Source: Sulfurovum sp. TSL6 (lineage in GTDB: Bacteria; Campylobacterota; Campylobacteria; Campylobacterales; Sulfurovaceae). Taken from it: a DNA stretch of 64,000 nt. The DNA is taken from positions 496,001 to 560,000 of the forward strand of contig NZ_BPFJ01000001.1 in the NCBI RefSeq assembly GCF_019972115.1. The letters run 5' to 3'. A program made the position numbers and the translations under genes. Shown one piece after another: positions 1 to 64,000 of this stretch; the first letter of the stretch is position 1; each line of letters begins with the position of its first letter. The notes below the pieces were generated by a model, which was not told where the DNA came from, did not search any database, and was given only the letters and a program-made list of their open reading frames with translations.

Positions 1-2
1 GT

Positions 3-1238
3 TCTTCTGAAAAATGTGCCTATTTATTGCTTATTGATCTTGATCATTTTAAAACGATCAATGACTCGCTTGGTCATGAGCTAGGAGATAAAGTGCTTCA
101 AGAAGTTGCAAAACGTATTAGAGACTACTGTGAAGATACACATACCATTGCCCGTCTTGGAGGAGATGAATTTGCCATCATCAGTGATCAATTTTATGAG
201 GATGGAAATTGTCAAGAAAGCGCCTACACTTTTTCTGTGGAATTGTTACGGATACTGAAGGAAACGTATGTGGTTGATCGTCATCATCTCTATATCAGTG
301 CAAGTATCGGTGTGAATAGTATAGGCAATGCATTCACAGAAGCCGGACAATTCATTAAAGAAGCAGATATTGCAATGTATCAGGCAAAAGCACAGGGCCG
401 TGATGGGATTATTCTATTCAATGATGAATTGGCAAAAGAGGTTGAGTATAGGCTGGAAATAGAACGCAAACTCTATTTTGCTTTGGAAAATAATGAAATT
501 GAATTGTGCTACCAGCCACAGTTTAACAGGGCGCAGAAGATCATTGGCTGTGAAGTGCTTGTTCGGTGGAACAGTCCGGAGCTTGGACTTGTATCACCGT
601 TTGAATTTGTTTCGATCTCGGAAAAAACAGGGTTGATCATTGAATTGGGAAATTATATTATTGAAGAGGCTTTTAAAACACTTCAGGCATGGGAGATAAA
701 GGGCTTAGATTTAAAACAGTTTTCGATCAATATCAGTGTAAGACAATTTTTTCATAGTACTTTTTTAGATGAAGTGAAACGATTAGCTGAAAAGTATCTC
801 TATGAAGAGACAAGAAAAAAAATAATTTTTGAAGTGACAGAAACGATTCTGATTGAAGATATATATAGAATTACTTTAATCATCAATAAGCTTAAGTGTT
901 TGGATTTCTCATTTTCCATGGATGACTTCGGAACAGGATACTCATCACTCAGTGCGCTACGTGAAATGCCTATAGAAGAGTTAAAAATAGACCGTTCGTT
1001 TGTGATTCATTTAGGTGAGCGTAAATCTGATGAATTGATGATCACCACGATTCTTTCTCTGGCAAAAATATATAATCTGAAAACTGTAGCGGAAGGTATA
1101 GAGACTAAAGAACAATTTATTTTTTTATTGGAAAATGGCTGTGATATGTTTCAAGGATATTATTTCTCAAAACCATTATCAAAAGATGATTTTGAACTTT
1201 TTTATAAAGAAAGCTTCACTAAACAATTAAGTATATAA
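3..1238 (+). CDS. GGDEF-EAL c-di-GMP turnover protein, 5'-truncated by window edge
   Basis: This is the C-terminal part of a bifunctional cyclic-di-GMP protein. The reading frame is open to the left edge, so the true start and any sensor domain lie outside the window. The visible part opens inside a GGDEF domain (LLIDLDHFKTIND, then ARLGGDEFAI with an intact GGDEF signature). No RxxD inhibitory site sits five residues before the signature. The EAL domain follows with EVL in place of EAL (CEVLVRW), and has FEVTET, DDFGTGYSS, LKIDRSF, AEGIE and FQGYYFSKP, so the metal- and substrate-binding residues look present. It probably both makes and degrades c-di-GMP. Which activity dominates cannot be seen. 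Confidence 0.93.
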   Translation, partial: SSEKCAYLLLIDLDHFKTINDSLGHELGDKVLQEVAKRIRDYCEDTHTIARLGGDEFAIISDQFYEDGNCQESAYTFSVELLRILKETYVVDRHHLYISASIGVNSIGNAFTEAGQFIKEADIAMYQAKAQGRDGIILFNDELAKEVEYRLEIERKLYFALENNEIELCYQPQFNRAQKIIGCEVLVRWNSPELGLVSPFEFVSISEKTGLIIELGNYIIEEAFKTLQAWEIKGLDLKQFSINISVRQFFHSTFLDEVKRLAEKYLYEETRKKIIFEVTETILIEDIYRITLIINKLKCLDFSFSMDDFGTGYSSLSALREMPIEELKIDRSFVIHLGERKSDELMITTILSLAKIYNLKTVAEGIETKEQFIFLLENGCDMFQGYYFSKPLSKDDFELFYKESFTKQLSI

Positions 1239-1246
1239 AAAATTTA

Positions 1247-1275
1247 TTGACATTTATAATATCCTGTGATATGAT
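1247..1275 (+). promoter_or_regulatory. Near-consensus sigma70 promoter for the radical SAM operon
   Basis: TTGACA at 1247-1252 and TATGAT at 1270-1275 are separated by exactly 17 bp. The start codon lies about 45 nt downstream of the predicted transcription start. A 7-bp inverted repeat, TGAGTCA (1286-1292) and TGACTCA (1306-1312), lies in the leader just before the AAAGGAG ribosome site. It could be a small hairpin or operator. Confidence 0.7.
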
Positions 1276-1326
1276 TGAGTATAGTTGAGTCAACTGTGAT
1301 GAGGCTGACTCATTAAAGGAGTCAAC

Positions 1327-2337
1327 ATGACATCTAACAAAGATATGAAATATTATACAAGAGAAGAGGGTAAAGACAGGATCATATGTCTGCTCTGTCG
1401 CCACTCCTGCAAACTCAAAGAGGGGCAGGTAGGTTTCTGCGGTATCAACAAAAATGTAGAAGGAGAGCTTAAAACACTTGTCTATGGCCATCCTGTCGCA
1501 GTACATGTGGATCCTGTAGAGAAAAAACCGCTGAATCATGTAATGCCTGGAACTACAGCACTTTCCTTTGGGACAGTAGGATGTAATTTTAAATGTCCAT
1601 TTTGTCAAAATTGGGATATATCTCAAGAGAAAGAAGTGAATGAAGATATAAATGTCAGCCCTGAAGAGATGGTGGAACTGGCACTTTCACATGGTGCTGA
1701 ATCCATCGCCTATACCTATAATGAACCCACTATCTTCTACCCCTATGCCAAAGACATTGGGGTTATTGCTAAAGAAAAAGGGCTCAAAAACCTTTTTGTC
1801 AGCAATGGATTTGAAACACCAGAGGTCATTGAGGATATGGCAAGTTGGGTCGATGCAGCAAATATCGATCTAAAAAGCTGGGATGCTGCCTATTATAAAA
1901 AGGTACTCAAAGGTGGACTTGATGAGGTAAAGGACACTCTTAAAAGAATGATAGCTGCAGGTATTTGGGTTGAAGTGACAACACTGATTATCCATGGCGA
2001 AAATGACAGTGACAAAGATATAGAAGAGATGGCAGCATTTATAGCCAATGATCTTGGTAAGCATGTGCCATGGCACTTAAGTGCGTTTCATCCGGATTAT
2101 AAGATGCTGGATCATGAGAGAACAAAAGTAGAAACGCTAATGCGTGCCAAAAAGATAGGAGAAAAAGCAGGGCTTTATTATATTTATCTGGGGAATGTAC
2201 CGGTTCATGCCGATACACATTGCCCTCAGTGTGGAACGTTGCTGATCGACCGTAGTGGATATGATGTGACGGTGAATACCTTAGAAAATGGGCATTGTCC
2301 TAAATGTCACAGAGCGATAGAAGGAGTATGGTCATGA
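1327..2337 (+). CDS. amrS: AmmeMemoRadiSam system radical SAM enzyme
   Basis: Radical SAM protein of 336 aa with the iron-sulfur motif CNFKCPFC (CxxxCxxC) near residue 80 and TYNEPTIF typical of the PflA/AmrS branch. An N-terminal CLLCRHSCKL segment and a C-terminal CPQCG...CPKCH pair suggest extra metal binding. Family members are co-encoded with Memo proteins across bacteria and archaea, but their substrate is not known to me. The start has AAAGGAG seven nt upstream. The stop overlaps the next gene's ATG (ATGA at 2334-2337), so translation of the two is probably coupled. The usual third component (AMMECR1 domain) is not in this operon. Confidence 0.92.
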   Translation: MTSNKDMKYYTREEGKDRIICLLCRHSCKLKEGQVGFCGINKNVEGELKTLVYGHPVAVHVDPVEKKPLNHVMPGTTALSFGTVGCNFKCPFCQNWDISQEKEVNEDINVSPEEMVELALSHGAESIAYTYNEPTIFYPYAKDIGVIAKEKGLKNLFVSNGFETPEVIEDMASWVDAANIDLKSWDAAYYKKVLKGGLDEVKDTLKRMIAAGIWVEVTTLIIHGENDSDKDIEEMAAFIANDLGKHVPWHLSAFHPDYKMLDHERTKVETLMRAKKIGEKAGLYYIYLGNVPVHADTHCPQCGTLLIDRSGYDVTVNTLENGHCPKCHRAIEGVWS

Positions 2338-3140
2338 GCACAAGAGAAGCAGCGGTTGCCGGACAATTTTATCCATCCAGCCCGGATGAGATACATGCCA
2401 TGCTGGAACACTACAATGAAATCCTTGATACACATCTCAAAGAGAAGGATGGTATATTACACCTTAAACCCAGAGCGGTCATTGTACCGCATGCAGGGTA
2501 TGTATATAGTGGTTTCACTGCGAACATAGCATTAAGACTATTATCTAATTCAGATATCAAGCGTGTTGTGATCATTGGCCCTAGCCATCGAGTCTATCTC
2601 AATGGAACAAGTATTTCTGAATTTGATACGTATCATACACCTCTTGGTGCATTGCTCATCGATAAACCATTGGTATCAGACCTGAAAGAGCGATTTGAGT
2701 TAGCGTTTGTACCTGAAGCCCACCATGAGCACAGTACGGAAGTACAGATACCCTTTGTCAAAAATTATACACCGGATGTATCAGTGGTTGAGTTGGTTTA
2801 TGGTGATGAGTCTCCTGAAAAGCTGGCGGAAGTGATCGAGTATCTTCTTGATGATCCTGATACCGCAGTGGTGATCAGTACGGATCTGAGCCACTATTAT
2901 GATATCAAAAAGGCCAATACACTCGATAGCATCTGTTTGGAAGCAGTGAAGGAACTGAGTACAGCCGAACTGCATGAAGGATGTGAAGCCTGTGGTAAGA
3001 TCGGTGTGGAAGCGATACTGCTTGCAGCAAAAAGGAGTGCTTTAAGATCTGTGCTGTTGGATTATCGTACGAGTGCAGATGCCAGTGGAGATGAATCACA
3101 GGTAGTAGGGTATATGAGTGCAGCATTCGTGGAGCAGTAG
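2334..3140 (+). CDS. amrB: AmmeMemoRadiSam system protein B (Memo family)
   Basis: Memo-family protein of 268 aa, related to extradiol-dioxygenase-like folds. Candidate metal or active-site residues lie in VPHAGYVYSG, IGPSHRVYLNG, STDLSHYYD and the late EACGKIG cysteine, matching the His/His/Cys pattern of the family. I chose the ATG at 2334 because it overlaps the upstream stop (ATGA) and has AAGGAG seven nt before it. An in-frame ATG at 2328 is too close to that site. Its stop codon directly abuts the ATG of the following methyltransferase. Function unknown; the conserved pairing with a radical SAM enzyme suggests a shared modification or redox task. Confidence 0.9.
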   Translation: MSTREAAVAGQFYPSSPDEIHAMLEHYNEILDTHLKEKDGILHLKPRAVIVPHAGYVYSGFTANIALRLLSNSDIKRVVIIGPSHRVYLNGTSISEFDTYHTPLGALLIDKPLVSDLKERFELAFVPEAHHEHSTEVQIPFVKNYTPDVSVVELVYGDESPEKLAEVIEYLLDDPDTAVVISTDLSHYYDIKKANTLDSICLEAVKELSTAELHEGCEACGKIGVEAILLAAKRSALRSVLLDYRTSADASGDESQVVGYMSAAFVEQ

Positions 3141-3755
3141 ATGAAAACGATGGATAGACTTGTGGATGATATGATCTCATCAAATATGCTGAAAAGTCCA
3201 CTGATCATTGATGCCTTTAGAACTATCGACAGAAAATATTTTGTACCTGAAGAGTACGAGGAAGATACCTATGCAGATATGCCTTTACCCATTGGAGATT
3301 ACCAAACCATATCCCAACCTTCTACCGTAGCCTTTATGTTGGAACGTCTTGAGCCTCAAGATGGAAACCAAGTATTGGACATTGGTTCAGGCTCAGCATG
3401 GACCACAGCACTTCTTTGTTATATCGTAGGAGACAAAGGCAGTGTAACGGGTGTCGAAAGGGTCGATTCATTGGTGGAGCAGGGAAGTGAGAATCTTGCC
3501 AAATTTCGTTTTCATACTCCTTGTCACATAGAAAAAGCAGGAGATAAACTTGGTCTGCCCGGTAAACAGTTTGACAGGATACTCGTTTCTGCATCAGCGG
3601 ATGAAGTTCCAGAAGAACTTTTTCCACAATTGAAAATAGGCGGCATATTGGTGATACCCATAGGAGAATCCATTTTTAAATTTACAAAGGTATCAGAAAC
3701 AGAGATTGAAAAAGAAGAATTTTACGGATTTGTCTTCGTACCGTTGATCTACTGA
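3141..3755 (+). CDS. pcm: Protein-L-isoaspartate O-methyltransferase family protein
   Basis: SAM-dependent methyltransferase of 204 aa. The family pattern is clear: RKYFVPEEY near the N-terminus, YADMPLPIGDYQTISQPSTVAFML (the substrate loop, residues about 45-68), then the SAM-binding VLDIGSGSAW with TTALL and a conserved GVER acid loop. PIMT enzymes methylate isoaspartyl residues in damaged proteins and start their repair. The ATG follows the Memo stop with no gap, so it is the third gene of the amrS operon. That placement may be economy, or may mean the Memo/radical SAM pair also acts on damaged proteins (inference). Confidence 0.88.
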   Translation: MKTMDRLVDDMISSNMLKSPLIIDAFRTIDRKYFVPEEYEEDTYADMPLPIGDYQTISQPSTVAFMLERLEPQDGNQVLDIGSGSAWTTALLCYIVGDKGSVTGVERVDSLVEQGSENLAKFRFHTPCHIEKAGDKLGLPGKQFDRILVSASADEVPEELFPQLKIGGILVIPIGESIFKFTKVSETEIEKEEFYGFVFVPLIY

Positions 3756-3811
3756 CTTTTTACAGGCTCAATATATACATACATTTTTCGTGTATCAAAA
3801 TGAACAGATGA

Positions 3812-4429
3812 TTAGCTGCAACTCTCTGAATGTACACGCTTTTCATGATTGGCATCCTTGATAATATCTATACCCCCACGAATGACTATGATAGAGATGA
3901 TCATACCAACAATGAGATCCGGGAACCTTGTCTCTAATAGATATACAAATCCACCACTAATAATAATACCTACATTAGCGATCACATCATTTTTTGAAAA
4001 TATCCAACTGGCACGCATATGAACCTCACCTTTTTTGTATTTTGAAAGCAGGATCAAACAAATAATGTTTGCTACTAGAGCTGCCATTCCAACAAAAATC
4101 ATTAGGAGTGACTCTGGTTCACTTCCATAAATCAATCGGCGTATAACATCTGCAAAAACCAATACTCCCAATAATACTTGAAAAATACCGCTTAAATGTG
4201 CGGCTTTTATTTTTACAAGCGGTGATTTTCCAACTGCATACAGTGCTATACCATAGACTGTTGCATCAGCCAACATATCAAGAGAATCTGCTATGAGGGC
4301 TGATGACTCACTCAGGATACCAAGTGTAATTTCAGCCATAAACATAAAGGCATTGATACTCAAGAGGATTTTTAATACCTTGCCTTCTAAACGATGATTG
4401 ATTTCCATGTCAGATTCACAATTTGCCAT
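3812..4429 (-). CDS. Cation diffusion facilitator-type transporter (short)
   Basis: Membrane protein of 205 aa with the CDF helix-2 signature (SALIADSLDMLADATVYGIAL, metal-binding Asp pair) and about five to six hydrophobic helices. It has no C-terminal cytoplasmic dimerisation domain, so it is shorter than typical CDF exporters (about 300 aa). It ends in a Cys-containing tail (HSESCS). It starts 18 nt after the GDCCVxC protein gene and is presumably in one operon with it. Likely an exporter of a divalent metal; the metal is not evident. Confidence 0.8.
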   Translation of the reverse strand: MANCESDMEINHRLEGKVLKILLSINAFMFMAEITLGILSESSALIADSLDMLADATVYGIALYAVGKSPLVKIKAAHLSGIFQVLLGVLVFADVIRRLIYGSEPESLLMIFVGMAALVANIICLILLSKYKKGEVHMRASWIFSKNDVIANVGIIISGGFVYLLETRFPDLIVGMIISIIVIRGGIDIIKDANHEKRVHSESCS

Positions 4430-4447
4430 TTGTATTTCTTCTTATGC

Positions 4448-4669
4448 CTATGATTGACAACAAGAACCTGAATCTTGCTGCATAGGAGGACAGGGAACTG
4501 TACCATATGAACAAAAAACACAGCAATCACCTTTTTTAGGCTTAAGAATTGCACCGCAATTCTCACACTCATAAAACCATTGACATGTATCAGTTGGCAT
4601 AGTTTCCATTTTTTTGTGACCACATTTCGGACATTTGATCTCAGATTTTAAAATAAGTTCTTTTTTCAT
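4448..4669 (-). CDS. GDCCVxC domain-containing small protein (Cys form)
   Basis: Small protein of 73 aa carrying CPKCGHKK, then CENCG, then GDCCVFCSYG and CPPMQ, ending SCCQS. This matches the GDCCVxC family, known in cysteine and selenocysteine versions; here the positions are cysteines. The arrangement suggests a metal- or metalloid-binding zinc-ribbon-like protein. It precedes a CDF transporter on the same strand, which supports a metal-handling role. Exact function unknown. Confidence 0.82.
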   Translation of the reverse strand: MKKELILKSEIKCPKCGHKKMETMPTDTCQWFYECENCGAILKPKKGDCCVFCSYGTVPCPPMQQDSGSCCQS

Positions 4670-4790
4670 TGTTTATCTACTCATTTTTTATGTATTATTT
4701 TAACCATGACTAACATATAGATTCTTGGCTCCATTTGTTGAAAGTTAACACTATAATACCCAAATTTTCCATTTACATTCTTCCTTTATT

Positions 4791-5201
4791 TCACAATATT
4801 TTTTTGATTTTTGCTACTAAAAGCGGTGAAAATAAACTAACAATTAATACAATGATAAACAGGTCACCCTTCATGATATCGAATACTTGTAATAGACTGA
4901 ACCATGACTTCCCCATCACATAATGGCCAAAGATGAATTCAAATAGGAGTGTCATTAAAACCCATTGAAGTCCAATAACAAAGTAGGTAGGAGCATGATG
5001 TTTTCCAAATAGTGGAAAAGAGACATAAGTAACGATCAATACGATCATGGAAAGTGTGATACCACTCACCGGCACTGCCATGTTTGGACTAATCATGCCA
5101 ACTAAAATATTTTCTCTAAAGAAACCGTTTACGATGGCCAGGAGAGCTATGATAAACCAGATCATGCTTGTCTTAAGAAAAAGATTGAACGTCATATGCA
5201 T
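4791..5201 (-). CDS. Hypothetical membrane protein, four helices
   Basis: Protein of 136 aa with about four hydrophobic segments and no recognised catalytic motif. The first ATG has AGGAG four nt upstream; a second in-frame ATG two codons later is less well placed. It is transcribed alone or upstream of the GDCCVxC/CDF pair (121-nt gap, in which I see nothing beyond AT-rich sequence). I do not recognise the family. Confidence 0.65.
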   Translation of the reverse strand: MHMTFNLFLKTSMIWFIIALLAIVNGFFRENILVGMISPNMAVPVSGITLSMIVLIVTYVSFPLFGKHHAPTYFVIGLQWVLMTLLFEFIFGHYVMGKSWFSLLQVFDIMKGDLFIIVLIVSLFSPLLVAKIKKIL

Positions 5202-5301
5202 GTATCTCCTCTTGATATATAGGAATATTATCTCTCATTATGGCTTTATTTTAGTATAAGAATGATACGAACAGTGGCATAAGCGGAACGATAAATTGTA
5301 T

Positions 5302-5309
5302 GCTATAAT
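5302..5309 (+). promoter_or_regulatory. Extended -10 promoter placing +1 at the sirtuin start codon
   Basis: TGCTATAAT (TATAAT at 5304-5309) is an extended -10 element. Six nt separate it from the ATG at 5316, so transcription is predicted to start on the A of the start codon. There is no -35 consensus and no Shine-Dalgarno sequence. A leaderless mRNA is the simplest reading. Confidence 0.6.
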
Positions 5310-5315
5310 CTTCGC

Positions 5316-6134
5316 ATGAATATTACTGATAACCTACAAAAAGCCAAACAATTGTTAGAAGAGTCAGATGCACTATTTATCACTGCAGGTGCAGGGATGG
5401 GAGTGGACAGTGGATTGCCTGACTTTAGAGGAGTGGAGGGCTTTTGGAATGCCTATCCAAAGGCCAAAGAGTTAGGCCTTCAATTTGAGGAGATGGCCAA
5501 CCCGGAGTGGTTCGAGTCTGACCCTCGGTTGGCATGGGCTTTTTATGGTCATAGATTACACCTTTATCGTGATACAGAGCCTCATGAAGGTTTTAGAAAG
5601 CTTCTGGAACTATCTAATACTAAAAAATATGGAGCTCATATTTTCACGTCAAATGTCGATGGACAGTTTCAGAAATCAGGCTTCAAAGAAGAACAAATCA
5701 TGGAGTGTCATGGTTCTATTCACCACATGCAATGTATCGATAATTGTCAGGGAATGCTTTGGAGTGCCGATAATACGTTTATAGAGATAGAAGAGGGATT
5801 TAAAGCCAAGGAACCTTTACCCTCCTGTCCTTTCTGTGGGGCTATGGCACGCCCGAATATTTTAATGTTTGGAGACTTCGGATGGGAGTACGCCCGTACG
5901 AATGGACAAAGAGAAAGACTAAGTCGTTGGATGGATACTTTGGAAGAGCAGGGTGCGAAACTAGCCATTGTAGAAATGGGAGCAGGAACCGCCGTACCAA
6001 CGGTACGAAATACTTCTGAGCAGATAGCCAAAAGGTTTGATGTTCCTTTGATTCGTATCAACCCTAGAGAGAGTTTTGGAGCAGAGATCGAACTGCCTAT
6101 GGGTGCTGTCGAAGCACTTAATGGGATCATTTGA
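5316..6134 (+). CDS. SIR2-family NAD-dependent protein deacylase
   Basis: Sirtuin of 272 aa. It has the NAD-binding GAGMGVDSGLPDFRG near residue 25, TSNVDGQF (usually TQNIDxL), the catalytic His in ECHGSIHH, and a zinc-binding quartet (CIDNC, then CPFCG). RPNILMFGD closes the Rossmann core. It probably removes acyl groups from lysines using NAD+. The start lies directly under an extended -10 element and has no ribosome site, so it may be leaderless. A ComF-like gene follows after 3 nt. Confidence 0.9.
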   Translation: MNITDNLQKAKQLLEESDALFITAGAGMGVDSGLPDFRGVEGFWNAYPKAKELGLQFEEMANPEWFESDPRLAWAFYGHRLHLYRDTEPHEGFRKLLELSNTKKYGAHIFTSNVDGQFQKSGFKEEQIMECHGSIHHMQCIDNCQGMLWSADNTFIEIEEGFKAKEPLPSCPFCGAMARPNILMFGDFGWEYARTNGQRERLSRWMDTLEEQGAKLAIVEMGAGTAVPTVRNTSEQIAKRFDVPLIRINPRESFGAEIELPMGAVEALNGII

Positions 6135-6137
6135 TCT

Positions 6138-6716
6138 ATGCGCTGTTTTTCATGTTCAAAAATAAGTTTTAAGATTATTTGTAAGAGATGTTTAGAACAA
6201 CTTTTTATACCTACCGTAAGTACACGAAAAGTAGGAACACTGGATGTCATTAGCTTTTTTAAGTATTCCACTCTTGAGACACTGTTGCATAGTAAACATA
6301 AACCAGAAGGGTATCGCATCTACAAAGCTTTAGCAAATATGACCATGAAACCGTTCATTGAAGAATTTGTTGAATCTGATGACAGAGATGTGTACATCGT
6401 AGGGATAGATGAATATGTCAAAAGCGGCTACTCTCATGTGGCACTTCTTACACGGGCGATGAAGACAAGGAACTCGATACCGCAATACAGCTCACTCATG
6501 GCACAAAACAGAGTGAATTATTCGGGTAAAGACTTACAGTTTCGTTTGGATAACCCTAGAGATTTTCTCTATAAAGGCAAGTCAAACATAGATGTGATAC
6601 TCGTAGATGACATCATCACCACGGGAATCACACTACAAGAGGCACAAAAAGTACTTATGTCTCATGGAGTAAATGTACTCTTTGCTTTGACATTAGCGGA
6701 TGTAGAGGAATCCTAA
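6138..6716 (+). CDS. comF: ComF-family phosphoribosyltransferase-like protein
   Basis: Protein of 192 aa with an N-terminal zinc-ribbon-like CFSCSK...CKRC and a C-terminal phosphoribosyltransferase PRPP-binding motif VILVDDIITTGIT. This is the layout of ComF/amidophosphoribosyltransferase-like proteins linked to DNA uptake. It starts three nt after the sirtuin stop, with no strong ribosome site, so translation is probably coupled to the sirtuin. The pilT gene elsewhere in the window fits a competence or pilus context, but that link is weak. Confidence 0.85.
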   Translation: MRCFSCSKISFKIICKRCLEQLFIPTVSTRKVGTLDVISFFKYSTLETLLHSKHKPEGYRIYKALANMTMKPFIEEFVESDDRDVYIVGIDEYVKSGYSHVALLTRAMKTRNSIPQYSSLMAQNRVNYSGKDLQFRLDNPRDFLYKGKSNIDVILVDDIITTGITLQEAQKVLMSHGVNVLFALTLADVEES

Positions 6717-6735
6717 TCTAATTAAACAAAGCGAT

Positions 6736-6774
6736 AAACGTTATAAAATATGTTTGATCATAACGTTTTCATTT
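6736..6774. terminator. Hairpin terminator between convergent comF and ATPase genes
   Basis: Perfect 9-bp inverted repeat AAACGTTAT (6736-6744) and ATAACGTTT (6760-6768), followed by TCATTTT on the plus strand. It sits between the ends of two convergent genes, so it may work in both directions. The 15-nt loop is longish. Confidence 0.5.
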
Positions 6775-6806
6775 TGAGTCTCAAACTTATGAATAGCATA
6801 GAGAAT

Positions 6807-9539
6807 TCACTTCTGGCCATTACTTTTGGTTTTATCCCTGTATCGTACAATATACTTTTCAAGCTCTACAAGGAAGAGTACAGAAGATGCAACTACTATA
6901 ATGCGCAACCATATAGTAAAGTCTATTGCCGTACTTCCAAACAGAGACTGCATTGGTCTAAGATAAGTAAAGCCAAGCTGGAGTATGATAAGTATAGCAA
7001 TAGCGATCAATACATAACGGTTTCCAGACAGACCTTCCCAGTTGAAGACCGAATCTGTAATATAACGGGAATTGAACAGATAAAAAATCTCAAACATGAT
7101 CAGTGTGTTTACAGCTACAGTTCGTGAATGCTCAATAGTGGCATGCTGATCCATTTCCCAAAGAAAAAGCCCGAAGGTCCCACCCATCAAAATCATGGAG
7201 ACATAGGCAACGCGCCAAATAAGATATGCTGTAAGTATAGGCTCATGGGCATCGCGTGGGGGTCTTTGCATGACATTTTGTTCAGGTGGCTCAAATGCCA
7301 GTGATAACGCCAATGTCACAGCGGTGACCATATTGACCCAGAGGATCTGTACGGGTATCAATGGCATTTGATGAAAACCAAATGCGATAGCTGCAAGAAT
7401 GATCAGTGCCTCACCCCCATTGGTCGGAAGAATAAAAAGTATGGCTTTTTTGAGGTTATCATAGACGGTACGGCCCTCTTCTACAGCATGTGTGATTGAA
7501 GCAAAATTATCATCTGCAAGTACCATTTCGGAAGCTTCTTTTGCAGCTTCTGTACCATTGTGTCCCATCGCAGTACCTACGTCTGCCCGCTTGAGTGCAG
7601 GTGCATCGTTCACACCATCGCCTGTCATTGCTACGATCAAACCATGCTCCTGTAATAATCTTACTAAACAAAGTTTATGCTCAGGATTCACACGTGCATA
7701 GATATCAACATCCAGCACACGTTGGCTTAATACCTCTTCACTCATCAACTCAAGTTCTTTTCCTGTAAGCACATCCTGGGTATTAACAAGTTTGAGTTGT
7801 TGCGCGATGGCACGTGCAGTTGCACCATGATCACCTGTGATCATTTTTACTCTAATACCGGCCCTGTCACAGATCTGCACCGCTTCAATCGCTTCCTCCC
7901 GCGGTGGATCGATCAAGCCCAGCATGCCCAGAATGACCAGATCATTCTCCAGATCACTGAATTGAAGTTCTTCCTGTTTAGGATGTGCCCTCTTGGAGGC
8001 AATGGCCAATACCCGCTGCCCATGCCCTGCCAACGCTTCAATACGCTCCAGCCAGTAATTTTTATCCAAAGGTCGGTCATCATTGAGGCTTCTTTGATAG
8101 GTACACATCTCTAATATCTGCTCCGGTGCACCCTTGAGAAAAATAAAAGTATCACCGGCATGATCATGGTGAAGTGTTGCCATAAAGCGGTGTTCTGATT
8201 CAAAAGGAATAAGATCGGTACGGGGGTACTGTTTGGCTTCCATTTCCATATCCAATCCAGCCTTTAAACCGGCTACCAGCAGTGCTCCCTCCATCGGGTC
8301 ACCATGCACAAGCCATTCACCGTTCTTTTGTTCCAGTGATGCATCATTGCAAAGCATCGCAACCCGTACCACTTCCTCTAAAAGTGGTCTTTCTTCTGTA
8401 TGAACATCTCTATCTGACACACATATCGCTCCATGTGGATCATAACCTGTTCCAGTGAGTTCAAAGAGATCATTGGCAGTCGCGATTGTAGAGACGGTCA
8501 TTTCATTACGGGTCAAGGTACCTGTTTTATCAGAGCAGATCACCGTGACGGCTCCGAGTGTTTCAACCGCTGGCAATTTGCGGATAATCGCATGACGTTT
8601 TGCCATTCGCTGCACACCTATGGCAAGGGTGATCGTCATGATGGCAGGCAGTCCTTCCGGAATTGCAGCGACTGCCAGACTAACTGCGGCAAGAAACATT
8701 TCAGACGCAGCATAATCCCTGACCCATAAGCCAAAGGCAAAGGTAAGGAGAGAAATACCCAAAATAGCTATCGTAAGCCAACGGCCAAACTGGGCCATTT
8801 GTCCAAGCAGAGGCGTGGTCGCTGATTCCACTTCCGATACAAGGCTGCTGATACGACCTATTTGTGTTTGTGAACCCGTGCCTATGACGATGCCGCTACC
8901 TTGACCATGTGTCACAATCGTACCTGAATACGCCATGCAACGCCTATCACCTATCACACTCTCCTTTGCCACAGGATCTAAGGTCTTTTCTACTGCTATC
9001 GACTCACCTGTCAATGCTGACTCCTGAATTTGCAGTCCCTTGACGCGAAACAGTCTCAAGTCTGCCGGTACCTTATCACCGGATTGCAGCACAACGATAT
9101 CACCGGGCACCAGATCTTCTGCCTGAATGGTTACCTGTCGGCCGTTACGTATCACGATTGCATGAGGAGAAAGCATCTGTTGTATGGATCTCAAAGCATC
9201 CTCTGCTTTACCCTCTTGTATGAATCCGATCACTGCGTTGAGAAGTACGACAGCAAAGATTACACCGGCATCGACCCAATGCTCCAATATGGCAGTCACC
9301 ATACCCGCAACAAGGAGCACATAGATCAATACATTATGAAACTGATAGATAAAACGTAGGAATATACCGCGTGTCTGTGCTTCAGGAAGCTGGTTTGGGC
9401 CGTACTGAGAAAGTCTCGTCTCTACCTCTTCTTGAGTAAGACCATCTATGGATGTTTCAAGTAAATTTAACACTGAATCTGTGCTTTTTGTATGCCAATC
9501 TTCTGATATCAAAACTGATCCATCTATGTGGTTCTTCAT
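6807..9539 (-). CDS. Cation-translocating P-type ATPase (P2 type)
   Basis: P-type ATPase of 910 aa. In order: N-terminal cation-ATPase domain ([11 protein letters not shown]), actuator TGES at about 177, membrane motif PEGLP at about 294, phosphorylation motif DKTGTLT with Asp337, nucleotide-binding domain with KGAPE, hinge [18 protein letters not shown], and four to six C-terminal helices. PEGLP points to the Ca2+/Na+ or H+ (P2/P3) group rather than heavy-metal pumps (no CPC). The ATG has a GGAAAGG site. It lies 23 nt downstream of the PsiE-like gene, likely in one operon. The transported ion cannot be fixed from sequence. Confidence 0.92.
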
Positions 9540-9562
9540 AGGTATACCTTTCCAGATAGTTA

Positions 9563-10033
9563 TTAGGATTCTTTAGTGATAAGCCAGTATGTTATCCCTA
9601 AAGCCAAGACAACAGCTGCTGTGCTAAGTACAAAAAGAGGTGTGATCGTCCCAAAATCAAAAATAATCACTTTACGTGAGATTGCCATTAATGCAGTTGC
9701 AACAACCAGCCTGACGGGTATCACATTGGTTTTGAGATAAAGTGTAATGTTTATGAAGATCTCTATAGCGATCAGTACGGCAAGGAAGGCACCAAAAGTT
9801 GCTAAGATATCATTGATATTTAAGAGCATAAATGGTGGGGATAAGAGACGCTGATATAATACATAAATGACATCACCGATACCCCAGACAATAACCAAAA
9901 CCATTAAAGTTGCCAAAACTTTTACTGCCATACGTATGATCTTGTGAAGAAAATCTATAAAGGGATCTTCTAATTTATCTGTCAATTCATGACCAATTTC
10001 TACAAAAGGATCCTTTTTGTTTTCATTACCCAT
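9563..10033 (-). CDS. psiE: PsiE-family membrane protein
   Basis: Protein of 156 aa with a charged N-terminus and four hydrophobic helices; RLVVATALMAISRKVIIFD matches the conserved core of the phosphate-starvation-inducible PsiE family. Role unknown. It is the first gene of a two-gene unit with the P-type ATPase, so it may assist or regulate ion pumping (inference). Confidence 0.8.
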   Translation of the reverse strand: MGNENKKDPFVEIGHELTDKLEDPFIDFLHKIIRMAVKVLATLMVLVIVWGIGDVIYVLYQRLLSPPFMLLNINDILATFGAFLAVLIAIEIFINITLYLKTNVIPVRLVVATALMAISRKVIIFDFGTITPLFVLSTAAVVLALGITYWLITKES

Positions 10034-12610
<2,577 letters not shown>

Positions 12611-12618
12611 TAGTTTCG

Positions 12619-12647
12619 ATGTAGCGTTTAAAAACAAACTGCTACAT
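12619..12647. terminator. Bidirectional hairpin after katG
   Basis: ATGTAGC (12619-12625) pairs with GCTACAT (12641-12647), and the stem extends with GTTT/AAAC around a short A-rich loop with one bulged T. It lies between convergent katG and rhodanese genes. There is only a short T run, so efficiency is uncertain. Confidence 0.5.
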
Positions 12648-12684
12648 TTGAAATGCCAATGTCCTAGAAACCTTATAGACTATA

Positions 12685-13113
12685 TCACCTTACAATCTCT
12701 GCATCATTACGCATTAAGTCTATGATACCGCCTTCAACATTAAGGGGTGTAAAGCCATTTTTTTCTAAAATACGCGATGCTTTAATACTTCTACTCCCTG
12801 ACCGGCAATAGACAATAATACGTTGATCCTTCACTTTTTCCAGTGTGTTTAGGCTACTGTCAAGTCTTTGAACCGGTATGTTTATAGCATTTTTTAGGTG
12901 CTTATCTTCATATTCTCTTACAGTTCTTACATCGAGCAGAGTGATGTTACTGTCATCTGATAGAAGTACTATAGCTTGTTTTGCATTGATAAACTCAAAG
13001 TCTGCGAGTATCCAGCCTTTGGAGTAGGCAAAGGAGATAAATAAGGCTGCCATTGCTATCCAATAAAGTATCATAGTAGAAATAAAAAAAATGATGAGTC
13101 GTGTGATTCGCAT
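12685..13113 (-). CDS. Membrane-anchored rhodanese-like protein
   Basis: Protein of 142 aa with an N-terminal transmembrane segment (about residues 8-30) and one rhodanese domain. It has LLDVRTVREYEDKHL, and the active-site loop YCRSGSRS gives a catalytic Cys near residue 103. It probably moves sulfane sulfur at the periplasmic face of the membrane. Rhodanese use is common in sulfur-oxidising Campylobacterota. It is transcribed divergently from the NarK-like gene. Confidence 0.85.
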   Translation of the reverse strand: MRITRLIIFFISTMILYWIAMAALFISFAYSKGWILADFEFINAKQAIVLLSDDSNITLLDVRTVREYEDKHLKNAINIPVQRLDSSLNTLEKVKDQRIIVYCRSGSRSIKASRILEKNGFTPLNVEGGIIDLMRNDAEIVR

Positions 13114-13236
13114 ATTGGCTCCTTTTCTCGAAAATATTTATATTAAAGTATAACTAATATTTGTATAGTGTATAAACACTCATATGTACAATATTTAATC
13201 ACTATATGTTTAATACTAGAATAATTTTTATGTATA

Positions 13237-13260
13237 CTTGATATACTATTTATACTCAAG
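13237..13260 (+). promoter_or_regulatory. Inverted repeat overlapping the narK-like ribosome site
   Basis: CTTGA plus TATA (13237-13245) can pair with TATA-C-TCAAG (13251-13260) with one bulge. The right arm runs into the AAGGAG ribosome site (13258-13263). It could be a DNA operator or an RNA hairpin that hides the ribosome site. Confidence 0.4.
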
Positions 13261-13268
13261 GAGTAAAG

Positions 13269-14549
13269 ATGATAGGTTTTAATCGTTTAAAAGGTGAGGG
13301 GAGTCCCGCTACCTTATTTGCAGCATTTTTGTATTTTGATTTTAGTTTTATGGTCTGGACAATGCTTGGACCACTATCTACAGAGATCGCAGACAGTCTG
13401 GCCAATTATGGATTTTTGATGACAGCTTCTGAGACAGCGACATTACTTTCGGTTCCTATACTTGCAGGGTCACTGCTGCGTATCGTACTTGGTTTTTTTG
13501 TGGGTAAGATCGGTGCTAAAAAGACTGCTTTGGGTGCACAGGCTATTGTTACATTTACTTTATTCTATGTGGCATCGTTTGGGGATCATATTTCTTATGA
13601 AGAGTTGTTGTTCGTGGGTATCGGACTCGGCTTCGCTGGAGCCTCATTTGCAGTGGCCTTACCACAGGCAGGGCAATGGTATCCACCAAGATTACAAGGT
13701 GTTGTACTTGGTATCGCAGGTATAGGGAATATGGGTGTTGTACTTGGTTTTCTTTTTGCTCCTAAGATCGCTGAGATTTGGGGATGGCAATCCGTATTTT
13801 TAGTGGCTGCAGTTTTATCTTTACTCGTTTTTATCACTTATGTTTTAATCGCAAAAGATGCACCCAAAGAGGTGTATGTGCCAAGACCAAAACATTTATC
13901 TGACTATGTAAGACTGTTAAAAGACAGAGATACATGGTGGTTCAACCTATTTTATGCCGTAAGTTTTGGTGCTTTTGTAGGATTTGCTATGTATATGAAA
14001 GTGTATCTTATGGCAATGTATTTTGATGAGATGGAAGTATTTGGATTAGAAGTATTAAGAGAAGAGAACATACATGTCGTTGCGGGTTATTTTGCAGCAT
14101 TTTGTATTATGTCTGGTGCACTTCTTAGACCTATAGGTGGAGCTATCGCCGATAGAATAGGGGGAATCAAATCACTTTATATTTTCCTTACAAGTGTTGC
14201 AGTGCTTATTTTCATCAATGCCTTTATAGGATTGTCATTTGGATTTGCTATTTTGATCATGTTCCTCATTATGGCAAATCTTGGTATGGCAAACGGCGCT
14301 CTCTTTCAGCTTGTCCCACAGAGGTATTCCAAAGATATAGGTATTATGACAGGAATTATTGGCGCAGCCGGTGCACTTGGAGGTGTAGCTATTTTAGAGA
14401 TACTCGGAGCATCTACATTGATATTTGGGGATTATACTATAGGCTTTATGTTCATAGCTGCCAATGCCTTGATCGCTATAGCAGGAGTAAGTTTGGTAAA
14501 GAGCAGATGGAGAACCACATGGGGTGTCAAATCAGGAGGAATTATATAA
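13269..14549 (+). CDS. narK: NarK-family nitrate/nitrite transporter (MFS)
   Basis: Major facilitator protein of 426 aa with about 12 helices. The two nitrate-signature-like stretches are visible: GIAGIGNMGVVLG near residue 155 and GIMTGIIGAAGALGG near residue 360. The opening FMVWTMLGPLSTEI is typical of NarK/NasA. It would import nitrate or exchange nitrate for nitrite. The ABC nitrate transporter genes lie 3 kb away. Start with AAGGAG and six-nt spacing; a hairpin overlaps this site. Confidence 0.88.
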   Translation: MIGFNRLKGEGSPATLFAAFLYFDFSFMVWTMLGPLSTEIADSLANYGFLMTASETATLLSVPILAGSLLRIVLGFFVGKIGAKKTALGAQAIVTFTLFYVASFGDHISYEELLFVGIGLGFAGASFAVALPQAGQWYPPRLQGVVLGIAGIGNMGVVLGFLFAPKIAEIWGWQSVFLVAAVLSLLVFITYVLIAKDAPKEVYVPRPKHLSDYVRLLKDRDTWWFNLFYAVSFGAFVGFAMYMKVYLMAMYFDEMEVFGLEVLREENIHVVAGYFAAFCIMSGALLRPIGGAIADRIGGIKSLYIFLTSVAVLIFINAFIGLSFGFAILIMFLIMANLGMANGALFQLVPQRYSKDIGIMTGIIGAAGALGGVAILEILGASTLIFGDYTIGFMFIAANALIAIAGVSLVKSRWRTTWGVKSGGII

Positions 14550-14597
14550 TTCTTTACTGCCCCATAAGAAGTATGTTCCATAATAGAATGGCCTCTC

Positions 14598-15962
14598 TTA
14601 AATCTTCTTGATCACAAAAGAACTATATTTTTGCTCACTATTTTTCGGGGTGATATGTATAAATTCATTATAGGCTATTAAAGATAATCCTGATGGTAAT
14701 TCATGAAGCATTCTTGTATCGTTGTATGGGACTATATCCAGTCCGGCACATTGTTTTTCTCCATCAACAGAAAACGTATTGATGATCGCTATACCGTCTG
14801 GTATTAAACTCTCTTGCAATACTTCAAAATATCTCTTTCTCTCTTTTTCTAAAAGTAAAAAATGGAAAACGGCTCTATCGTGCCATACATTAAACTTTTT
14901 TGTTGTTGTAAAGTGCATAATGTCTGAACATATATAGTTTGGAATGTCAGATTTATCGGAGAGTCTTTTTTTTACAATCTCAAGACAGGTTTTTGACGTG
15001 TCCAGTAGTGTAATGTTCTCATATCCATCAGCAATTAACATATCTACAAGAAGTGATGCCCCACAGCCTACATCGATGATATAGTCATCTTTTCTTGCAT
15101 AGTGTTCTATCTGCATTAATGAAGTGTTTGGCGTTTCCTGATGCCATAATACTTGTGTATAATCCTTTGTCTTAAAGAGCGTATCCCAATGCTGCTCTCT
15201 TAATACATCAGAGGGGATTTTAGTAGCTTTGAAGGTTGCACCCTGGGTTGTCTCTGAGGTAGTGTAGTGAGTAAGCCCTGTACACTCGACATCTTTAAAT
15301 CCAGCGTTTTCTATGATTTCTATCAGTTTATCCTGTCGTAAAGTGCCAGCAACACAATTGGCCCAATCTTCTTCATCGCTAGTACCACAAGATGCATTTT
15401 TTTCCATAGAACAACAGCTGTCTTCTTCAACAGATATATCGATCATATCTGCAAAAAAGAGTTTACCATGAGGTTTTAAAACCCGATATATTTCGGAAAA
15501 TACACTCTCTTTGCAAGAGGTAAGATTGATCGCACCGTTAGAGATAACAACATCCACAGATTCATCGTCAACATCTATAGTATCAAAACTGCTCTCTAGT
15601 ATCTTAACATTTGAAAAACCTGCGAGGTTCGCATGATAGGTGGCTTTTGTAACCATCTCTGGTGTTATATCTACACCAATCACGTTACCCTGATCACCAA
15701 CTAAAAGTGCAGAGATCATAAGATCAACGCCTGCACCACACCCAAGATCTACAACCGTATCACCTTTTTTGATATCACTTTGGGTAAAAGGATTTCCCAC
15801 AGCCGCACAGTATTGCCAAACCTGGGATGGAATAGCCTCTATCCATTCCTGTTTGTATCCATGTGACTGTGCATTGCTTAAGCCCTTGTCCCAGCCAAAA
15901 TCTTTATCAGGGTTTTGTGCCAATTCTGTATAAAGTTCAATGATCTGTTTATTCTCTGCCAT
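14598..15962 (-). CDS. Fusion of ArsM-like and second class I methyltransferase
   Basis: Protein of 454 aa with two SAM-dependent methyltransferase domains in tandem. Domain 1 (about 1-245) has VDLGCGAGVD at 71-80 and FGWDKG, FADMIDIS and NCVAGTL features of the arsenite methyltransferase (ArsM) family, with candidate metalloid cysteines C183, C184, C192, C203 and C227. Domain 2 (about 259-454) starts HWDTLFKTKDY, has IIDVGCGASLL at about 295-305 and VWHDRAVFHFL, as in stand-alone thiopurine/TPMT-like methyltransferases. It lies 3 nt downstream of the MerT-rhodanese gene. Likely methylates arsenic or another thiophilic (half-)metal; the double-domain layout is unusual and its exact substrate is uncertain. 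Confidence 0.8.
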   Translation of the reverse strand: MAENKQIIELYTELAQNPDKDFGWDKGLSNAQSHGYKQEWIEAIPSQVWQYCAAVGNPFTQSDIKKGDTVVDLGCGAGVDLMISALLVGDQGNVIGVDITPEMVTKATYHANLAGFSNVKILESSFDTIDVDDESVDVVISNGAINLTSCKESVFSEIYRVLKPHGKLFFADMIDISVEEDSCCSMEKNASCGTSDEEDWANCVAGTLRQDKLIEIIENAGFKDVECTGLTHYTTSETTQGATFKATKIPSDVLREQHWDTLFKTKDYTQVLWHQETPNTSLMQIEHYARKDDYIIDVGCGASLLVDMLIADGYENITLLDTSKTCLEIVKKRLSDKSDIPNYICSDIMHFTTTKKFNVWHDRAVFHFLLLEKERKRYFEVLQESLIPDGIAIINTFSVDGEKQCAGLDIVPYNDTRMLHELPSGLSLIAYNEFIHITPKNSEQKYSSFVIKKI

Positions 15963-15965
15963 GAC

Positions 15966-16976
15966 TTAGATTTCACTCTCTTTTTTAGTTACAAGCTCAT
16001 CCTCTTCCATAAAAGGGTATCCAGCTCTTGCCCAACCTTTAAGCCCTGCTGATAAGTTGTAAACATACTTATATCCTAGCTGTTTTAAAGTTTCAGCAGC
16101 CATTAAACCTCTAAATCCATTACGACAGAAAGTAATGACAACAGCTTCTTTACTATCAATCATTTTATGTATTTGTAGCTCCAGGTTTCCTCTTGTCATA
16201 CTATAGCTTTCATCATCAGTGGGAATGGTAATTTTATTCTTGTGAGAAGGTTCTCTTACATCTAAAAGAATGATCTCTTCACCTTCATCCAACATCTTTT
16301 TTAGAACAGCGGGACTCATCTCTTCAACGGTACTTTTTGCTCTTTCCATCATACCATCTACAGCGGCTATCCCAGATCCTGAGCATGCAACTTGATTACA
16401 AGCTGTTGGATGTAGTTTTTCCTCTTGCATGTATTGAAAAACAAAGAGTGCATCTGCATCAACTTTGTCAGAAATAGATGTTTCATTGGTATGGTTTGAG
16501 TTTTTTGAGCTACTTGTACAATTTGATTTTGTTTTACAAGAAGAAGTGGCTTTAAAACTTTGAACAGCAATTGTTTTGTGTGACGCTTTTTTCTTTGTCA
16601 AGTTGGTATCACATATACCGCTAGCACAACTTTCAGCACTTGGTGCAGCATCAAATACTTTATTCCCCCATTGTGGAAATGAAAGCATAACAAGTGCAAA
16701 TACTGTTACAATCGCTAAAAAAGTTTTACTCGAAAAAAATCCTTCTTTCTCTTCACACGCACATTCTAACTCTTTAGATGGTTTTAATTTGTCATACCAT
16801 GCATAGAGTAAAACAATAATAGTAAATATGACCAAATAGTTATGATATGGGGCTAACCATGAGAACGAAGTGGCAAGTGTACTAGACCCTGCCAAAAGAG
16901 CTAAAATAGGTGTTACACAACATAAAGATGCAGCTATGGTTGCACCCAGGACAGTAAATATTTTTTTATTTGCCAT
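15966..16976 (-). CDS. MerT-like transporter fused to rhodanese domain
   Basis: Protein of 336 aa. The N-terminus looks like MerT: a first helix with the vicinal pair Cys19-Cys20 (SLCCVTPIL), a second helix at about 45-60, a cytosolic ECAC pair (C72, C74) and a third helix at about 85-100. A long Ser/Thr/Cys-rich linker (about 110-190, Cys at 117, 122 and later) leads to a segment with HPTACNQVACSG, then a rhodanese domain with LLDVREPS and CRNGFRG (Cys284). This would place metal import or binding next to a persulfide carrier. It is the first gene of a two-gene operon, divergent from an ArsR regulator. Confidence 0.82.
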   Translation of the reverse strand: MANKKIFTVLGATIAASLCCVTPILALLAGSSTLATSFSWLAPYHNYLVIFTIIVLLYAWYDKLKPSKELECACEEKEGFFSSKTFLAIVTVFALVMLSFPQWGNKVFDAAPSAESCASGICDTNLTKKKASHKTIAVQSFKATSSCKTKSNCTSSSKNSNHTNETSISDKVDADALFVFQYMQEEKLHPTACNQVACSGSGIAAVDGMMERAKSTVEEMSPAVLKKMLDEGEEIILLDVREPSHKNKITIPTDDESYSMTRGNLELQIHKMIDSKEAVVITFCRNGFRGLMAAETLKQLGYKYVYNLSAGLKGWARAGYPFMEEDELVTKKESEI

Positions 16977-16996
16977 TAGAGACCTTCAGTTAATCT

Positions 16997-17016
16997 ATTT
17001 AGCCTATTTGCTAAAT
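16997..17016. promoter_or_regulatory. ArsR-type dyad operator ATTTAGC-N6-GCTAAAT
   Basis: Perfect inverted repeat: ATTTAGC at 16997-17003, six nt, GCTAAAT at 17010-17016. A further direct copy of GCTAAAT lies at 17070-17076, inside the -35 region of the divergent arsR promoter. Dyads with N6 spacing are usual for ArsR/SmtB repressors, so this is the likely binding site of the adjacent regulator. Confidence 0.65.
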
Positions 17017-17067
17017 TAATCCAAGATTCTACATATTGGGGACTTAAAAGAAAGTTAATTGTCTAAA

Positions 17068-17096
17068 TTGCTAAATAGTTTTCCTTTTGTTATAAT
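17068..17096 (+). promoter_or_regulatory. Promoter of the arsR-like gene
   Basis: TTGCTA (17068-17073), a 17-bp spacer and TATAAT (17091-17096), preceded by TGT for an extended -10. The -35 hexamer overlaps a GCTAAAT half-site, which suggests autorepression. Confidence 0.6.
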
Positions 17097-17122
17097 AGGT
17101 CAAAAATAAACAAGGTCGTACT

Positions 17123-17491
17123 ATGCTTGACATGGATGATAAGATTAAAATTTTTAAAGCATTGGGAAATGAAACCCGCTTTAAAATCTTTAAAAATATA
17201 TTTACAGGAGGATACGCCTGTTCCATTGATGAGAAACAACCTAAAGATGACTTAATCGCACAGGCGACTTGTGTCACAAGTATTGCAGAGCATTTTGATT
17301 TTGCATTACCGACGATATCGCGTCATCTTAAAGAGTTGAAAGATGCACAGATCATTACCATGACAAAGAGTAAAAATAAAATCTACATTGAGCCAAATAT
17401 AGAAACGATGAAAGAGATAGCGGAATGTTTTAGCGTTTTGGTTGATGAGTATGAAAAAGGAACTGTATTTCAGTTTGATAACACTAAGTAA
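17123..17491 (+). CDS. ArsR/SmtB-family metal(loid)-responsive repressor
   Basis: Winged-helix regulator of 122 aa with IFKALGNETRFKIF and a recognition helix ALPTISRHLKELKD at about 61-74. Cys33 and Cys50 precede the recognition helix and are candidates for metalloid sensing; they are not in the classic CVC arrangement. It is divergent from the MerT-rhodanese/methyltransferase operon and shares a 146-bp control region containing an N6-spaced dyad. An ATG two codons downstream (Met4) is a possible alternative start. It probably represses both sides until the toxic ion binds. Confidence 0.88.
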   Translation: MLDMDDKIKIFKALGNETRFKIFKNIFTGGYACSIDEKQPKDDLIAQATCVTSIAEHFDFALPTISRHLKELKDAQIITMTKSKNKIYIEPNIETMKEIAECFSVLVDEYEKGTVFQFDNTK

Positions 17492-17610
17492 TATCTTTTT
17501 TATTTCTATTTGTATAGTTTCTAATACTTACATAGTCAAACCCCTATATACTTTTAAGAGGTTTTACTATGCATCAGTCATACTATGAGGATGATAGAAA
17601 AAGAATGATG

Positions 17611-18402
17611 CTATTCATCTTCTTTGGCAAATTTTTCATACAGGAAGCTTAAGATGGCTTCTCTACACCTGATATACTCTGGATCGTGTTGAAGTTCTAC
17701 TCTGTTTCTTGGACGCTCCAGATTGACTTCGAGTATCTCTCCAATGGTTGCTTCAGGGCCATTGGTCATCATGATGACTCTGTCACTAAGGAGTACCGCT
17801 TCATCTACATCATGGGTAATGATGATCACTGTGTTTTCAACACTTTGCTGTATACGCATGAGATGTTCTTGCAGATTGGCTCTGGTCAATGAGTCAAGCG
17901 CCCCAAAAGGTTCATCCATGAGCAATACTTCAGGTTGTATAGAAAGCGCTCTGGCTATACCTACACGCTGTTTCATACCGCCTGAAATTTCGCCTGGAAG
18001 TTTGTCTTTTGCTGGCTCCAAGTTTACCATGGAGACAAATTTTTCCACACGTTCACGTAACTCCCTTGCATCAAGCTCTGGCATCACTTTTTTGACAGCC
18101 ATCTCAATATTCTCATACACGCTCAACCATGGAAGCAATGAGTGGTTTTGAAATACCACAGCTCTGTCTGGACCTGGGCCTTTAACCTCATGTCCGTTAA
18201 GAATGATATCACCTTGAGTTTGTCCATCAAGACCGGAGATCATATTGAGCAGGGTTGACTTACCGCATCCACTATGCCCGATGATCGCAATGATCTCATT
18301 CTTTTTAATTTCCAGATCGACATCTGTTACTGCGATGTAATCTTCTTTTCCCGGAATTGGGAATCGCTTCTCAATATTTTTTAAACTTAAAAATTCACTC
18401 AT
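17611..18402 (-). CDS. nrtD: Nitrate/nitrite ABC transporter ATP-binding protein
   Basis: ABC ATPase of 263 aa. Walker A GHSGCGKST, Q-loop VVFQNHSLLPW, signature ISGGMKQR and Walker B LLMDEPFGALDSLT followed by the switch His (ITHDVDEA). The LLPWLSVYENI wording is typical of the NrtC/NrtD, SsuB and TauB group, and the neighbours fix it as nitrate type. It overlaps the permease stop region by one base and is the last gene of the unit. Confidence 0.9.
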   Translation of the reverse strand: MSEFLSLKNIEKRFPIPGKEDYIAVTDVDLEIKKNEIIAIIGHSGCGKSTLLNMISGLDGQTQGDIILNGHEVKGPGPDRAVVFQNHSLLPWLSVYENIEMAVKKVMPELDARELRERVEKFVSMVNLEPAKDKLPGEISGGMKQRVGIARALSIQPEVLLMDEPFGALDSLTRANLQEHLMRIQQSVENTVIIITHDVDEAVLLSDRVIMMTNGPEATIGEILEVNLERPRNRVELQHDPEYIRCREAILSFLYEKFAKEDE

Positions 18403-19217
18403 TATGCTCTACCTTTTTTTGTATAATCAAAGAAGTCTGCTATTTTTCCCATCATTAGATCTAAAATAAATCCGATTAAACCAACGAGGATAATACCTAT
18501 AATGATGTGGTCATAGGCAAGATTGTTATACTCATCCCAAATCCAAAATCCTATACCGATACCACCCGTCAACATCTCAGCCGCAACAATAACCAACCAG
18601 GCGATTCCCAATGACAGTCTCATCCCTGTAAAGATGTATGGTACTGCAACAGGTAAAATGATCTGTACTACTTTTTCAAGTGGTGTAAACCTTAATACCT
18701 TTGCCACATTCATATAATCCTCACTTACACTACGTACACCTAATGCCGTGTTGATAATGATCGGCCAGATGGATGTGATGAAAATGGTTGAAATCGCTGT
18801 CATATTAATATCCTGGAAGATAAAGAGTAACAGGGGTAACCATGCCAATGGTGATATAGGCTTAAATATTTGTATAAACGGATTAAAGGCATACTGTGCA
18901 TTCTTGCTCATACCTATAAGTAATCCCAATGGGATCCCAATGATCAGTGCCAAAGAAAATCCGCCAAATACTCTTTTAAGCGATTCTACGATCTGCCAGA
19001 AAACACCTTTATCATCTTCATTTTCTATATAAAAAGGATCAGCCAGAACACCCTCTACTTCATCCCCTTCAGCATCTTCACCGCCAAAAGCAGCTACATA
19101 GGTATTAGCAGGGGTAGGGAAATCTTCCACCACACTTGCAATACCGCTCCATACACCTAATATGGCGATAAACACCAACAGTGGCAATACGATTTTTTTT
19201 ACAAGTTCAATATTCAT
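18402..19217 (-). CDS. nrtB: Nitrate ABC transporter permease
   Basis: Inner-membrane permease of 271 aa of the NrtB/SsuC/TauC group. It has about six helices, and the EAA loop region VAKVLRFTPLEKVVQIILPVA contacts the ATPase. I chose the ATG at 19217 because GAAGGAG (19223-19229) lies five nt before it. An in-frame ATG at 19265 with a weaker AGAGG site would add 16 residues and would lie inside an inverted repeat. The 224-nt leader separating it from nrtA is full of inverted repeats. Confidence 0.88.
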   Translation of the reverse strand: MNIELVKKIVLPLLVFIAILGVWSGIASVVEDFPTPANTYVAAFGGEDAEGDEVEGVLADPFYIENEDDKGVFWQIVESLKRVFGGFSLALIIGIPLGLLIGMSKNAQYAFNPFIQIFKPISPLAWLPLLLFIFQDINMTAISTIFITSIWPIIINTALGVRSVSEDYMNVAKVLRFTPLEKVVQIILPVAVPYIFTGMRLSLGIAWLVIVAAEMLTGGIGIGFWIWDEYNNLAYDHIIIGIILVGLIGFILDLMMGKIADFFDYTKKGRA

Positions 19218-19235
19218 TTTTTCTCCTTCAATGTA

Positions 19236-19319
19236 AACTCTTAAAAATCCTGATATTTTTGACATAGTTGTGGCCTCTATAGAGTCTACAACTATGCGTC
19301 ATGGAGATTTTTAAGAGTT
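19236..19319. repeat. Nested inverted repeat in the nrtA-nrtB spacer, proximal to nrtB
   Basis: Perfect 14-bp arms AACTCTTAAAAATC (19236-19249) and GATTTTTAAGAGTT (19306-19319) enclose a second perfect pair CATAGTTGT (19263-19271) and ACAACTATG (19288-19296), centred on the palindrome CTCTATAGAG (19274-19283). In nrtB mRNA this could fold into one long interrupted stem ending six nt before the nrtB ribosome site. Confidence 0.85.
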
Positions 19320-19324
19320 GACAT

Positions 19325-19439
19325 CTTTGTATTTACAGGTACCTGAAGTGATATAAGAAGAGATTACATCGTATTCATAAAGGAGGTTTTAATTCACTTC
19401 AGGTACCTGTAAATACAAAGCATTATGCTTTGTATTTAC
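19325..19439. repeat. Perfect 27-bp inverted repeat with overlapping 15-bp hairpin, after nrtA
   Basis: Arms at 19325-19351 and 19394-19420 are perfectly complementary over 27 bp around a 42-nt loop; they contain AGGTACCT. The second arm's GTAAATACAAAG end is also complementary to 19425-19439, forming a perfect 15-bp hairpin (19409-19423 with 19425-19439) that starts two nt after the nrtA stop. The two folds share one arm and so exclude each other. On the mRNA strand the 42-nt loop carries ACCTCCTTT (19387-19379), an anti-Shine-Dalgarno-like sequence. Confidence 0.9.
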
Positions 19440-19441
19440 GT

Positions 19442-20833
19442 TTATTTTTTAGTGACAAATTTAGGATCTGCACATCCAGCAGGCCCGTAAGGACAAACAT
19501 ACTCTGGCTGTTTAGTTTCAACTGTCCAACTATTTGCTTTAAGTAACTCTTCTTTACTTACTTTTGAATTTACTACCTCTACATCAAAGATATAATCAAC
19601 GGCTTTGTTAGGATCCCAGACTTTCCCATCTATGAATTTGTTGTATTCATCTACGCCATCTTTTTTCCATGCACTTGGTGGTAATGTATATCCTACTTCT
19701 TTAGCTGCTTCAGCAAACAGGTCAGGTCTATAGACAGATTCGATGACTTCTTTCATATCTATTGCCTTGTCAATTTGTCCCCATCTGTACATCTGTGTCA
19801 TAAACCACATACCATGTGAGTAGAAGGGGTATGATGCATAATAGTTAGCAAATGTATTAAACATAGGGTTAGAACTGTCTACACCTTTGTTATAGAGGAA
19901 TGTACCACTCATGGATTTTCTCAGTACACTTTTTGGTGCTTTTACATAATTCTTTTTTGCCAGATATCCAATCGCTTCTTCTCTATTTTCCCATGATGCA
20001 TCAAGCCACATTTGTGCTTCAATGATCGCTTTCATCACTGCTTTGGTTGTCTCAGGATTCTTTTTGATAAAATCAGCTCTGGCCTGAAGTACTTTTTCAG
20101 GGTTGTTGTTCCAAATATCATAGTTTGTCACCAGTGCTGAACCTTTACCTTTAAGAACGATTCTTGAGTTCCATGGTTCACCCACACAATATCCCTCGAT
20201 GTTACCTGCGATCAGGTTTGAAGGCATAGTCGGTGGGGGAAATGGTTTGATCGTACAGTCTGTATCAGGAACGATCCCCGATGCAGCCATCCAGTACCGC
20301 AACTCATAGTTATGCGTAGAGACTGGGTGAACCATACCAAAGCTTAGTGGTTTATAGCTGTCACCTTCTGCTTTATGTTTAGCATCAATGTATTTTTTTA
20401 AACTTGCTGCAGAAACAGGTCTTTCTGTTTTATCCAAACCATACTTTTCCATCTCTTTGATAATTTTGTTACCATAGGTGATAGCATTTCCATTAAAATC
20501 TAACGACAAAAGTGCCTGAAGGTGTGCATTACCATTGATACCTATCGTCGCTGCAATAGGCATACCTGCTAGAGCGTGTGAGAAATCATACTCTCCAGAG
20601 ATCACTTTTTGTTGGATCCCTGGCCATCCTCCACCTTCTTTTGCTACATGCACATTTAATCCATATTTTTTAAAGAAACCTTTTTCTTTCGCTACTACGA
20701 TCGGTGCACAATCTGTCAATGCGATAAATCCAATCTTAAGGTCCGTTTTTTCCAATGCTGCCATCGAATAAGTCGTTGCGATACTTAGACCAAGTCCAAG
20801 ATTTATGACTTTTTTCATAATACTTTTTGCCAT
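19442..20833 (-). CDS. nrtA: Nitrate ABC transporter substrate-binding protein
   Basis: Periplasmic protein of 463 aa with an N-terminal signal sequence (basic start, hydrophobic to about residue 25). The NrtA/CmpA family wording is plain: KIGFIALTDCAPIVVAKEKGFF, GGGWPGIQQKVISGEYDFSHAL, EGYCVGEPWN. It has no lipobox, so it is either soluble or membrane-held by an uncleaved helix. It is the first gene of the nrtABD unit. A 23-bp palindrome lies upstream near the likely -35 region. The strong hairpins after its stop may raise its mRNA level over the permease gene (inference). Confidence 0.92.
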   Translation of the reverse strand: MAKSIMKKVINLGLGLSIATTYSMAALEKTDLKIGFIALTDCAPIVVAKEKGFFKKYGLNVHVAKEGGGWPGIQQKVISGEYDFSHALAGMPIAATIGINGNAHLQALLSLDFNGNAITYGNKIIKEMEKYGLDKTERPVSAASLKKYIDAKHKAEGDSYKPLSFGMVHPVSTHNYELRYWMAASGIVPDTDCTIKPFPPPTMPSNLIAGNIEGYCVGEPWNSRIVLKGKGSALVTNYDIWNNNPEKVLQARADFIKKNPETTKAVMKAIIEAQMWLDASWENREEAIGYLAKKNYVKAPKSVLRKSMSGTFLYNKGVDSSNPMFNTFANYYASYPFYSHGMWFMTQMYRWGQIDKAIDMKEVIESVYRPDLFAEAAKEVGYTLPPSAWKKDGVDEYNKFIDGKVWDPNKAVDYIFDVEVVNSKVSKEELLKANSWTVETKQPEYVCPYGPAGCADPKFVTKK

Positions 20834-20897
20834 TTAATTCCCTTTTTTTATGTTTGTGATGCAAGTATAACAACAATAGAGTATTATATAAACATAC

Positions 20898-20920
20898 TAT
20901 TGATTAAATTTTAATCAATA
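20898..20920. promoter_or_regulatory. 23-bp palindrome upstream of nrtA
   Basis: The arms TATTGATTAAA and TTTAATCAATA are perfect around a single central T (20909). A TATAAT lies on the minus strand at 20888-20883, so the palindrome is centred at about -33 of the nrtA promoter. The half-site TTGAT resembles CRP/FNR sites, but the spacing (nine nt between TTGAT and ATCAA) is too wide for that family. Confidence 0.55.
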
Positions 20921-20977
20921 ATGGATCAGGATAAATCTTGCAGTAATTCTGTAGATATTGAGGAGTCAATGTGAATT

Positions 20978-20986
20978 TGCTATAAT
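20978..20986 (+). promoter_or_regulatory. Extended -10 promoter, probable leaderless start of fetB-like gene
   Basis: TGCTATAAT with TATAAT at 20981-20986 stands five nt before the ATG at 20992. No ribosome site is present. Transcription is predicted to start at the start codon or within a base or two of it. Confidence 0.55.
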
Positions 20987-20991
20987 AAAAT

Positions 20992-21699
20992 ATGAATACA
21001 TCCATATATAATATCTCACTTTTAAACCTTTTGTGGGTGATGGTCCCCGTTGCTATAGTGATCGTGATCTATATACGCTGGACGCAAGACAAGATGACAC
21101 TTTTTTATGCACTGTTCAGGATGTTGATACAATTGATACTCATAGGATATGTGCTAACATATATCTTTAATGTCGATTCTCCTTATCTTGTACTGTTAAT
21201 ACTTTCTGTGATGCTCATTGCTGCAAGTATCATTGCTATGCGGCCTGTTGAAAAACGACTCAATGCATTCTATCTTTATGCTTTTATCGCTATTTTTATC
21301 GGTAGTGTGTTTACCTTGTTGATGGTCGTGTTCGGTGTACTCAGTCTTGAACCCTGGTATGAACCCAGATATCTTATTCCGCTTGCAGGTATGATCTTTG
21401 CCAATGCGATGAACGCAGTAAGTATCGCTGCTGAAAGATTGGAAAGTGAGATCGACAGTGGGAATACGTACATCAATGCCAGAGTCATATCATATAAAGC
21501 AGCTCTTATCCCCAGGATCAATATACTTTTTGCCGTGGGCCTTGTCTCTTTACCTGGAATGATGACCGGTCAGATACTTTCAGGGGTTGACCCTTTGATC
21601 GCCGTACGGTATCAGATCATGGTCATGTTGATGATCCTGGGTTCTGCGGGTATATCGGTTGCGATCTATTTGATGTTTTTAAAAAAACGATACGCTTAA
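20992..21699 (+). CDS. fetB: FetB/YbbM-family (UPF0014) ABC permease
   Basis: Membrane protein of 235 aa with about six to seven helices and the conserved core RYLIPLAGMIFANAMNAVSIAAERL and LVSLPGMMTGQIL GVDP-type loop of the UPF0014 family. In E. coli, FetA (ATPase) and FetB form an iron exporter. No FetA-like ATPase is next to it here, so the ATPase must be elsewhere or the protein works differently. It ends in a four-bp convergent overlap with the deacylase gene. It is divergent from nrtA. Confidence 0.82.
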   Translation: MNTSIYNISLLNLLWVMVPVAIVIVIYIRWTQDKMTLFYALFRMLIQLILIGYVLTYIFNVDSPYLVLLILSVMLIAASIIAMRPVEKRLNAFYLYAFIAIFIGSVFTLLMVVFGVLSLEPWYEPRYLIPLAGMIFANAMNAVSIAAERLESEIDSGNTYINARVISYKAALIPRINILFAVGLVSLPGMMTGQILSGVDPLIAVRYQIMVMLMILGSAGISVAIYLMFLKKRYA

Positions 21700-22727
21700 T
21701 GTAAGAGTAGATCTCTATAGTCTTCGAGTAGATAACAGAGGCAATCTTGTATGATGATTCTTTTATCCAGAGTGATCATCGCCGGTATGAGAGGTTTTTT
21801 AAGAGAGATGGCCCCGTTATTATTGGATATCAATGCATCCGTTAAATCCGTACCATCTTCTGCGGTTGCAATGAGAGGTTTCTCCAGGGTGGTATGTGCA
21901 AAGACTTCAGAGATGTTGAGTTGCGTGAAGTTATGACGGTCAAAGTTCTCTACCAGCGTAAGATCAAAACTTCCTTCCTCATCCTCAAATCCGAAATTCA
22001 CCCCTTTGGCTATTTTAAGCACGGCACTGTTTTGTACCAACTGCAGGTCATGAGCGGGAAGTGCTTTATCGGGAAAATGGTCCATATGCATCAGATCATC
22101 CAACAGCGCTACGGCTTTGTCTATACCCAGCTGATTACCAGGTGTAGAACACTCGAGTGTAATAGCAGGACAGATATCATCAAAGGCCATTGTTGAAACC
22201 CCTTTTGGTGTATGAAACACCATGGCAATATGGTGAAAGAAACTGCTTAAGTACTTGTTTTTCTCATTGACTACAGAAATACAGCCGTAAGGTGGATTTT
22301 TTCCTGTATTATTGTGCAGATCAAGGGCTGCGAAGAGTTCATCTTCTGTGATCTTCTGCATCACTTGTGCAATAAGTTTTGATGTAGGTGCACCTGGTTC
22401 CGGTGTGCCCGGCCATGCACGGTTAAAGTCCAGTTCATGGTCAAGTCTTCGAAGACCTTGTGACGCGGCTTCGACATTTCCCACAAAAAGCCAGATCGAT
22501 CTTGGAAGTGCAAATCCCTGTGTATCTTTGTACTTTTTGAGTATCTCCTGCATGATCATCAGTCCACTGAACTCATTTCCATGAAGCAGTATAGATATGA
22601 ACAGTGCAGGACCTTTATCACCTTTAAGATGTACAAGTGTCGGTCGATCAAACACCTTTTTGATATCTCGATAGGAGATATCCAAAAATGCATCGGGTAG
22701 TTCATTCACAATGTCCAAATGGTTCAT
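21696..22727 (-). CDS. Succinylglutamate desuccinylase/aspartoacylase-family (M14) hydrolase
   Basis: Zinc hydrolase-like protein of 343 aa. LLHGNEFSG gives zinc ligands His49 and Glu52, RRLDHELDFNRAWPG is the substrate-binding motif, and LDLHNNTG gives the third ligand His138. These enzymes remove N-acyl groups from amino acids such as N-acetylaspartate or succinylglutamate. The ATG directly abuts the stop of the GCS2-type ligase gene, so the pair is cotranscribed and probably acts on the same amino-acid conjugate. Substrate unknown. Confidence 0.87.
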   Translation of the reverse strand: MNHLDIVNELPDAFLDISYRDIKKVFDRPTLVHLKGDKGPALFISILLHGNEFSGLMIMQEILKKYKDTQGFALPRSIWLFVGNVEAASQGLRRLDHELDFNRAWPGTPEPGAPTSKLIAQVMQKITEDELFAALDLHNNTGKNPPYGCISVVNEKNKYLSSFFHHIAMVFHTPKGVSTMAFDDICPAITLECSTPGNQLGIDKAVALLDDLMHMDHFPDKALPAHDLQLVQNSAVLKIAKGVNFGFEDEEGSFDLTLVENFDRHNFTQLNISEVFAHTTLEKPLIATAEDGTDLTDALISNNNGAISLKKPLIPAMITLDKRIIIQDCLCYLLEDYRDLLLH

Positions 22728-24149
22728 CTATAGACTCCACTCATGTACAGGGATATTTTGCACAGAATTTTTCATATAATCCTCCATAAGTTTTGGTATG
22801 CTGTTAAATCTTTTAAAGTGTGCTAGCTGCCATGAAGCACCATTTTGTCCGCTCAAAGTTCTCTGTTTTATGATATTCAGATAGGTATCGACGTTCTCTA
22901 TGCCTAAAGCATCAAGCCCCATTGTAGTGATCGCCAGTCCCTCATTTAATATCCACTCTTTTAAAGAGACTTTCTGAGCATTTTCAGGTTCATGAAATAG
23001 CGTTTGTAATCCGTATTTTGCTACAGTGTAGAAATCATTTTTGAGTGTTTCAAAAGGTATTTTTTGAAGGTTGATCTTTGACTTAACCAAGCCATGGATG
23101 AGACCAGTAAAAAACCATAGATTTGCTTCTGTATCTATCAGTGTGGGGCCAGAAGGGAGTACACGCAGTTCAAGTCTGAGTGTATGTTTACCATCCTTGT
23201 CCTTCCCTAAAATAGGACGGATCCATCTCCATATCGTACCGTTGTGAAGATTGAAATGGTGCAGGTCACTTTCAGGTTGGTTCTTTACATCGGCAAAAAT
23301 AATTTTAAACATTTTATTTTGTTCAAACAGGTCCAGCCAAGAGTTTATGTAACCATGTGCAAAATGGACTCTTCTCTCTTCACCATGTTCTCTTCGCTCT
23401 TTGTCTCTTGTATCGACAGATTGTTCAAAGATAGTGATACGAGATTCATGCCAGGCCCTTTTCCCCAGTACCAAAGGAGAATTCGCTCCAAATCCAACCA
23501 GTATCACAGAGGCAAGCAGTGCAGCATGATAATATTCGACTGATTGCTCAAAAGGAACCTGTAAGTGGATCTGCAGAGAGGTCCCGAGTGCTTCGAACAT
23601 CACATCATCTTTCTGTAAAGAGACTTCATCCTCTCCATGAAAGAGAACCTTGACACTTTCATGTCTTAACTCTTTCATACGCTGGGACACCAGTGTATAG
23701 CGATGCATATCAGACTGGTAGAGTTCTTTGTTGAAATGCTCAAGTTTTAGACTGGGGAGTACCCCAAAAAGTCCGATTTTCGCATCGAACTTTTTGGCAG
23801 AGTGTTGGGCTTGTTTCAAAAGTGAGAGAAGATCACTGTTCAATGCTTCAGGTGCTTCAGCATCAAGCTTAAAAACATGTCCATTGATCTCCATGTCATA
23901 CTTTGCAAGCTCATTGGTGAAAAGAGGGGAATCTATATCTTCAAGTATTTTTTTATTGATCGGATTGGGTTGATTGTCATTGGTGAGTATGCATATTTCA
24001 AGTTCATACCCTATGCGGTACGCATTTGAAAAAACTTCGCAGCCTTTTTCAAAGAGTTTTTTTACATATGCAAACTCAGCATCCAGTGCTTTTTGAAAGG
24101 CTATAAAATCTTTCTCCGTAAATTCTCTTTCGCTTATCTCACTACCCAT
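22728..24149 (-). CDS. Glutamate-cysteine ligase-like (GCS2 superfamily) enzyme
   Basis: Protein of 473 aa with YRIGYELEICIL near residue 45 and YDMEINGHVFKLD near 85 (acidic Mg2+/ATP-binding motifs of the GCS2 fold), HLQVPFEQ and LELRVLPSGPT. The family joins glutamate-type carboxylates to amines using ATP. No glutathione synthetase gene is nearby and most Campylobacterota are not known to make glutathione, so the product may be another gamma-glutamyl compound (inference). It is the first gene of a two-gene operon with an M14-type deacylase. Confidence 0.8.
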   Translation of the reverse strand: MGSEISEREFTEKDFIAFQKALDAEFAYVKKLFEKGCEVFSNAYRIGYELEICILTNDNQPNPINKKILEDIDSPLFTNELAKYDMEINGHVFKLDAEAPEALNSDLLSLLKQAQHSAKKFDAKIGLFGVLPSLKLEHFNKELYQSDMHRYTLVSQRMKELRHESVKVLFHGEDEVSLQKDDVMFEALGTSLQIHLQVPFEQSVEYYHAALLASVILVGFGANSPLVLGKRAWHESRITIFEQSVDTRDKERREHGEERRVHFAHGYINSWLDLFEQNKMFKIIFADVKNQPESDLHHFNLHNGTIWRWIRPILGKDKDGKHTLRLELRVLPSGPTLIDTEANLWFFTGLIHGLVKSKINLQKIPFETLKNDFYTVAKYGLQTLFHEPENAQKVSLKEWILNEGLAITTMGLDALGIENVDTYLNIIKQRTLSGQNGASWQLAHFKRFNSIPKLMEDYMKNSVQNIPVHEWSL

Positions 24150-24575
24150 CGGAAACCTTGTGGTGGATTAACTACTATAAGTATAACAGAAACAATTCGA
24201 ATGGAGTAGGGAAGGATGAAAAATACTTTTCTCTTTCATTCTTTTTCCGACACTTGAAAATGAAAACTTCAATAAATAGTAAGCAGCTGTGACTACAAAA
24301 AAATAACATACAATCGATATGATACACAGAGTGAATATTTATTAATATAAAATAAATTTAATTTGTAGTAACTTTACTAATATTCTTGAATATTTATAAA
24401 TATTAAATATGATATATCTCCCGTATATAGGGGAATATATAAGAGTTATACAAAAGTTACTACAAATGCTTGACATATGTAGTAACTTTTGTGTACAATA
24501 GATGTATAAGGTTTAGATATTCCAGTTTGGAAAACGCTCTAAGAAGAAAAAGTTTGATGGAGATCGGAGGAAAAG
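24150..24575. promoter_or_regulatory. 426-bp intergenic region with three-copy GTAGTAAC operator array
   Basis: No gene seen. ATTTGTAGTAACTTT (24361-24375) is perfectly inverted at 24453-24467. The latter copy is also inverted, as a perfect 15-bp pair, against 24478-24492 (24450-24464 with 24478-24492). The three copies share the core GTAGTAACTTT. The last two flank and enter the promoter of the downstream EAL gene. A separate palindrome AATATTC-TT-GAATATT lies between copies one and two. Confidence 0.8.
24470..24499 (+). promoter_or_regulatory. Strong promoter embedded in the GTAGTAAC repeats
   Basis: TTGACA (24470-24475), an 18-bp spacer and TACAAT (24494-24499). One repeat copy ends three to six bp upstream of the -35 element and another fills the spacer. 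A protein bound there would block RNA polymerase, so repression, possibly autorepression, is the natural reading. Confidence 0.7.
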
Positions 24576-26135
24576 ATGCCAATCAGAACTATCACTGACA
24601 AGCACTATAAAGGTGTCAGTGAACTCTATCGTAAATCCGATGGTCAGGTTACAGGTTACTACGTGACCTATAGAGATACTGATGGCAAACCGATCAAGAA
24701 AAGAGTAGAGGCTCAGACCAGAGATGAAGCTTTACAGAAACTGATGGAAATTAAACATCAAGTGGACTTAGACAAAAAAGGAAAGAATATGGGTGCAACT
24801 CTTCCTCAACCAGAACATAAAATATTGGCCAATGAAAATAATAAAAAGCCATTGTCTCTTAAATCATCAAGAAAAACAATGCAGGATCACCAAAAAATGA
24901 TCTCTACCTACAATGATGTGGCTATCGTTTCACTGATAGACATCGTTGCATTCGATGATATTAATATCCTCTACGGCTATGAAACAGGTACACGGATTGT
25001 CACTGAAATGCAAACGATGCTAGAAGATACGCTGCAAGAGATGGACACTCAAGGTGTATTTAGAAAACACGGTGTTGAAGTATTTTCTTATGAAATGTAT
25101 CATGTCTATGCAGATAAACTCTGTTTATTCATAAAACATGACTTGAATCATCGTCTGCTTGAATTTGTTGTAAAAGCGTTATCACAACGCATTGCAAATC
25201 ATAAGTTCTTTATGGCTGATGACAGCCATATTCATTTGAATGCGACGTTTGGTGCCACCAAAGCAGATAGTTCTGTGAGTTTACTCTATGCGGAAAAAGC
25301 ATTGCAGGAAGCAAAAAAATCACGCAAGAACTATGTTTTTTATGACACGTATTCGATCAATAAGAATGAACATATCGTCAATAAAGTCTATGAGACATTG
25401 CTTAATAATATTAAACAAGAGACCGTCACCCCATACTTTCAGGGGATCTTTGATGCGGATAATGATACCCTGCCAAACAAGTTTGAAAGCCTCATGAGAC
25501 TGATGGACAGTGAAGGGCATGTATTATCCCCAGCGGCATTTATGGAAAAATCAAAAGAGTACCGTTTATATACACAGTTGATGTCTCAAATGATAGAAAA
25601 AGTGTTTGATGTTATGGATAAACACGATGTTGCTATAACCTTGAACCTTTCGTATCTGGATATCAATAACGCTGAACTTTGTCATACTTTGATGCGTCAA
25701 ATTAAACAAAGGAAGATTGGGAATCGTTTAACGGTTGAGATCGTGGAGAGTGAGCAGATAGAAGATATTGAACAGGTCAATGAATTTATATTTTCACTTA
25801 AAAAACAAGGGGTACTGATCGCGATAGATGATTTTGGCAGCGGATTTTCCAATTTTGACAATATCGTCAATCTTGATATCGACTATGTCAAACTTGATGG
25901 TTCGCTGGTCTCGAAAATAGATGATGAAAAATACAGGATCATCCTGGAGAATATGGTGAAGATATGCCATGACCTTGGGATCCAAACCATTGCTGAATAT
26001 ATCAGTGATGAGAGAATTATGAGTCTGGCAAAAAGTATCGGTGTAGACTATCTTCAAGGGTATCATTTGCATAAGCCGGAGCATTGGGACCGTGTTAGCG
26101 CAACATTTGGCCCGAAAGGGGGCAACATTGTATAA
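24576..26135 (+). CDS. EAL protein with integrase arm-like N-terminus and degenerate GGDEF
   Basis: Protein of 519 aa. Residues about 10-70 (GVSELYRKSDG, YYVTYRDTDGKPIKKRVEA, then a DEALQKLMEIK helix) resemble the arm-type DNA-binding domain at the N-terminus of tyrosine recombinases; no recombinase domain follows. Residues about 110-275 are a GGDEF-like fold with YADKLCLF in place of the GGDEF signature, so cyclase activity is unlikely. Residues about 285-510 are an EAL domain with FESLMRL, NLSYLDI, VEIVES, IDDFGSGFS, VKLDGS, AEYI and LQGYHLHKP, so phosphodiesterase activity is plausible. Start has GGAGG. It could be a c-di-GMP-dependent DNA-binding protein (inference). Confidence 0.8.
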   Translation: MPIRTITDKHYKGVSELYRKSDGQVTGYYVTYRDTDGKPIKKRVEAQTRDEALQKLMEIKHQVDLDKKGKNMGATLPQPEHKILANENNKKPLSLKSSRKTMQDHQKMISTYNDVAIVSLIDIVAFDDINILYGYETGTRIVTEMQTMLEDTLQEMDTQGVFRKHGVEVFSYEMYHVYADKLCLFIKHDLNHRLLEFVVKALSQRIANHKFFMADDSHIHLNATFGATKADSSVSLLYAEKALQEAKKSRKNYVFYDTYSINKNEHIVNKVYETLLNNIKQETVTPYFQGIFDADNDTLPNKFESLMRLMDSEGHVLSPAAFMEKSKEYRLYTQLMSQMIEKVFDVMDKHDVAITLNLSYLDINNAELCHTLMRQIKQRKIGNRLTVEIVESEQIEDIEQVNEFIFSLKKQGVLIAIDDFGSGFSNFDNIVNLDIDYVKLDGSLVSKIDDEKYRIILENMVKICHDLGIQTIAEYISDERIMSLAKSIGVDYLQGYHLHKPEHWDRVSATFGPKGGNIV

Positions 26136-26880
26136 CAATAACGATAAACTGGTACAGATCACCGAAAAAACAAAGCGTAGGGCGTTAAAGCATGAGATCA
26201 TCCTACCTTCTACGTATCTTGAGATATTTATGGAAGAGATGAAAAAAATAGATGATCAAGAGCAAGAAAAAAGTATTCACAATGTTGCAGCAGATGAGGA
26301 TGAGATCATAAACACTATGAAGTCGCTGAAACAAATGGAGCAACATTGGTTTGATTCAGGTAGAGACTATGTGACTGAGCTGAAAGTTCTGCGGTCTGCT
26401 ATGGACACTCTGCGTACACAACTCTTTTCAGATGATATTTCGAAGAGTAAAAACCGATTATGGATCTTTAAAGATAAGCTCAATAATAATGAAACATTTA
26501 ATGATCGCGGATTTTTGATCAGTATCAAGATAATCGATTATGACAGGATCAATAGTGAGTATGATACGAATATAGGGAATAGACTCTTAAAACAGGTTAG
26601 TGACTATATGATCGGTTATTTGGACCAGAAGCATTGCCATTATGAGATCGTGCGTTATTCGGATGATAACTTTCTGATTTTTTTGCATGAGTTGAATGAG
26701 AAGGAAGTAGAAGAATATCTACACAATATGCAAAATGAGATGTCAAATTATAGCTTCAAACACCGTAATAGGGTATTTAACCTGACATTTAACGCTGCGC
26801 TTATGCACTATATAGAAAATGAATCCTTTGCATCAGTACTGGGTCAGTTAGACGACAAACTTTTTGAAAATAGGTTGTAA
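26128..26880 (+). CDS. Degenerate GGDEF-domain partner protein
   Basis: Protein of 250 aa. The N-terminal half is rich in charged residues and probably helical (residues about 35-110); the C-terminal half is GGDEF-like (FLISIKIIDYDRINSEYDTNIGNRLL) with RYSDDNFLIF replacing GGDEF, so it is likely non-catalytic. I chose TTG at 26128, which overlaps the upstream stop and has AAAGGGGG five nt before it; a GTG at 26092 is the alternative. The overlap implies coupled translation with the arm-EAL protein, and the two probably form a complex. Confidence 0.72.
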   Translation: MYNNNDKLVQITEKTKRRALKHEIILPSTYLEIFMEEMKKIDDQEQEKSIHNVAADEDEIINTMKSLKQMEQHWFDSGRDYVTELKVLRSAMDTLRTQLFSDDISKSKNRLWIFKDKLNNNETFNDRGFLISIKIIDYDRINSEYDTNIGNRLLKQVSDYMIGYLDQKHCHYEIVRYSDDNFLIFLHELNEKEVEEYLHNMQNEMSNYSFKHRNRVFNLTFNAALMHYIENESFASVLGQLDDKLFENRL

Positions 26881-26899
26881 CCATCTTTGATGGTTACAA
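26875..26899. terminator. Hairpin covering the stop codon of the GGDEF-like gene
   Basis: Perfect 11-bp stem TTGTAACCATC (26875-26885) and GATGGTTACAA (26889-26899) with a three-nt loop. It includes the TAA stop. There is no T tract, so it may be an mRNA 3'-end stabiliser rather than a classic terminator. Confidence 0.5.
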
Positions 26900-27022
26900 T
26901 ATACCATAGAAACATACAAGTAAATAAAAATCACTCCTACTCATTTCCCATATTTTATTCTTTAAATTAGTCTAATGTATTACTTTAATCACTCTTTTTT
27001 ATAGTTTGTATTGATTAATAAT

Positions 27023-27040
27023 TATACAATTTATTGTATA
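27023..27040. promoter_or_regulatory. Palindrome upstream of globin gene
   Basis: TATACAAT (27023-27030) and ATTGTATA (27033-27040) are perfect arms around TT, about 60 bp before the globin ATG in a very AT-rich 221-bp gap. In Campylobacter jejuni the equivalent globin is under NssR (TTAAC-N4-GTTAA); that sequence is not seen here. Confidence 0.35.
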
Positions 27041-27101
27041 TATAATATTCATAATAGTAATATAATAGTATATATTCAAACAATAAAATAAAGGAAAAGC
27101 A

Positions 27102-27530
27102 ATGGTACTCTCAGAAAAAACAGTTGAGATATGTAAAAAAACAGCACCGTTACTAGTAGAATATGGGGAAGCTATTACTACGAGAATGTATGAGATCTTG
27201 TTTATGAATTATCCTGAGACAAGAGCTCTTTTCCCTGAAGCACTTGAAGCGCAGTACAAAAAACTTGCAGGGGCTATCGTTGCATACGCAGCCAATATCG
27301 ATAAGCTTCATGTGTTAAGTCATACGGTAGATGACATTGCAAAAAGGCATGTAACTACAAATGTGAAGCCAGAACACTATCCCATGGTGGGTGCTTCTTT
27401 ACTACAAGCCATTAAAGATGTGCTGGGTGATGTAGCAAGTAAAGATGTCATTGATGCCTGGAAAGAGGCGTATTTCTTCTTGGGAGATATACTCATAGGA
27501 AGAGAAAAAGAGCTCTATGCTGCTAGATAG
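27102..27530 (+). CDS. Single-domain haemoglobin (Cgb/Vgb-like)
   Basis: Globin of 142 aa. LSEKTVEICKKTAPLLVEYGEAITTRMYEILF (helix A/B, positions about 3-34) and AKRHVTTNVKPEHYPMVG (proximal His in the F helix, followed by the KPEHY signature) mark a flavohaemoglobin-like single-domain globin. No reductase domain is present. In Campylobacter this type (Cgb) detoxifies nitric oxide, which fits a nitrate-using organism. Start has AAGGA. Confidence 0.92.
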   Translation: MVLSEKTVEICKKTAPLLVEYGEAITTRMYEILFMNYPETRALFPEALEAQYKKLAGAIVAYAANIDKLHVLSHTVDDIAKRHVTTNVKPEHYPMVGASLLQAIKDVLGDVASKDVIDAWKEAYFFLGDILIGREKELYAAR

Positions 27531-27643
27531 ACTGTCTTTGTCTGTTACGTACCTCAATTGAGCTAATTTTCAACGTATAATGAGTTTTGGCATTTCTAAA
27601 GACCATACCAATGCAGATATATTTGACGATGATATCGATAGAA

Positions 27644-28384
27644 CTAGAGATCCTCATCGTCATTGAAGAATGCATCCTCTTCAGCTTTCTCTTTTGCTGC
27701 TTGTATCGCATCAAGTTCGGCCTGACTCATCATCATCGTTTTCATCTTTTGGACAAAAACGGTTCTGTCGGGTAGTTTGGTAAAGTAGGCATAGATACCG
27801 TACCCCATGACCAGTACCGTGGAGATAAGGATGACCTTCTGAGCTGTTGAAAAGGTTTGTATAGGCTCTTTTATGTTCATTTCACACACACCGCCCGGAC
27901 AGTACTTCGGATCTTTTCTCTTGACCCATTCGAAGATCTTGCATCCCAGGCAGATAGAGAAGGCCGCTTCGAAAAAGAGCAGTGCCATACAGACCAAACA
28001 CACCATTGCTTTAAGCGGATTGGGCTGAAAATCGATGACCAGATAGTAGAACATCGGCCATGCAAGTACAAATCCCAGTACCCATGCAAAACGTTTCTGT
28101 GCAGCTCCGACATACTCAGGTCTCTGGTTCTGTACAAAAAAACGCCCCAGCATCAAACTGGGTGCATAGCGCGGCTGAATGATACGCATCGTAAAGTCGA
28201 TGGCAAAAAACGTTACAAAATATTTTGAAAAGACTGCCGTATGCAGCATGATCCCGTTCATCAGTCCGAGAAATGCACCGACAAACAGTATGGCTGCTGC
28301 CGCACGCGCTTCTCTTTCATTGAGTACCCCTATTTCATATCCTGGCACCTTTTCACCATAGGTAAAAAACGCTTGTAGATTCAT
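27644..28384 (-). CDS. DUF4395 membrane protein with Cys motif
   Basis: Protein of 246 aa with about five hydrophobic helices (30-50, 55-70, 105-120, 125-150, 185-205). It matches DUF4395, known only as a membrane domain often near thiol redox genes. A loop CLGCKIFEWVKRKDPKYCPGGVC holds four cysteines (residues about 145-167) that could bind a metal or form disulfides. The charged C-terminus is coil-forming (KEKAEEDAFFNDDEDL). It follows arsB after 64 nt on the same strand. Confidence 0.75.
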   Translation of the reverse strand: MNLQAFFTYGEKVPGYEIGVLNEREARAAAAILFVGAFLGLMNGIMLHTAVFSKYFVTFFAIDFTMRIIQPRYAPSLMLGRFFVQNQRPEYVGAAQKRFAWVLGFVLAWPMFYYLVIDFQPNPLKAMVCLVCMALLFFEAAFSICLGCKIFEWVKRKDPKYCPGGVCEMNIKEPIQTFSTAQKVILISTVLVMGYGIYAYFTKLPDRTVFVQKMKTMMMSQAELDAIQAAKEKAEEDAFFNDDEDL

Positions 28385-28448
28385 CTTATTTTCCTTTTCA
28401 TTATTTTACTTCTCTCTATTTATTTAACATCAGCATGCATAAAAAAAT

Positions 28449-29702
28449 TTATACTAAACCGAGTAAGGCTATCAGTAGTACCGGTGGAGTGATCACAAGT
28501 CCCACTTTCATATATTCTCCCCAGCCAATTTTTACACCTTTTTGTGCCAGTACATGTAACCAAAGCAGGGTGGCCAGTGAACCGATAGGGGTCATTTTAG
28601 GTCCCAGGTTGGAGCCTAGTATATTTGCGTAAGCCAAAGCATGATGGCCGGCTTCATCGATGGCAATGTCCATGATCATAATGGTAGGCATATTGTTCAT
28701 GATGGAACTGAGCCCTGCTGCAAGGAAACCTGTACCTATTACAGCCGTGGCGTGGCCCATTTCCTGTAAGTCACTGATCATAACAGCCAGGTAAGAAGTA
28801 AGGCCTGCATTTTTAAGGCCATAAACAACGACATAAAGCCCTATAGAGAACCAGACCACTTGCCATGGAGCCGTTTTGATGGTCATGATGGGGTTTGTTG
28901 CTTTGTAATGTGTTGCAATGGCAAGAAAGACCAGTGCTCCACCCAATGCAAAGAGTGAGACAGGCAGGTTGAAGTAGTCACCTATGAAGTACCCCATCAT
29001 TAAAAGTCCCAGGAACCACCAGCTGAGTTTGAACATCGTTTGGTTTTTAATGACAGATTCCGGTGTGGCAAGGTTTTCTATATCTAAATGCTTGGGGATG
29101 TCTTTTCTAAAATAGATCCACAGTACTGTAAGTGATGCAAGGATAGAGAGTAAGTTAGGCAAGAACATGGTTTTGGCATATTCCCAGAAGCCTATGTCAA
29201 AGTAGCCGGCTGTCACGATATTTGTCAGATTGGAGATCACTAAGGGGTTAGATGCACTGTCACCTATGAATCCGCCCGCCATCAGAAAAGCAAAGATGGC
29301 CAGAGGTTTCATGTTCAAGTGTTTCATCTTGGCTAAAAGAATAGGGGTCAGAATGAGTGCTGCACCATCGTTGGCAAAGAAAGCAGCCACTAATGCACCT
29401 AAAAGCAGGATATAAATAAAAAGAAGATTACCATTGCCACGGCTAAGTCTTGCCATTTTGAGTGCTGCCCATTCGAAAAAACCTATCTGATCGAGTACCA
29501 TGGAGAGGATGATGATACCTATGAAAGCCAGGGTCGCATCCCAGACGATATTTGTGACGGTAATAACATCGTCAAAGCTTACGACACCAAGGATCAATGC
29601 AACCACAGCACCAATGATGGCAGTCGTACCTATCTGCAGACCTTTTGGCTGCCAGATGACAAAGATGAGAGTGATAAGAAAGAGGGTAGAGGCTAACAGC
29701 AT
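28449..29702 (-). CDS. arsB: ArsB-family arsenite efflux permease
   Basis: Membrane protein of 417 aa with about 11-12 helices. FFANDGAALILTPILLAKM, GGFIGDSASNPLVISNLTNIV and SSIMNNMPTIM are the conserved half-site motifs of the ArsB/NhaD (ion transporter) superfamily. It exports arsenite or antimonite, driven by proton motive force. Its start overlaps the small Cys protein gene by 10 bp, placing it in the arsRC operon. Confidence 0.92.
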   Translation of the reverse strand: MLLASTLFLITLIFVIWQPKGLQIGTTAIIGAVVALILGVVSFDDVITVTNIVWDATLAFIGIIILSMVLDQIGFFEWAALKMARLSRGNGNLLFIYILLLGALVAAFFANDGAALILTPILLAKMKHLNMKPLAIFAFLMAGGFIGDSASNPLVISNLTNIVTAGYFDIGFWEYAKTMFLPNLLSILASLTVLWIYFRKDIPKHLDIENLATPESVIKNQTMFKLSWWFLGLLMMGYFIGDYFNLPVSLFALGGALVFLAIATHYKATNPIMTIKTAPWQVVWFSIGLYVVVYGLKNAGLTSYLAVMISDLQEMGHATAVIGTGFLAAGLSSIMNNMPTIMIMDIAIDEAGHHALAYANILGSNLGPKMTPIGSLATLLWLHVLAQKGVKIGWGEYMKVGLVITPPVLLIALLGLV

Positions 29703-29959
29703 GTGTCACTCAGTACTTTTGATTGCGCCAGTGCAGCTTCTATCTCTTCTTTACTGATCTCACCGGAAAGATCCAATGCTACATCACCGTCTTTACCGCT
29801 TACTTGCATGTTTGTGATCTTTTTTTTCGTTTCATCACTCATACAGTCACACTGTCCTGTAGCACAGTTCTCTACCATTTTGACAATGTTCTGTTTTTCC
29901 ACTTCACCCGTAAAGGATATTTTTACGCCATCATTTGTTTTGAATACATTTTTATTCAT
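29693..29959 (-). CDS. Small Cys-containing protein in the ars operon
   Basis: Protein of 88 aa, not recognised. It has CATGQCDC in its middle (Cys32, 37, 39 approximately) and ends in a vicinal Cys pair (DTCC). It begins with the ATGA overlap of the arsR-arsC stop and overlaps arsB by 10 bp, so all three are translationally coupled. The Cys arrangement would suit binding As(III), like the chaperone ArsD, but I see no ArsD similarity. Confidence 0.78.
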   Translation of the reverse strand: MNKNVFKTNDGVKISFTGEVEKQNIVKMVENCATGQCDCMSDETKKKITNMQVSGKDGDVALDLSGEISKEEIEAALAQSKVLSDTCC

Positions 29960-30663
29960 GTGAGTTCCTTTTTAACTTGAGGTAATAATTCATTTTTGAT
30001 CTCTTTGTATGTCTCTTCAAACGCTTCAAACCCTTTACCGTCAGGATCTTCAAATCCTATATGGATCGTTTTCACCGGTTTGGGAAACATAGGGCAGGTT
30101 TCATGCGCATGATCGCAGACCGTGACCACAAGGTCATACTCGTTATTTATCACAGTGTCCAGTGTTTTAGAGTGATATTCGTCTCTCCAAATCCCTTTTT
30201 GTTCCAATAGTTTTTGAGCATTGGGATTCACTTTTCCTGAAGCTTTGACTCCTGAACTTTCAGCATCTATACCTTCGAGTTCAGCATTAATAAGTGCTTC
30301 AGCGATGATACTTCTGCAACTGTTTCCTGTACAGAGTATAAGAACTTTTTTGTTCAATTTACATCCTTTGTTTTTTAGTATGGGAAGTTCCAAATTGAGA
30401 TAGCTTATCTCTTCAAGTATAGAAGTTCTAAATGCATCCAGTGGACTTCTTATACTATAATAAGCCCATCGTCCACGTCTTTCAACCCTTAGAAATCCAC
30501 CTTCTTTGAGTATTTTAAGGTGCCTTGATACACGTGACTGGATCATATCAAAAGCATTTTCAATGTCACAGACACAGACTTCACCGGTCTGATTGATGAA
30601 ATTAAGTATTTTAAGTCGGGTCTCATCATTGATGGAGCCGATCGTTTTCAAAAAAATATCCAT
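29956..30663 (-). CDS. arsR-arsC: ArsR repressor fused to low-molecular-weight arsenate reductase (ArsC)
   Basis: Fusion of 235 aa. The N-terminal ArsR winged helix has ETRLKILNFI, the metalloid-sensing CVCDI (two Cys next to the recognition region) and SRVSRHLKIL. From about residue 105 a protein-tyrosine-phosphatase-type arsenate reductase follows, with active-site loop CTGNSCRS and the redox cysteines in CDHAHETCPMFP. One protein thus senses As(III) and makes it from arsenate. I chose the ATG at 30663 (GAGG six nt upstream); an earlier in-frame start at 30714 lies inside the operator. Confidence 0.93.
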   Translation of the reverse strand: MDIFLKTIGSINDETRLKILNFINQTGEVCVCDIENAFDMIQSRVSRHLKILKEGGFLRVERRGRWAYYSIRSPLDAFRTSILEEISYLNLELPILKNKGCKLNKKVLILCTGNSCRSIIAEALINAELEGIDAESSGVKASGKVNPNAQKLLEQKGIWRDEYHSKTLDTVINNEYDLVVTVCDHAHETCPMFPKPVKTIHIGFEDPDGKGFEAFEETYKEIKNELLPQVKKELT

Positions 30664-30704
30664 CCATACCTCATGATTTTTCGAAAGTATAGCCCAATCT
30701 ATCT

Positions 30705-30730
30705 TATATATCAAGATATATTGATATATA
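30705..30730. promoter_or_regulatory. ArsR operator between divergent arsRC and arsP-like genes
   Basis: Perfect 10-bp arms TATATATCAA (30705-30714) and TTGATATATA (30721-30730) around GATATA. The core ATCAA-N6-TTGAT is the known ArsR-type half-site pattern. It should control both the arsRC-arsB operon and the divergent permease. Confidence 0.75.
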
Positions 30731-30795
30731 ATAATTTTCAGTTGTAATTTATATAAATATAGTTATATAGTTGTAATTCATTTTAAGGAATCCCC

Positions 30796-31881
30796 ATGGA
30801 ATATGTAATGGAATTTTGGACCGCACTCATAGAGCTTAGTAATGCAATGGCTCCCTATATATTATTTGGTTTGCTTTTTGCAGGCTTATTGCATGAGTTC
30901 GTCCCCGATACCATAGTTACAAAACATTTAGGTAAAGACAACATATTCTCTGTCATCAAAGCCACACTTTTTGGTGTACCGTTGCCTGTATGTTCCTGTG
31001 GTGTGATCCCCTTGGCCACAAGTATCAAAAAAAGTGGTGCAAGTAAAGGATCGACACTTTCATTTCTGATCTCAACTCCTATTACAGGAGTAGATTCCAT
31101 TTTGGCAACCTATGGGATATTTGGATGGATATTTACCATTTATCGTGTGATCACTTCTATGATCATCGCTATGGCAGCCGGTATTTTGGCAAACATTTTT
31201 GATAAAAAAGAAGAGCAGGTAGCAGCCAAACCTGCTTTTTCAGCGGTCAAGGCTCCAAATACTTTTTCTCCAACGTTTTCCATGCCAAAAAAAGAAGAGG
31301 CCAGTTGTTGCAGTACCGCTTCTTCATGTTGTGCTACCGAAGAAAAAAGTTTTTGGCTTACCAGTGCTTTACGCTACGCCTTTGTGACACTTTTAGGTGA
31401 CATTGCTAAACCGCTTGTATGGGGTTTGCTACTGGGAGCATTGATCACTGTGGCGATACCTCAAAGCATCAGTGATATCCTGATGGAGTATTCGTGGTTT
31501 TCCTATCTTATTGTTATTGCTATTGCAGTACCGATGTATGTGTGTGCTACAGCATCTTTACCTATTGCTGCAGGATTAATGCTCTCAGGTGTAAATGCAG
31601 GAGCAGCCTTTGTTTTTCTTTCTGCGGGTCCAGCGACCAATACAGTGACCATTGGTGTCGTCAAAAAAATGCTTGGAACACGTTCACTTGCTATTTATCT
31701 GGGAAGTATCGTTGTAGGAAGTATCGTATTTGGATTAGGATTGGATTATCTGTTTTCAGCTTCAGATATCAACCCGGCTTCTTTGATCCATATGGAGGAA
31801 GAGGCAGGAGTGGTTGCAATAGCGAGTTCTATCCTATTATGGGGGCTTATAGGGTACCTTTTAGTAAAGAAAAAAGCCTGA
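30796..31881 (+). CDS. arsP: ArsP/SO_0444-family permease
   Basis: Membrane protein of 361 aa of the DUF318 permease family. Both conserved half-repeats are visible: LFGVPLPVCSCGVIPLATSIKKSGASKGS and the second-half VPMYVCATASLPIAAGLM with AGPATNT. A Cys-rich cytosolic linker (SCCSTASSCCATEE) lies at about 173-188. Relatives include ArsP, which exports methylated trivalent arsenicals, and the SO_0444 group annotated as Cu/Zn efflux. The divergent ars operon and the ArsM-like gene 15 kb away favour arsenic. Start has AAGGAA. Confidence 0.85.
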   Translation: MEYVMEFWTALIELSNAMAPYILFGLLFAGLLHEFVPDTIVTKHLGKDNIFSVIKATLFGVPLPVCSCGVIPLATSIKKSGASKGSTLSFLISTPITGVDSILATYGIFGWIFTIYRVITSMIIAMAAGILANIFDKKEEQVAAKPAFSAVKAPNTFSPTFSMPKKEEASCCSTASSCCATEEKSFWLTSALRYAFVTLLGDIAKPLVWGLLLGALITVAIPQSISDILMEYSWFSYLIVIAIAVPMYVCATASLPIAAGLMLSGVNAGAAFVFLSAGPATNTVTIGVVKKMLGTRSLAIYLGSIVVGSIVFGLGLDYLFSASDINPASLIHMEEEAGVVAIASSILLWGLIGYLLVKKKA

Positions 31882-31898
31882 CTGACTTAAAGAGAAAA

Positions 31899-31937
31899 TA
31901 GATACAATGATACATATTATATTTATTATTGTATCTA
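31899..31937. terminator. Inverted repeat after the arsP-like gene
   Basis: Perfect 10-bp arms TAGATACAAT (31899-31908) and ATTGTATCTA (31928-31937) with a 19-nt loop. It may end arsP transcription or be an operator for the next gene, which starts 31 nt later. Confidence 0.4.
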
Positions 31938-31968
31938 CTAATACTTTATTTGAAAAAGGTCATAAATC

Positions 31969-32865
31969 TTGAAAAAGAGCTTCATAGTATTTTGTTTTCT
32001 CATAGTATCTCTCATAACTACAATTGCTTGTTCGCTATCCACGCCTCAGCCATTACGTATATCTACCAACTTATGGATCGGATATTCCCCATTGTTTTAT
32101 ATGCAACAAAAAGGGTGGTTGGAAGAGCATAATATCGAGATAGTTAATCTTGTTTCTCTCTCTGAGAATATGCAAATGTATGATTCTGGATTTGTCCATG
32201 CCTTTACCGGAACACAATATGAATTTGAACAAATGAGGAAGAAAACTCCGGATTTGGATGCAACGATACTTCTAGATCGCTCTTTGGGCGGTGATATTGT
32301 GATGGGAAACCGTGATATAGAAACACTTCAAAAAGCACAAAATATCACTGTCTATTTAGAAATTGACAGTGTCAATAAAGCATTGCTTGATAGTTTCATA
32401 GCATTATACGGAATAAAACCCTCAGTTCTTCACTTGATCAACAAAGATTCAGATGATAGTTCAATGCTTGAAATGAAAGATGAGCCAACGCTTATCATTA
32501 CTTATACACCTTATGACATCATTTTGAAAAAAAATGGGTATAAAGTAGTGGATACAACAAAAAATCTCTCTCTTTTTGTGATGGATGCACTTTATACCGA
32601 TTCGGAAACAAGGAAAAAATATGCTGAAGAGCTAGCAGTGCTCAATCAATTGATCTCTAAAGCATTGTATCATTTAAAAAAAGACCCGGAAGAATATTTT
32701 TCCACTGTTCAAATCTTCTTTAAATATAAAGATCAAAAGGCATTTCTACAGGCTCTTGATTCTATACAGTGGATCTATGCTGACCGATCATTGTCACTCA
32801 TAAAGCAGCTGGAATTACATCATATTCCAACCAAAAATATTCTGGAACCGGTACATGAGTTTTAA
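31969..32865 (+). CDS. Orphan ABC-type substrate-binding protein (NMT1/SsuA-like)
   Basis: Exported binding protein of 298 aa. The N-terminus is hydrophobic and ends TTIACS, a slightly atypical lipobox, so it is probably a lipoprotein. ISTNLWIGYSPLFYMQQKGWLEEHNIEIV is the start of the NMT1/SsuA/ThiY fold (about 33-60). It starts with TTG and AAAGGT upstream. No permease or ATPase is nearby. It overlaps the following GGDEF-EAL gene by 11 bp, so it probably acts as the ligand sensor of that membrane protein, as NspS does for MbaA in Vibrio (inference). The ligand is unknown. Confidence 0.82.
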   Translation: MKKSFIVFCFLIVSLITTIACSLSTPQPLRISTNLWIGYSPLFYMQQKGWLEEHNIEIVNLVSLSENMQMYDSGFVHAFTGTQYEFEQMRKKTPDLDATILLDRSLGGDIVMGNRDIETLQKAQNITVYLEIDSVNKALLDSFIALYGIKPSVLHLINKDSDDSSMLEMKDEPTLIITYTPYDIILKKNGYKVVDTTKNLSLFVMDALYTDSETRKKYAEELAVLNQLISKALYHLKKDPEEYFSTVQIFFKYKDQKAFLQALDSIQWIYADRSLSLIKQLELHHIPTKNILEPVHEF

Positions 32866-34840
32866 AAAATTAAATCTTGCACTGATGGTAATGTTTGTTG
32901 GCTTTTTTGCCCTGACGATGTTTTTACATTATACCCAGACCTTAAGACATATTCATACTATTATGATTGATAATTTACGAGCATCAATAACGGATATGAA
33001 GTTTGATATAGAAGCAATAGTGAATAATCATGAAACGATTAATCTAAAGGCTTATTTAGATCGACAAAAAGCTGGATCACAGATGGTGAAGGATATCTAT
33101 GTGGTTAAAAAGGATGGCCCACTTTTACGTACATCGGATTATCTCTATGACAAGAGTTATTTTAAAGAGGACAATGTTGTCTATTTGCGTCAATTATCTA
33201 CTGAAAATATATCGGATATAGAGTTCATATGTGCAGATCTCAATGTAATTGCGCATGATAGAATCATACATTATATGATGTATGTTAAGATAGATAATCA
33301 ATATATTGTAGATAGTGTGGTAGAGCGTATTGTGGCACAGATCATATATCCAGTACTTTTTTTTCTTGGGATCGTGATCTTTTATTTTCTCTATATTAAA
33401 AGAATGATCATGAAACCGATCATGATTCTTGATGATTTTTTACGTGGTATTGTCCAAAAAATCCCAAAATTTTATATATTCGAGTTTAATAATCTCTCAC
33501 AAAATTTACAAAATAACCTCAAAGAGTTAAAGGAACTTGCCTATTTTGATACTTTAATAGGGGTATACAACCGAAAAGCTATTGAAGAGATCTTGGAAAA
33601 AAAGATCATTGAGACCAAAAGAGATAAAGGTTCCTTTGCTGTAGCAATGATCGATCTTGATCATTTTAAAAAGGTGAATGACAGTCATGGTCATCATATA
33701 GGTGATCTACTGCTAAAAGAGATAGCAGAAGTGTTACAATCTGAGATACGTATCATAGATGAAATCGGAAGATTGGGTGGTGATGAGTTCTTGATCATTA
33801 TTGATTGTATGGATACTGCTGATATTTCAATAAAACTTCAGCAGATCATTGAAAAAGTAAAAGAGCCGTTCATCATAGACGGACATCACATTCGTATCGG
33901 TATGAGTATCGGTGCAGTGATGTGTCCTGAAGATGGCAGTGATATGACAACCTTAAGAAGGCATGTAGATATGGCCATGTATCAGGCAAAACATGAAGGA
34001 CGTAACAGGGTCGTGTTCTTCTCTAAAGAACTTGGCATGAAAGTTGAATCAGAGATACAACTTGAAAAAGATATCAGGTATGCACTTGAACGTAATGAAT
34101 TCCATTTGAACTATCAGCCTATTATTGAGATCAATAGTGGAAAAGTAGTAGCTTCGGAAGCCCTGATACGTTGGGAACATCCCGAAAGAGGAACGATCTT
34201 CCCTACTGAATTTATTCCTTTTATTGAAAAAGGTTGTTGTGTGAAAGACATAGGGGTATGGGTATTTGATCAAGCATGTAATCAACAGAAAGAATGGATA
34301 AAGAAGGGGATTGATATCAATATGTCCATTAATCTCTCTGTCAAGCATATGCATGCATCTGATTTTTATGATGTGATACATGCCATTATAAAGAAACATG
34401 ATACAGATATAAAAAAAATAAGTTTGGAGATCACAGAATATACATTGATGGAATACAGGGAAACTACAATGAATGTACTGAATAAAATGCAGCATGATGG
34501 TATGAATTTCCGTCTGGATGATTTTGGAACAGGGTATTCATCTTTAACGTATTTAAAAGATACACCCATTTCTTCGATCAAGATAGACAAAAGTTTTATA
34601 GATGAGATCACGCCAGATAAAAAACCCGTTCATTTACTCAATGCGATCATAAATCTATCTCATGCCATAGATGTGACTACTATAGCAGAAGGCGTGGAAG
34701 AAGAGTATCAAGTAGAGTATCTTAGGGAAATAGGATGTGATATGATACAGGGATTTTATTATTCAAAAGCTCTGGATAGTGATGCATTTGAATCTTATTA
34801 TTGGTTTAGAGAATCTGTTTATGAGAGAAGTATTTTATGA
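32855..34840 (+). CDS. Membrane GGDEF-EAL protein paired with binding protein
   Basis: Protein of 661 aa. A first helix (about 8-25), a periplasmic domain of about 130 residues and a second helix (about 158-180) form the input half. The GGDEF domain has MIDLDHFKKVND and RLGGDEFLII, with the inhibitory RxxD (RIID) exactly five residues upstream. The EAL domain has SEALIRWEHP, NLSVKH, LEITEYTL, DDFGTGYSS, IKIDKSF, AEGVEEE and QGFYYSK, all intact. Both synthesis and breakdown of c-di-GMP look possible. Its gene overlaps that of the upstream binding protein by 11 bp, so the balance may be set by ligand-loaded binding protein. Confidence 0.92.
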   Translation: MSFKKLNLALMVMFVGFFALTMFLHYTQTLRHIHTIMIDNLRASITDMKFDIEAIVNNHETINLKAYLDRQKAGSQMVKDIYVVKKDGPLLRTSDYLYDKSYFKEDNVVYLRQLSTENISDIEFICADLNVIAHDRIIHYMMYVKIDNQYIVDSVVERIVAQIIYPVLFFLGIVIFYFLYIKRMIMKPIMILDDFLRGIVQKIPKFYIFEFNNLSQNLQNNLKELKELAYFDTLIGVYNRKAIEEILEKKIIETKRDKGSFAVAMIDLDHFKKVNDSHGHHIGDLLLKEIAEVLQSEIRIIDEIGRLGGDEFLIIIDCMDTADISIKLQQIIEKVKEPFIIDGHHIRIGMSIGAVMCPEDGSDMTTLRRHVDMAMYQAKHEGRNRVVFFSKELGMKVESEIQLEKDIRYALERNEFHLNYQPIIEINSGKVVASEALIRWEHPERGTIFPTEFIPFIEKGCCVKDIGVWVFDQACNQQKEWIKKGIDINMSINLSVKHMHASDFYDVIHAIIKKHDTDIKKISLEITEYTLMEYRETTMNVLNKMQHDGMNFRLDDFGTGYSSLTYLKDTPISSIKIDKSFIDEITPDKKPVHLLNAIINLSHAIDVTTIAEGVEEEYQVEYLREIGCDMIQGFYYSKALDSDAFESYYWFRESVYERSIL

Positions 34841-34859
34841 CTCATTTTTGATAAAAATT

Positions 34860-35045
34860 TTAAAGTCCCATATCTGTACCCATGGAAATGCTTCCATGGA
34901 CACCGTGTTCACTGTCTGCAACTACTTCTGAAGCAGCGATACTGTCTCCTGAAGCCACGATTCCTCCTACTCCTACACCAATACGCGGTGAGCATGCGGT
35001 TAAACATACAATCAGTAAAAATGCCAAATTAATTATTTTTAGCAT
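34860..35045 (-). CDS. Small glycine-rich lipoprotein
   Basis: Protein of 61 aa with a signal peptide ending in lipobox LTAC (Cys18), followed by a Gly/Val/Ser-rich stretch. It starts one nt after the znuB stop with AAAGGA upstream, as the last gene of the zinc uptake operon. Not recognised; a zinc-linked role is only suggested by position. Confidence 0.7.
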   Translation of the reverse strand: MLKIINLAFLLIVCLTACSPRIGVGVGGIVASGDSIAASEVVADSEHGVHGSISMGTDMGL

Positions 35046-35046
35046 T

Positions 35047-35847
35047 TTATTTTCCTTTACGAAAGAGTAAAAAGGCCCCCAAAGAAACAGCGGATACGAT
35101 AATAATAGAAGCGCCGGAAGTCAGATCATACGTATAGGAGAACCACAGCCCTGTAAGGGTAAAGAGTGTCGCAATGGCTCCGGAGAGGAACATCATAGAA
35201 AAGAGAGAGCTTGAGAGCTTTTCTGCGATATATACAGGGATGGTAAGCATAGCTATGACCAAGATGAGTCCCACTACTTTAATGGCGATGACTACAGTAA
35301 GCGCTGAGAGTATCAGTATGAGTGTGTAGAAAAATCTGACATTGACCCCGCGTAACCCAGCATATTCACTGTCATAAGAGACGGCTAAGATATCTCTGTA
35401 GCAGAATGTCACCACTAAAAGTATAAGTGACAGTAAAGCACCCATGAAATAAAGGTCCTCAGAACTTACTGCCAGGATGGAACCAAAAAGATAGCTCATA
35501 AGATCTACATTATACCCGGGAGTCAGGTCAACAAATATCACACCGATCGCCATACCAACCGCCCAGATGAGCCCGATAAAGGTATCCATACGATGACGTT
35601 TTTTCAGTGTGAGTCCTGCGATAAGCAGGGCAGCGCCCACTGCAAAGAAGGATGCACCCAGAAAAATAGGTAATCCGAAATATACAGCAAGACCGATACC
35701 ACCATAAGAGGTATGAGCAATACCTCCTGCTAAAAACACCATACGATTCACTACGATGAGAGACCCTATGATACCTGCAGCAAAACTTACAAGTAATCCT
35801 GCTAAAAGTGCATGCTGCATAAATTCAAATTGGAGCGCTTCTATCAT
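35047..35847 (-). CDS. znuB: Zinc/manganese-type ABC transporter permease
   Basis: Permease of 266 aa with about eight helices. HTSYGGIGLAVYFG and YDILAVSYDSEYAGLRGV are typical of the ABC-3 (ZnuB/MntB) family. I chose ATG at 35847, with GTGGAG eight nt upstream; the upstream GTG at 35862 is that ribosome site itself. It overlaps the ATPase gene by four bp. Third gene of znuA-znuC-znuB. Confidence 0.9.
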   Translation of the reverse strand: MIEALQFEFMQHALLAGLLVSFAAGIIGSLIVVNRMVFLAGGIAHTSYGGIGLAVYFGLPIFLGASFFAVGAALLIAGLTLKKRHRMDTFIGLIWAVGMAIGVIFVDLTPGYNVDLMSYLFGSILAVSSEDLYFMGALLSLILLVVTFCYRDILAVSYDSEYAGLRGVNVRFFYTLILILSALTVVIAIKVVGLILVIAMLTIPVYIAEKLSSSLFSMMFLSGAIATLFTLTGLWFSYTYDLTSGASIIIVSAVSLGAFLLFRKGK

Positions 35848-36632
35848 TTTTCTGTTCTCCACTTCGACGTAGATTCTGGTTCGCAGGTATCGCAGTTTTC
35901 ACTACCTAGCATTTGCAGTAGCTCCACTTCACAGAAATGTTCCTCATCACCATGGGTATGGAAAGTCCGTGTTTTGTCTGAAATATCGTGATAGGAGAGG
36001 CTTTTATTGACATGAGCTGCTTTGTTCGCATATTCTAAGATCACAGAGATATCATGGCTTACCACTACTACAGTAATGCTTTCATTGAGTGTTTTGATCA
36101 ACTCATAGATCTCTTTTTGTCCTGTGATATCTATGCTTGATGTGGGCTCGTCAAGTATAAGTATTTGCGGATGTGCACAGAGGGCACGAGCGATCATCAC
36201 TCTTTGACGTTGTCCGCCGGAGAGTGCACCTATCTTAGTTTGTGCAAAATTTTCCATACCTACTTGAGCCAAGGCACCCATAGCACATAGTATTTCCTCT
36301 TTACTGTAACCAAAAAGAGGTCTTTTGCCTCCCACATGCCCCATCATGACTACTTCAATGACCTTTATGGGAAAGTCAGTATTCACATTGGTGTTTTGTG
36401 GAACGTAGCCTATTTGAGTAAGACTCTTCGAAGGTGCTTTACCCAATACGGAGACAGAACCTTTTTGAGGGTTAAGAATACCCAAAATGAGTTTGAGTAG
36501 GGTAGACTTACCTCCGCCATTTGGACCAATGATGGCTAAGAAATCTTTCTCTTCTACACTCAGGTTAATGTTTTCTAAGATCATCTGCTTGTCATAAGCA
36601 AAAGAAACATTTTTGATATCAATGACAGACAT
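35844..36632 (-). CDS. znuC: Zinc ABC transporter ATP-binding protein
   Basis: ATPase of 262 aa. Walker A GPNGGGKST, Q-loop GYVPQNT, signature LSGGQRQR, Walker B ILILDEPTSSID and switch VSHD are all present. Its C-terminal tail adds HTHGDEEHFCEVE, a His/Cys-rich piece that could bind zinc and tune activity. ATG at 36632 lies one nt after the znuA stop (AGGTAAG upstream). Confidence 0.9.
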   Translation of the reverse strand: MSVIDIKNVSFAYDKQMILENINLSVEEKDFLAIIGPNGGGKSTLLKLILGILNPQKGSVSVLGKAPSKSLTQIGYVPQNTNVNTDFPIKVIEVVMMGHVGGKRPLFGYSKEEILCAMGALAQVGMENFAQTKIGALSGGQRQRVMIARALCAHPQILILDEPTSSIDITGQKEIYELIKTLNESITVVVVSHDISVILEYANKAAHVNKSLSYHDISDKTRTFHTHGDEEHFCEVELLQMLGSENCDTCEPESTSKWRTEK

Positions 36633-36633
36633 T

Positions 36634-37503
36634 TTAGTTCTTACCTGCAATGACTTTGGCGATGCTTATAAGGTTTTCAGACCAGTTCGGTGCTAAGGGA
36701 CTTACCTTCACTACAGGTATCTGTAATTCTTTGGCAATGATCTGTGCTACTGTATCTGAAAATTCCGGTTGGGTAAAGATCGCTTTGACCTTCTCTTCTT
36801 TTGCTTCTTTGAGAAGGTGTATGAGTTCTTTAGGTTTAGGCTCTTTACCTTCTACTTCTACAGCTATTTGCTCTAGATTATATGCTTGCGCAAAGTAACC
36901 CCATGAAGGGTGAAACACCATAAATTTACGTGTGTCTTCTAAAGATGAAAGCAAATGTATGATCTGTCTGTCTGTTTCATCTATAGATGCTACAAAAAGA
37001 TCGAGGTTTTTTTTATAGTAGTTTTTATTTTCAGGGTCTTCTTTCTTTAAAGCATTATAAATGTTCTGTGCGATGCTCTTTACATTGGCAGGAGCGGTCC
37101 AGATATGCGGGTCTTCTCCTTCATGATCATGTTTTTCTTCATGTTCGCTATGATGTTCTTCTTCATCACATTGATGCTTGTGCATCTCTATTTTTTTGAT
37201 GTTGTCTGCAAGATCGATGACTTGCATTTGAGGATTCAGGTTTTGAAATTTAGGGAGCCAAACATCTTCAAATTCTACGTCTATAGCAAAGTAAAGATCT
37301 GCTTTGGAGATCTCAACCATCTGTGAAGGCTTCGGCTCGTATGTGTGAGGTGAGTTTCCGGGTTGTACCATGAGTGATACATCCACCTTATCTCCTCCTA
37401 TGGCTTTGACAAATGTCTGTACCGGCAAGATACTGACCACAGCGTTAATATTAGAAAATATGTAAGTGGTTGATAATAAAAATAGTAGAGTGATTTTTTT
37501 CAT
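36634..37503 (-). CDS. znuA: Zinc ABC transporter substrate-binding protein
   Basis: Periplasmic protein of 289 aa with a cleavable signal peptide (about 1-20). It has NSPHTYEPKPSQ with a first metal His, a long His/Glu/Asp-rich loop (HKHQCDEEEHHSEHEEKHDH region, about 112-132), HPSWGYFAQ and a C-terminal GKEPKPKEL. The His loop is diagnostic for ZnuA rather than manganese binders. First gene of the zinc operon. I see no clear Zur box in the 116-bp region upstream. Confidence 0.92.
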   Translation of the reverse strand: MKKITLLFLLSTTYIFSNINAVVSILPVQTFVKAIGGDKVDVSLMVQPGNSPHTYEPKPSQMVEISKADLYFAIDVEFEDVWLPKFQNLNPQMQVIDLADNIKKIEMHKHQCDEEEHHSEHEEKHDHEGEDPHIWTAPANVKSIAQNIYNALKKEDPENKNYYKKNLDLFVASIDETDRQIIHLLSSLEDTRKFMVFHPSWGYFAQAYNLEQIAVEVEGKEPKPKELIHLLKEAKEEKVKAIFTQPEFSDTVAQIIAKELQIPVVKVSPLAPNWSENLISIAKVIAGKN

Positions 37504-37622
37504 AAAAATATTATAGCGAAAGTGTGATGATATCTCATTGTATTGCTTGTTGAAAATTTTATATTAATTAGTTATAATAGAAAATAATGCGATTTTATTA
37601 TCTTAATTAAGAAGGGGCTTTG

Positions 37623-38114
37623 ATGCTTACGTTTGAAAGAAGAAATAAAAATGACTTGTCATTTCCTGAAGATGAAATTAAATTAGCGCAAAGATTGATG
37701 GATAAGCTAAGAAGTACCATGGAATTTCTTTATTATCTTATGGATCGTAAAGAGGAGTTGTCCTTTGCGATGATCCTGTTTTCATCAGATGATCTGAAGC
37801 TCGAAAACCTCATTGATAAATGGAAGCGTCAAACTGATATTTTGTATGAGATCGATAAAGAGAATAATATCTATGTACTTTTATGTCAGTCTACTGACAG
37901 TGAGGGTGGAGTGGAATTTGGAGAGATCCTCATGTCCAATGTACGTATACATGGTGGTAAATCTAGCTACTGCGTGGAAACAGAAATTAAAACAACAGCA
38001 TACACGATCCAGGAAGTTATTTTTACCATGGTAGAAAAATACATTGACATTAGACAAGAGAAAGCATTCAATAAAGTATTCTTTACCAGGCTTGGAGAGA
38101 TTGAATACTTATAG
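37623..38114 (+). CDS. Small unknown protein, possibly GGDEF-like
   Basis: Protein of 163 aa, not firmly recognised. The stretch LSFAMILFSSDDLKLENLI, then KWKRQTDILYEIDKENNIYVLL, has the strand-helix-strand look of a degenerate nucleotide cyclase/GGDEF fold, without the signature. I chose ATG at 37623 (AAGGGG five nt upstream); the TTG just before it is less well placed. It is a single gene divergent from znuA. Confidence 0.6.
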   Translation: MLTFERRNKNDLSFPEDEIKLAQRLMDKLRSTMEFLYYLMDRKEELSFAMILFSSDDLKLENLIDKWKRQTDILYEIDKENNIYVLLCQSTDSEGGVEFGEILMSNVRIHGGKSSYCVETEIKTTAYTIQEVIFTMVEKYIDIRQEKAFNKVFFTRLGEIEYL

Positions 38115-38261
38115 CATTGAAAGTACAGAAAGTACTTTAATGGTATATGCTAGGTAGAGTTTACGCATCAATGCATTAGAATCCTTATCACGCAACTCTT
38201 GAGTACTTCTCTTTTGTCAGGGGTAAAGCGTACATCCTTTTGAAGAGTTCATTGACCCTGT

Positions 38262-39329
38262 CTAGTACAATACACCTAAGCCGATATCTTCAGAAAGCCC
38301 GATCTCACTCTCATTAAAAACGATAGATGTCTTCACCGGATGAGAAGCCAATAAACTTACGGCATCCAGATCAAGCATGGTAATAATATCTGCCTTGGCA
38401 GAAGCTACGTGTACTCCTGCAGATACAGAGATGGGACCTTCCAGCATACATCCTATCATACATTTGACGCCAAATTCTTTAGAGAGGTCTGCCAATGCTA
38501 ATGCTTGTGTGATACCTGCTGTCTTGGCCAGTTTGATGTTCACATAGTCTATTGCCTCCATTTCAAGTAGTCTTCTCGCATCTTTCACGGAAAATATGGA
38601 CTCATCTGCCAGAAGGGGAGTTTGGACTCTCTCTTTGATGTATCGCAGTCCGTTTATATCATCTGCTGCAACTGGCTGCTCTATGAACTCAGCGATAATG
38701 TCTTGTTTCTCCAAAGCAAGTAGGAGATCTACGCTTTCCTGTGCTGTCCATCCCTGGTTTGCATCAAGTCTTAGAGTGATGTTGTCACCTAATGCCTCAT
38801 GTATAGCGATGATACGGTCAACATCTTTTTGTGGATTATCACCTATCTTTATCTTCAGTGTATCATAGCCCAGATGCACAGCATCAAGACTGTCTGATAT
38901 CATTTTTTCAATCTCACCCATACTGATCGTAATATCAGTTTTGAAAGTGGTCTTTGTGCCTCCAAGCATCTTATAGAGAGGTTGTTTGACCAACTTTGCT
39001 TTTAAATCGTAGAGTGCTATCTCTAGAGCAGATTTAGCAGTAGTGTTTTTAAGTATTGATGTATGTATATTATTTAATATGGTATTGAAATCTTCTATCT
39101 CCAATCCTATGATGAAAGGCTTGATATACTCGATAGCTGCGACCATAGAACCCATCGTCTCGCCTGTAATGACAGGTGTAGGGGCACCTTCACCATAGCC
39201 TATGGTTCCATCATTACATTCAATGAGAACCACAAGATCTTCAAGGGTATCTACGCGACGCAAAGAGGTGACAAAAGGTTTTTTAAGCGGGGCTTTGAGT
39301 GTAGTCGTTCGTATATTGGTTATTTTCAT
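38262..39329 (-). CDS. Dipeptide epimerase (enolase superfamily)
   Basis: Enzyme of 355 aa. LKIKIG holds the KxK catalytic lysines near residue 160, LRLDANQGW the first metal Asp near 190, FIEQPV the Glu, LLADESI the second Asp, and NIKLAKTAGI the opposite lysine. The GxxxG(A/C)ML ending CMLEGPIS fits L-Ala-D/L-Glu epimerases, which recycle cell-wall peptides. It follows the DUF819 transporter after 55 nt on the same strand, suggesting a peptide uptake and use pair. Confidence 0.85.
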   Translation of the reverse strand: MKITNIRTTTLKAPLKKPFVTSLRRVDTLEDLVVLIECNDGTIGYGEGAPTPVITGETMGSMVAAIEYIKPFIIGLEIEDFNTILNNIHTSILKNTTAKSALEIALYDLKAKLVKQPLYKMLGGTKTTFKTDITISMGEIEKMISDSLDAVHLGYDTLKIKIGDNPQKDVDRIIAIHEALGDNITLRLDANQGWTAQESVDLLLALEKQDIIAEFIEQPVAADDINGLRYIKERVQTPLLADESIFSVKDARRLLEMEAIDYVNIKLAKTAGITQALALADLSKEFGVKCMIGCMLEGPISVSAGVHVASAKADIITMLDLDAVSLLASHPVKTSIVFNESEIGLSEDIGLGVLY

Positions 39330-39384
39330 AGTATATTGTATCTAAAGATTTTTATGTCATTTGAACGAGAAATATATTCTAGGC

Positions 39385-40548
39385 TTATCCGGCGATCATC
39401 TCAAGAATTTTTCCCACCATAAGTCCTCCAAATGTCCCTACGATGTACCCCATCATTGCCATAAGTACACCTATGGGAATGAGTGCTTTTGAGTAGGCAG
39501 ATGCCAAGATAGGTGCAGAAGCAACACCACCGATATTGGCCAATGAAGCGACACCCAAAGAGAAGAGGTCAAGCTTGAAAAGTTTGGCAAAAAGTATCAT
39601 AATCCCCACATGTATCATAATGATGACAAACCCAGCCATGATATACAGAGGTGCTTCAGTCAGTTCAGAAAAGTTAGCCCGTGAGGCAATGAGAGCTACT
39701 ATAAGGTAGAGCATGATATGTCCAAGTTCTGATCCGCCTGATATTTTCGCCAAAGGAGTCATGGCAAAGAGTATACCCACAAGTGTAGCGATGATGACGA
39801 CCCAGGTGGTTGTGGTCAGAAATGAAGTCGTAGGAAGGAAATCTGCTCCATTTTGTGCCGATACAGATACGAGAAGGGCAGTACCCAGTAAAAGAAAAAG
39901 AGATGCAAAGCTGATGGGATTTTTATGCTTCTCTTTAAGGGACAATCTTTCTCCCACTTCATCTATGACAGAGGTATCGGCTTGGCTCCAGATGTTAAAC
40001 TTTTTTGCAAAAGGTACCAGTGCAAGGAGTATCATGACCCAGATGGCATAGTCTATGGAGTCTATGAGCAGGGTGTAGCCCATAGCAGAGTCAGGCAGGT
40101 CAAGGGCACCTTGTATGGCTACCATATTCCCTGTTCCTCCCATCCAGGAGCCTGAAAGTGCAGCAAAAGCTTTCCATGCATCAGACTCAAAGTAAGTATG
40201 GAAAAGTGAAAAAGTACCTATGAAACCTATGGCGATACTGACTGAGGCTAAAAAGAAAGTCAGCAGCATTTTCTTGCCAAGTTTAAAGATCTCTCTCATA
40301 TCTGCAGAGAGCAGCATCAAAAAGATCATGGCTGGAAGCAGGTTGGACTTTAGAAGTGTGTATGCAGCTGTTACAGATTCAGATTTTTGCCATAGACCAA
40401 AGGTGGAAAAAAGCATAACTACAAAGTAGAGTATGACGATAGAAGGGAGATACTTAAAGAGCTTATGCCGGCTCTTCCTCTCAGTATATACGATGGCAGA
40501 ACCTATCATTACCAGTAGCGCTACGTATATAAATCCATCTACGATCAT
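39385..40548 (-). CDS. DUF819 family membrane transporter-like protein
   Basis: Protein of 387 aa with about 10-11 helices. GSWMGGTGNMVAIQGAL and LANIGGVASAPILASAY match the repeated half motifs of DUF819 (YjcL-like), which resemble ion-coupled carriers. ATG at 40548 has AGGAAGGG five nt upstream; the GTG two codons earlier is inside that spacing. Its position ahead of a dipeptide epimerase hints at peptide transport (inference). Confidence 0.82.
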   Translation of the reverse strand: MIVDGFIYVALLVMIGSAIVYTERKSRHKLFKYLPSIVILYFVVMLFSTFGLWQKSESVTAAYTLLKSNLLPAMIFLMLLSADMREIFKLGKKMLLTFFLASVSIAIGFIGTFSLFHTYFESDAWKAFAALSGSWMGGTGNMVAIQGALDLPDSAMGYTLLIDSIDYAIWVMILLALVPFAKKFNIWSQADTSVIDEVGERLSLKEKHKNPISFASLFLLLGTALLVSVSAQNGADFLPTTSFLTTTTWVVIIATLVGILFAMTPLAKISGGSELGHIMLYLIVALIASRANFSELTEAPLYIMAGFVIIMIHVGIMILFAKLFKLDLFSLGVASLANIGGVASAPILASAYSKALIPIGVLMAMMGYIVGTFGGLMVGKILEMIAG

Positions 40549-40718
40549 AGACACCCTTCCTACAAACTATCAATCATTTGATCTGTATTATAGCGTATGC
40601 CTTAATGATAATAGATATGTGTAGTAGTGTGTTTTACTTTTGGAATGATGATTAAAAAACGATTAACCTACATTTTTTATACTTTTATTATCACTATTTT
40701 ATAAATAAGGAGCACAAC

Positions 40719-41369
40719 ATGTTCAGTAAAAAATTTTCACTTTTTGTTTTGCCTTTTGTGACACTGGTCTCACTTCAGGCCAATGATCCTTTTTTCGATG
40801 ATCCGTTTGGAGATGACATCTTTAAAGAGATGTACCAGATGCAAAAAGAGATGGACAAAGTCTTTGAACGCATGCATGAACGTATGAATCAACGTACAAA
40901 ATTATGGAATTATCCGAGCAGACAAACGTTCACACCTGGCAATCGTATGAGAACAGAAAGTTTACTGGAAGACAAAGGTACACATTATGAGTACAATACA
41001 CACATACCTGAAAATCAAAACAATCAGATAGATATTTCTATCAATGACGGTGTTCTACATTTAAAAGCAACGGTAGATACGGTAAAGAAGACTAATGAAC
41101 CAAATATGAAAATGCAACAGCATTACGTGAGTATGATACAACGTAGTGAAACATTGCCTAAGGATGCGGATGCTAGAAGTTTAAAGAGTGAATATAAAAA
41201 TGGTTTGCTTGTTTTAACACTTCAGAAAAAAAAGAGTCTTACTCAGACAGTAGTGAAAGAAAAAGAGGAGAAAAAGCCACAAGGGACATCAAAAACAGAA
41301 AAAGTCAAAGAGAAAGTCGAGCACAATTCAACAAAGATCAAAGTACCACATACAAGTTCACATGTCTAA
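40719..41369 (+). CDS. Secreted small-heat-shock-like (Hsp20) protein
   Basis: Protein of 216 aa with a signal peptide (basic start, hydrophobic 7-19, cleavage likely after LQA). A Phe/Asp-rich motif FFDDPFGDDIF is followed by a Met-rich helix (QMQKEMDKVFERMHERMNQ, about 44-62) and an alpha-crystallin-like domain (about 90-170) with YEYNTHIPE, ISINDGVLHLKA and YKNGLLVLTLQKK. The Lys-rich tail is long. Most Hsp20 proteins are cytosolic; here a periplasmic holdase is implied. AAGGAG precedes the ATG. Confidence 0.8.
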   Translation: MFSKKFSLFVLPFVTLVSLQANDPFFDDPFGDDIFKEMYQMQKEMDKVFERMHERMNQRTKLWNYPSRQTFTPGNRMRTESLLEDKGTHYEYNTHIPENQNNQIDISINDGVLHLKATVDTVKKTNEPNMKMQQHYVSMIQRSETLPKDADARSLKSEYKNGLLVLTLQKKKSLTQTVVKEKEEKKPQGTSKTEKVKEKVEHNSTKIKVPHTSSHV

Positions 41370-41370
41370 A

Positions 41371-41386
41371 GGATCATAAAAGATCC
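41371..41386. terminator. Short hairpin between convergent hsp20-like and patatin genes
   Basis: GGATC (41371-41375) pairs with GATCC (41382-41386). It overlaps the patatin stop codon. The stem is short and lacks a T run, so this is a weak call. Confidence 0.3.
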
Positions 41387-42153
41387 AATCCTAAGACTCG
41401 AATCTCTTGATGTTTGTGGAATTGATATGTTTTGTACCCTTGTGTTTTGGGTTCTATGAGGTAGACATGTTTGGTTGAATGTTCTAACTGTGTTTTACTT
41501 TGGTTGTAGATAAGAAGTCTTATCGATCTCTCAAACATTTCTAAAACATTCGCCGTTTTAAAAAAGTTGTCAGGCATAGTCTCCTCAAAAGCATTTTTTC
41601 CAAGAACATCTACTGCAAGCACAGTATCAAAAGAAGCTTCGCTGATTCCCAGATTTTTACAGAGAAAGCCATCACCATACGTTTTTCCCTCTATGATATG
41701 CTCTTCAAAAATACCGGGTATAGCCATCGTACACAGCACAGCATCTTTAATATATACATCATCAGAAGCATCAAATACTTTTTTTTCGCCCTTAAGCAGA
41801 TCTGTTGCAATGAGTTTGAGAGGTATGGATGTGTCTTTCATCTTCTTGTCTTTAAAGAGTTGCTCAAAAATCTTAGCCAGTTTGTCATTATGTACAATGG
41901 CATTACCGGAAAAAGAGAACTTGATCCAGTTAAAGATGCCGGCAAAACTTTGAATGTGTTTATAGATTTCTTCTTCTCTCATTTCTAAAGCCAAGCAGGC
42001 CCCTATAATGCCTCCCATACTGGTTCCGACTATTTCGTTGGGTACTATATGTTGTTTCTCCATATCATGTAAGATACCCAAATGCGCTATGCCCAAAGCC
42101 CCGCCACCAGAAAGTACCAGAGTGAAGTGATTGTTTTGTAGATTTTTTATCAT
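41374..42153 (-). CDS. Patatin-like phospholipase
   Basis: Protein of 259 aa. The oxyanion motif SGGGALG (about 16-22), nucleophile motif GTSMG (Ser near 44) and the catalytic Asp in TYGDGF (about 155-160) are all present, as in RssA/YchK-type lipid hydrolases. No signal peptide, so it acts in the cytosol or at the inner membrane face. It is divergent from the cardiolipin synthase, and the two may share lipid metabolism. Confidence 0.88.
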   Translation of the reverse strand: MIKNLQNNHFTLVLSGGGALGIAHLGILHDMEKQHIVPNEIVGTSMGGIIGACLALEMREEEIYKHIQSFAGIFNWIKFSFSGNAIVHNDKLAKIFEQLFKDKKMKDTSIPLKLIATDLLKGEKKVFDASDDVYIKDAVLCTMAIPGIFEEHIIEGKTYGDGFLCKNLGISEASFDTVLAVDVLGKNAFEETMPDNFFKTANVLEMFERSIRLLIYNQSKTQLEHSTKHVYLIEPKTQGYKTYQFHKHQEIRVLGLDLL

Positions 42154-42232
42154 GAATATATTATAGCGTAAGTCATTGTTTGTGATACGTATAATAGAGC
42201 AGTTTTATACTTAATAAGACTTTTCTTTATGT

Positions 42233-42238
42233 TATAAT
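42233..42238 (+). promoter_or_regulatory. Putative -10 of the cardiolipin synthase promoter
   Basis: TATAAT preceded by TG (TGTTATAAT) gives an extended -10. It lies about 56 nt before the apparent AUC start. Confidence 0.45.
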
Positions 42239-42293
42239 CAATGCATAAATATACTTAGGATTGTAGAGATGTCTTAAGTAAGAGGAGTTTCCC

Positions 42294-43700
42294 ATCGACG
42301 TTACACCTTTACAGTTTATCAGCACGTATTTTCTAGTCATACTTGCCGGTATTTTTGTTTTCTCTGCACTCAGTCATATTCTTTATCAAAAACGGTCTCC
42401 CACCAGTATGATCTCATGGATGTTGTCTATTTTCTTTTTACCCTACATTGTTGTACCGCTCTATTTTCTTATCGGTATACGAAAGCGCGAAGGAAAAAAT
42501 AAAAAAGAGTATGTTAAATTTGATTATGTATGTGAACATGCTCCTTATGAATTAGATGATCCTCGTCATGCATTTCAAAACCTTTTGCAAAAAAACGGTA
42601 TGCCTCCTGCAACAAAAGGAAATACCTTTGAACTTATCACCAGTGGTACAGAAGCATATGAACGTATGCTCAAAGAGATCGATCAGGCACAGCAGAGTAT
42701 CGATATCTGTACCTATGTTTTTGAATTTGATAAGATGACTAAAACAATCTTAGATACACTCACCCTAAAAGCCAAAGAGGGCATTAAAGTACGATTACTT
42801 ATGGACCTGGTAGGATCTCTTGGGGCAAGCTTCAATCAAAAAGGTTTTAAAGCATTAAAAGAAGCGGGAGGAGAAGTGGCATTTTTTACACCTATCTTGA
42901 AAAGACCGTTTCAAAACTACATTAATCTCCGAAATCATCGTAAAATTTATCTCTTTGATCAAACAACACTGCTCAGCGGTGGTATGAACCTCAGTAATGA
43001 ATATATGGGAGAAGCGGATGGCACTAAACGCTGGGAAGATCTTCTTTACTGCTTGAACGGACCTTCTGTTTACCATTTTTATCATATTTTTCAGAATGAC
43101 TGGATCTATGCGACAAAAGAAGAGAAAAATATAGATCTGAAGGTAGAAGAGTCATGCGAGGGGGAGAGTAGGGTCCAAGTGGTTCCATCTGGTCCAGATA
43201 TTCCAACTGATGCACTTTATGAGGCACTGTTAAATGCCATCTATAATGCGAAAAAACGTATCTGGATCGTTACTCCTTACTTTGTGCCGGATGAAAATAT
43301 GATACAGGCATTGGTCATAGCTCATCACAAAGGGGTTGATATTAAGTTGATCACTCCTAAAAATTCTGATCATCTCTTGGCAGATATGGGAAGAAGTGCC
43401 TATATGCGTGAACTGGATGAAATAGGTGCTGATGTCGTCTTGTATGAAGGAGAAATGCTTCATGCCAAAGCCATACTGTTTGATGATGTCGGTGGAATGG
43501 TAGGGTCTGTCAATTTTGACAATCGCAGTCTTTTCCTGAATTATGAAGTGGTCACATTTGTCTACTCTCCACAATTTATAGAGAGTATTGAAGGTTGGAT
43601 GAACGGATTGATAGACAAATCAACTAGAGGAATGGAAAAACCGTCCAAATTACGTGAAGCTCTTGAAAATGTTATGAAAGTGTTTGCGCCATTACTCTAA
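42294..43700 (+). CDS. Cardiolipin synthase-like phospholipase D protein, apparent ATC start
   Basis: PLD-family enzyme of 468 aa joining phosphatidylglycerols. Two N-terminal helices (about 10-25 and 41-60) precede two HKD-type sites: NHRKIYLFDQ and HAKAILFDD. No ATG, GTG or TTG exists in frame between the upstream stop (42279) and the ATG at 42408. A strong site GAGGAG (42282-42287) lies six nt before ATC at 42294, and the sequence after it (IDVTPLQF then a full helix) fits the family N-terminus. Starting at 42408 would delete the first helix and leave no ribosome site. So the start codon is either AUC or a mutated or misread ATG. Confidence 0.82.
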   Translation: MDVTPLQFISTYFLVILAGIFVFSALSHILYQKRSPTSMISWMLSIFFLPYIVVPLYFLIGIRKREGKNKKEYVKFDYVCEHAPYELDDPRHAFQNLLQKNGMPPATKGNTFELITSGTEAYERMLKEIDQAQQSIDICTYVFEFDKMTKTILDTLTLKAKEGIKVRLLMDLVGSLGASFNQKGFKALKEAGGEVAFFTPILKRPFQNYINLRNHRKIYLFDQTTLLSGGMNLSNEYMGEADGTKRWEDLLYCLNGPSVYHFYHIFQNDWIYATKEEKNIDLKVEESCEGESRVQVVPSGPDIPTDALYEALLNAIYNAKKRIWIVTPYFVPDENMIQALVIAHHKGVDIKLITPKNSDHLLADMGRSAYMRELDEIGADVVLYEGEMLHAKAILFDDVGGMVGSVNFDNRSLFLNYEVVTFVYSPQFIESIEGWMNGLIDKSTRGMEKPSKLREALENVMKVFAPLL

Positions 43701-43702
43701 TG

Positions 43703-43747
43703 TTTGTACCTTGCATAAAGTTAAGGTACAAATCTTTTATTTTTTTC
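43703..43747 (+). terminator. Rho-independent terminator of the cardiolipin synthase gene
   Basis: Perfect 10-bp stem TTTGTACCTT (43703-43712) and AAGGTACAAA (43723-43732) followed by TCTTTTATTTTTTT. The T run overlaps the last codons of the convergent DEAD helicase. Confidence 0.85.
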
Positions 43748-45035
43748 GTCCTGTCTGCTTCTTCTTTGATTGAGTATTTTTCTTTTGAGCATTCTTCTTT
43801 TGCATTTTTTGTTTATGAAAGTCAAATTTTCCTTTTCTCTCAACCAATGACTTTTTCTTTGGTTGTTTTTGTCTTGGCTGCTTGTCTGTCAGTTCAAAAC
43901 CAGGATAGATCTCTCTTTTGATGTTGAGGCGTAAGTTTCTCTCCATCTTGGAGAAGACATCATAGTCTCTTGTGGTTAAAATAGAGATCACAGAGCCTTT
44001 ATGGTTTGCTCTACCGGTTCTTCCTACACGATGTGTAAAGTCATCCGTTCCCTCAGGCATGTCATAGTTTATCACCATAGAAAGTTCTTTGATGTCTATA
44101 CCCCTTGCGGCTATATCCGTGGCTACCAAAACCTGTGTTTTACCACTTTTCAACAGGGCCAGTGACTTTGCTCTGGCACCTCTTGTAAGATCCCCATGTA
44201 TAATGGAAGTCCGTATATTCTGACTTCTCAGGTATTCATAGATCTTGTTGGCAGACTCTTTGGTGCTGGCAAAGAGTAAGACTTGATCCAAATGCATATC
44301 ATGGATAAGCTTAGCTGTCAATTCTGATTTTCGGGCTTTGTCTACCTTGTACGCCCTATGTGCGATAAAATCAACTATATCCCTTCTTTGACTCACTTCC
44401 ACTATCACAGGATCACGTAAAAATTCTTTTGCAAGTTTTTTAATATTTTGTGAAATGGTTGCAGAAAACATCATCGTCTGTCTTGGCTGCGCACAATGCT
44501 TGAGTATACCTTGTATTTCACCTAGAAAGCCAAGATCCAACATGGTATCTGCTTCATCCAAGATCACAGTATTGATATAAGAGAGATTGATCTTTTTATC
44601 TTCTATGAAGCTTTGTAATCTCCCTGGTGTGGCGACAATAATGTCTGCACCCTTAGAGAGTCTTTCCAATTGAGTACTTTTGGGTATGCCCCCTTGAATT
44701 TTTACATTCTTGATATCAAGATATTTGCTAAAGTCGTTGATCGTACGAGAGACTTGGTCTACAAGTTCGATCGTAGGAACAATGATCAGTGCTCTTACCA
44801 CTTTTTGGTCATGTTTTACAATTTTCTGCAGTTTATTGAGTAGGGGCAGAACATAGGCGGCTGTTTTCCCTGTACCGGATTTTGATGCACCCAGTATGTC
44901 TGTACCTTTAAGTGCCGGAGGTATGACTTGGTTCTGTATGGCAGTGGTTTGTTCATATTTTGCATGAGCAATGGCTTTTAAAATATCGGGATGTAAATTT
45001 AGTTTTTCAAATGATTTGATGATGTTTCCTTTCAA
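43737..45035 (-). CDS. DEAD-box RNA helicase
   Basis: Helicase of 432 aa. Q motif (KYEQTTAIQNQ), Walker A SKSGTGKT, TPGR, DEAD (VILDEADTMLD), SAT, and the C-terminal HRVGRTGR are all present. The tail is very basic (about 385-432, Lys/Gln-rich) and would bind RNA. It unwinds RNA, as RhlE/CsdA types do. It starts just after a 178-nt gap in which I see nothing. Confidence 0.92.
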   Translation of the reverse strand: MKGNIIKSFEKLNLHPDILKAIAHAKYEQTTAIQNQVIPPALKGTDILGASKSGTGKTAAYVLPLLNKLQKIVKHDQKVVRALIIVPTIELVDQVSRTINDFSKYLDIKNVKIQGGIPKSTQLERLSKGADIIVATPGRLQSFIEDKKINLSYINTVILDEADTMLDLGFLGEIQGILKHCAQPRQTMMFSATISQNIKKLAKEFLRDPVIVEVSQRRDIVDFIAHRAYKVDKARKSELTAKLIHDMHLDQVLLFASTKESANKIYEYLRSQNIRTSIIHGDLTRGARAKSLALLKSGKTQVLVATDIAARGIDIKELSMVINYDMPEGTDDFTHRVGRTGRANHKGSVISILTTRDYDVFSKMERNLRLNIKREIYPGFELTDKQPRQKQPKKKSLVERKGKFDFHKQKMQKKNAQKKNTQSKKKQTGRKK

Positions 45036-45213
45036 ATCTATAGAGTGGTTATATTTAAAAATTAAATATAGTTGTTGGCATTATAGCAAAAATGGGATTG
45101 TATTGAATATGTATTCTTCTTCATTGGCAAACTTGTGCATTGATATGCAAGCATTTAGATGAGATGTTTCTCCTGATTTACGATTTCTGTGTATTTTCAA
45201 GTCCTTAGGCCTA

Positions 45214-45408
45214 TCAGTCACCTTTAAAGTGCGCATGTAAAAGCCAACCTATAGCGATACCGATCGCAAGCAGAAAAAAAATGAGTAAGGCACGAGACAT
45301 CTGAAGAGACCAAAATAAAAATGTAATTTCTACTATAGAAATATTTTGAACAATAAACAAAACAACAAGAACGATAAGTGCAATGATAGAAAAAATTTTA
45401 ATATTCAT
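45214..45408 (-). CDS. lapA: LapA-domain membrane protein
   Basis: Protein of 64 aa with two helices (about 5-22 and 38-58) and the LapA/DUF1049 wording VQNISIVEITFLFWSLQMSRALLIF. In E. coli LapA helps link lipopolysaccharide synthesis control to the inner membrane. It stands alone between the DEAD helicase and RluA genes. Confidence 0.8.
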   Translation of the reverse strand: MNIKIFSIIALIVLVVLFIVQNISIVEITFLFWSLQMSRALLIFFLLAIGIAIGWLLHAHFKGD

Positions 45409-45618
45409 AAAAGATCCTCTTTAGTTGATGGACAGCTTAATATGTATGTCTGAGATCAAGACTTTTTGTAAGTTCTTCGACTTTGTAAGTTTTTTGACCC
45501 TGAAACTATCTTAAGTATACCACAATTTAAAGAAGAAGCATAAAAAATTTGAAGCTTCTATAGTACCTGGATAAAGACAAGCTTTACGGATGTAGTTTTC
45601 GTTAGCTTATGTTTTTTG

Positions 45619-46479
45619 TCAATCATTTAAAAGTGCATAAAAATCTCTGGGAGCATCTATTTCAAAGCTCATGGGCTTTTTCTTTACCGGATGGATAATT
45701 GTCAGTTTTTTCGCATGAAGTCCCATCTTCTCACCTTTTGTTCCATAACGTTCATCACCGATGATACTGTGTCCCAACCAAGCCAAATGTGCCCGTATCT
45801 GGTGCTGTCTTCCTGTTTCTATTTTGACTTCCAGTAAAGATCGTTCAGGGGTGGTTTGTTTCACTTCATAGTGGGTAATGGCCGGTTTGGCATCGGGATG
45901 TTTGCCTACATGCATACGGTACTCTTTTTCATCCGCCCTTAAGGGCTGGTTTATAGTCCCTTTTTTTTCTTTTGGACAACCCTCCACGATAGCTAAATAG
46001 ACCTTTTCAGATACACCCCATTTGTCCATCACTGTTTCTCTCATCTCTTTGGATGTTGCAAAGAGCAGTATGCCTGAGGTATCTCGGTCCAATCTATGTA
46101 CAGGCCAGAGCTTTACCTGTTTTTTACCTCGTGAGAGTTGATCTCTCAGTATGGCAAGGGCATGCTGTTTGCTTTCTGTTGTGTTTCCGACAGACAAAAG
46201 CCCCGCAGGTTTATTGATGGCGATGATATCTTGATCTTGATAGAGGATCTCTAATCTCTGTAGTGTCTGTGCCTGTGTCGAAGCTTTTTTTACCACACCC
46301 ACTTCTACCACATCACCTACATTTAACGGACAATCATGTTTGGTAGTAATGTCACCATTTACAGCCACACTTGAACCTTGTAAGCGCTGTTTGATAGTCT
46401 TTTTGGACCAGCCGGTAAGATGGTTAAAAAGAAAATCTAAGAGTTTGGATCTTTCTTCTACTATGAATTTTTCTGCCAT
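45619..46479 (-). CDS. RluA-family pseudouridine synthase
   Basis: Enzyme of 286 aa with an N-terminal S4-like RNA-binding domain (WSKKTIKQRLQGSSVAVNG, about 24-42) and a catalytic domain with HRLDRDTSGILLFA (catalytic Asp near 132) and GRQHQIRAHL. It converts specific uridines in rRNA or tRNA to pseudouridine. The target cannot be read. The upstream 210-bp gap (45409-45618) holds only a weak AGAAGC/GCTTCT inverted repeat. Confidence 0.9.
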   Translation of the reverse strand: MAEKFIVEERSKLLDFLFNHLTGWSKKTIKQRLQGSSVAVNGDITTKHDCPLNVGDVVEVGVVKKASTQAQTLQRLEILYQDQDIIAINKPAGLLSVGNTTESKQHALAILRDQLSRGKKQVKLWPVHRLDRDTSGILLFATSKEMRETVMDKWGVSEKVYLAIVEGCPKEKKGTINQPLRADEKEYRMHVGKHPDAKPAITHYEVKQTTPERSLLEVKIETGRQHQIRAHLAWLGHSIIGDERYGTKGEKMGLHAKKLTIIHPVKKKPMSFEIDAPRDFYALLND

Positions 46480-46493
46480 ATGTGAGTGCCTTT

Positions 46494-47477
46494 TTATTGT
46501 TTCAATATTGCTTTGCGTTGGGCACGGTTAAATGCTTTTTCATAGTTTATGACCCATTGAAGGTAAGCTTTTTGTTTTCTTTGCGCCTCTGCAAAATATT
46601 TTTCTGCACAGGCATTCGCAGCCGTAGATATGGTCAATGCTTTCATACCACATATGGCATTTCTTGTACCCATAAATACTACGGTTTCAGTTCCACTTAT
46701 ATTGTTACAGGAATTTACAGTTTTTACCATAAATTCATTGTTACACTCCTTAGAAGTCATTCCTACTGTATAGTAACATCGGTCGTGTTCATTACATGCT
46801 TCTTGAAGCCATTTATCATCATTAAAGAATTCATTAGCAAGATCATAGACATCTTGAAGACCTTCAGCACTACAACCGTCAGGACGGGATGCATAAGGAT
46901 AATAAGCATCGGGAAAATTAGGGTTAAACGGTAGAACTATACCATTTTCAGTGATACCTCTTGCTTCTTCATCATTTTCTTTTAAGTACAGTAAAGGTTC
47001 TTTGGGATCTTTATTTGCACTATATATAAAGGTATCCGGATCACACACTTCCTCTTCCCAGGTCTCATCAGTGATACGCGATAGATCCTGCGCATGATAA
47101 TACATCGTACTTAATAGCATGTTGTATGCATCATTCGCCAATATTTTAGGAATCTGTTCTGTTTGAGCATCAAACTTCTCATCAATTCTATTGTTAATAA
47201 CCTTTTTTGTCGCTAAAATATTTTCATCAGGCATCATCATATCCATAGAGTAGATCAACATATTTTCGGCCCAATCATCATCATAATCCGAAAAGAGGTC
47301 TTCAAATTTTTTATAGAGACTTTTGGATCTTTTTCTTGGTTTCTCTAGAATGATATGACTTGTATTAGTATCTTGTTCTGACATATTTTTATCTATCACA
47401 TAAGAGGAGAGATCATAGGCGTAAAGGGTAGAAAAAAATATGAAAAAAATGATAGCAAATAGTTGCAATTGTTTCAT
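46494..47477 (-). CDS. Secreted phospholipase A2-like protein
   Basis: Protein of 327 aa with a signal peptide (MKQLQLFAIIFFIFFSTLYA, about 1-20). The catalytic CNEHDRCY (Cys228, His231, Asp232) is the CxxHDxC motif of secreted phospholipase A2, preceded by a DGCS calcium-loop-like stretch and followed by further Cys residues for disulfides. Bacterial PLA2s of this type are uncommon. The upstream half (about 30-190) is not recognised. It lies next to RluA on the same strand with a 14-nt gap. Confidence 0.75.
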   Translation of the reverse strand: MKQLQLFAIIFFIFFSTLYAYDLSSYVIDKNMSEQDTNTSHIILEKPRKRSKSLYKKFEDLFSDYDDDWAENMLIYSMDMMMPDENILATKKVINNRIDEKFDAQTEQIPKILANDAYNMLLSTMYYHAQDLSRITDETWEEEVCDPDTFIYSANKDPKEPLLYLKENDEEARGITENGIVLPFNPNFPDAYYPYASRPDGCSAEGLQDVYDLANEFFNDDKWLQEACNEHDRCYYTVGMTSKECNNEFMVKTVNSCNNISGTETVVFMGTRNAICGMKALTISTAANACAEKYFAEAQRKQKAYLQWVINYEKAFNRAQRKAILKQ

Positions 47478-47543
47478 TTCTTTCTCCTCCTATAAGTTTA
47501 ATTAGTTTTTCTTATTATATCCTACTGAGAGGAAATCAGAAAG

Positions 47544-48032
47544 CTATAGTATTTTTTCCATCTGATAGTCATCCATGATAAAACCTTCACCAATCTCTTT
47601 AACCACACTACCGGAGATAACAAAGCCAACTTTTTCATACATTTTAATGCTCCCGGTATTATACTTATTGACTGTGAGTGATATTTTGTTGAGATCTTTT
47701 TCTTTAGCCAACGCTTCCAGATAAGTTATCATTGTTCTTCCATATCCTTTGCCACGCTCAGCCTCTGTCACATAAAATTTACTTAGGAATAAGGTCTTTG
47801 AGAGAATATCTACACTCATGTATCCTACAGGTACATTGTCATCCAGAGTTAAAAAGTATAAGAAACCGTTTTTGATCTGTTCCGTCATGGCTTTAACCGA
47901 TTGAAACTTTTTCAACATATAGTCCACCTGATGCTTTCCTATGATAGGTATGTAATGTTGATACCATATCTCATAAGCAAGGTTTTCAATGGTGTCTATT
48001 TGATCTTTATTTGATACTCTCTTTATAATCAT
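47544..48032 (-). CDS. GNAT-family N-acetyltransferase
   Basis: Protein of 162 aa with the acetyl-CoA binding core LSKFYVTEAERGKGYGRTMI (R/QxxGxG near residue 95) and LTVNKYNTGSIKMYEKVGF. It transfers an acetyl group to an unknown amine. Confidence 0.87.
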   Translation of the reverse strand: MIIKRVSNKDQIDTIENLAYEIWYQHYIPIIGKHQVDYMLKKFQSVKAMTEQIKNGFLYFLTLDDNVPVGYMSVDILSKTLFLSKFYVTEAERGKGYGRTMITYLEALAKEKDLNKISLTVNKYNTGSIKMYEKVGFVISGSVVKEIGEGFIMDDYQMEKIL

Positions 48033-48076
48033 GTTTTATCACTGTGAATGTATTTTTAAATCAATTATATAGTGGT

Positions 48077-50893
48077 TTACCTTCGTCTGCGACCACGATA
48101 GCCACCATAGTTTGAAGACCCTGAACCTCTTTTATTTTGACTATGACACTGATCGCAAATGGAGAACCTGTAGGAAAAATCAAGTACCTTTCCACACTTA
48201 CGGCATTGTTTGGTGAAGTGTCCTTGTCTAAGAGAATTTTCAATGAAGTTGTTCAATCGTACTCTGGCTGCCATAGCTTTGTCAGTATCTTCAAAAATAT
48301 CCGGGAATTTGAAGGAGAGCCACAGATAGAGTGAGATCTCTCTTACCCTGTCTTCTGCATTAAGCAGCATATCATTGGTCTGTGCAAAAGCAGGAAGGTC
48401 TCGTGGTGGAATATAGAGTACTTTTCCTCCTGCTTCGATCTGACGGATATAACGGTGGAAGACTGATTCTATATAGGGTGACGAGATACTTGCAGGTGCA
48501 CAAGAAAGATAAAAACGTGTTTTTAGATCCAGATCATATTCGCTGACAATGGCAGCTATCTCGAGCATAGAATCAATGTTAGCAGCTACAAAAGGACCTT
48601 CAAACTCCATATTTTCAGCAAAAAATGCAAGAATATCTAAAATGTTATCGGTTTCCAGTATCTCACCTATGAGCATGACATGTTCCAAACTTGCCATGAC
48701 AGAGACCGGCAATTTAAGGTCTGGAAGCGGCATATGAAAAGCTGAAGTGATGGTGGTCAGTGCATTTTCATCCAAAGCTCCTACATATCCTTTCTCTTCA
48801 AAACCGTAACGTCCTGCCCGTCCAGCGATCTGTAGTACTTCTGTAGGAAGAAGTTCACGTCTTCGTAAGCCGTCAAATTTGTTGTCTTTGGAAAAGAGCA
48901 GGGTCTTTATAGGAAGGTTAAGGCCCATAGCTATGGCATCTGTGGCAACGAGTATTTGGCTTTCACCTTCTCTAAAACGTCTGGCTTCTTCCCGTCTGAC
49001 CTCAGGAGAAAGATTGCCGTATACGACAGAGACAGAATATTTTTCGCTGAGTTGTTGTTTGAGTGAAAGGACATCACGTCTTGAAAAGGCTACGACTGCA
49101 GTTTGAGGTTCTATACGTTTCATGGAAGTAGGCTGGGGTAGCATGGCCAGTTCATTTTTTCGCTCAAAGTGGACCACTTCCAACTCTTCATCAAGGTAGT
49201 CACAGAGTTCTTTGACCGCGTGAAGTGCATTACTTGAACCTGTAAGTATGACTTTTTTGGCAGGGATACCTATAAGAGCATTTGCCCATGCCCATCCTCT
49301 GTCACGATCTGCGATCATTTGGATCTCATCTATGACACATACATCCACATCTACTGCACCATTCATCATCTCTATGGTTGAAGAGATATGTGTAGATTCT
49401 TCGTCTATGATCTCTTCTTCACCTGTGATAAGTGAGACAGCTACACCTTCTTTTTTGAGGTTTTCATATCCCTCAAGAGCAAGAAGTCGTAGAGGTGCAA
49501 GATAGTAACCTGTTGTTGCAGCTTCCAGTTCTTTCAGCGCCGCATAGGTTTTACCTGAGTTTGTTGGTCCTACATGAAAGATGATCTTCCTTTTTAGTTC
49601 ACGTGCAAGAGGGAAAAGATGTTTGAAGTCACGGATCGTTTTGGCCAGTAACTCTTCACGCTTTTGTTTCTCAAGTAAAGGCTTGATGTATTCTCCAAAA
49701 TGAAAGAGTATGCGTCTTTTGCTTTTTTCTTTGAACTTTAGCACGTTGGAGGAACGTATCTGCGGTTCTACAAAACGTACGATAAACTCATGAAGTTTTT
49801 CTTCTTCTATATCCAGTTTATCGCTCTCTTCTCTCATATCTTGCATAACATCATCTATAGCAACCCTGAAGTGCGCAAGCAGATCATCATTGACTCTGTT
49901 TATATCTTCTTTGACAGGGAGTTCTTTACTTCTCCAAATGAGATTATAAATAAAAGGCTTTTCATAGGAAACAGAGGTACTGTAAAAGAGTGTCGTACCA
50001 AATAGATCATGGTTTTTCTCTTTCTCTATAATGATATGATCCGTACTTTCAAACACTTCATATTTATCACTGATGTCCATCAAGATTTTTTCAATACTTT
50101 CAAATGCTATCGGCGCATGATAGAGTAATGATTCTGGTGACATGCTTTTGAGTGCAGTATTCATCTCTTGTTCTGTCAGATAGGGATGTTTAGAACCTTG
50201 AACATGTTTCAGAAACTCTTCTATCTCTATAGTTTTTTTGTTGATGGTTTCTTCTTTTAGCGCTTCAAGTTTAGTGATCATCTCTTCATCATTCAAATTC
50301 CATAGTGCATCCATATCCAGTGTTGCAGTCGTACATAAAAGCAGTTTATTAAAGTCAAAGTTTTGCAGGACAAAAGTGAAGCTATGGTAAAACTCCATTT
50401 CATTAAGAGAATTAAACACGACCTCCAAAGATTTTTCTAGTGTATGAAGTCGGCTTCTCATGCGTAAGTAAGTGAGTTTATTGAGCACTTTTTCTTCAGT
50501 GATCTTGCTACTCTTCACGTCGATGAATGCATCAAGAATCAGGTTCTCTTCATGTTTGGTGTAAGAGGTATCTCCTAAGAGTTGGAGGATCTTCTCTACT
50601 TTGTCTAATGGACGTTTATGACTATCGGAATAGGGAACAGATTTGTAACTCTGAGTAAGGTAAGAGACTATCTTTTCTCTAGGTACTGCTTCTCCTTCAC
50701 TCCAAACACGTCTGAGTGCACGTATCATCTCTTCTTTAGTGTGTGAGGGAAGTCTGAGGTCGAGCAGCATAATAAGCTCTATCAGTTTATCTTCATCCAG
50801 TGTAGCTACACCTTCATCAAAAGGGAGTCCATTAAAATAGTTTCGTATTTTATTGTTAAGTTTTATAAAGTATTTTTTCTTTTTCTTTGCCAT
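48077..50893 (-). CDS. Suv3-like DExH helicase
   Basis: Helicase of 938 aa. An N-terminal all-helical region of about 430 residues precedes Walker A GPTNSGKT, the DEIQ box (VCVIDEIQMIADRDRGWAW), HISSTIEMM, GSSNA and motif VI LQIAGRAGRYG. These match SUV3, the RNA helicase of the mitochondrial degradosome. The C-terminus adds a zinc ribbon (CRKCGKVLDFSYRFSICDQC) and an Arg/Gly/Ser tail. Longer than mitochondrial SUV3 (about 790). Likely an RNA-decay helicase; the partner nuclease is not in the window. Confidence 0.9.
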   Translation of the reverse strand: MAKKKKKYFIKLNNKIRNYFNGLPFDEGVATLDEDKLIELIMLLDLRLPSHTKEEMIRALRRVWSEGEAVPREKIVSYLTQSYKSVPYSDSHKRPLDKVEKILQLLGDTSYTKHEENLILDAFIDVKSSKITEEKVLNKLTYLRMRSRLHTLEKSLEVVFNSLNEMEFYHSFTFVLQNFDFNKLLLCTTATLDMDALWNLNDEEMITKLEALKEETINKKTIEIEEFLKHVQGSKHPYLTEQEMNTALKSMSPESLLYHAPIAFESIEKILMDISDKYEVFESTDHIIIEKEKNHDLFGTTLFYSTSVSYEKPFIYNLIWRSKELPVKEDINRVNDDLLAHFRVAIDDVMQDMREESDKLDIEEEKLHEFIVRFVEPQIRSSNVLKFKEKSKRRILFHFGEYIKPLLEKQKREELLAKTIRDFKHLFPLARELKRKIIFHVGPTNSGKTYAALKELEAATTGYYLAPLRLLALEGYENLKKEGVAVSLITGEEEIIDEESTHISSTIEMMNGAVDVDVCVIDEIQMIADRDRGWAWANALIGIPAKKVILTGSSNALHAVKELCDYLDEELEVVHFERKNELAMLPQPTSMKRIEPQTAVVAFSRRDVLSLKQQLSEKYSVSVVYGNLSPEVRREEARRFREGESQILVATDAIAMGLNLPIKTLLFSKDNKFDGLRRRELLPTEVLQIAGRAGRYGFEEKGYVGALDENALTTITSAFHMPLPDLKLPVSVMASLEHVMLIGEILETDNILDILAFFAENMEFEGPFVAANIDSMLEIAAIVSEYDLDLKTRFYLSCAPASISSPYIESVFHRYIRQIEAGGKVLYIPPRDLPAFAQTNDMLLNAEDRVREISLYLWLSFKFPDIFEDTDKAMAARVRLNNFIENSLRQGHFTKQCRKCGKVLDFSYRFSICDQCHSQNKRGSGSSNYGGYRGRRRR

Positions 50894-50975
50894 AGTGTCT
50901 TTTTATTAGATCCTACCATATTAGGGTAAGATGATTTATTTGACTAAGTATAACATGAAAAAGTAACCCTTGGGT

Positions 50976-51302
50976 CTAGTCGATGGTTAAAATATCAACT
51001 AATTCCACTCCATCACACTCTTTTTTGAGACGTTTATGTTTACGGGCATCTTCTTCTGCCAGTTCAAGTAAGTCTGCAAAGTCGTTTTTACTTACAGTCA
51101 TTTCATACACCTTTTTTTGTGTTTTTAAAAAGACTTCTGACTCTTCTGTATAGGAGAGTTCAAGGTTTCTAAGCCCTTTGGCAAATTCACTTTTGATGGC
51201 TTTTTCTATCTTTTCATTGGCCAATATCTCTGACAAGCTTACTGCTTTGCTTACATCGTTTTTACACATTACCGTGTAACTTACTTTTATCATGCCTTCC
51301 AC
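50976..51302 (-). CDS. Hypothetical small protein
   Basis: Protein of 108 aa, not recognised. It looks alpha/beta with charged residues and no motif. GTG at 51302 has AAGGAG six nt upstream; an ATG at 51293 is possible with GGTGG five nt upstream. It stands just upstream of the Suv3-like gene on the same strand (82 nt). Confidence 0.55.
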   Translation of the reverse strand: MEGMIKVSYTVMCKNDVSKAVSLSEILANEKIEKAIKSEFAKGLRNLELSYTEESEVFLKTQKKVYEMTVSKNDFADLLELAEEDARKHKRLKKECDGVELVDILTID

Positions 51303-51446
51303 CTTTTGCTCCTTTTATAGATATGGTTCAATGATAGTATATTTTTTTGAATCGTAGAAAAAACATGTCATATTGTCATATTTTAGGCATCATTGGCTAA
51401 AGAATGATGCTGAAAACATCCGATAACTTTTGAAAACCGTTAACTA

Positions 51447-52061
51447 TTATTTCGTTGCAAAATCCATGATCTTTGATACAAGTATCATACCCTCGATACT
51501 CATATCCTCTTCCATTTCGAGTTTTGAAGGGAATATTCCTTCAAGTGCATCAAGGACATATTTAGCATCTTTTTTGGGTAGTGATTTGAGATATTTTTTT
51601 ATATTGAGCTGTGTGTACATTCTGTCTCGCTTTTCTTTGGAAACATGAAAACGTACTTTTTGGGTTTGGCTCTCATCTACCTCGTGACAGGTTCCATAGT
51701 ATTGACTTGCCAATAGTTTTCCCCCTGTAAGGATATTTCTACTGTGAACTGCTTTTTGATCTTTGTCAAACGGAGGTAGATAGGTGATAGTGGTTGTAGT
51801 GATATTCCCAAGATTGGTCACTTTAATAAAAGAGAGCCCCTTGTCACCTCTAATGATATTTCCCCTGGATTGTCCTTTTGTTCCCTTTAAGGTATACGTA
51901 TCATTTGCATCGTTTGACACTATGGTAAATCTTACGGGATCACCTTTGAAAGTACCTTTTTCTGTAGCATAGGTAGTAAATTCACAAGCAAAAGTAGTGT
52001 GTTTTGTATCTGCAGCAAAACTAAACAGACTTAAGAGCACTATCAATAAAACATTTTTCAT
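51447..52061 (-). CDS. Hypothetical secreted protein
   Basis: Protein of 204 aa with a signal peptide (MKNVLLIVLLSLFSFAAD). The rest has many beta-strand-like stretches and two cysteines (Cys26 and one in YYGTCHEV, about 122) that could form a disulfide. No family recognised. Confidence 0.6.
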   Translation of the reverse strand: MKNVLLIVLLSLFSFAADTKHTTFACEFTTYATEKGTFKGDPVRFTIVSNDANDTYTLKGTKGQSRGNIIRGDKGLSFIKVTNLGNITTTTITYLPPFDKDQKAVHSRNILTGGKLLASQYYGTCHEVDESQTQKVRFHVSKEKRDRMYTQLNIKKYLKSLPKKDAKYVLDALEGIFPSKLEMEEDMSIEGMILVSKIMDFATK

Positions 52062-52175
52062 ACTAATCCCCCAACAAAATCATTACTCATACATAAATCA
52101 TTAGTACATTCTACCATATTAGGTCTATATCTTAGAAAGGTAAGTGCTAATGAGGTATTTGGGTGTGGATATGAA

Positions 52176-52251
52176 TGGTATCCCCACGAGGACTCGAACC
52201 TCGAGCTAGGCCTTAGGAGGGCCCTGCTTTATCCAGTTAAGCGATGAGGAC
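52176..52251 (-). tRNA. tRNA-Arg (anticodon CCU)
   Basis: On the minus strand the 76-nt sequence has an acceptor GTCCTCA pairing with TGGGGAT plus A and encoded CCA. The anticodon stem GGGCC/GGCCT frames loop CTCCTAA with anticodon CCT (reads AGG). The T arm is CGAGGTTCGAGTCCTCG. No integrase or mobile element is next to it. Confidence 0.95.
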
Positions 52252-52448
52252 AAAATGTTTGATATGAAACATGGAAGTGTATCGTGATGTATATAAAAAT
52301 ATGAAATACAATGAGTTCTATGGTGTTGATACTTCATCTGTAGATGAGAGTGATATCGGTGCATTTGAACCACCCAGATACCTGCGAGACAGTCATTTAC
52401 ACAGCTGCATAAAAATGATGACTCCTGCTTTGCATGGTGTATTAAGGT

Positions 52449-53363
52449 TTAAAATTTACATTCATCACGATTTAACACACAGGTATAATCGTCCGCTTCA
52501 TTTTCGATCTGTATAGTGGCATGGGTAATGCCACAGTGATGATGAAGATGTTCTTGTATCTTTTCCAAAAAACAATTGTCAATCAGCTCATGGGTCGTTA
52601 CAAGATGCACTGTCAGGGCTATCTCCGTGGTACTGAGTGCCCAAATATGCAGGTCATGTATCTCAGTTACATTTTTGAGACCAGTGAGATAGTTTTTGAT
52701 ATGCAGAACATCTATCCCCTGCGGTACGGCATCTATGGAGAGATCTATGGAATCTTTAAGTAAATTCCATGTTCCAATCAAGATAAATAACACAATGAAA
52801 AGACTGATGACAGGGTCAAGCCAAAGCCAGCTTGTGATCATAATAGCAATACCGGCAACAACTACACCTAATGAGATAGCTGCATCCGCTGCCATATGTA
52901 AGTATGCCGCTCGGATGTTAAGATCATGTTTTTGACCTTTTACAAAAAGTAATGCTGTTGCGGTGTTGATAACCACACCAATCCCGGCAACAATAATAAT
53001 GATCATTCCATTCACGGGTTTTGGAGAAGAGAGTCGTTCCACGGATTCCCACGCGATACCACCAAGGGCTACGAGAAGTAATACAGCCGAAACCAAAGAT
53101 GCCATAATAGTGACTTTGCGTAAGCCATAGGTTCTTTTATGGGTCGGGAGTCTTGTTGCCAAATAGCTTGCACCCCATGCAAGCATAAGGCTTAATACAT
53201 CACTGAAATTATGTCCGGCATCTGCGATAAGTGCCAGGGAATCAGCAACCAGTCCATATCCTGCCTCAATGATCACAAAAATAACATTAAGGGTAATACC
53301 TATGGCAAAAGAACGGTTATAGTTGTTTATTTCATGGTGATGATGAGAATGGCTGTCTGACAT
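52449..53363 (-). CDS. Cation diffusion facilitator (CzcD-like) metal exporter
   Basis: CDF protein of 304 aa with about six helices and a His-rich N-terminus (HSHHHH). LIADAGHNFSD in helix 2 and AADAAISLG in helix 5 hold the metal-binding HD motifs. A C-terminal cytoplasmic domain (about 215-304) with VTEIHDLHIWAL and ALTVHLV is complete. It probably exports zinc or cobalt. It is followed nine nt upstream by an ankyrin protein gene. Confidence 0.92.
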   Translation of the reverse strand: MSDSHSHHHHEINNYNRSFAIGITLNVIFVIIEAGYGLVADSLALIADAGHNFSDVLSLMLAWGASYLATRLPTHKRTYGLRKVTIMASLVSAVLLLVALGGIAWESVERLSSPKPVNGMIIIIVAGIGVVINTATALLFVKGQKHDLNIRAAYLHMAADAAISLGVVVAGIAIMITSWLWLDPVISLFIVLFILIGTWNLLKDSIDLSIDAVPQGIDVLHIKNYLTGLKNVTEIHDLHIWALSTTEIALTVHLVTTHELIDNCFLEKIQEHLHHHCGITHATIQIENEADDYTCVLNRDECKF

Positions 53364-53372
53364 GTATCTATA

Positions 53373-53747
53373 CTATTGAAAATATTTAAGCATTGACTCA
53401 CGGCCAAATTTTTGAGCAATCATTCCAGCTGTTCCACCCCTTTCATTGGCAATGGTAACGTCAGCACCTTTTTCTATAAGAAAAGCACAAATTTCTGGCA
53501 TATCATCCATCACTGCTTCCATCAGTGGTGTCCATCCAACGCCATCTACCTTATCAATATCAGCACCTTGTTCCAAAAGATACTCAACCATATCTCTTCT
53601 GTCACGCCTGATGGCAATGTGAAGCGGAGTCCATCCGTATTTATTTTGAATGTTAACATCCATGCCGTTCTCAAATGCTTTTTTAAATGCCTCTAAGTCA
53701 TTGTCATAGACAATTTTTTCAAGTCTCATAAAATCTTCATCTGCCAT
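53373..53747 (-). CDS. Ankyrin-repeat protein
   Basis: Protein of 124 aa with about three to four ankyrin repeats (GWTPLHIAIRRDRRDMVEYLLEQGAD and GWTPLMEAVMDDMPEICAFLIEKGAD repeat units). Likely a protein-protein interaction module, encoded just before the CDF gene on the same strand. Partner unknown. Confidence 0.85.
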   Translation of the reverse strand: MADEDFMRLEKIVYDNDLEAFKKAFENGMDVNIQNKYGWTPLHIAIRRDRRDMVEYLLEQGADIDKVDGVGWTPLMEAVMDDMPEICAFLIEKGADVTIANERGGTAGMIAQKFGRESMLKYFQ

Positions 53748-53867
53748 AGTCGTCTCCTTATAATTTCATACTTAATATATTGTATCAAATAAACTGATAA
53801 TTTTTGATGGATAATTCAAATGTTGATTATTATTAAATATAAAATTATAATAACTATAAAATTACGC

Positions 53868-54030
53868 TATAATGTCACACAATTTAAGCGTACATCGGTC
53901 AACGACTTCTATTTACCCTGACTTATAGGGAAAAATGCCCTTGGGGTACTACAATAAAATTAAACAACTAACTTAGCCTAAGACCGACCTCTCACATTAG
54001 ATGGTAGGCTCGTTCATAAGGTATACATAA
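53868..54030 (+). promoter_or_regulatory. Long structured leader with small upstream ORF, DEAD helicase gene
   Basis: A -10 TATAAT at 53868-53873 puts transcription start near 53880, giving a leader of about 150 nt. TCGGTC (53895-53900) pairs with GACCGA (53982-53987), closing a domain that holds CCCT/AGGG hairpins. A 13-codon reading frame MPLGYYNKIKQLT runs from ATG 53935 to stop 53976 with AGGG upstream. It may be a leader peptide. The pattern suggests cold-shock or self-regulated control. Confidence 0.45.
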
Positions 54031-55350
54031 ATGTCATTTACAAATTTGGGGTTATCTGAACCTCTTTTAAAAGCGATCAAAGAGCAGGGCTATGATACGC
54101 CTACACCCATACAGCAAAAAGCTATTCCTGTCGTGATAGAAGGAAAAGATGTCTTGGCTGCAGCACAAACCGGTACAGGTAAAACTGCAGGATTTACACT
54201 TCCGTTACTCGAGAAACTCTCCAAAACAAAACCAAAGATGCAGAAAAAACAGATCCGTGCTTTGGTACTTACCCCTACACGAGAACTGGCTGCACAAGTG
54301 GCTGAAAGCATCAAGACATATGGGAAACATATGCCTTACACATCTACGGTTATTTTCGGTGGTGTAGGTATTAACCCTCAATTGGCAACTATACGTAAAG
54401 GGGTGGATATCGTCATCGCAACACCAGGTAGACTGCTCGATATCGCAGGACAAAAAGGCATCGATTTTTCTGCCCTTGAGTGTCTCATCCTCGATGAAGC
54501 TGACCGTATGCTTGACATGGGATTTATCCATGACATCAAGAAACTGATGAAGCTTATGCCTCAAAAGAGACAAACTCTTCTCTTCTCAGCAACATTCTCA
54601 CCGGAGATCAAAACGTTGGCATCAGGACTTTTAAAGAACCCTGTACTTGTAGAAGTGGCACGTCAAAATACCACGGCGGATCAGATATCGCAAGTGGTAC
54701 ACTTCGTAGATAAAAGGCGAAAGAGAGAATTGCTTTCTCAGCTTATCAAGATAAAAGACTGGAGACAGGTCTTAGTCTTTACACGTACAAAACACGGGGC
54801 AAACAAACTGACCAAAGAGCTTGAAGAGTATGGAATCTCTGCAGCGGCTATACATGGAAACAAAAGCCAGGGGGCTAGAACCAAAGCTTTGGCTGCTTTC
54901 AAGGCAAATGAGATCCGTGTACTTGTAGCTACAGATATCGCAGCAAGAGGGATAGACATAGACCAGCTTCCTCATGTAGTAAATTATGAACTGCCTAATG
55001 TACCCGAAGATTACGTTCACCGTATAGGTAGAACAGGCCGTGCAGGACAGAGTGGTGAGGCAGTTTCACTGGTCTGTATAGATGAACATAAATTGCTTAA
55101 AGATATTGAAAAATTCATCAAGTCGGAGATCAAAAAAGTAGAGATTGAAGCATTTAGACCAGATCCGAACATAAAGGCTGAGCCTATTCAAAATGGTAGA
55201 GGCGGAGGAAGAGGCCGTAATAACAGTGGTGGAAACTCACGCAATAAACCTCGCAGCAACAGCTCACATGCGAACAACGGTGGTAGCCGTGATGGCGCTA
55301 GAAGCAATAACAGAAATAGAAACCGTAATAGAAATCAATCACAAGGATAA
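54031..55350 (+). CDS. DEAD-box RNA helicase (RhlE-like)
   Basis: Helicase of 439 aa with Q motif, [28 protein letters not shown] and HRIGRTGR in order. The C-terminal tail from about residue 385 is Gly/Arg/Asn-rich ([10 protein letters not shown] repeats) and would hold RNA. RhlE/CsdA types act in ribosome assembly and RNA decay. The long leader upstream fits cold-shock or autoregulation. DUF6172 follows after five nt, so the two are probably cotranscribed. Confidence 0.93.
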
Positions 55351-55355
55351 TATAG

Positions 55356-55676
55356 ATGAAAAAAATATTTAAACTCACAGATGAGAAAAAACATGAAGAC
55401 CGTGTACTCGAAGCCGTAAAACATGAGATACGCAAATATGTTAAACGCGAAAAGAAGAAGAAACTTGAAGATTCACAGAACACATACTGGGACTTTGATT
55501 GTAAAATAGGGCCTACTTCAGAGTCAGCAAAAGTAGTAGAGTATGATGATCTCATTAAAGCACTTGATGCAGTAAAAGCAACGGGTGCTACAGAGTGTTA
55601 TGTAGAGATACTTGCAAAAGTGGTTGATAAACCACTGAAAGAAGAAGTTGAATCTATGGAAGATGCAAACAACTAA
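55356..55676 (+). CDS. DUF6172-like small protein
   Basis: Protein of 106 aa, very charged: an N-terminal helix EVKHEIRKYVKREKKKK-like basic region and a TYWDFDCKIG centre, which I match to DUF6172 (moderate). Starts five nt after the DEAD helicase stop. Basic character suggests RNA or ribosome contact, but this is inference. Confidence 0.75.
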   Translation: MKKIFKLTDEKKHEDRVLEAVKHEIRKYVKREKKKKLEDSQNTYWDFDCKIGPTSESAKVVEYDDLIKALDAVKATGATECYVEILAKVVDKPLKEEVESMEDANN

Positions 55677-55724
55677 TAAAGTATTAGCAAAAATTTAGTA
55701 AAATACTCAAAAAAGGATTTAAAT

Positions 55725-55868
55725 ATGAAAAAAACAACTATATTGGCAGTATTTATGACTTTGAGTATGATCATGTCTGGATGTAGTAAAACATGGAGTG
55801 GCGTCAAAGAAGATACTAGCAAAGCATGGGATTCATCTAAAAAGGCAGTGCATAACGCAACTGCATAA
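55725..55868 (+). CDS. Entericidin-like small lipoprotein
   Basis: Protein of 47 aa: MKKTTILAVFMTLSMIMSGC with a lipobox (MSGC, Cys20), then WSGVKEDTSKAWDSSKKAV, an amphipathic helix like entericidin A/B. These small lipoproteins bind the membrane and are linked to stress. AAGGA lies seven nt before the ATG. Stop at 55866-55868. Confidence 0.8.
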   Translation: MKKTTILAVFMTLSMIMSGCSKTWSGVKEDTSKAWDSSKKAVHNATA

Positions 55869-55876
55869 TAAATTTG

Positions 55877-55929
55877 ATACTACGTATCTCTAGGTAGTAT
55901 ATTCGATTCCCTTTTCTTTCTAGGGAATC
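55877..55929. terminator. Two hairpins between convergent lipoprotein and cytochrome genes
   Basis: ATACTAC (55877-55883) with GTAGTAT (55894-55900), and GATTCCCT (55905-55912) with AGGGAATC (55922-55929). The second overlaps the cytochrome stop codon (minus strand). Both are perfect; the first is followed by a pyrimidine run CCCTTTTCTTTC. Confidence 0.5.
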
Positions 55930-57614
55930 TTGATTGAGATTGAATCTGTTGAGATAGTCTCATAGCGATTCGTCGTACTAGCGTCAAGAGCTTTCATCAG
56001 AGCTACTTCAGGTAACTCAGCATTTTTGTATAGATCTTGAGCGAAACCAAAAGATAGTGTTTGGTAGTGTAATGTAGCAGTGACAGTATAAGTACCTGCC
56101 GGCAGATCTTTTATCTCGTATCTTACTGTATCACTTCCCCCAATAAAGTCATCATCCGTTTCAGCATACCCATGTGGATTGATTGTCTCAGGTAAATTTA
56201 CCTCTTTTTTATCAAGTCCCTTTGGCAAGATACGGTTGTCTTTAAGATAATGCAGTGCATGCAGGAGTATATAGGTCATATTATCATCTGTATCCTGTAA
56301 GATCGTTTCATAGACCTGTACCTGTGAAGGATCAGTGATCTTATCATAGTGCGGTTCATATTCATTGGTTGTTATGTTGTATACTACACCGTTGATCTGT
56401 CCATTATCATTCATTGCCCCTGATTCAAAAACAATTTGATCTGCACTGTTTTTGACTGTTACATGAAGCCAGGCACGGCGTGACGGAAAGCCTGTCGGGA
56501 ACTTGTGACCACTTTTATTCGTAACGTTTACATCAAAACTAAGCGTAGTACCATTTAAAAATCTTGTATTTTTAATGTCTACAACGGCTGCGGCTTTAAG
56601 AAACTCTCTGGTATCCGTAATGCTTTCATTAAATCTTGCTTCATCTGCCAAAACCCCTAGTTTTTGACGGTTGTTCTTGAGGATCTCGAGCATATAAGTG
56701 TTGGCACCAAGGAATTTATGTTGATAAAATGGAAACCTTTCTCCTACATTACCTTTTGTAGAAATTTTAAAACTGCCCTCTGCTTGTGGCATATGGCAGT
56801 ATTGGCAACTGTATTCTGTTCCATTAAAGTCACTGTATTCCCATTCGGTATAGGCTGCCTGCTCGGGGAAAGTTAAACCAGTATCTTGTCCGTCTGTAGA
56901 GATAACAGGAGTCTCTAGGTTATGGCAGCTGGCACAGAGTTTGGACTCATTGATATGGGGACTGTATTCGGGGGTAAACTGAACACTATTCTGCATTGGG
57001 TTAGGGTTAGGATCTATAAAGGGACCATAAATTTTACGTTCTATTCCGGTGTTATTGGTATCGATAACAAATTTACCTGAAAAGCCTTCAGTAGTACCCA
57101 GTTGGGGGGTGTTTTCTATTTGATGACAGAGTGTACAGCTGACTCCTTGCATAGCAGCATCATAATAGTAGTTTTGATCGTTAAAAAATCCATCGCCAGA
57201 AAGTGAAACCGTATCACCATTATATGTTGCTTCTACATTAGCCATAGGAGTGTGGCATCGGCTACATTTCGCTTCGATCACTTCTTTGAACTCAGGGTGT
57301 TCTTTGACTTCAGTGGCAACTTTTGCCTTCCAGAATGGATCGGTTGCTGCATTGGCCATCATCGTACCTTGCCATGCTTTCACAAGAGAGACATCTGTAC
57401 CATTGGCATCCTTGATGCCATCATGACACTGTGCACAGTTTTGTGAACCGCTGAAGTGTGTTGTGGTAAAAGAGGGATCATGTAAGACTACATCAGGAAA
57501 GGTAGTATTATCATCAGGCAGAGTCGAAGGGGTATCACTGATGGACCCACCGCCACAAGCATTTAAAAAAAGTAGAAAAATGATACCTAATGTTAGAGTG
57601 AAGACAGTTTTCAT
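55920..57614 (-). CDS. Multihaem c-type cytochrome lipoprotein
   Basis: Lipoprotein of 564 aa: signal peptide with lipobox LNAC (Cys20) and a GGGSIS linker. Five CXXCH sites (CAQCH, CSRCH, CTLCH, CASCH, CQYCH) in residues about 55-275 give a pentahaem domain resembling cytochrome c-554 types. The C-terminal part (about 350-560) is a beta-rich domain with HKFPTGFPSRRAW. It probably passes electrons at the outer or inner membrane surface. The donor and acceptor cannot be read. Confidence 0.87.
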   Translation of the reverse strand: MKTVFTLTLGIIFLLFLNACGGGSISDTPSTLPDDNTTFPDVVLHDPSFTTTHFSGSQNCAQCHDGIKDANGTDVSLVKAWQGTMMANAATDPFWKAKVATEVKEHPEFKEVIEAKCSRCHTPMANVEATYNGDTVSLSGDGFFNDQNYYYDAAMQGVSCTLCHQIENTPQLGTTEGFSGKFVIDTNNTGIERKIYGPFIDPNPNPMQNSVQFTPEYSPHINESKLCASCHNLETPVISTDGQDTGLTFPEQAAYTEWEYSDFNGTEYSCQYCHMPQAEGSFKISTKGNVGERFPFYQHKFLGANTYMLEILKNNRQKLGVLADEARFNESITDTREFLKAAAVVDIKNTRFLNGTTLSFDVNVTNKSGHKFPTGFPSRRAWLHVTVKNSADQIVFESGAMNDNGQINGVVYNITTNEYEPHYDKITDPSQVQVYETILQDTDDNMTYILLHALHYLKDNRILPKGLDKKEVNLPETINPHGYAETDDDFIGGSDTVRYEIKDLPAGTYTVTATLHYQTLSFGFAQDLYKNAELPEVALMKALDASTTNRYETISTDSISIKIP

Positions 57615-57752
57615 GATGAATCCTTCTTTAGGGTGTTACTCTATATATGATTTAATTATAATTTAAAATTATTAACAAATGGTTTCATCTGGAATGATAA
57701 TCACAGTTATTTTTCTTTATGAAAGAAGGAGATATTTTATGAGGAATCGACA

Positions 57753-57776
57753 CATGAGTACTTTTAGTATCTCATG
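57753..57776. terminator. Hairpin downstream of pilT-like gene
   Basis: CATGAG plus TACT (57753-57762) pairs with AGTA-T-CTCATG (57766-57776) with one bulge. A T run follows on the plus strand only, so on pilT's strand it may act as a 3' stabiliser. The 57615-57799 gap holds one very short reading frame (57739-57789) that I do not call. Confidence 0.4.
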
Positions 57777-57799
57777 GTCATTTTTATAATGTGATGCAA

Positions 57800-58942
57800 C
57801 TATTCGTCTTTAAGTGAAAGTGCCTCGCCTTTTGACTCTGGGTGGAATTTTTCTTCATACTCTGTACTCACGGTAAACATGAGCTTAAGGTCATCCGGAC
57901 TGCTTGCATACTGGTATGCTTGTTCTTCAGTGATCTTATCTGCCAATGTAAGATCAAAAAGCGCACGATTAAAGCTAATAGAATCAAAACTGGTATGTTC
58001 TTTTTCAAGAGCATCTGGAATTTCATGATCACGTTTACTTCGGATCAGTTCTTGAATTTGAGGACTTTTAAACATCAATTCTACAGCAGGGATCATGTCT
58101 CCGGATGTACCTCTGATCAGACGTTGTGAAACAACGGCTTCCAAGGTTGAAGCAAGCGTTTCACGTACACGGTTTTGCTCTTCGTTCGGGAAAATAGCGA
58201 TAATACGGTCAACGGTTTCTCTAGCATCTAATGTATGAACTGTAGAGAAGACTAGGTGCCCTGTATTTACAGCTTGTAAAATACTTTCAGCTGTTGCAAT
58301 GTCACGCATTTCACCCACCACAATAATATCCGGGTCTTCACGCATTGCTGCACGCAATGCACGAGAAAAGCTAGTCGTATGCAATCCCAGTTCTCGTTGC
58401 TCTACGATAGATTTTATATCATTATGTACATACTCTATAGGATCTTCAATAGTGATGATATGATGCGGGTATTTTTTATTTATCTCCTCTATAACACTTG
58501 AAAGGGTTGTAGATTTACCACTTCCTGTTGTACCGGTAATGAGAACAAGACCACGTCTAAGATGAGTGAGCTTGTGTAAAGCTAGCGGGAGGTTTAGCTC
58601 TTCTATGGTTTTAATATAAGAAGGTATAAGACGGAAGGCCAGTGCGAAACCACCAAGATGCATAGAAATGTTGATACGGAAACGGTAGTTTTCATCAAGA
58701 GCATAGGCACCATCATATTCTTTAGTTTCTATAAATTCTTCATAGGCATTACCCGTTAACATTTGAACAAGTTCTTCAATGGTCTTTGCATCTAATTTTT
58801 CATTTGACAAAAGAACGATTTCACTTTTTATACGTGCATGAATTTGGCTATTTGATTTAATATGCAGATCGGCTCCATTTGCTTCAATCAGCATATGTAA
58901 CCAAGCATCCAATCTCTCTTTTATATTTTGTGTTAAAGACAT
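57800..58942 (-). CDS. pilT: PilT/PilU-type twitching motility ATPase
   Basis: ATPase of 380 aa. Walker A TGTTGSGKSTT (about 137-147), Asp box TIEDPIEYVH, Walker B IIVVGEMRD and HTLDARETVDRI His box are all present. It retracts type IV pili, or drives DNA uptake. The N-terminal LIEANGADLHIK is typical of PilT. Whether PilT or PilU cannot be settled. ComF at 6.1 kb is the only other competence-type gene seen. Confidence 0.9.
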   Translation of the reverse strand: MSLTQNIKERLDAWLHMLIEANGADLHIKSNSQIHARIKSEIVLLSNEKLDAKTIEELVQMLTGNAYEEFIETKEYDGAYALDENYRFRINISMHLGGFALAFRLIPSYIKTIEELNLPLALHKLTHLRRGLVLITGTTGSGKSTTLSSVIEEINKKYPHHIITIEDPIEYVHNDIKSIVEQRELGLHTTSFSRALRAAMREDPDIIVVGEMRDIATAESILQAVNTGHLVFSTVHTLDARETVDRIIAIFPNEEQNRVRETLASTLEAVVSQRLIRGTSGDMIPAVELMFKSPQIQELIRSKRDHEIPDALEKEHTSFDSISFNRALFDLTLADKITEEQAYQYASSPDDLKLMFTVSTEYEEKFHPESKGEALSLKDE

Positions 58943-59076
58943 AGTTTCCTCCCTTTTTATAATGTATTTATATTATACTACAGCTTATTTGCTTATATTA
59001 TAGAGAGATGAAAAAAAGATAAATCAAAGAATAGATGCTAAAATACTATATTTATTGAAAACACAAGGATAAGACG

Positions 59077-59502
59077 ATGTCAATAATGAAATATATACTT
59101 TTTGCACTACTTTTGTTTGGTTTATGGGTAACTGAACCAATGTGGAGGCACACCGATACAGCTACATCTGCATCACCCGTGAATGAGCATATCGTAGAAC
59201 AGAAAAAAACTACAACTGAAGAAGTTAGTGCTGAGACTAGATTTTTGAAAAAGTTAGAACTAAAATTTGGTTCAAGACCGTCTGTCAAAGAGAACACAGG
59301 CGTACCTTCATCAGTGTATACATATTGGCGTAAAACACTTCAATATCCTGATTCCCTTCAAGATGAAACATGCAGTCCTATACGAGGTAGTGAGGAAGGA
59401 TGGACAACTGTGTGCAGATATAGAACAAAGAAGAGTTTCGATACTTTGGAATTAAGAGAGGATAGATTTCTTATCAAGAACGGTACTGTATATAAGAAGT
59501 AG
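59077..59502 (+). CDS. Hypothetical protein with N-terminal hydrophobic segment
   Basis: Protein of 141 aa with a hydrophobic N-terminus (MKYILFALLLFGLW), a short acidic/Thr-rich stretch and a C-terminal domain holding two cysteines (TCSPIRG and TVCRY), perhaps disulfide-linked. Not recognised. It is likely exported or membrane-anchored. Confidence 0.6.
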   Translation: MSIMKYILFALLLFGLWVTEPMWRHTDTATSASPVNEHIVEQKKTTTEEVSAETRFLKKLELKFGSRPSVKENTGVPSSVYTYWRKTLQYPDSLQDETCSPIRGSEEGWTTVCRYRTKKSFDTLELREDRFLIKNGTVYKK

Positions 59503-59535
59503 TATTATACTCAGACCGTAATTTACAAGAATAGG

Positions 59536-60561
59536 TTAGCCCATAGGGTAGAGTATCTCTTCGTGTACTTTGTCACAAGCGCTTAAAATTTCATCACTGA
59601 GTGTAAGATTCATAGCTGCAAGCGAAGCATCAAGCTGATCGGTGTGGGTTGCACCTATGATGGTTGAAGCCACAAAATCAAACTGTTTTGACCAGGCTGT
59701 AGCCAATGTTACCGGATGAAGTCCTGCATCTGCTGCTATTTTTAGGTATTGTTGGGTGGATGCCAAAGTTTTGTCATTCATGAAACGTTGCGCCATGATA
59801 CGTTGCCGTTGGTTAGGTGACTTCAAATAAGTTGCAAATCTTCCATTGGCATCTTCGGGTTTTAATCCCTGGTTGTATTTTCCGGATAACACACCACCTG
59901 CTAACGGTGAGTAGGGGAGCAGTGAGATTTGTTCCTTTTGAGAAAGGGTAGAGAGCTCATCTAAAAATCTACGGTTGAGCAGTGAGAAATTGTTCTGTAT
60001 GGATTCAAATCGTGCCAATCCTTTATAATAGGAGGTCATTAGAGCCTTACTTGTACCATAGGCAGTGTCATTAGATGTCCCTATATGACGAACTTTCCCT
60101 GCTTTCACCAATCTGTCAAAGGCTTCAAGTGACTCTTCTATCGGCACGATGGTATCGGGCCAATGCATTTGGTAAAGGTCTATGTAGTCGGTTTTGAGCC
60201 GTTTCAAACTTCCTTCTATAGCACGTTCTATATGAAATCTGTCTATGGCTGTCAACCCGTGGCGAATAGGAGGAACAAACCAGCCGCTTGCAGCTCCTGC
60301 AACTTTGGTAGCTAGAATGATAGAATCCCGTTCTTTTGTTTTCATCCATTCACCTACCCACTCTTCCGTGATACCTGCAAGTTTTGCATCGGGTGGAACA
60401 GGGTAGAGCTCTGCTGTATCGTAAAAGTTAATGCCATAGTCATAGGCTTTGTCCATGATGGCAAATGCTTCTTTCTTGTCACACTGTGTTCCAAATGTCA
60501 TGGTTCCCATACAGATGGGTGAAACACGAAGTCCGGTTTTTCCTATGTATCGATATTCCAT
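59536..60561 (-). CDS. Aldo/keto reductase
   Basis: Protein of 341 aa with GINFYDTAELYPV (Asp, Tyr catalytic residues), LATKVAG (Lys), QMHWPD (His) and the NADPH-binding C-terminal region. NADP-dependent reductase of unknown carbonyl substrate; similar to Tas/YajO-type proteins. Confidence 0.92.
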   Translation of the reverse strand: MEYRYIGKTGLRVSPICMGTMTFGTQCDKKEAFAIMDKAYDYGINFYDTAELYPVPPDAKLAGITEEWVGEWMKTKERDSIILATKVAGAASGWFVPPIRHGLTAIDRFHIERAIEGSLKRLKTDYIDLYQMHWPDTIVPIEESLEAFDRLVKAGKVRHIGTSNDTAYGTSKALMTSYYKGLARFESIQNNFSLLNRRFLDELSTLSQKEQISLLPYSPLAGGVLSGKYNQGLKPEDANGRFATYLKSPNQRQRIMAQRFMNDKTLASTQQYLKIAADAGLHPVTLATAWSKQFDFVASTIIGATHTDQLDASLAAMNLTLSDEILSACDKVHEEILYPMG

Positions 60562-60746
60562 TGTGATCCTTGTAAAATTTGCTTTTATATAATAACTTAA
60601 GTTTTCTAAGGTTTTACTCTCTTATTATGATTCTTCTTTGAACGTGTTTTGTATGAGATACATTAACCGTTTATTAACAAAGTAGGAATAGAATATTTAT
60701 ATGGAGATATACTTTTTCATAATCTAATAGTAATGGGGGAATAACA

Positions 60747-63700
60747 ATGAAAAAACATATGAATAAAAAGAATGCAGTACGGGTAGGAGTCGTAGGGATA
60801 GGATTGACAGTGGCAAGTATGTTCTATACGACTGGCTGCGGCGGAGGTGGCGGCGGTGATGGTGGAGGTGGGGGTGGTACATCCAGTATGTGTTCAGTAC
60901 CTTTAGAAGCTTCTTTAAATACACAAGTTCGTATAGGTGGTGCTACGACAGCTGTAGAACAATTCAGCACTGATAGTGGTGAGTGGACACTCTTTAATAT
61001 AGCAAATGAATTGCGTGCAACTAAGACTGGTACAACAAAATATACAGAATATCATCTGGAAGTCGAAGGCATGATTCGGGATATAGAGATTGTTAAGGGT
61101 AATGATAACAATAGTTATGCTCTATTGGCTATGGGGGCTGAAGGAATTGCTACAGTTAACATCACAGATCCTACGGCAATGATACTGGTTAGCAGTGTAA
61201 AAGTTAACTATTATCATGAAGGCATTTGGTGGACAGAAGGTGGTGGTGATATAGTGCCGGATAATAGTATTTCCAGCACTCGAGGGCCTGTTAGTTCACT
61301 CGCTGTCTATAATGAGGGAAATGCTACCGTACCTTCAATGCAGCTACTGATTGGGGATGAAGGGTATGGTGTACACAAGACAGCACTTGAGAATCTTTTC
61401 GATGGTATTAATGGTAGAGAAGCAGATGGTACGCTTAAGATCGACCAAGAAGTTTATACCCTGCAGTATGCTGGTGAAAATCCATGGGGGGGTCCAAAAA
61501 GTTTGACATTGTACGGTGAAGGCAATAACACAAGGCTCTTTGTTGCACAGGGCTTCCTAGGAATGGGAATCTATAATCCTAAAACTCTTGAGCAGGTCGG
61601 TCATTATAACCTTTATACCGATGCGACTGAGGACAATGGTGGTGAAGATTGGTTTATTAATATGGATGTTTCTACTGAGGTTCAATCTGGTAATATCGAC
61701 GTGTGTACAGGAATGCCAGATTACAATCAGGCAAATTATGAAATTCAGCAGGTTTGGCATAACAAAGTTGATGCTCCAACACCGTGGGCTGATTTTGATA
61801 GGTATGGAAAGTTCTATTATGATGCACGAAAGATAGACGTAGCAACCTTTGGGAGTAAAACTACAGCTTACATCGCTTATGGATTGGGTGGTATGGTCGC
61901 GGTGGATGTAACCGGTTATGATACAGCAACAGCTCGTAGCGCAGACTGTACTACCAAGAATAATTTTCTTGAAGGTATGTATCTTGGATATGTTCCAGGC
62001 TTGCCGGCACATGGACCGGATGCTGAGACTGGTCAACAATCGCAAAGCCTTTTTCCTTATTTCGGGGTAGGTATGTTGAAAGAAGCAGGGGTGGTCGACG
62101 TTAAGGTGGATACTGCAACAAAGAATGTCTATTTTTCTGATCACTTTGCAGGATTGATGGTGATCGGCAATGCGGATAATCCTTCTACTTGGCATGGAAA
62201 TAAAGGGGCGGGTTCATATGACAATGATACTATGGGTACACTGGGTGATCATTGGCCAGATTATGAGTTTGTCACATCCTATGATATGACTCCGTTTATC
62301 CCTACAGGGAAAGAAGAAGAGATACCGACATTTATTACCGAAACACCAATTCTTCTAGCAACAGGTGAGGTGAGTGGTCATGGAAATGTCTTTGGCTTTA
62401 CCAGTACATTTGATTCAGCTAACAACGTAGCTATAGATATAGCACTTGCAGCCGGAGGGGGCGGTCTTAACTTTATGGATGTTCTCATTACCGGTGCACA
62501 GTCGAGCAACTCATTTGAGGTACCAGTTCATTTTGCAACTACTGATGAGATTGGTGCAGCAGCAGATGGTTCACCTACGCAAGAGATCAATATAGGTCAT
62601 GCTGAGGGACTAACCGCTTATGACAATTTACTGTTCCTTGGTGATGGACCTCATGGTATGTCAGTATGGCAGATAGCGGATGAAGAGTGTAATCCGACAG
62701 ATGATGTTCATTTGGTAGCCAATACACTACAGAGTGAATATCCAGTAGGTGATATTAACCCCGCACCACATGCACATGATGTAGTATTAGACCATGCTAC
62801 AAATTCAGCTCTTGTAATGTCACAAAGTCGTGGGGTACGTCGTATTGAGAACGTAGCAGTGGGTACAGTCGGTGCCCCAGTTCTACTGTACCCAAAAAAT
62901 ACGGATATATATGAGCATAATGTCGATGCCGGTAATGTCGCTGATTTCCTCAGTATGCAAGACCATGCATATAGTGCAGCACTGAAAGGGCCACTTGCAT
63001 TTACTGCTGATGGCAGTAACGGTTTAACGGTGTATGATTTAAGTAAAGATCCGACTGATTCAACCAACAGTAATGGTTTTGTAGTTGCCAATATCGGTGG
63101 AGATACCAACTCTCAACCAGATCTCGGCCGTGCATCTGATGTGGCACTTTGGGATGATACAAGTACAGGTACATCGTATGCTTTTGTTGCTGCAGGAAGC
63201 AGAGGTATCGCTGTAGTTGATATTACCAATGCGCAAGAAAACAATATGAGATTAGTTAAAATTTTCGAACCAATTAAATGGGAAGATACAAAGGCTGGTA
63301 AAGCCGATGGTAAAAGTGTGGCAGTTAAGGTAGTGGGTAATCATGCATTCTTTACCTATGATAGTTTTGGAGTCGTATGTTACAGTATCGCTGATCTGAT
63401 CGCACCACTGCCTGCGGGAGTAGATCCACAGGATATCTGGACACCGGGCACTGTCGGTTATCGTCCAGAAGCTACTGCACGCTTTAAGCTCCAAAACCGC
63501 GAAATGTTTGGTCGTGCTGAATTGGCAGAATGGAGTGGAGGTGCTGCAGGTATGGATGTTGTTAGTGTCAACGGTAGATATATTTTCTATATTGCCTATG
63601 GTGATGCTGGTGTTATCAAGATAAACTGGACAAATCCAGCCACACCAGTGCTTATGGAACATGCTGATACGGTAGGATTTGCAAGTGATGTGACTGTAAT

Positions 63701-63755
63701 TAACGGGCATGCTTATGTTGCAGATGGTGGCGGTGGATTGGTACTGCTTAAATAG
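60747..63755 (+). CDS. Large LVIVD-repeat lipoprotein (beta-propeller-like)
   Basis: Protein of 1002 aa. The signal peptide ends at lipobox TTGC (Cys31) followed by a Gly-rich linker of about 15 residues with one Asp. The body holds many LVIVD-type repeats of the form GxxxVDIT or GLTVYDL (for example GIATVNITDP, GMVAVDVTGY, GIAVVDITNA), which usually build a beta propeller. No catalytic motif. Likely a surface-exposed cell-envelope protein for binding or adhesion. ATG at 60747 has GGGGGAA six nt upstream. Confidence 0.85.
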   Translation: MKKHMNKKNAVRVGVVGIGLTVASMFYTTGCGGGGGGDGGGGGGTSSMCSVPLEASLNTQVRIGGATTAVEQFSTDSGEWTLFNIANELRATKTGTTKYTEYHLEVEGMIRDIEIVKGNDNNSYALLAMGAEGIATVNITDPTAMILVSSVKVNYYHEGIWWTEGGGDIVPDNSISSTRGPVSSLAVYNEGNATVPSMQLLIGDEGYGVHKTALENLFDGINGREADGTLKIDQEVYTLQYAGENPWGGPKSLTLYGEGNNTRLFVAQGFLGMGIYNPKTLEQVGHYNLYTDATEDNGGEDWFINMDVSTEVQSGNIDVCTGMPDYNQANYEIQQVWHNKVDAPTPWADFDRYGKFYYDARKIDVATFGSKTTAYIAYGLGGMVAVDVTGYDTATARSADCTTKNNFLEGMYLGYVPGLPAHGPDAETGQQSQSLFPYFGVGMLKEAGVVDVKVDTATKNVYFSDHFAGLMVIGNADNPSTWHGNKGAGSYDNDTMGTLGDHWPDYEFVTSYDMTPFIPTGKEEEIPTFITETPILLATGEVSGHGNVFGFTSTFDSANNVAIDIALAAGGGGLNFMDVLITGAQSSNSFEVPVHFATTDEIGAAADGSPTQEINIGHAEGLTAYDNLLFLGDGPHGMSVWQIADEECNPTDDVHLVANTLQSEYPVGDINPAPHAHDVVLDHATNSALVMSQSRGVRRIENVAVGTVGAPVLLYPKNTDIYEHNVDAGNVADFLSMQDHAYSAALKGPLAFTADGSNGLTVYDLSKDPTDSTNSNGFVVANIGGDTNSQPDLGRASDVALWDDTSTGTSYAFVAAGSRGIAVVDITNAQENNMRLVKIFEPIKWEDTKAGKADGKSVAVKVVGNHAFFTYDSFGVVCYSIADLIAPLPAGVDPQDIWTPGTVGYRPEATARFKLQNREMFGRAELAEWSGGAAGMDVVSVNGRYIFYIAYGDAGVIKINWTNPATPVLMEHADTVGFASDVTVINGHAYVADGGGGLVLLK

Positions 63756-63789
63756 AGTACTTAATACTTCTCTTTTTGGAGAAAAAGAT

Positions 63790-63815
63790 GGTACCTTCTC
63801 TCTTCTGAAGGTACC
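63790..63815 (+). terminator. Hairpin after the LVIVD lipoprotein gene
   Basis: Perfect 9-bp stem GGTACCTTC (63790-63798) and GAAGGTACC (63807-63815) with an eight-nt loop. It lacks a T run. The remaining AT-rich sequence to 64000 shows no gene I can support. Confidence 0.5.
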
Positions 63816-64000
63816 CCTTATACAATCTTAATGATTTATAGATATATAAACACTTCTCTATAATATAATTACTCATACTTCTTTTCTTTAAAAACATTCA
63901 CTTTACTTGTTTATATTACAAAATAACAAATCTTCATACTACATGGAAATGATAAGAAGAAGCAAGTAGTGGCAAACTTTATTAATGATAAACTACACAA

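Follow-up and report, generated by a model that had tools for sequence, protein, structure and literature searches.

PdeL (YahA), a trigger phosphodiesterase of E. coli, combines a DNA-binding domain at the N-terminus with an EAL domain at the C-terminus and regulates its own promoter, where the target is an imperfect palindrome; c-di-GMP turnover and transcription are coupled in one chain (PMC5052742, PMC12564702). The protein activates its own expression and this autoactivation is inhibited by c-di-GMP (PMC5052742). In eukaryotes, recombinase DNA-binding domains are known to have been reused as regulators, ALOG domains being an example (PMC3537659). The window analysed here, a stretch of 64,000 nucleotides from Sulfurovum sp. 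TSL6, contains a gene for an EAL protein that begins with a domain homologous to the N-termini of tyrosine integrases. The preliminary description of this DNA knew of no regulator with such a layout, and we likewise found no description of an EAL domain fused to an integrase arm in a full-text search of an open-access library; the sections consulted of a 2025 review of c-di-GMP effectors list none with a recombinase arm domain. We propose, with a probability of about 0.7, that a tyrosine-integrase arm domain has been reused here to give an EAL regulator its DNA-binding module, and that this regulator controls its own expression, probably by repression.

The described regulators that read c-di-GMP do so with HTH, receiver/ATPase, PilZ or CRP-type parts. 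PdeL is functionally the closest to the Sulfurovum protein, as it also has a DNA-binding N-terminus and an EAL C-terminus, the Sulfurovum side being predicted from the sequence. PdeL, for which no GGDEF domain is described, has a LuxR-type HTH, binds far upstream and activates, whereas the Sulfurovum protein has an integrase arm, a degenerate GGDEF domain in between and sites lying across the −35 element and the spacer, and its coupling to c-di-GMP is putative. No HTH family was matched at its N-terminus and the predicted domain consists mostly of strands; the protein lacks the LuxR-type HTH N-terminus and is no PdeL orthologue. The LapD-type c-di-GMP receptors have the same GGDEF-EAL order and gave the best PDB sequence matches of the EAL domain, among which PdeL and many enzymes were found too. 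LapD is a membrane receptor without catalytic residues, whereas the Sulfurovum protein keeps the catalytic residues and has a DNA-binding-type domain at the N-terminus in place of the membrane part.

The EAL gene (24576–26135, + strand) encodes 519 aa and is preceded by a Shine-Dalgarno-like GGAGG (24566–24570, + strand), with the ATG 5 nt further on. The putative DNA-binding arm domain spans residues 1–70 (24576–24785) and is followed by a low-confidence linker (residues 69–99, pLDDT <50 in the predicted model), a GGDEF domain at about residues 107–256 (24894–25343) and an EAL domain at residues 274–501 (25395–26078). The degenerate GGDEF and the intact-looking EAL domain noticed earlier were both recovered, the former with a Pfam E value of 0.0016, which is below the cut-off, and with ADKLC in place of the GGDEF signature, and the latter with an E value of 1.6e-52. 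The second gene of the operon, also on the + strand (26128–26880 from a TTG start that overlaps the EAL stop, or from a GTG at 26092), encodes another degenerate GGDEF protein, which reads SDDNF; the GG(D/E)EF signature of active diguanylate cyclases is thus absent from both proteins. The related loci that we examined likewise have this second gene next to the EAL gene, and a GCS-like gene upstream is part of the synteny common to most long Sulfurovum loci. In one relative (L041:9824–10958) the second gene is present in two tandem copies 3′ of the EAL gene, and a single-domain globin resembling the globin part of flavohemoproteins follows the operon in the window (27102–27530) and in only some of the closest relatives. 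In Sulfurovum sp. AR (L037, EAL gene from 10001), the arm-EAL frame is interrupted by one in-frame TAG after 164 codons, so that the gene is either a pseudogene or contains a sequencing error; G076 has an almost identical copy that is intact.

The active-site residues of EAL phosphodiesterases, which we take from family knowledge to be the E of EAL, N, E, DD, K, E and Q, are retained, and the motifs (F/Y)ESL, N, E, DDFGSG, K, AE and Q are kept in all 15 full-length homologues. The conservation of these positions makes EAL phosphodiesterase activity plausible. It may also be that the protein binds its operators and uses the EAL domain simply as a structural or dimerisation part that senses no c-di-GMP, a reading that we consider doubtful. 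The operon's two GGDEF domains are degenerate, and FESL and AEY occupy the positions where EAL and AEG are usual, yet the metal- and substrate-binding residues of the family appear to be kept in 15/15 homologues.

The origin of the N-terminal domain was traced by searching 78 Sulfurovum genomes with residues 1–96. The search recovered 11 EAL-fused homologues in 10 genomes and, scoring below them, true tyrosine integrases that matched with their N-termini; one of these is encoded in the own genome (34% identity, E 5e-7) and another in genome G006 (48% identity, E 6e-8). The matched integrases have Phage_integrase catalytic domains C-terminal to the aligned part; family scans found no such domain in the EAL protein, which is therefore no integrase. 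The class-wide search added four EAL-fused homologues from another family and further integrases. When profiles were built separately from the EAL-fused and the integrase sequences, they aligned over 68 columns with 99.5% probability and an E value of 7.5e-23. Close homologues without the arm were absent from the genus; all those down to 64% identity are arm-fused and the next have at most 41%. The domain matched no family in Pfam, NCBIfam and PHROGs scans, and the Pfam arm families match neither this N-terminus nor those of the true integrases homologous to it. Only chance matches resulted when the domain or its profile was compared with PDB sequences, no confirmed member was found in viral contigs searched with the arm profile, and the plasmid search returned generic EAL proteins only.

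The fold of the domain, as predicted by AlphaFold with a pLDDT of 86, consists of four strands followed by a helix; the elements compared with the three-stranded sheet and C-terminal helix of Tn916 Int are E14-18, E25-33, E39-44 and H49-73. Foldseek found no significant match in the PDB, and two entries of the Tn916 integrase N-domain appeared at E ~2. In a VIA-align comparison with 999 chains, the GCC-box domain of AtERF1 (1gcc) ranked third (Z 4.5, 52 residues, 3.1 Å) and the Tn916 integrase N-domain (1bb8) fourth (Z 3.5, 51 residues, 2.8 Å), both Z values being low. These structural neighbours, of which the AP2/ERF proteins are eukaryotic transcription factors, cover most of the model and show no match to the Sulfurovum domain at the sequence level. 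The predicted fold, which had been named beforehand as a test of the proposed arm-like N-terminus, thus aligns weakly to the AP2/Tn916-integrase arm fold. The assignment of residues 1–70 as the domain found in the arm position of integrases is nevertheless firm at the level of sequence, because the homology to integrase N-termini joins Z values that would be unconvincing alone.

The promoter of the operon carries three copies of one repeat. TTGACA (−35, 24470–24475) and TACAAT (−10, 24494–24499) on the + strand are separated by 18 nt and form the best promoter of the region, with 11 of 12 matching positions. Copy 1 of the putative half-site TGTAGTAACTTT is distal (24364–24375, + strand), copy 2 adjoins the −35 element upstream (24453–24464, − strand) and copy 3 lies in the −35/−10 spacer (24478–24489, + strand), so that copies 2 and 3 make an inverted pair around the −35 element with copy 1 about 90 bp upstream. 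The exact sequence GTAGTAACTTT occurs at 24365–24375 (+), 24453–24463 (−) and 24479–24489 (+), and the repeat can be written (T)GTAGTAACTTT. The preliminary description had placed three copies around and inside this promoter, which was found exactly; its repeat units of 15 nt were too long, the common core in relatives being TGTAGTAAY. As a counterpart to copy 1, the closest relatives retain a lone + site at −212 to −221. Reading copy 1 as a palindrome in itself (TAGTAA-CT-TTACTA) was rejected because relatives do not keep the palindrome. The genome scan proposed along with that description gave four exact copies of GTAGTAACTTT in the whole 2.25-Mb genome, three of them at this locus and the fourth within a respiratory-complex gene. 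No second inverted pair of the form GTTACTACA-N13-TGTAGTAAC was found in the own genome with 3 mismatches allowed, and a wider regulon sought there was not found, the site being present only at the EAL-gene promoter.

The operator-like sites are conserved together with the gene. We examined 16 homologous loci, down to 46% protein identity, and found 2–5 TGTAGTAAY sites within 300 bp upstream in every one, as against means of 0.00–0.04 in dinucleotide shuffles. Aligned on the −35 element, all 16 read RTTACTACA-N5/6-TTGACA-N-GTAGTAAY followed by a −10-like hexamer: copy 2 is present, TTGACA keeps its position between the half-sites and the core GTAGTAA of copy 3 is retained throughout. The expectation that the repeats persist at orthologous promoters was thereby borne out at each one examined. 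Inverted neighbouring sites are spaced 22–25 bp in 24 of 25 cases. The architecture is also kept by a 46%-identical homologue in a Campylobacteraceae MAG. In the 78 Sulfurovum genomes, TTACTACA-N0-30-TGTAGTAA was found in 10/10 carriers of the gene, always at this locus, and in 3/68 non-carriers (Fisher p 2e-10, a value that overstates independence because the sequences are related); a reversed-pattern control also gave chance matches in a handful of genomes. That the sites persist in homologues of as little as 46% identity and across families is a better argument than the p value.

The same core was found beside integrases that carry the homologous domain, an association that the preliminary description had not anticipated. 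An unbiased search for tandem repeats in the 700 bp upstream of 16 such integrases returned a TGTRGWAA-like tandem direct repeat in nine, and none in the other seven. The repeat unit is TTGTGGAAACTTTT(T), present twice upstream of the integrases L016 and L058 and similar in L018; GTAGTAACA, twice upstream of L015; TGTAGTAAAAA, twice upstream of L063, L067, L070 and L073; and TTGTGGTAAAAA, twice upstream of L066. Shuffled upstream sequences contained a TGTRGWAAM pair in 0 of 300 trials each. In the reverse direction, a scan of 397 genomes of the class, in only 19 of which arm genes were detected at E 1e-4, placed 10/14 exact TGTAGTAAAAAYTGTAGTAAA pairs no farther than 6 kb from an arm-integrase gene; of the remaining four, two lie near contig ends. 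The pair TGTRGWAAC-N-TGTRGWAAC occurs once in the 78 genomes of the genus, directly before an arm-bearing integrase. In L122 and L124, exact TGTAGTAAAAACTGTAGTAAA pairs had no arm-integrase gene in the surrounding 6 kb; they may mark the far ends of integrated elements or be what is left of them. The own-genome integrase (L018) is preceded by two tandem pairs of TGTGGAAA(A/C) that are about 134 bp apart (G000:C1:266586–266741) and resemble a two-part attachment region. Intact tRNA genes beside the integrases were seen near the gene in one locus only.

The repeats beside the integrases occupy the usual place of arm-type sites, and their role in recombination is putative. The shared core speaks strongly for a recognition of the site by the domain, which is predicted from these co-occurrences. 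The Campylobacterota tyrosine integrases, such as that of the own genome (L018, G000:C1:266 kb), share the homologous N-terminal 70 residues and the TGTRGWAAM core beside the gene. They have core-binding and catalytic domains and direct repeats 12–13 bp apart, whereas the EAL protein lacks a recombinase domain and its sites are inverted pairs 22–25 bp apart at promoters; the mode of binding must differ because of this difference in orientation and spacing.

Inverted repeats for HTH regulators are common at bacterial promoters, and the repeats could be operators of an unrelated regulator encoded elsewhere, with another role for the arm domain. The strict co-occurrence of sites and gene across genomes, only at this locus, and the presence of the same core beside genes of integrases with the same domain make this very unlikely. 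It is still less probable, to the point of being barely credible, that an integrated element left the repeats and the arm domain behind as passive relics, the former as arms of an old att site and the latter as an accidentally fused integrase fragment. The domain and the core sequence are plainly of integrase origin, but homologues of 46–88% identity from several families retain the layout of the promoter together with 34 arm residues that are invariant, the orientation and spacing are unlike those of the integrase repeats, extra pairs occur at promoters of neighbouring genes, and the locus is syntenic with no integrase there in the neighbour comparison.

For the autoregulating EAL protein we propose the following mechanism. 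The arm domain, joined to a degenerate GGDEF and an EAL module of the c-di-GMP phosphodiesterase type, would recognise TGTAGTAAY. EAL domains are known to form dimers, and two subunits held together through the EAL/GGDEF part may occupy the inverted half-sites, whose 22–25 bp correspond to about two helical turns. The inverted pair straddles the −35 element and fills the −35/−10 spacer, and because its occupancy should block RNA polymerase, the operon of the EAL gene and the second degenerate GGDEF gene is most likely autorepressed. If the EAL domain binds or hydrolyses c-di-GMP, the geometry of the dimer would change and with it the grip on DNA. We infer the binding, the dimer on the inverted pair, the repression and the c-di-GMP coupling, and we are least certain of the sign of regulation. 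The suggestion in the preliminary description that the protein may bind its own promoter in dependence on c-di-GMP is partly supported. The same protein-DNA pair might act as an autoactivator at low c-di-GMP with activating upstream sites, in the manner of PdeL, the closest functional analogue, which activates its own promoter and is inhibited by c-di-GMP (PMC5052742). Several loci have additional upstream sites or pairs, but the sole arrangement kept in all loci covers the −35/−10 spacer of a near-consensus promoter, where an activator should be unnecessary, and activation is the improbable sign of the two.

If binding is confirmed, an integrase DNA-binding domain and its recognition site would have moved jointly from DNA integration to gene control, TGTRGWAAM would be the site to expect for a set of integrase arm domains that are so far uncharacterised, and the operon would represent a compact c-di-GMP feedback circuit in Campylobacterota. 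We lean slightly towards the wider reading that the arm domain and its recognition sequence make up a domesticated bacterial regulator family, which would read c-di-GMP through the EAL domain and govern its own operon as well as, in some species, surface lipoprotein genes next to it. Such a family would be a bacterial parallel to the AP2-type reuse, as transcription factors, of DNA-binding domains resembling those of recombinases.

Candidate further targets were seen in relatives. In the MAG locus L040, a gene for a lipoprotein of 372 aa that contains a CarboxypepD_reg domain adjoins the EAL gene and has the same promoter, with TTGACA inside the inverted pair; L041 seems to have a decayed copy. 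Divergent genes for short lipoproteins resembling the 3D domain, an assignment below the Pfam cut-off, have a pair at about −100 from the ATG in L133 (L038) and L135 (L040), and the pair was absent upstream of seven homologues of these genes in non-carrier genomes. The two lipoprotein genes by the EAL gene in L040 (L040:1366–2484 and L040:517–996) both have an operator pair upstream, one of them containing TTGACA, and judging from these sites they are likely extra targets in that MAG.
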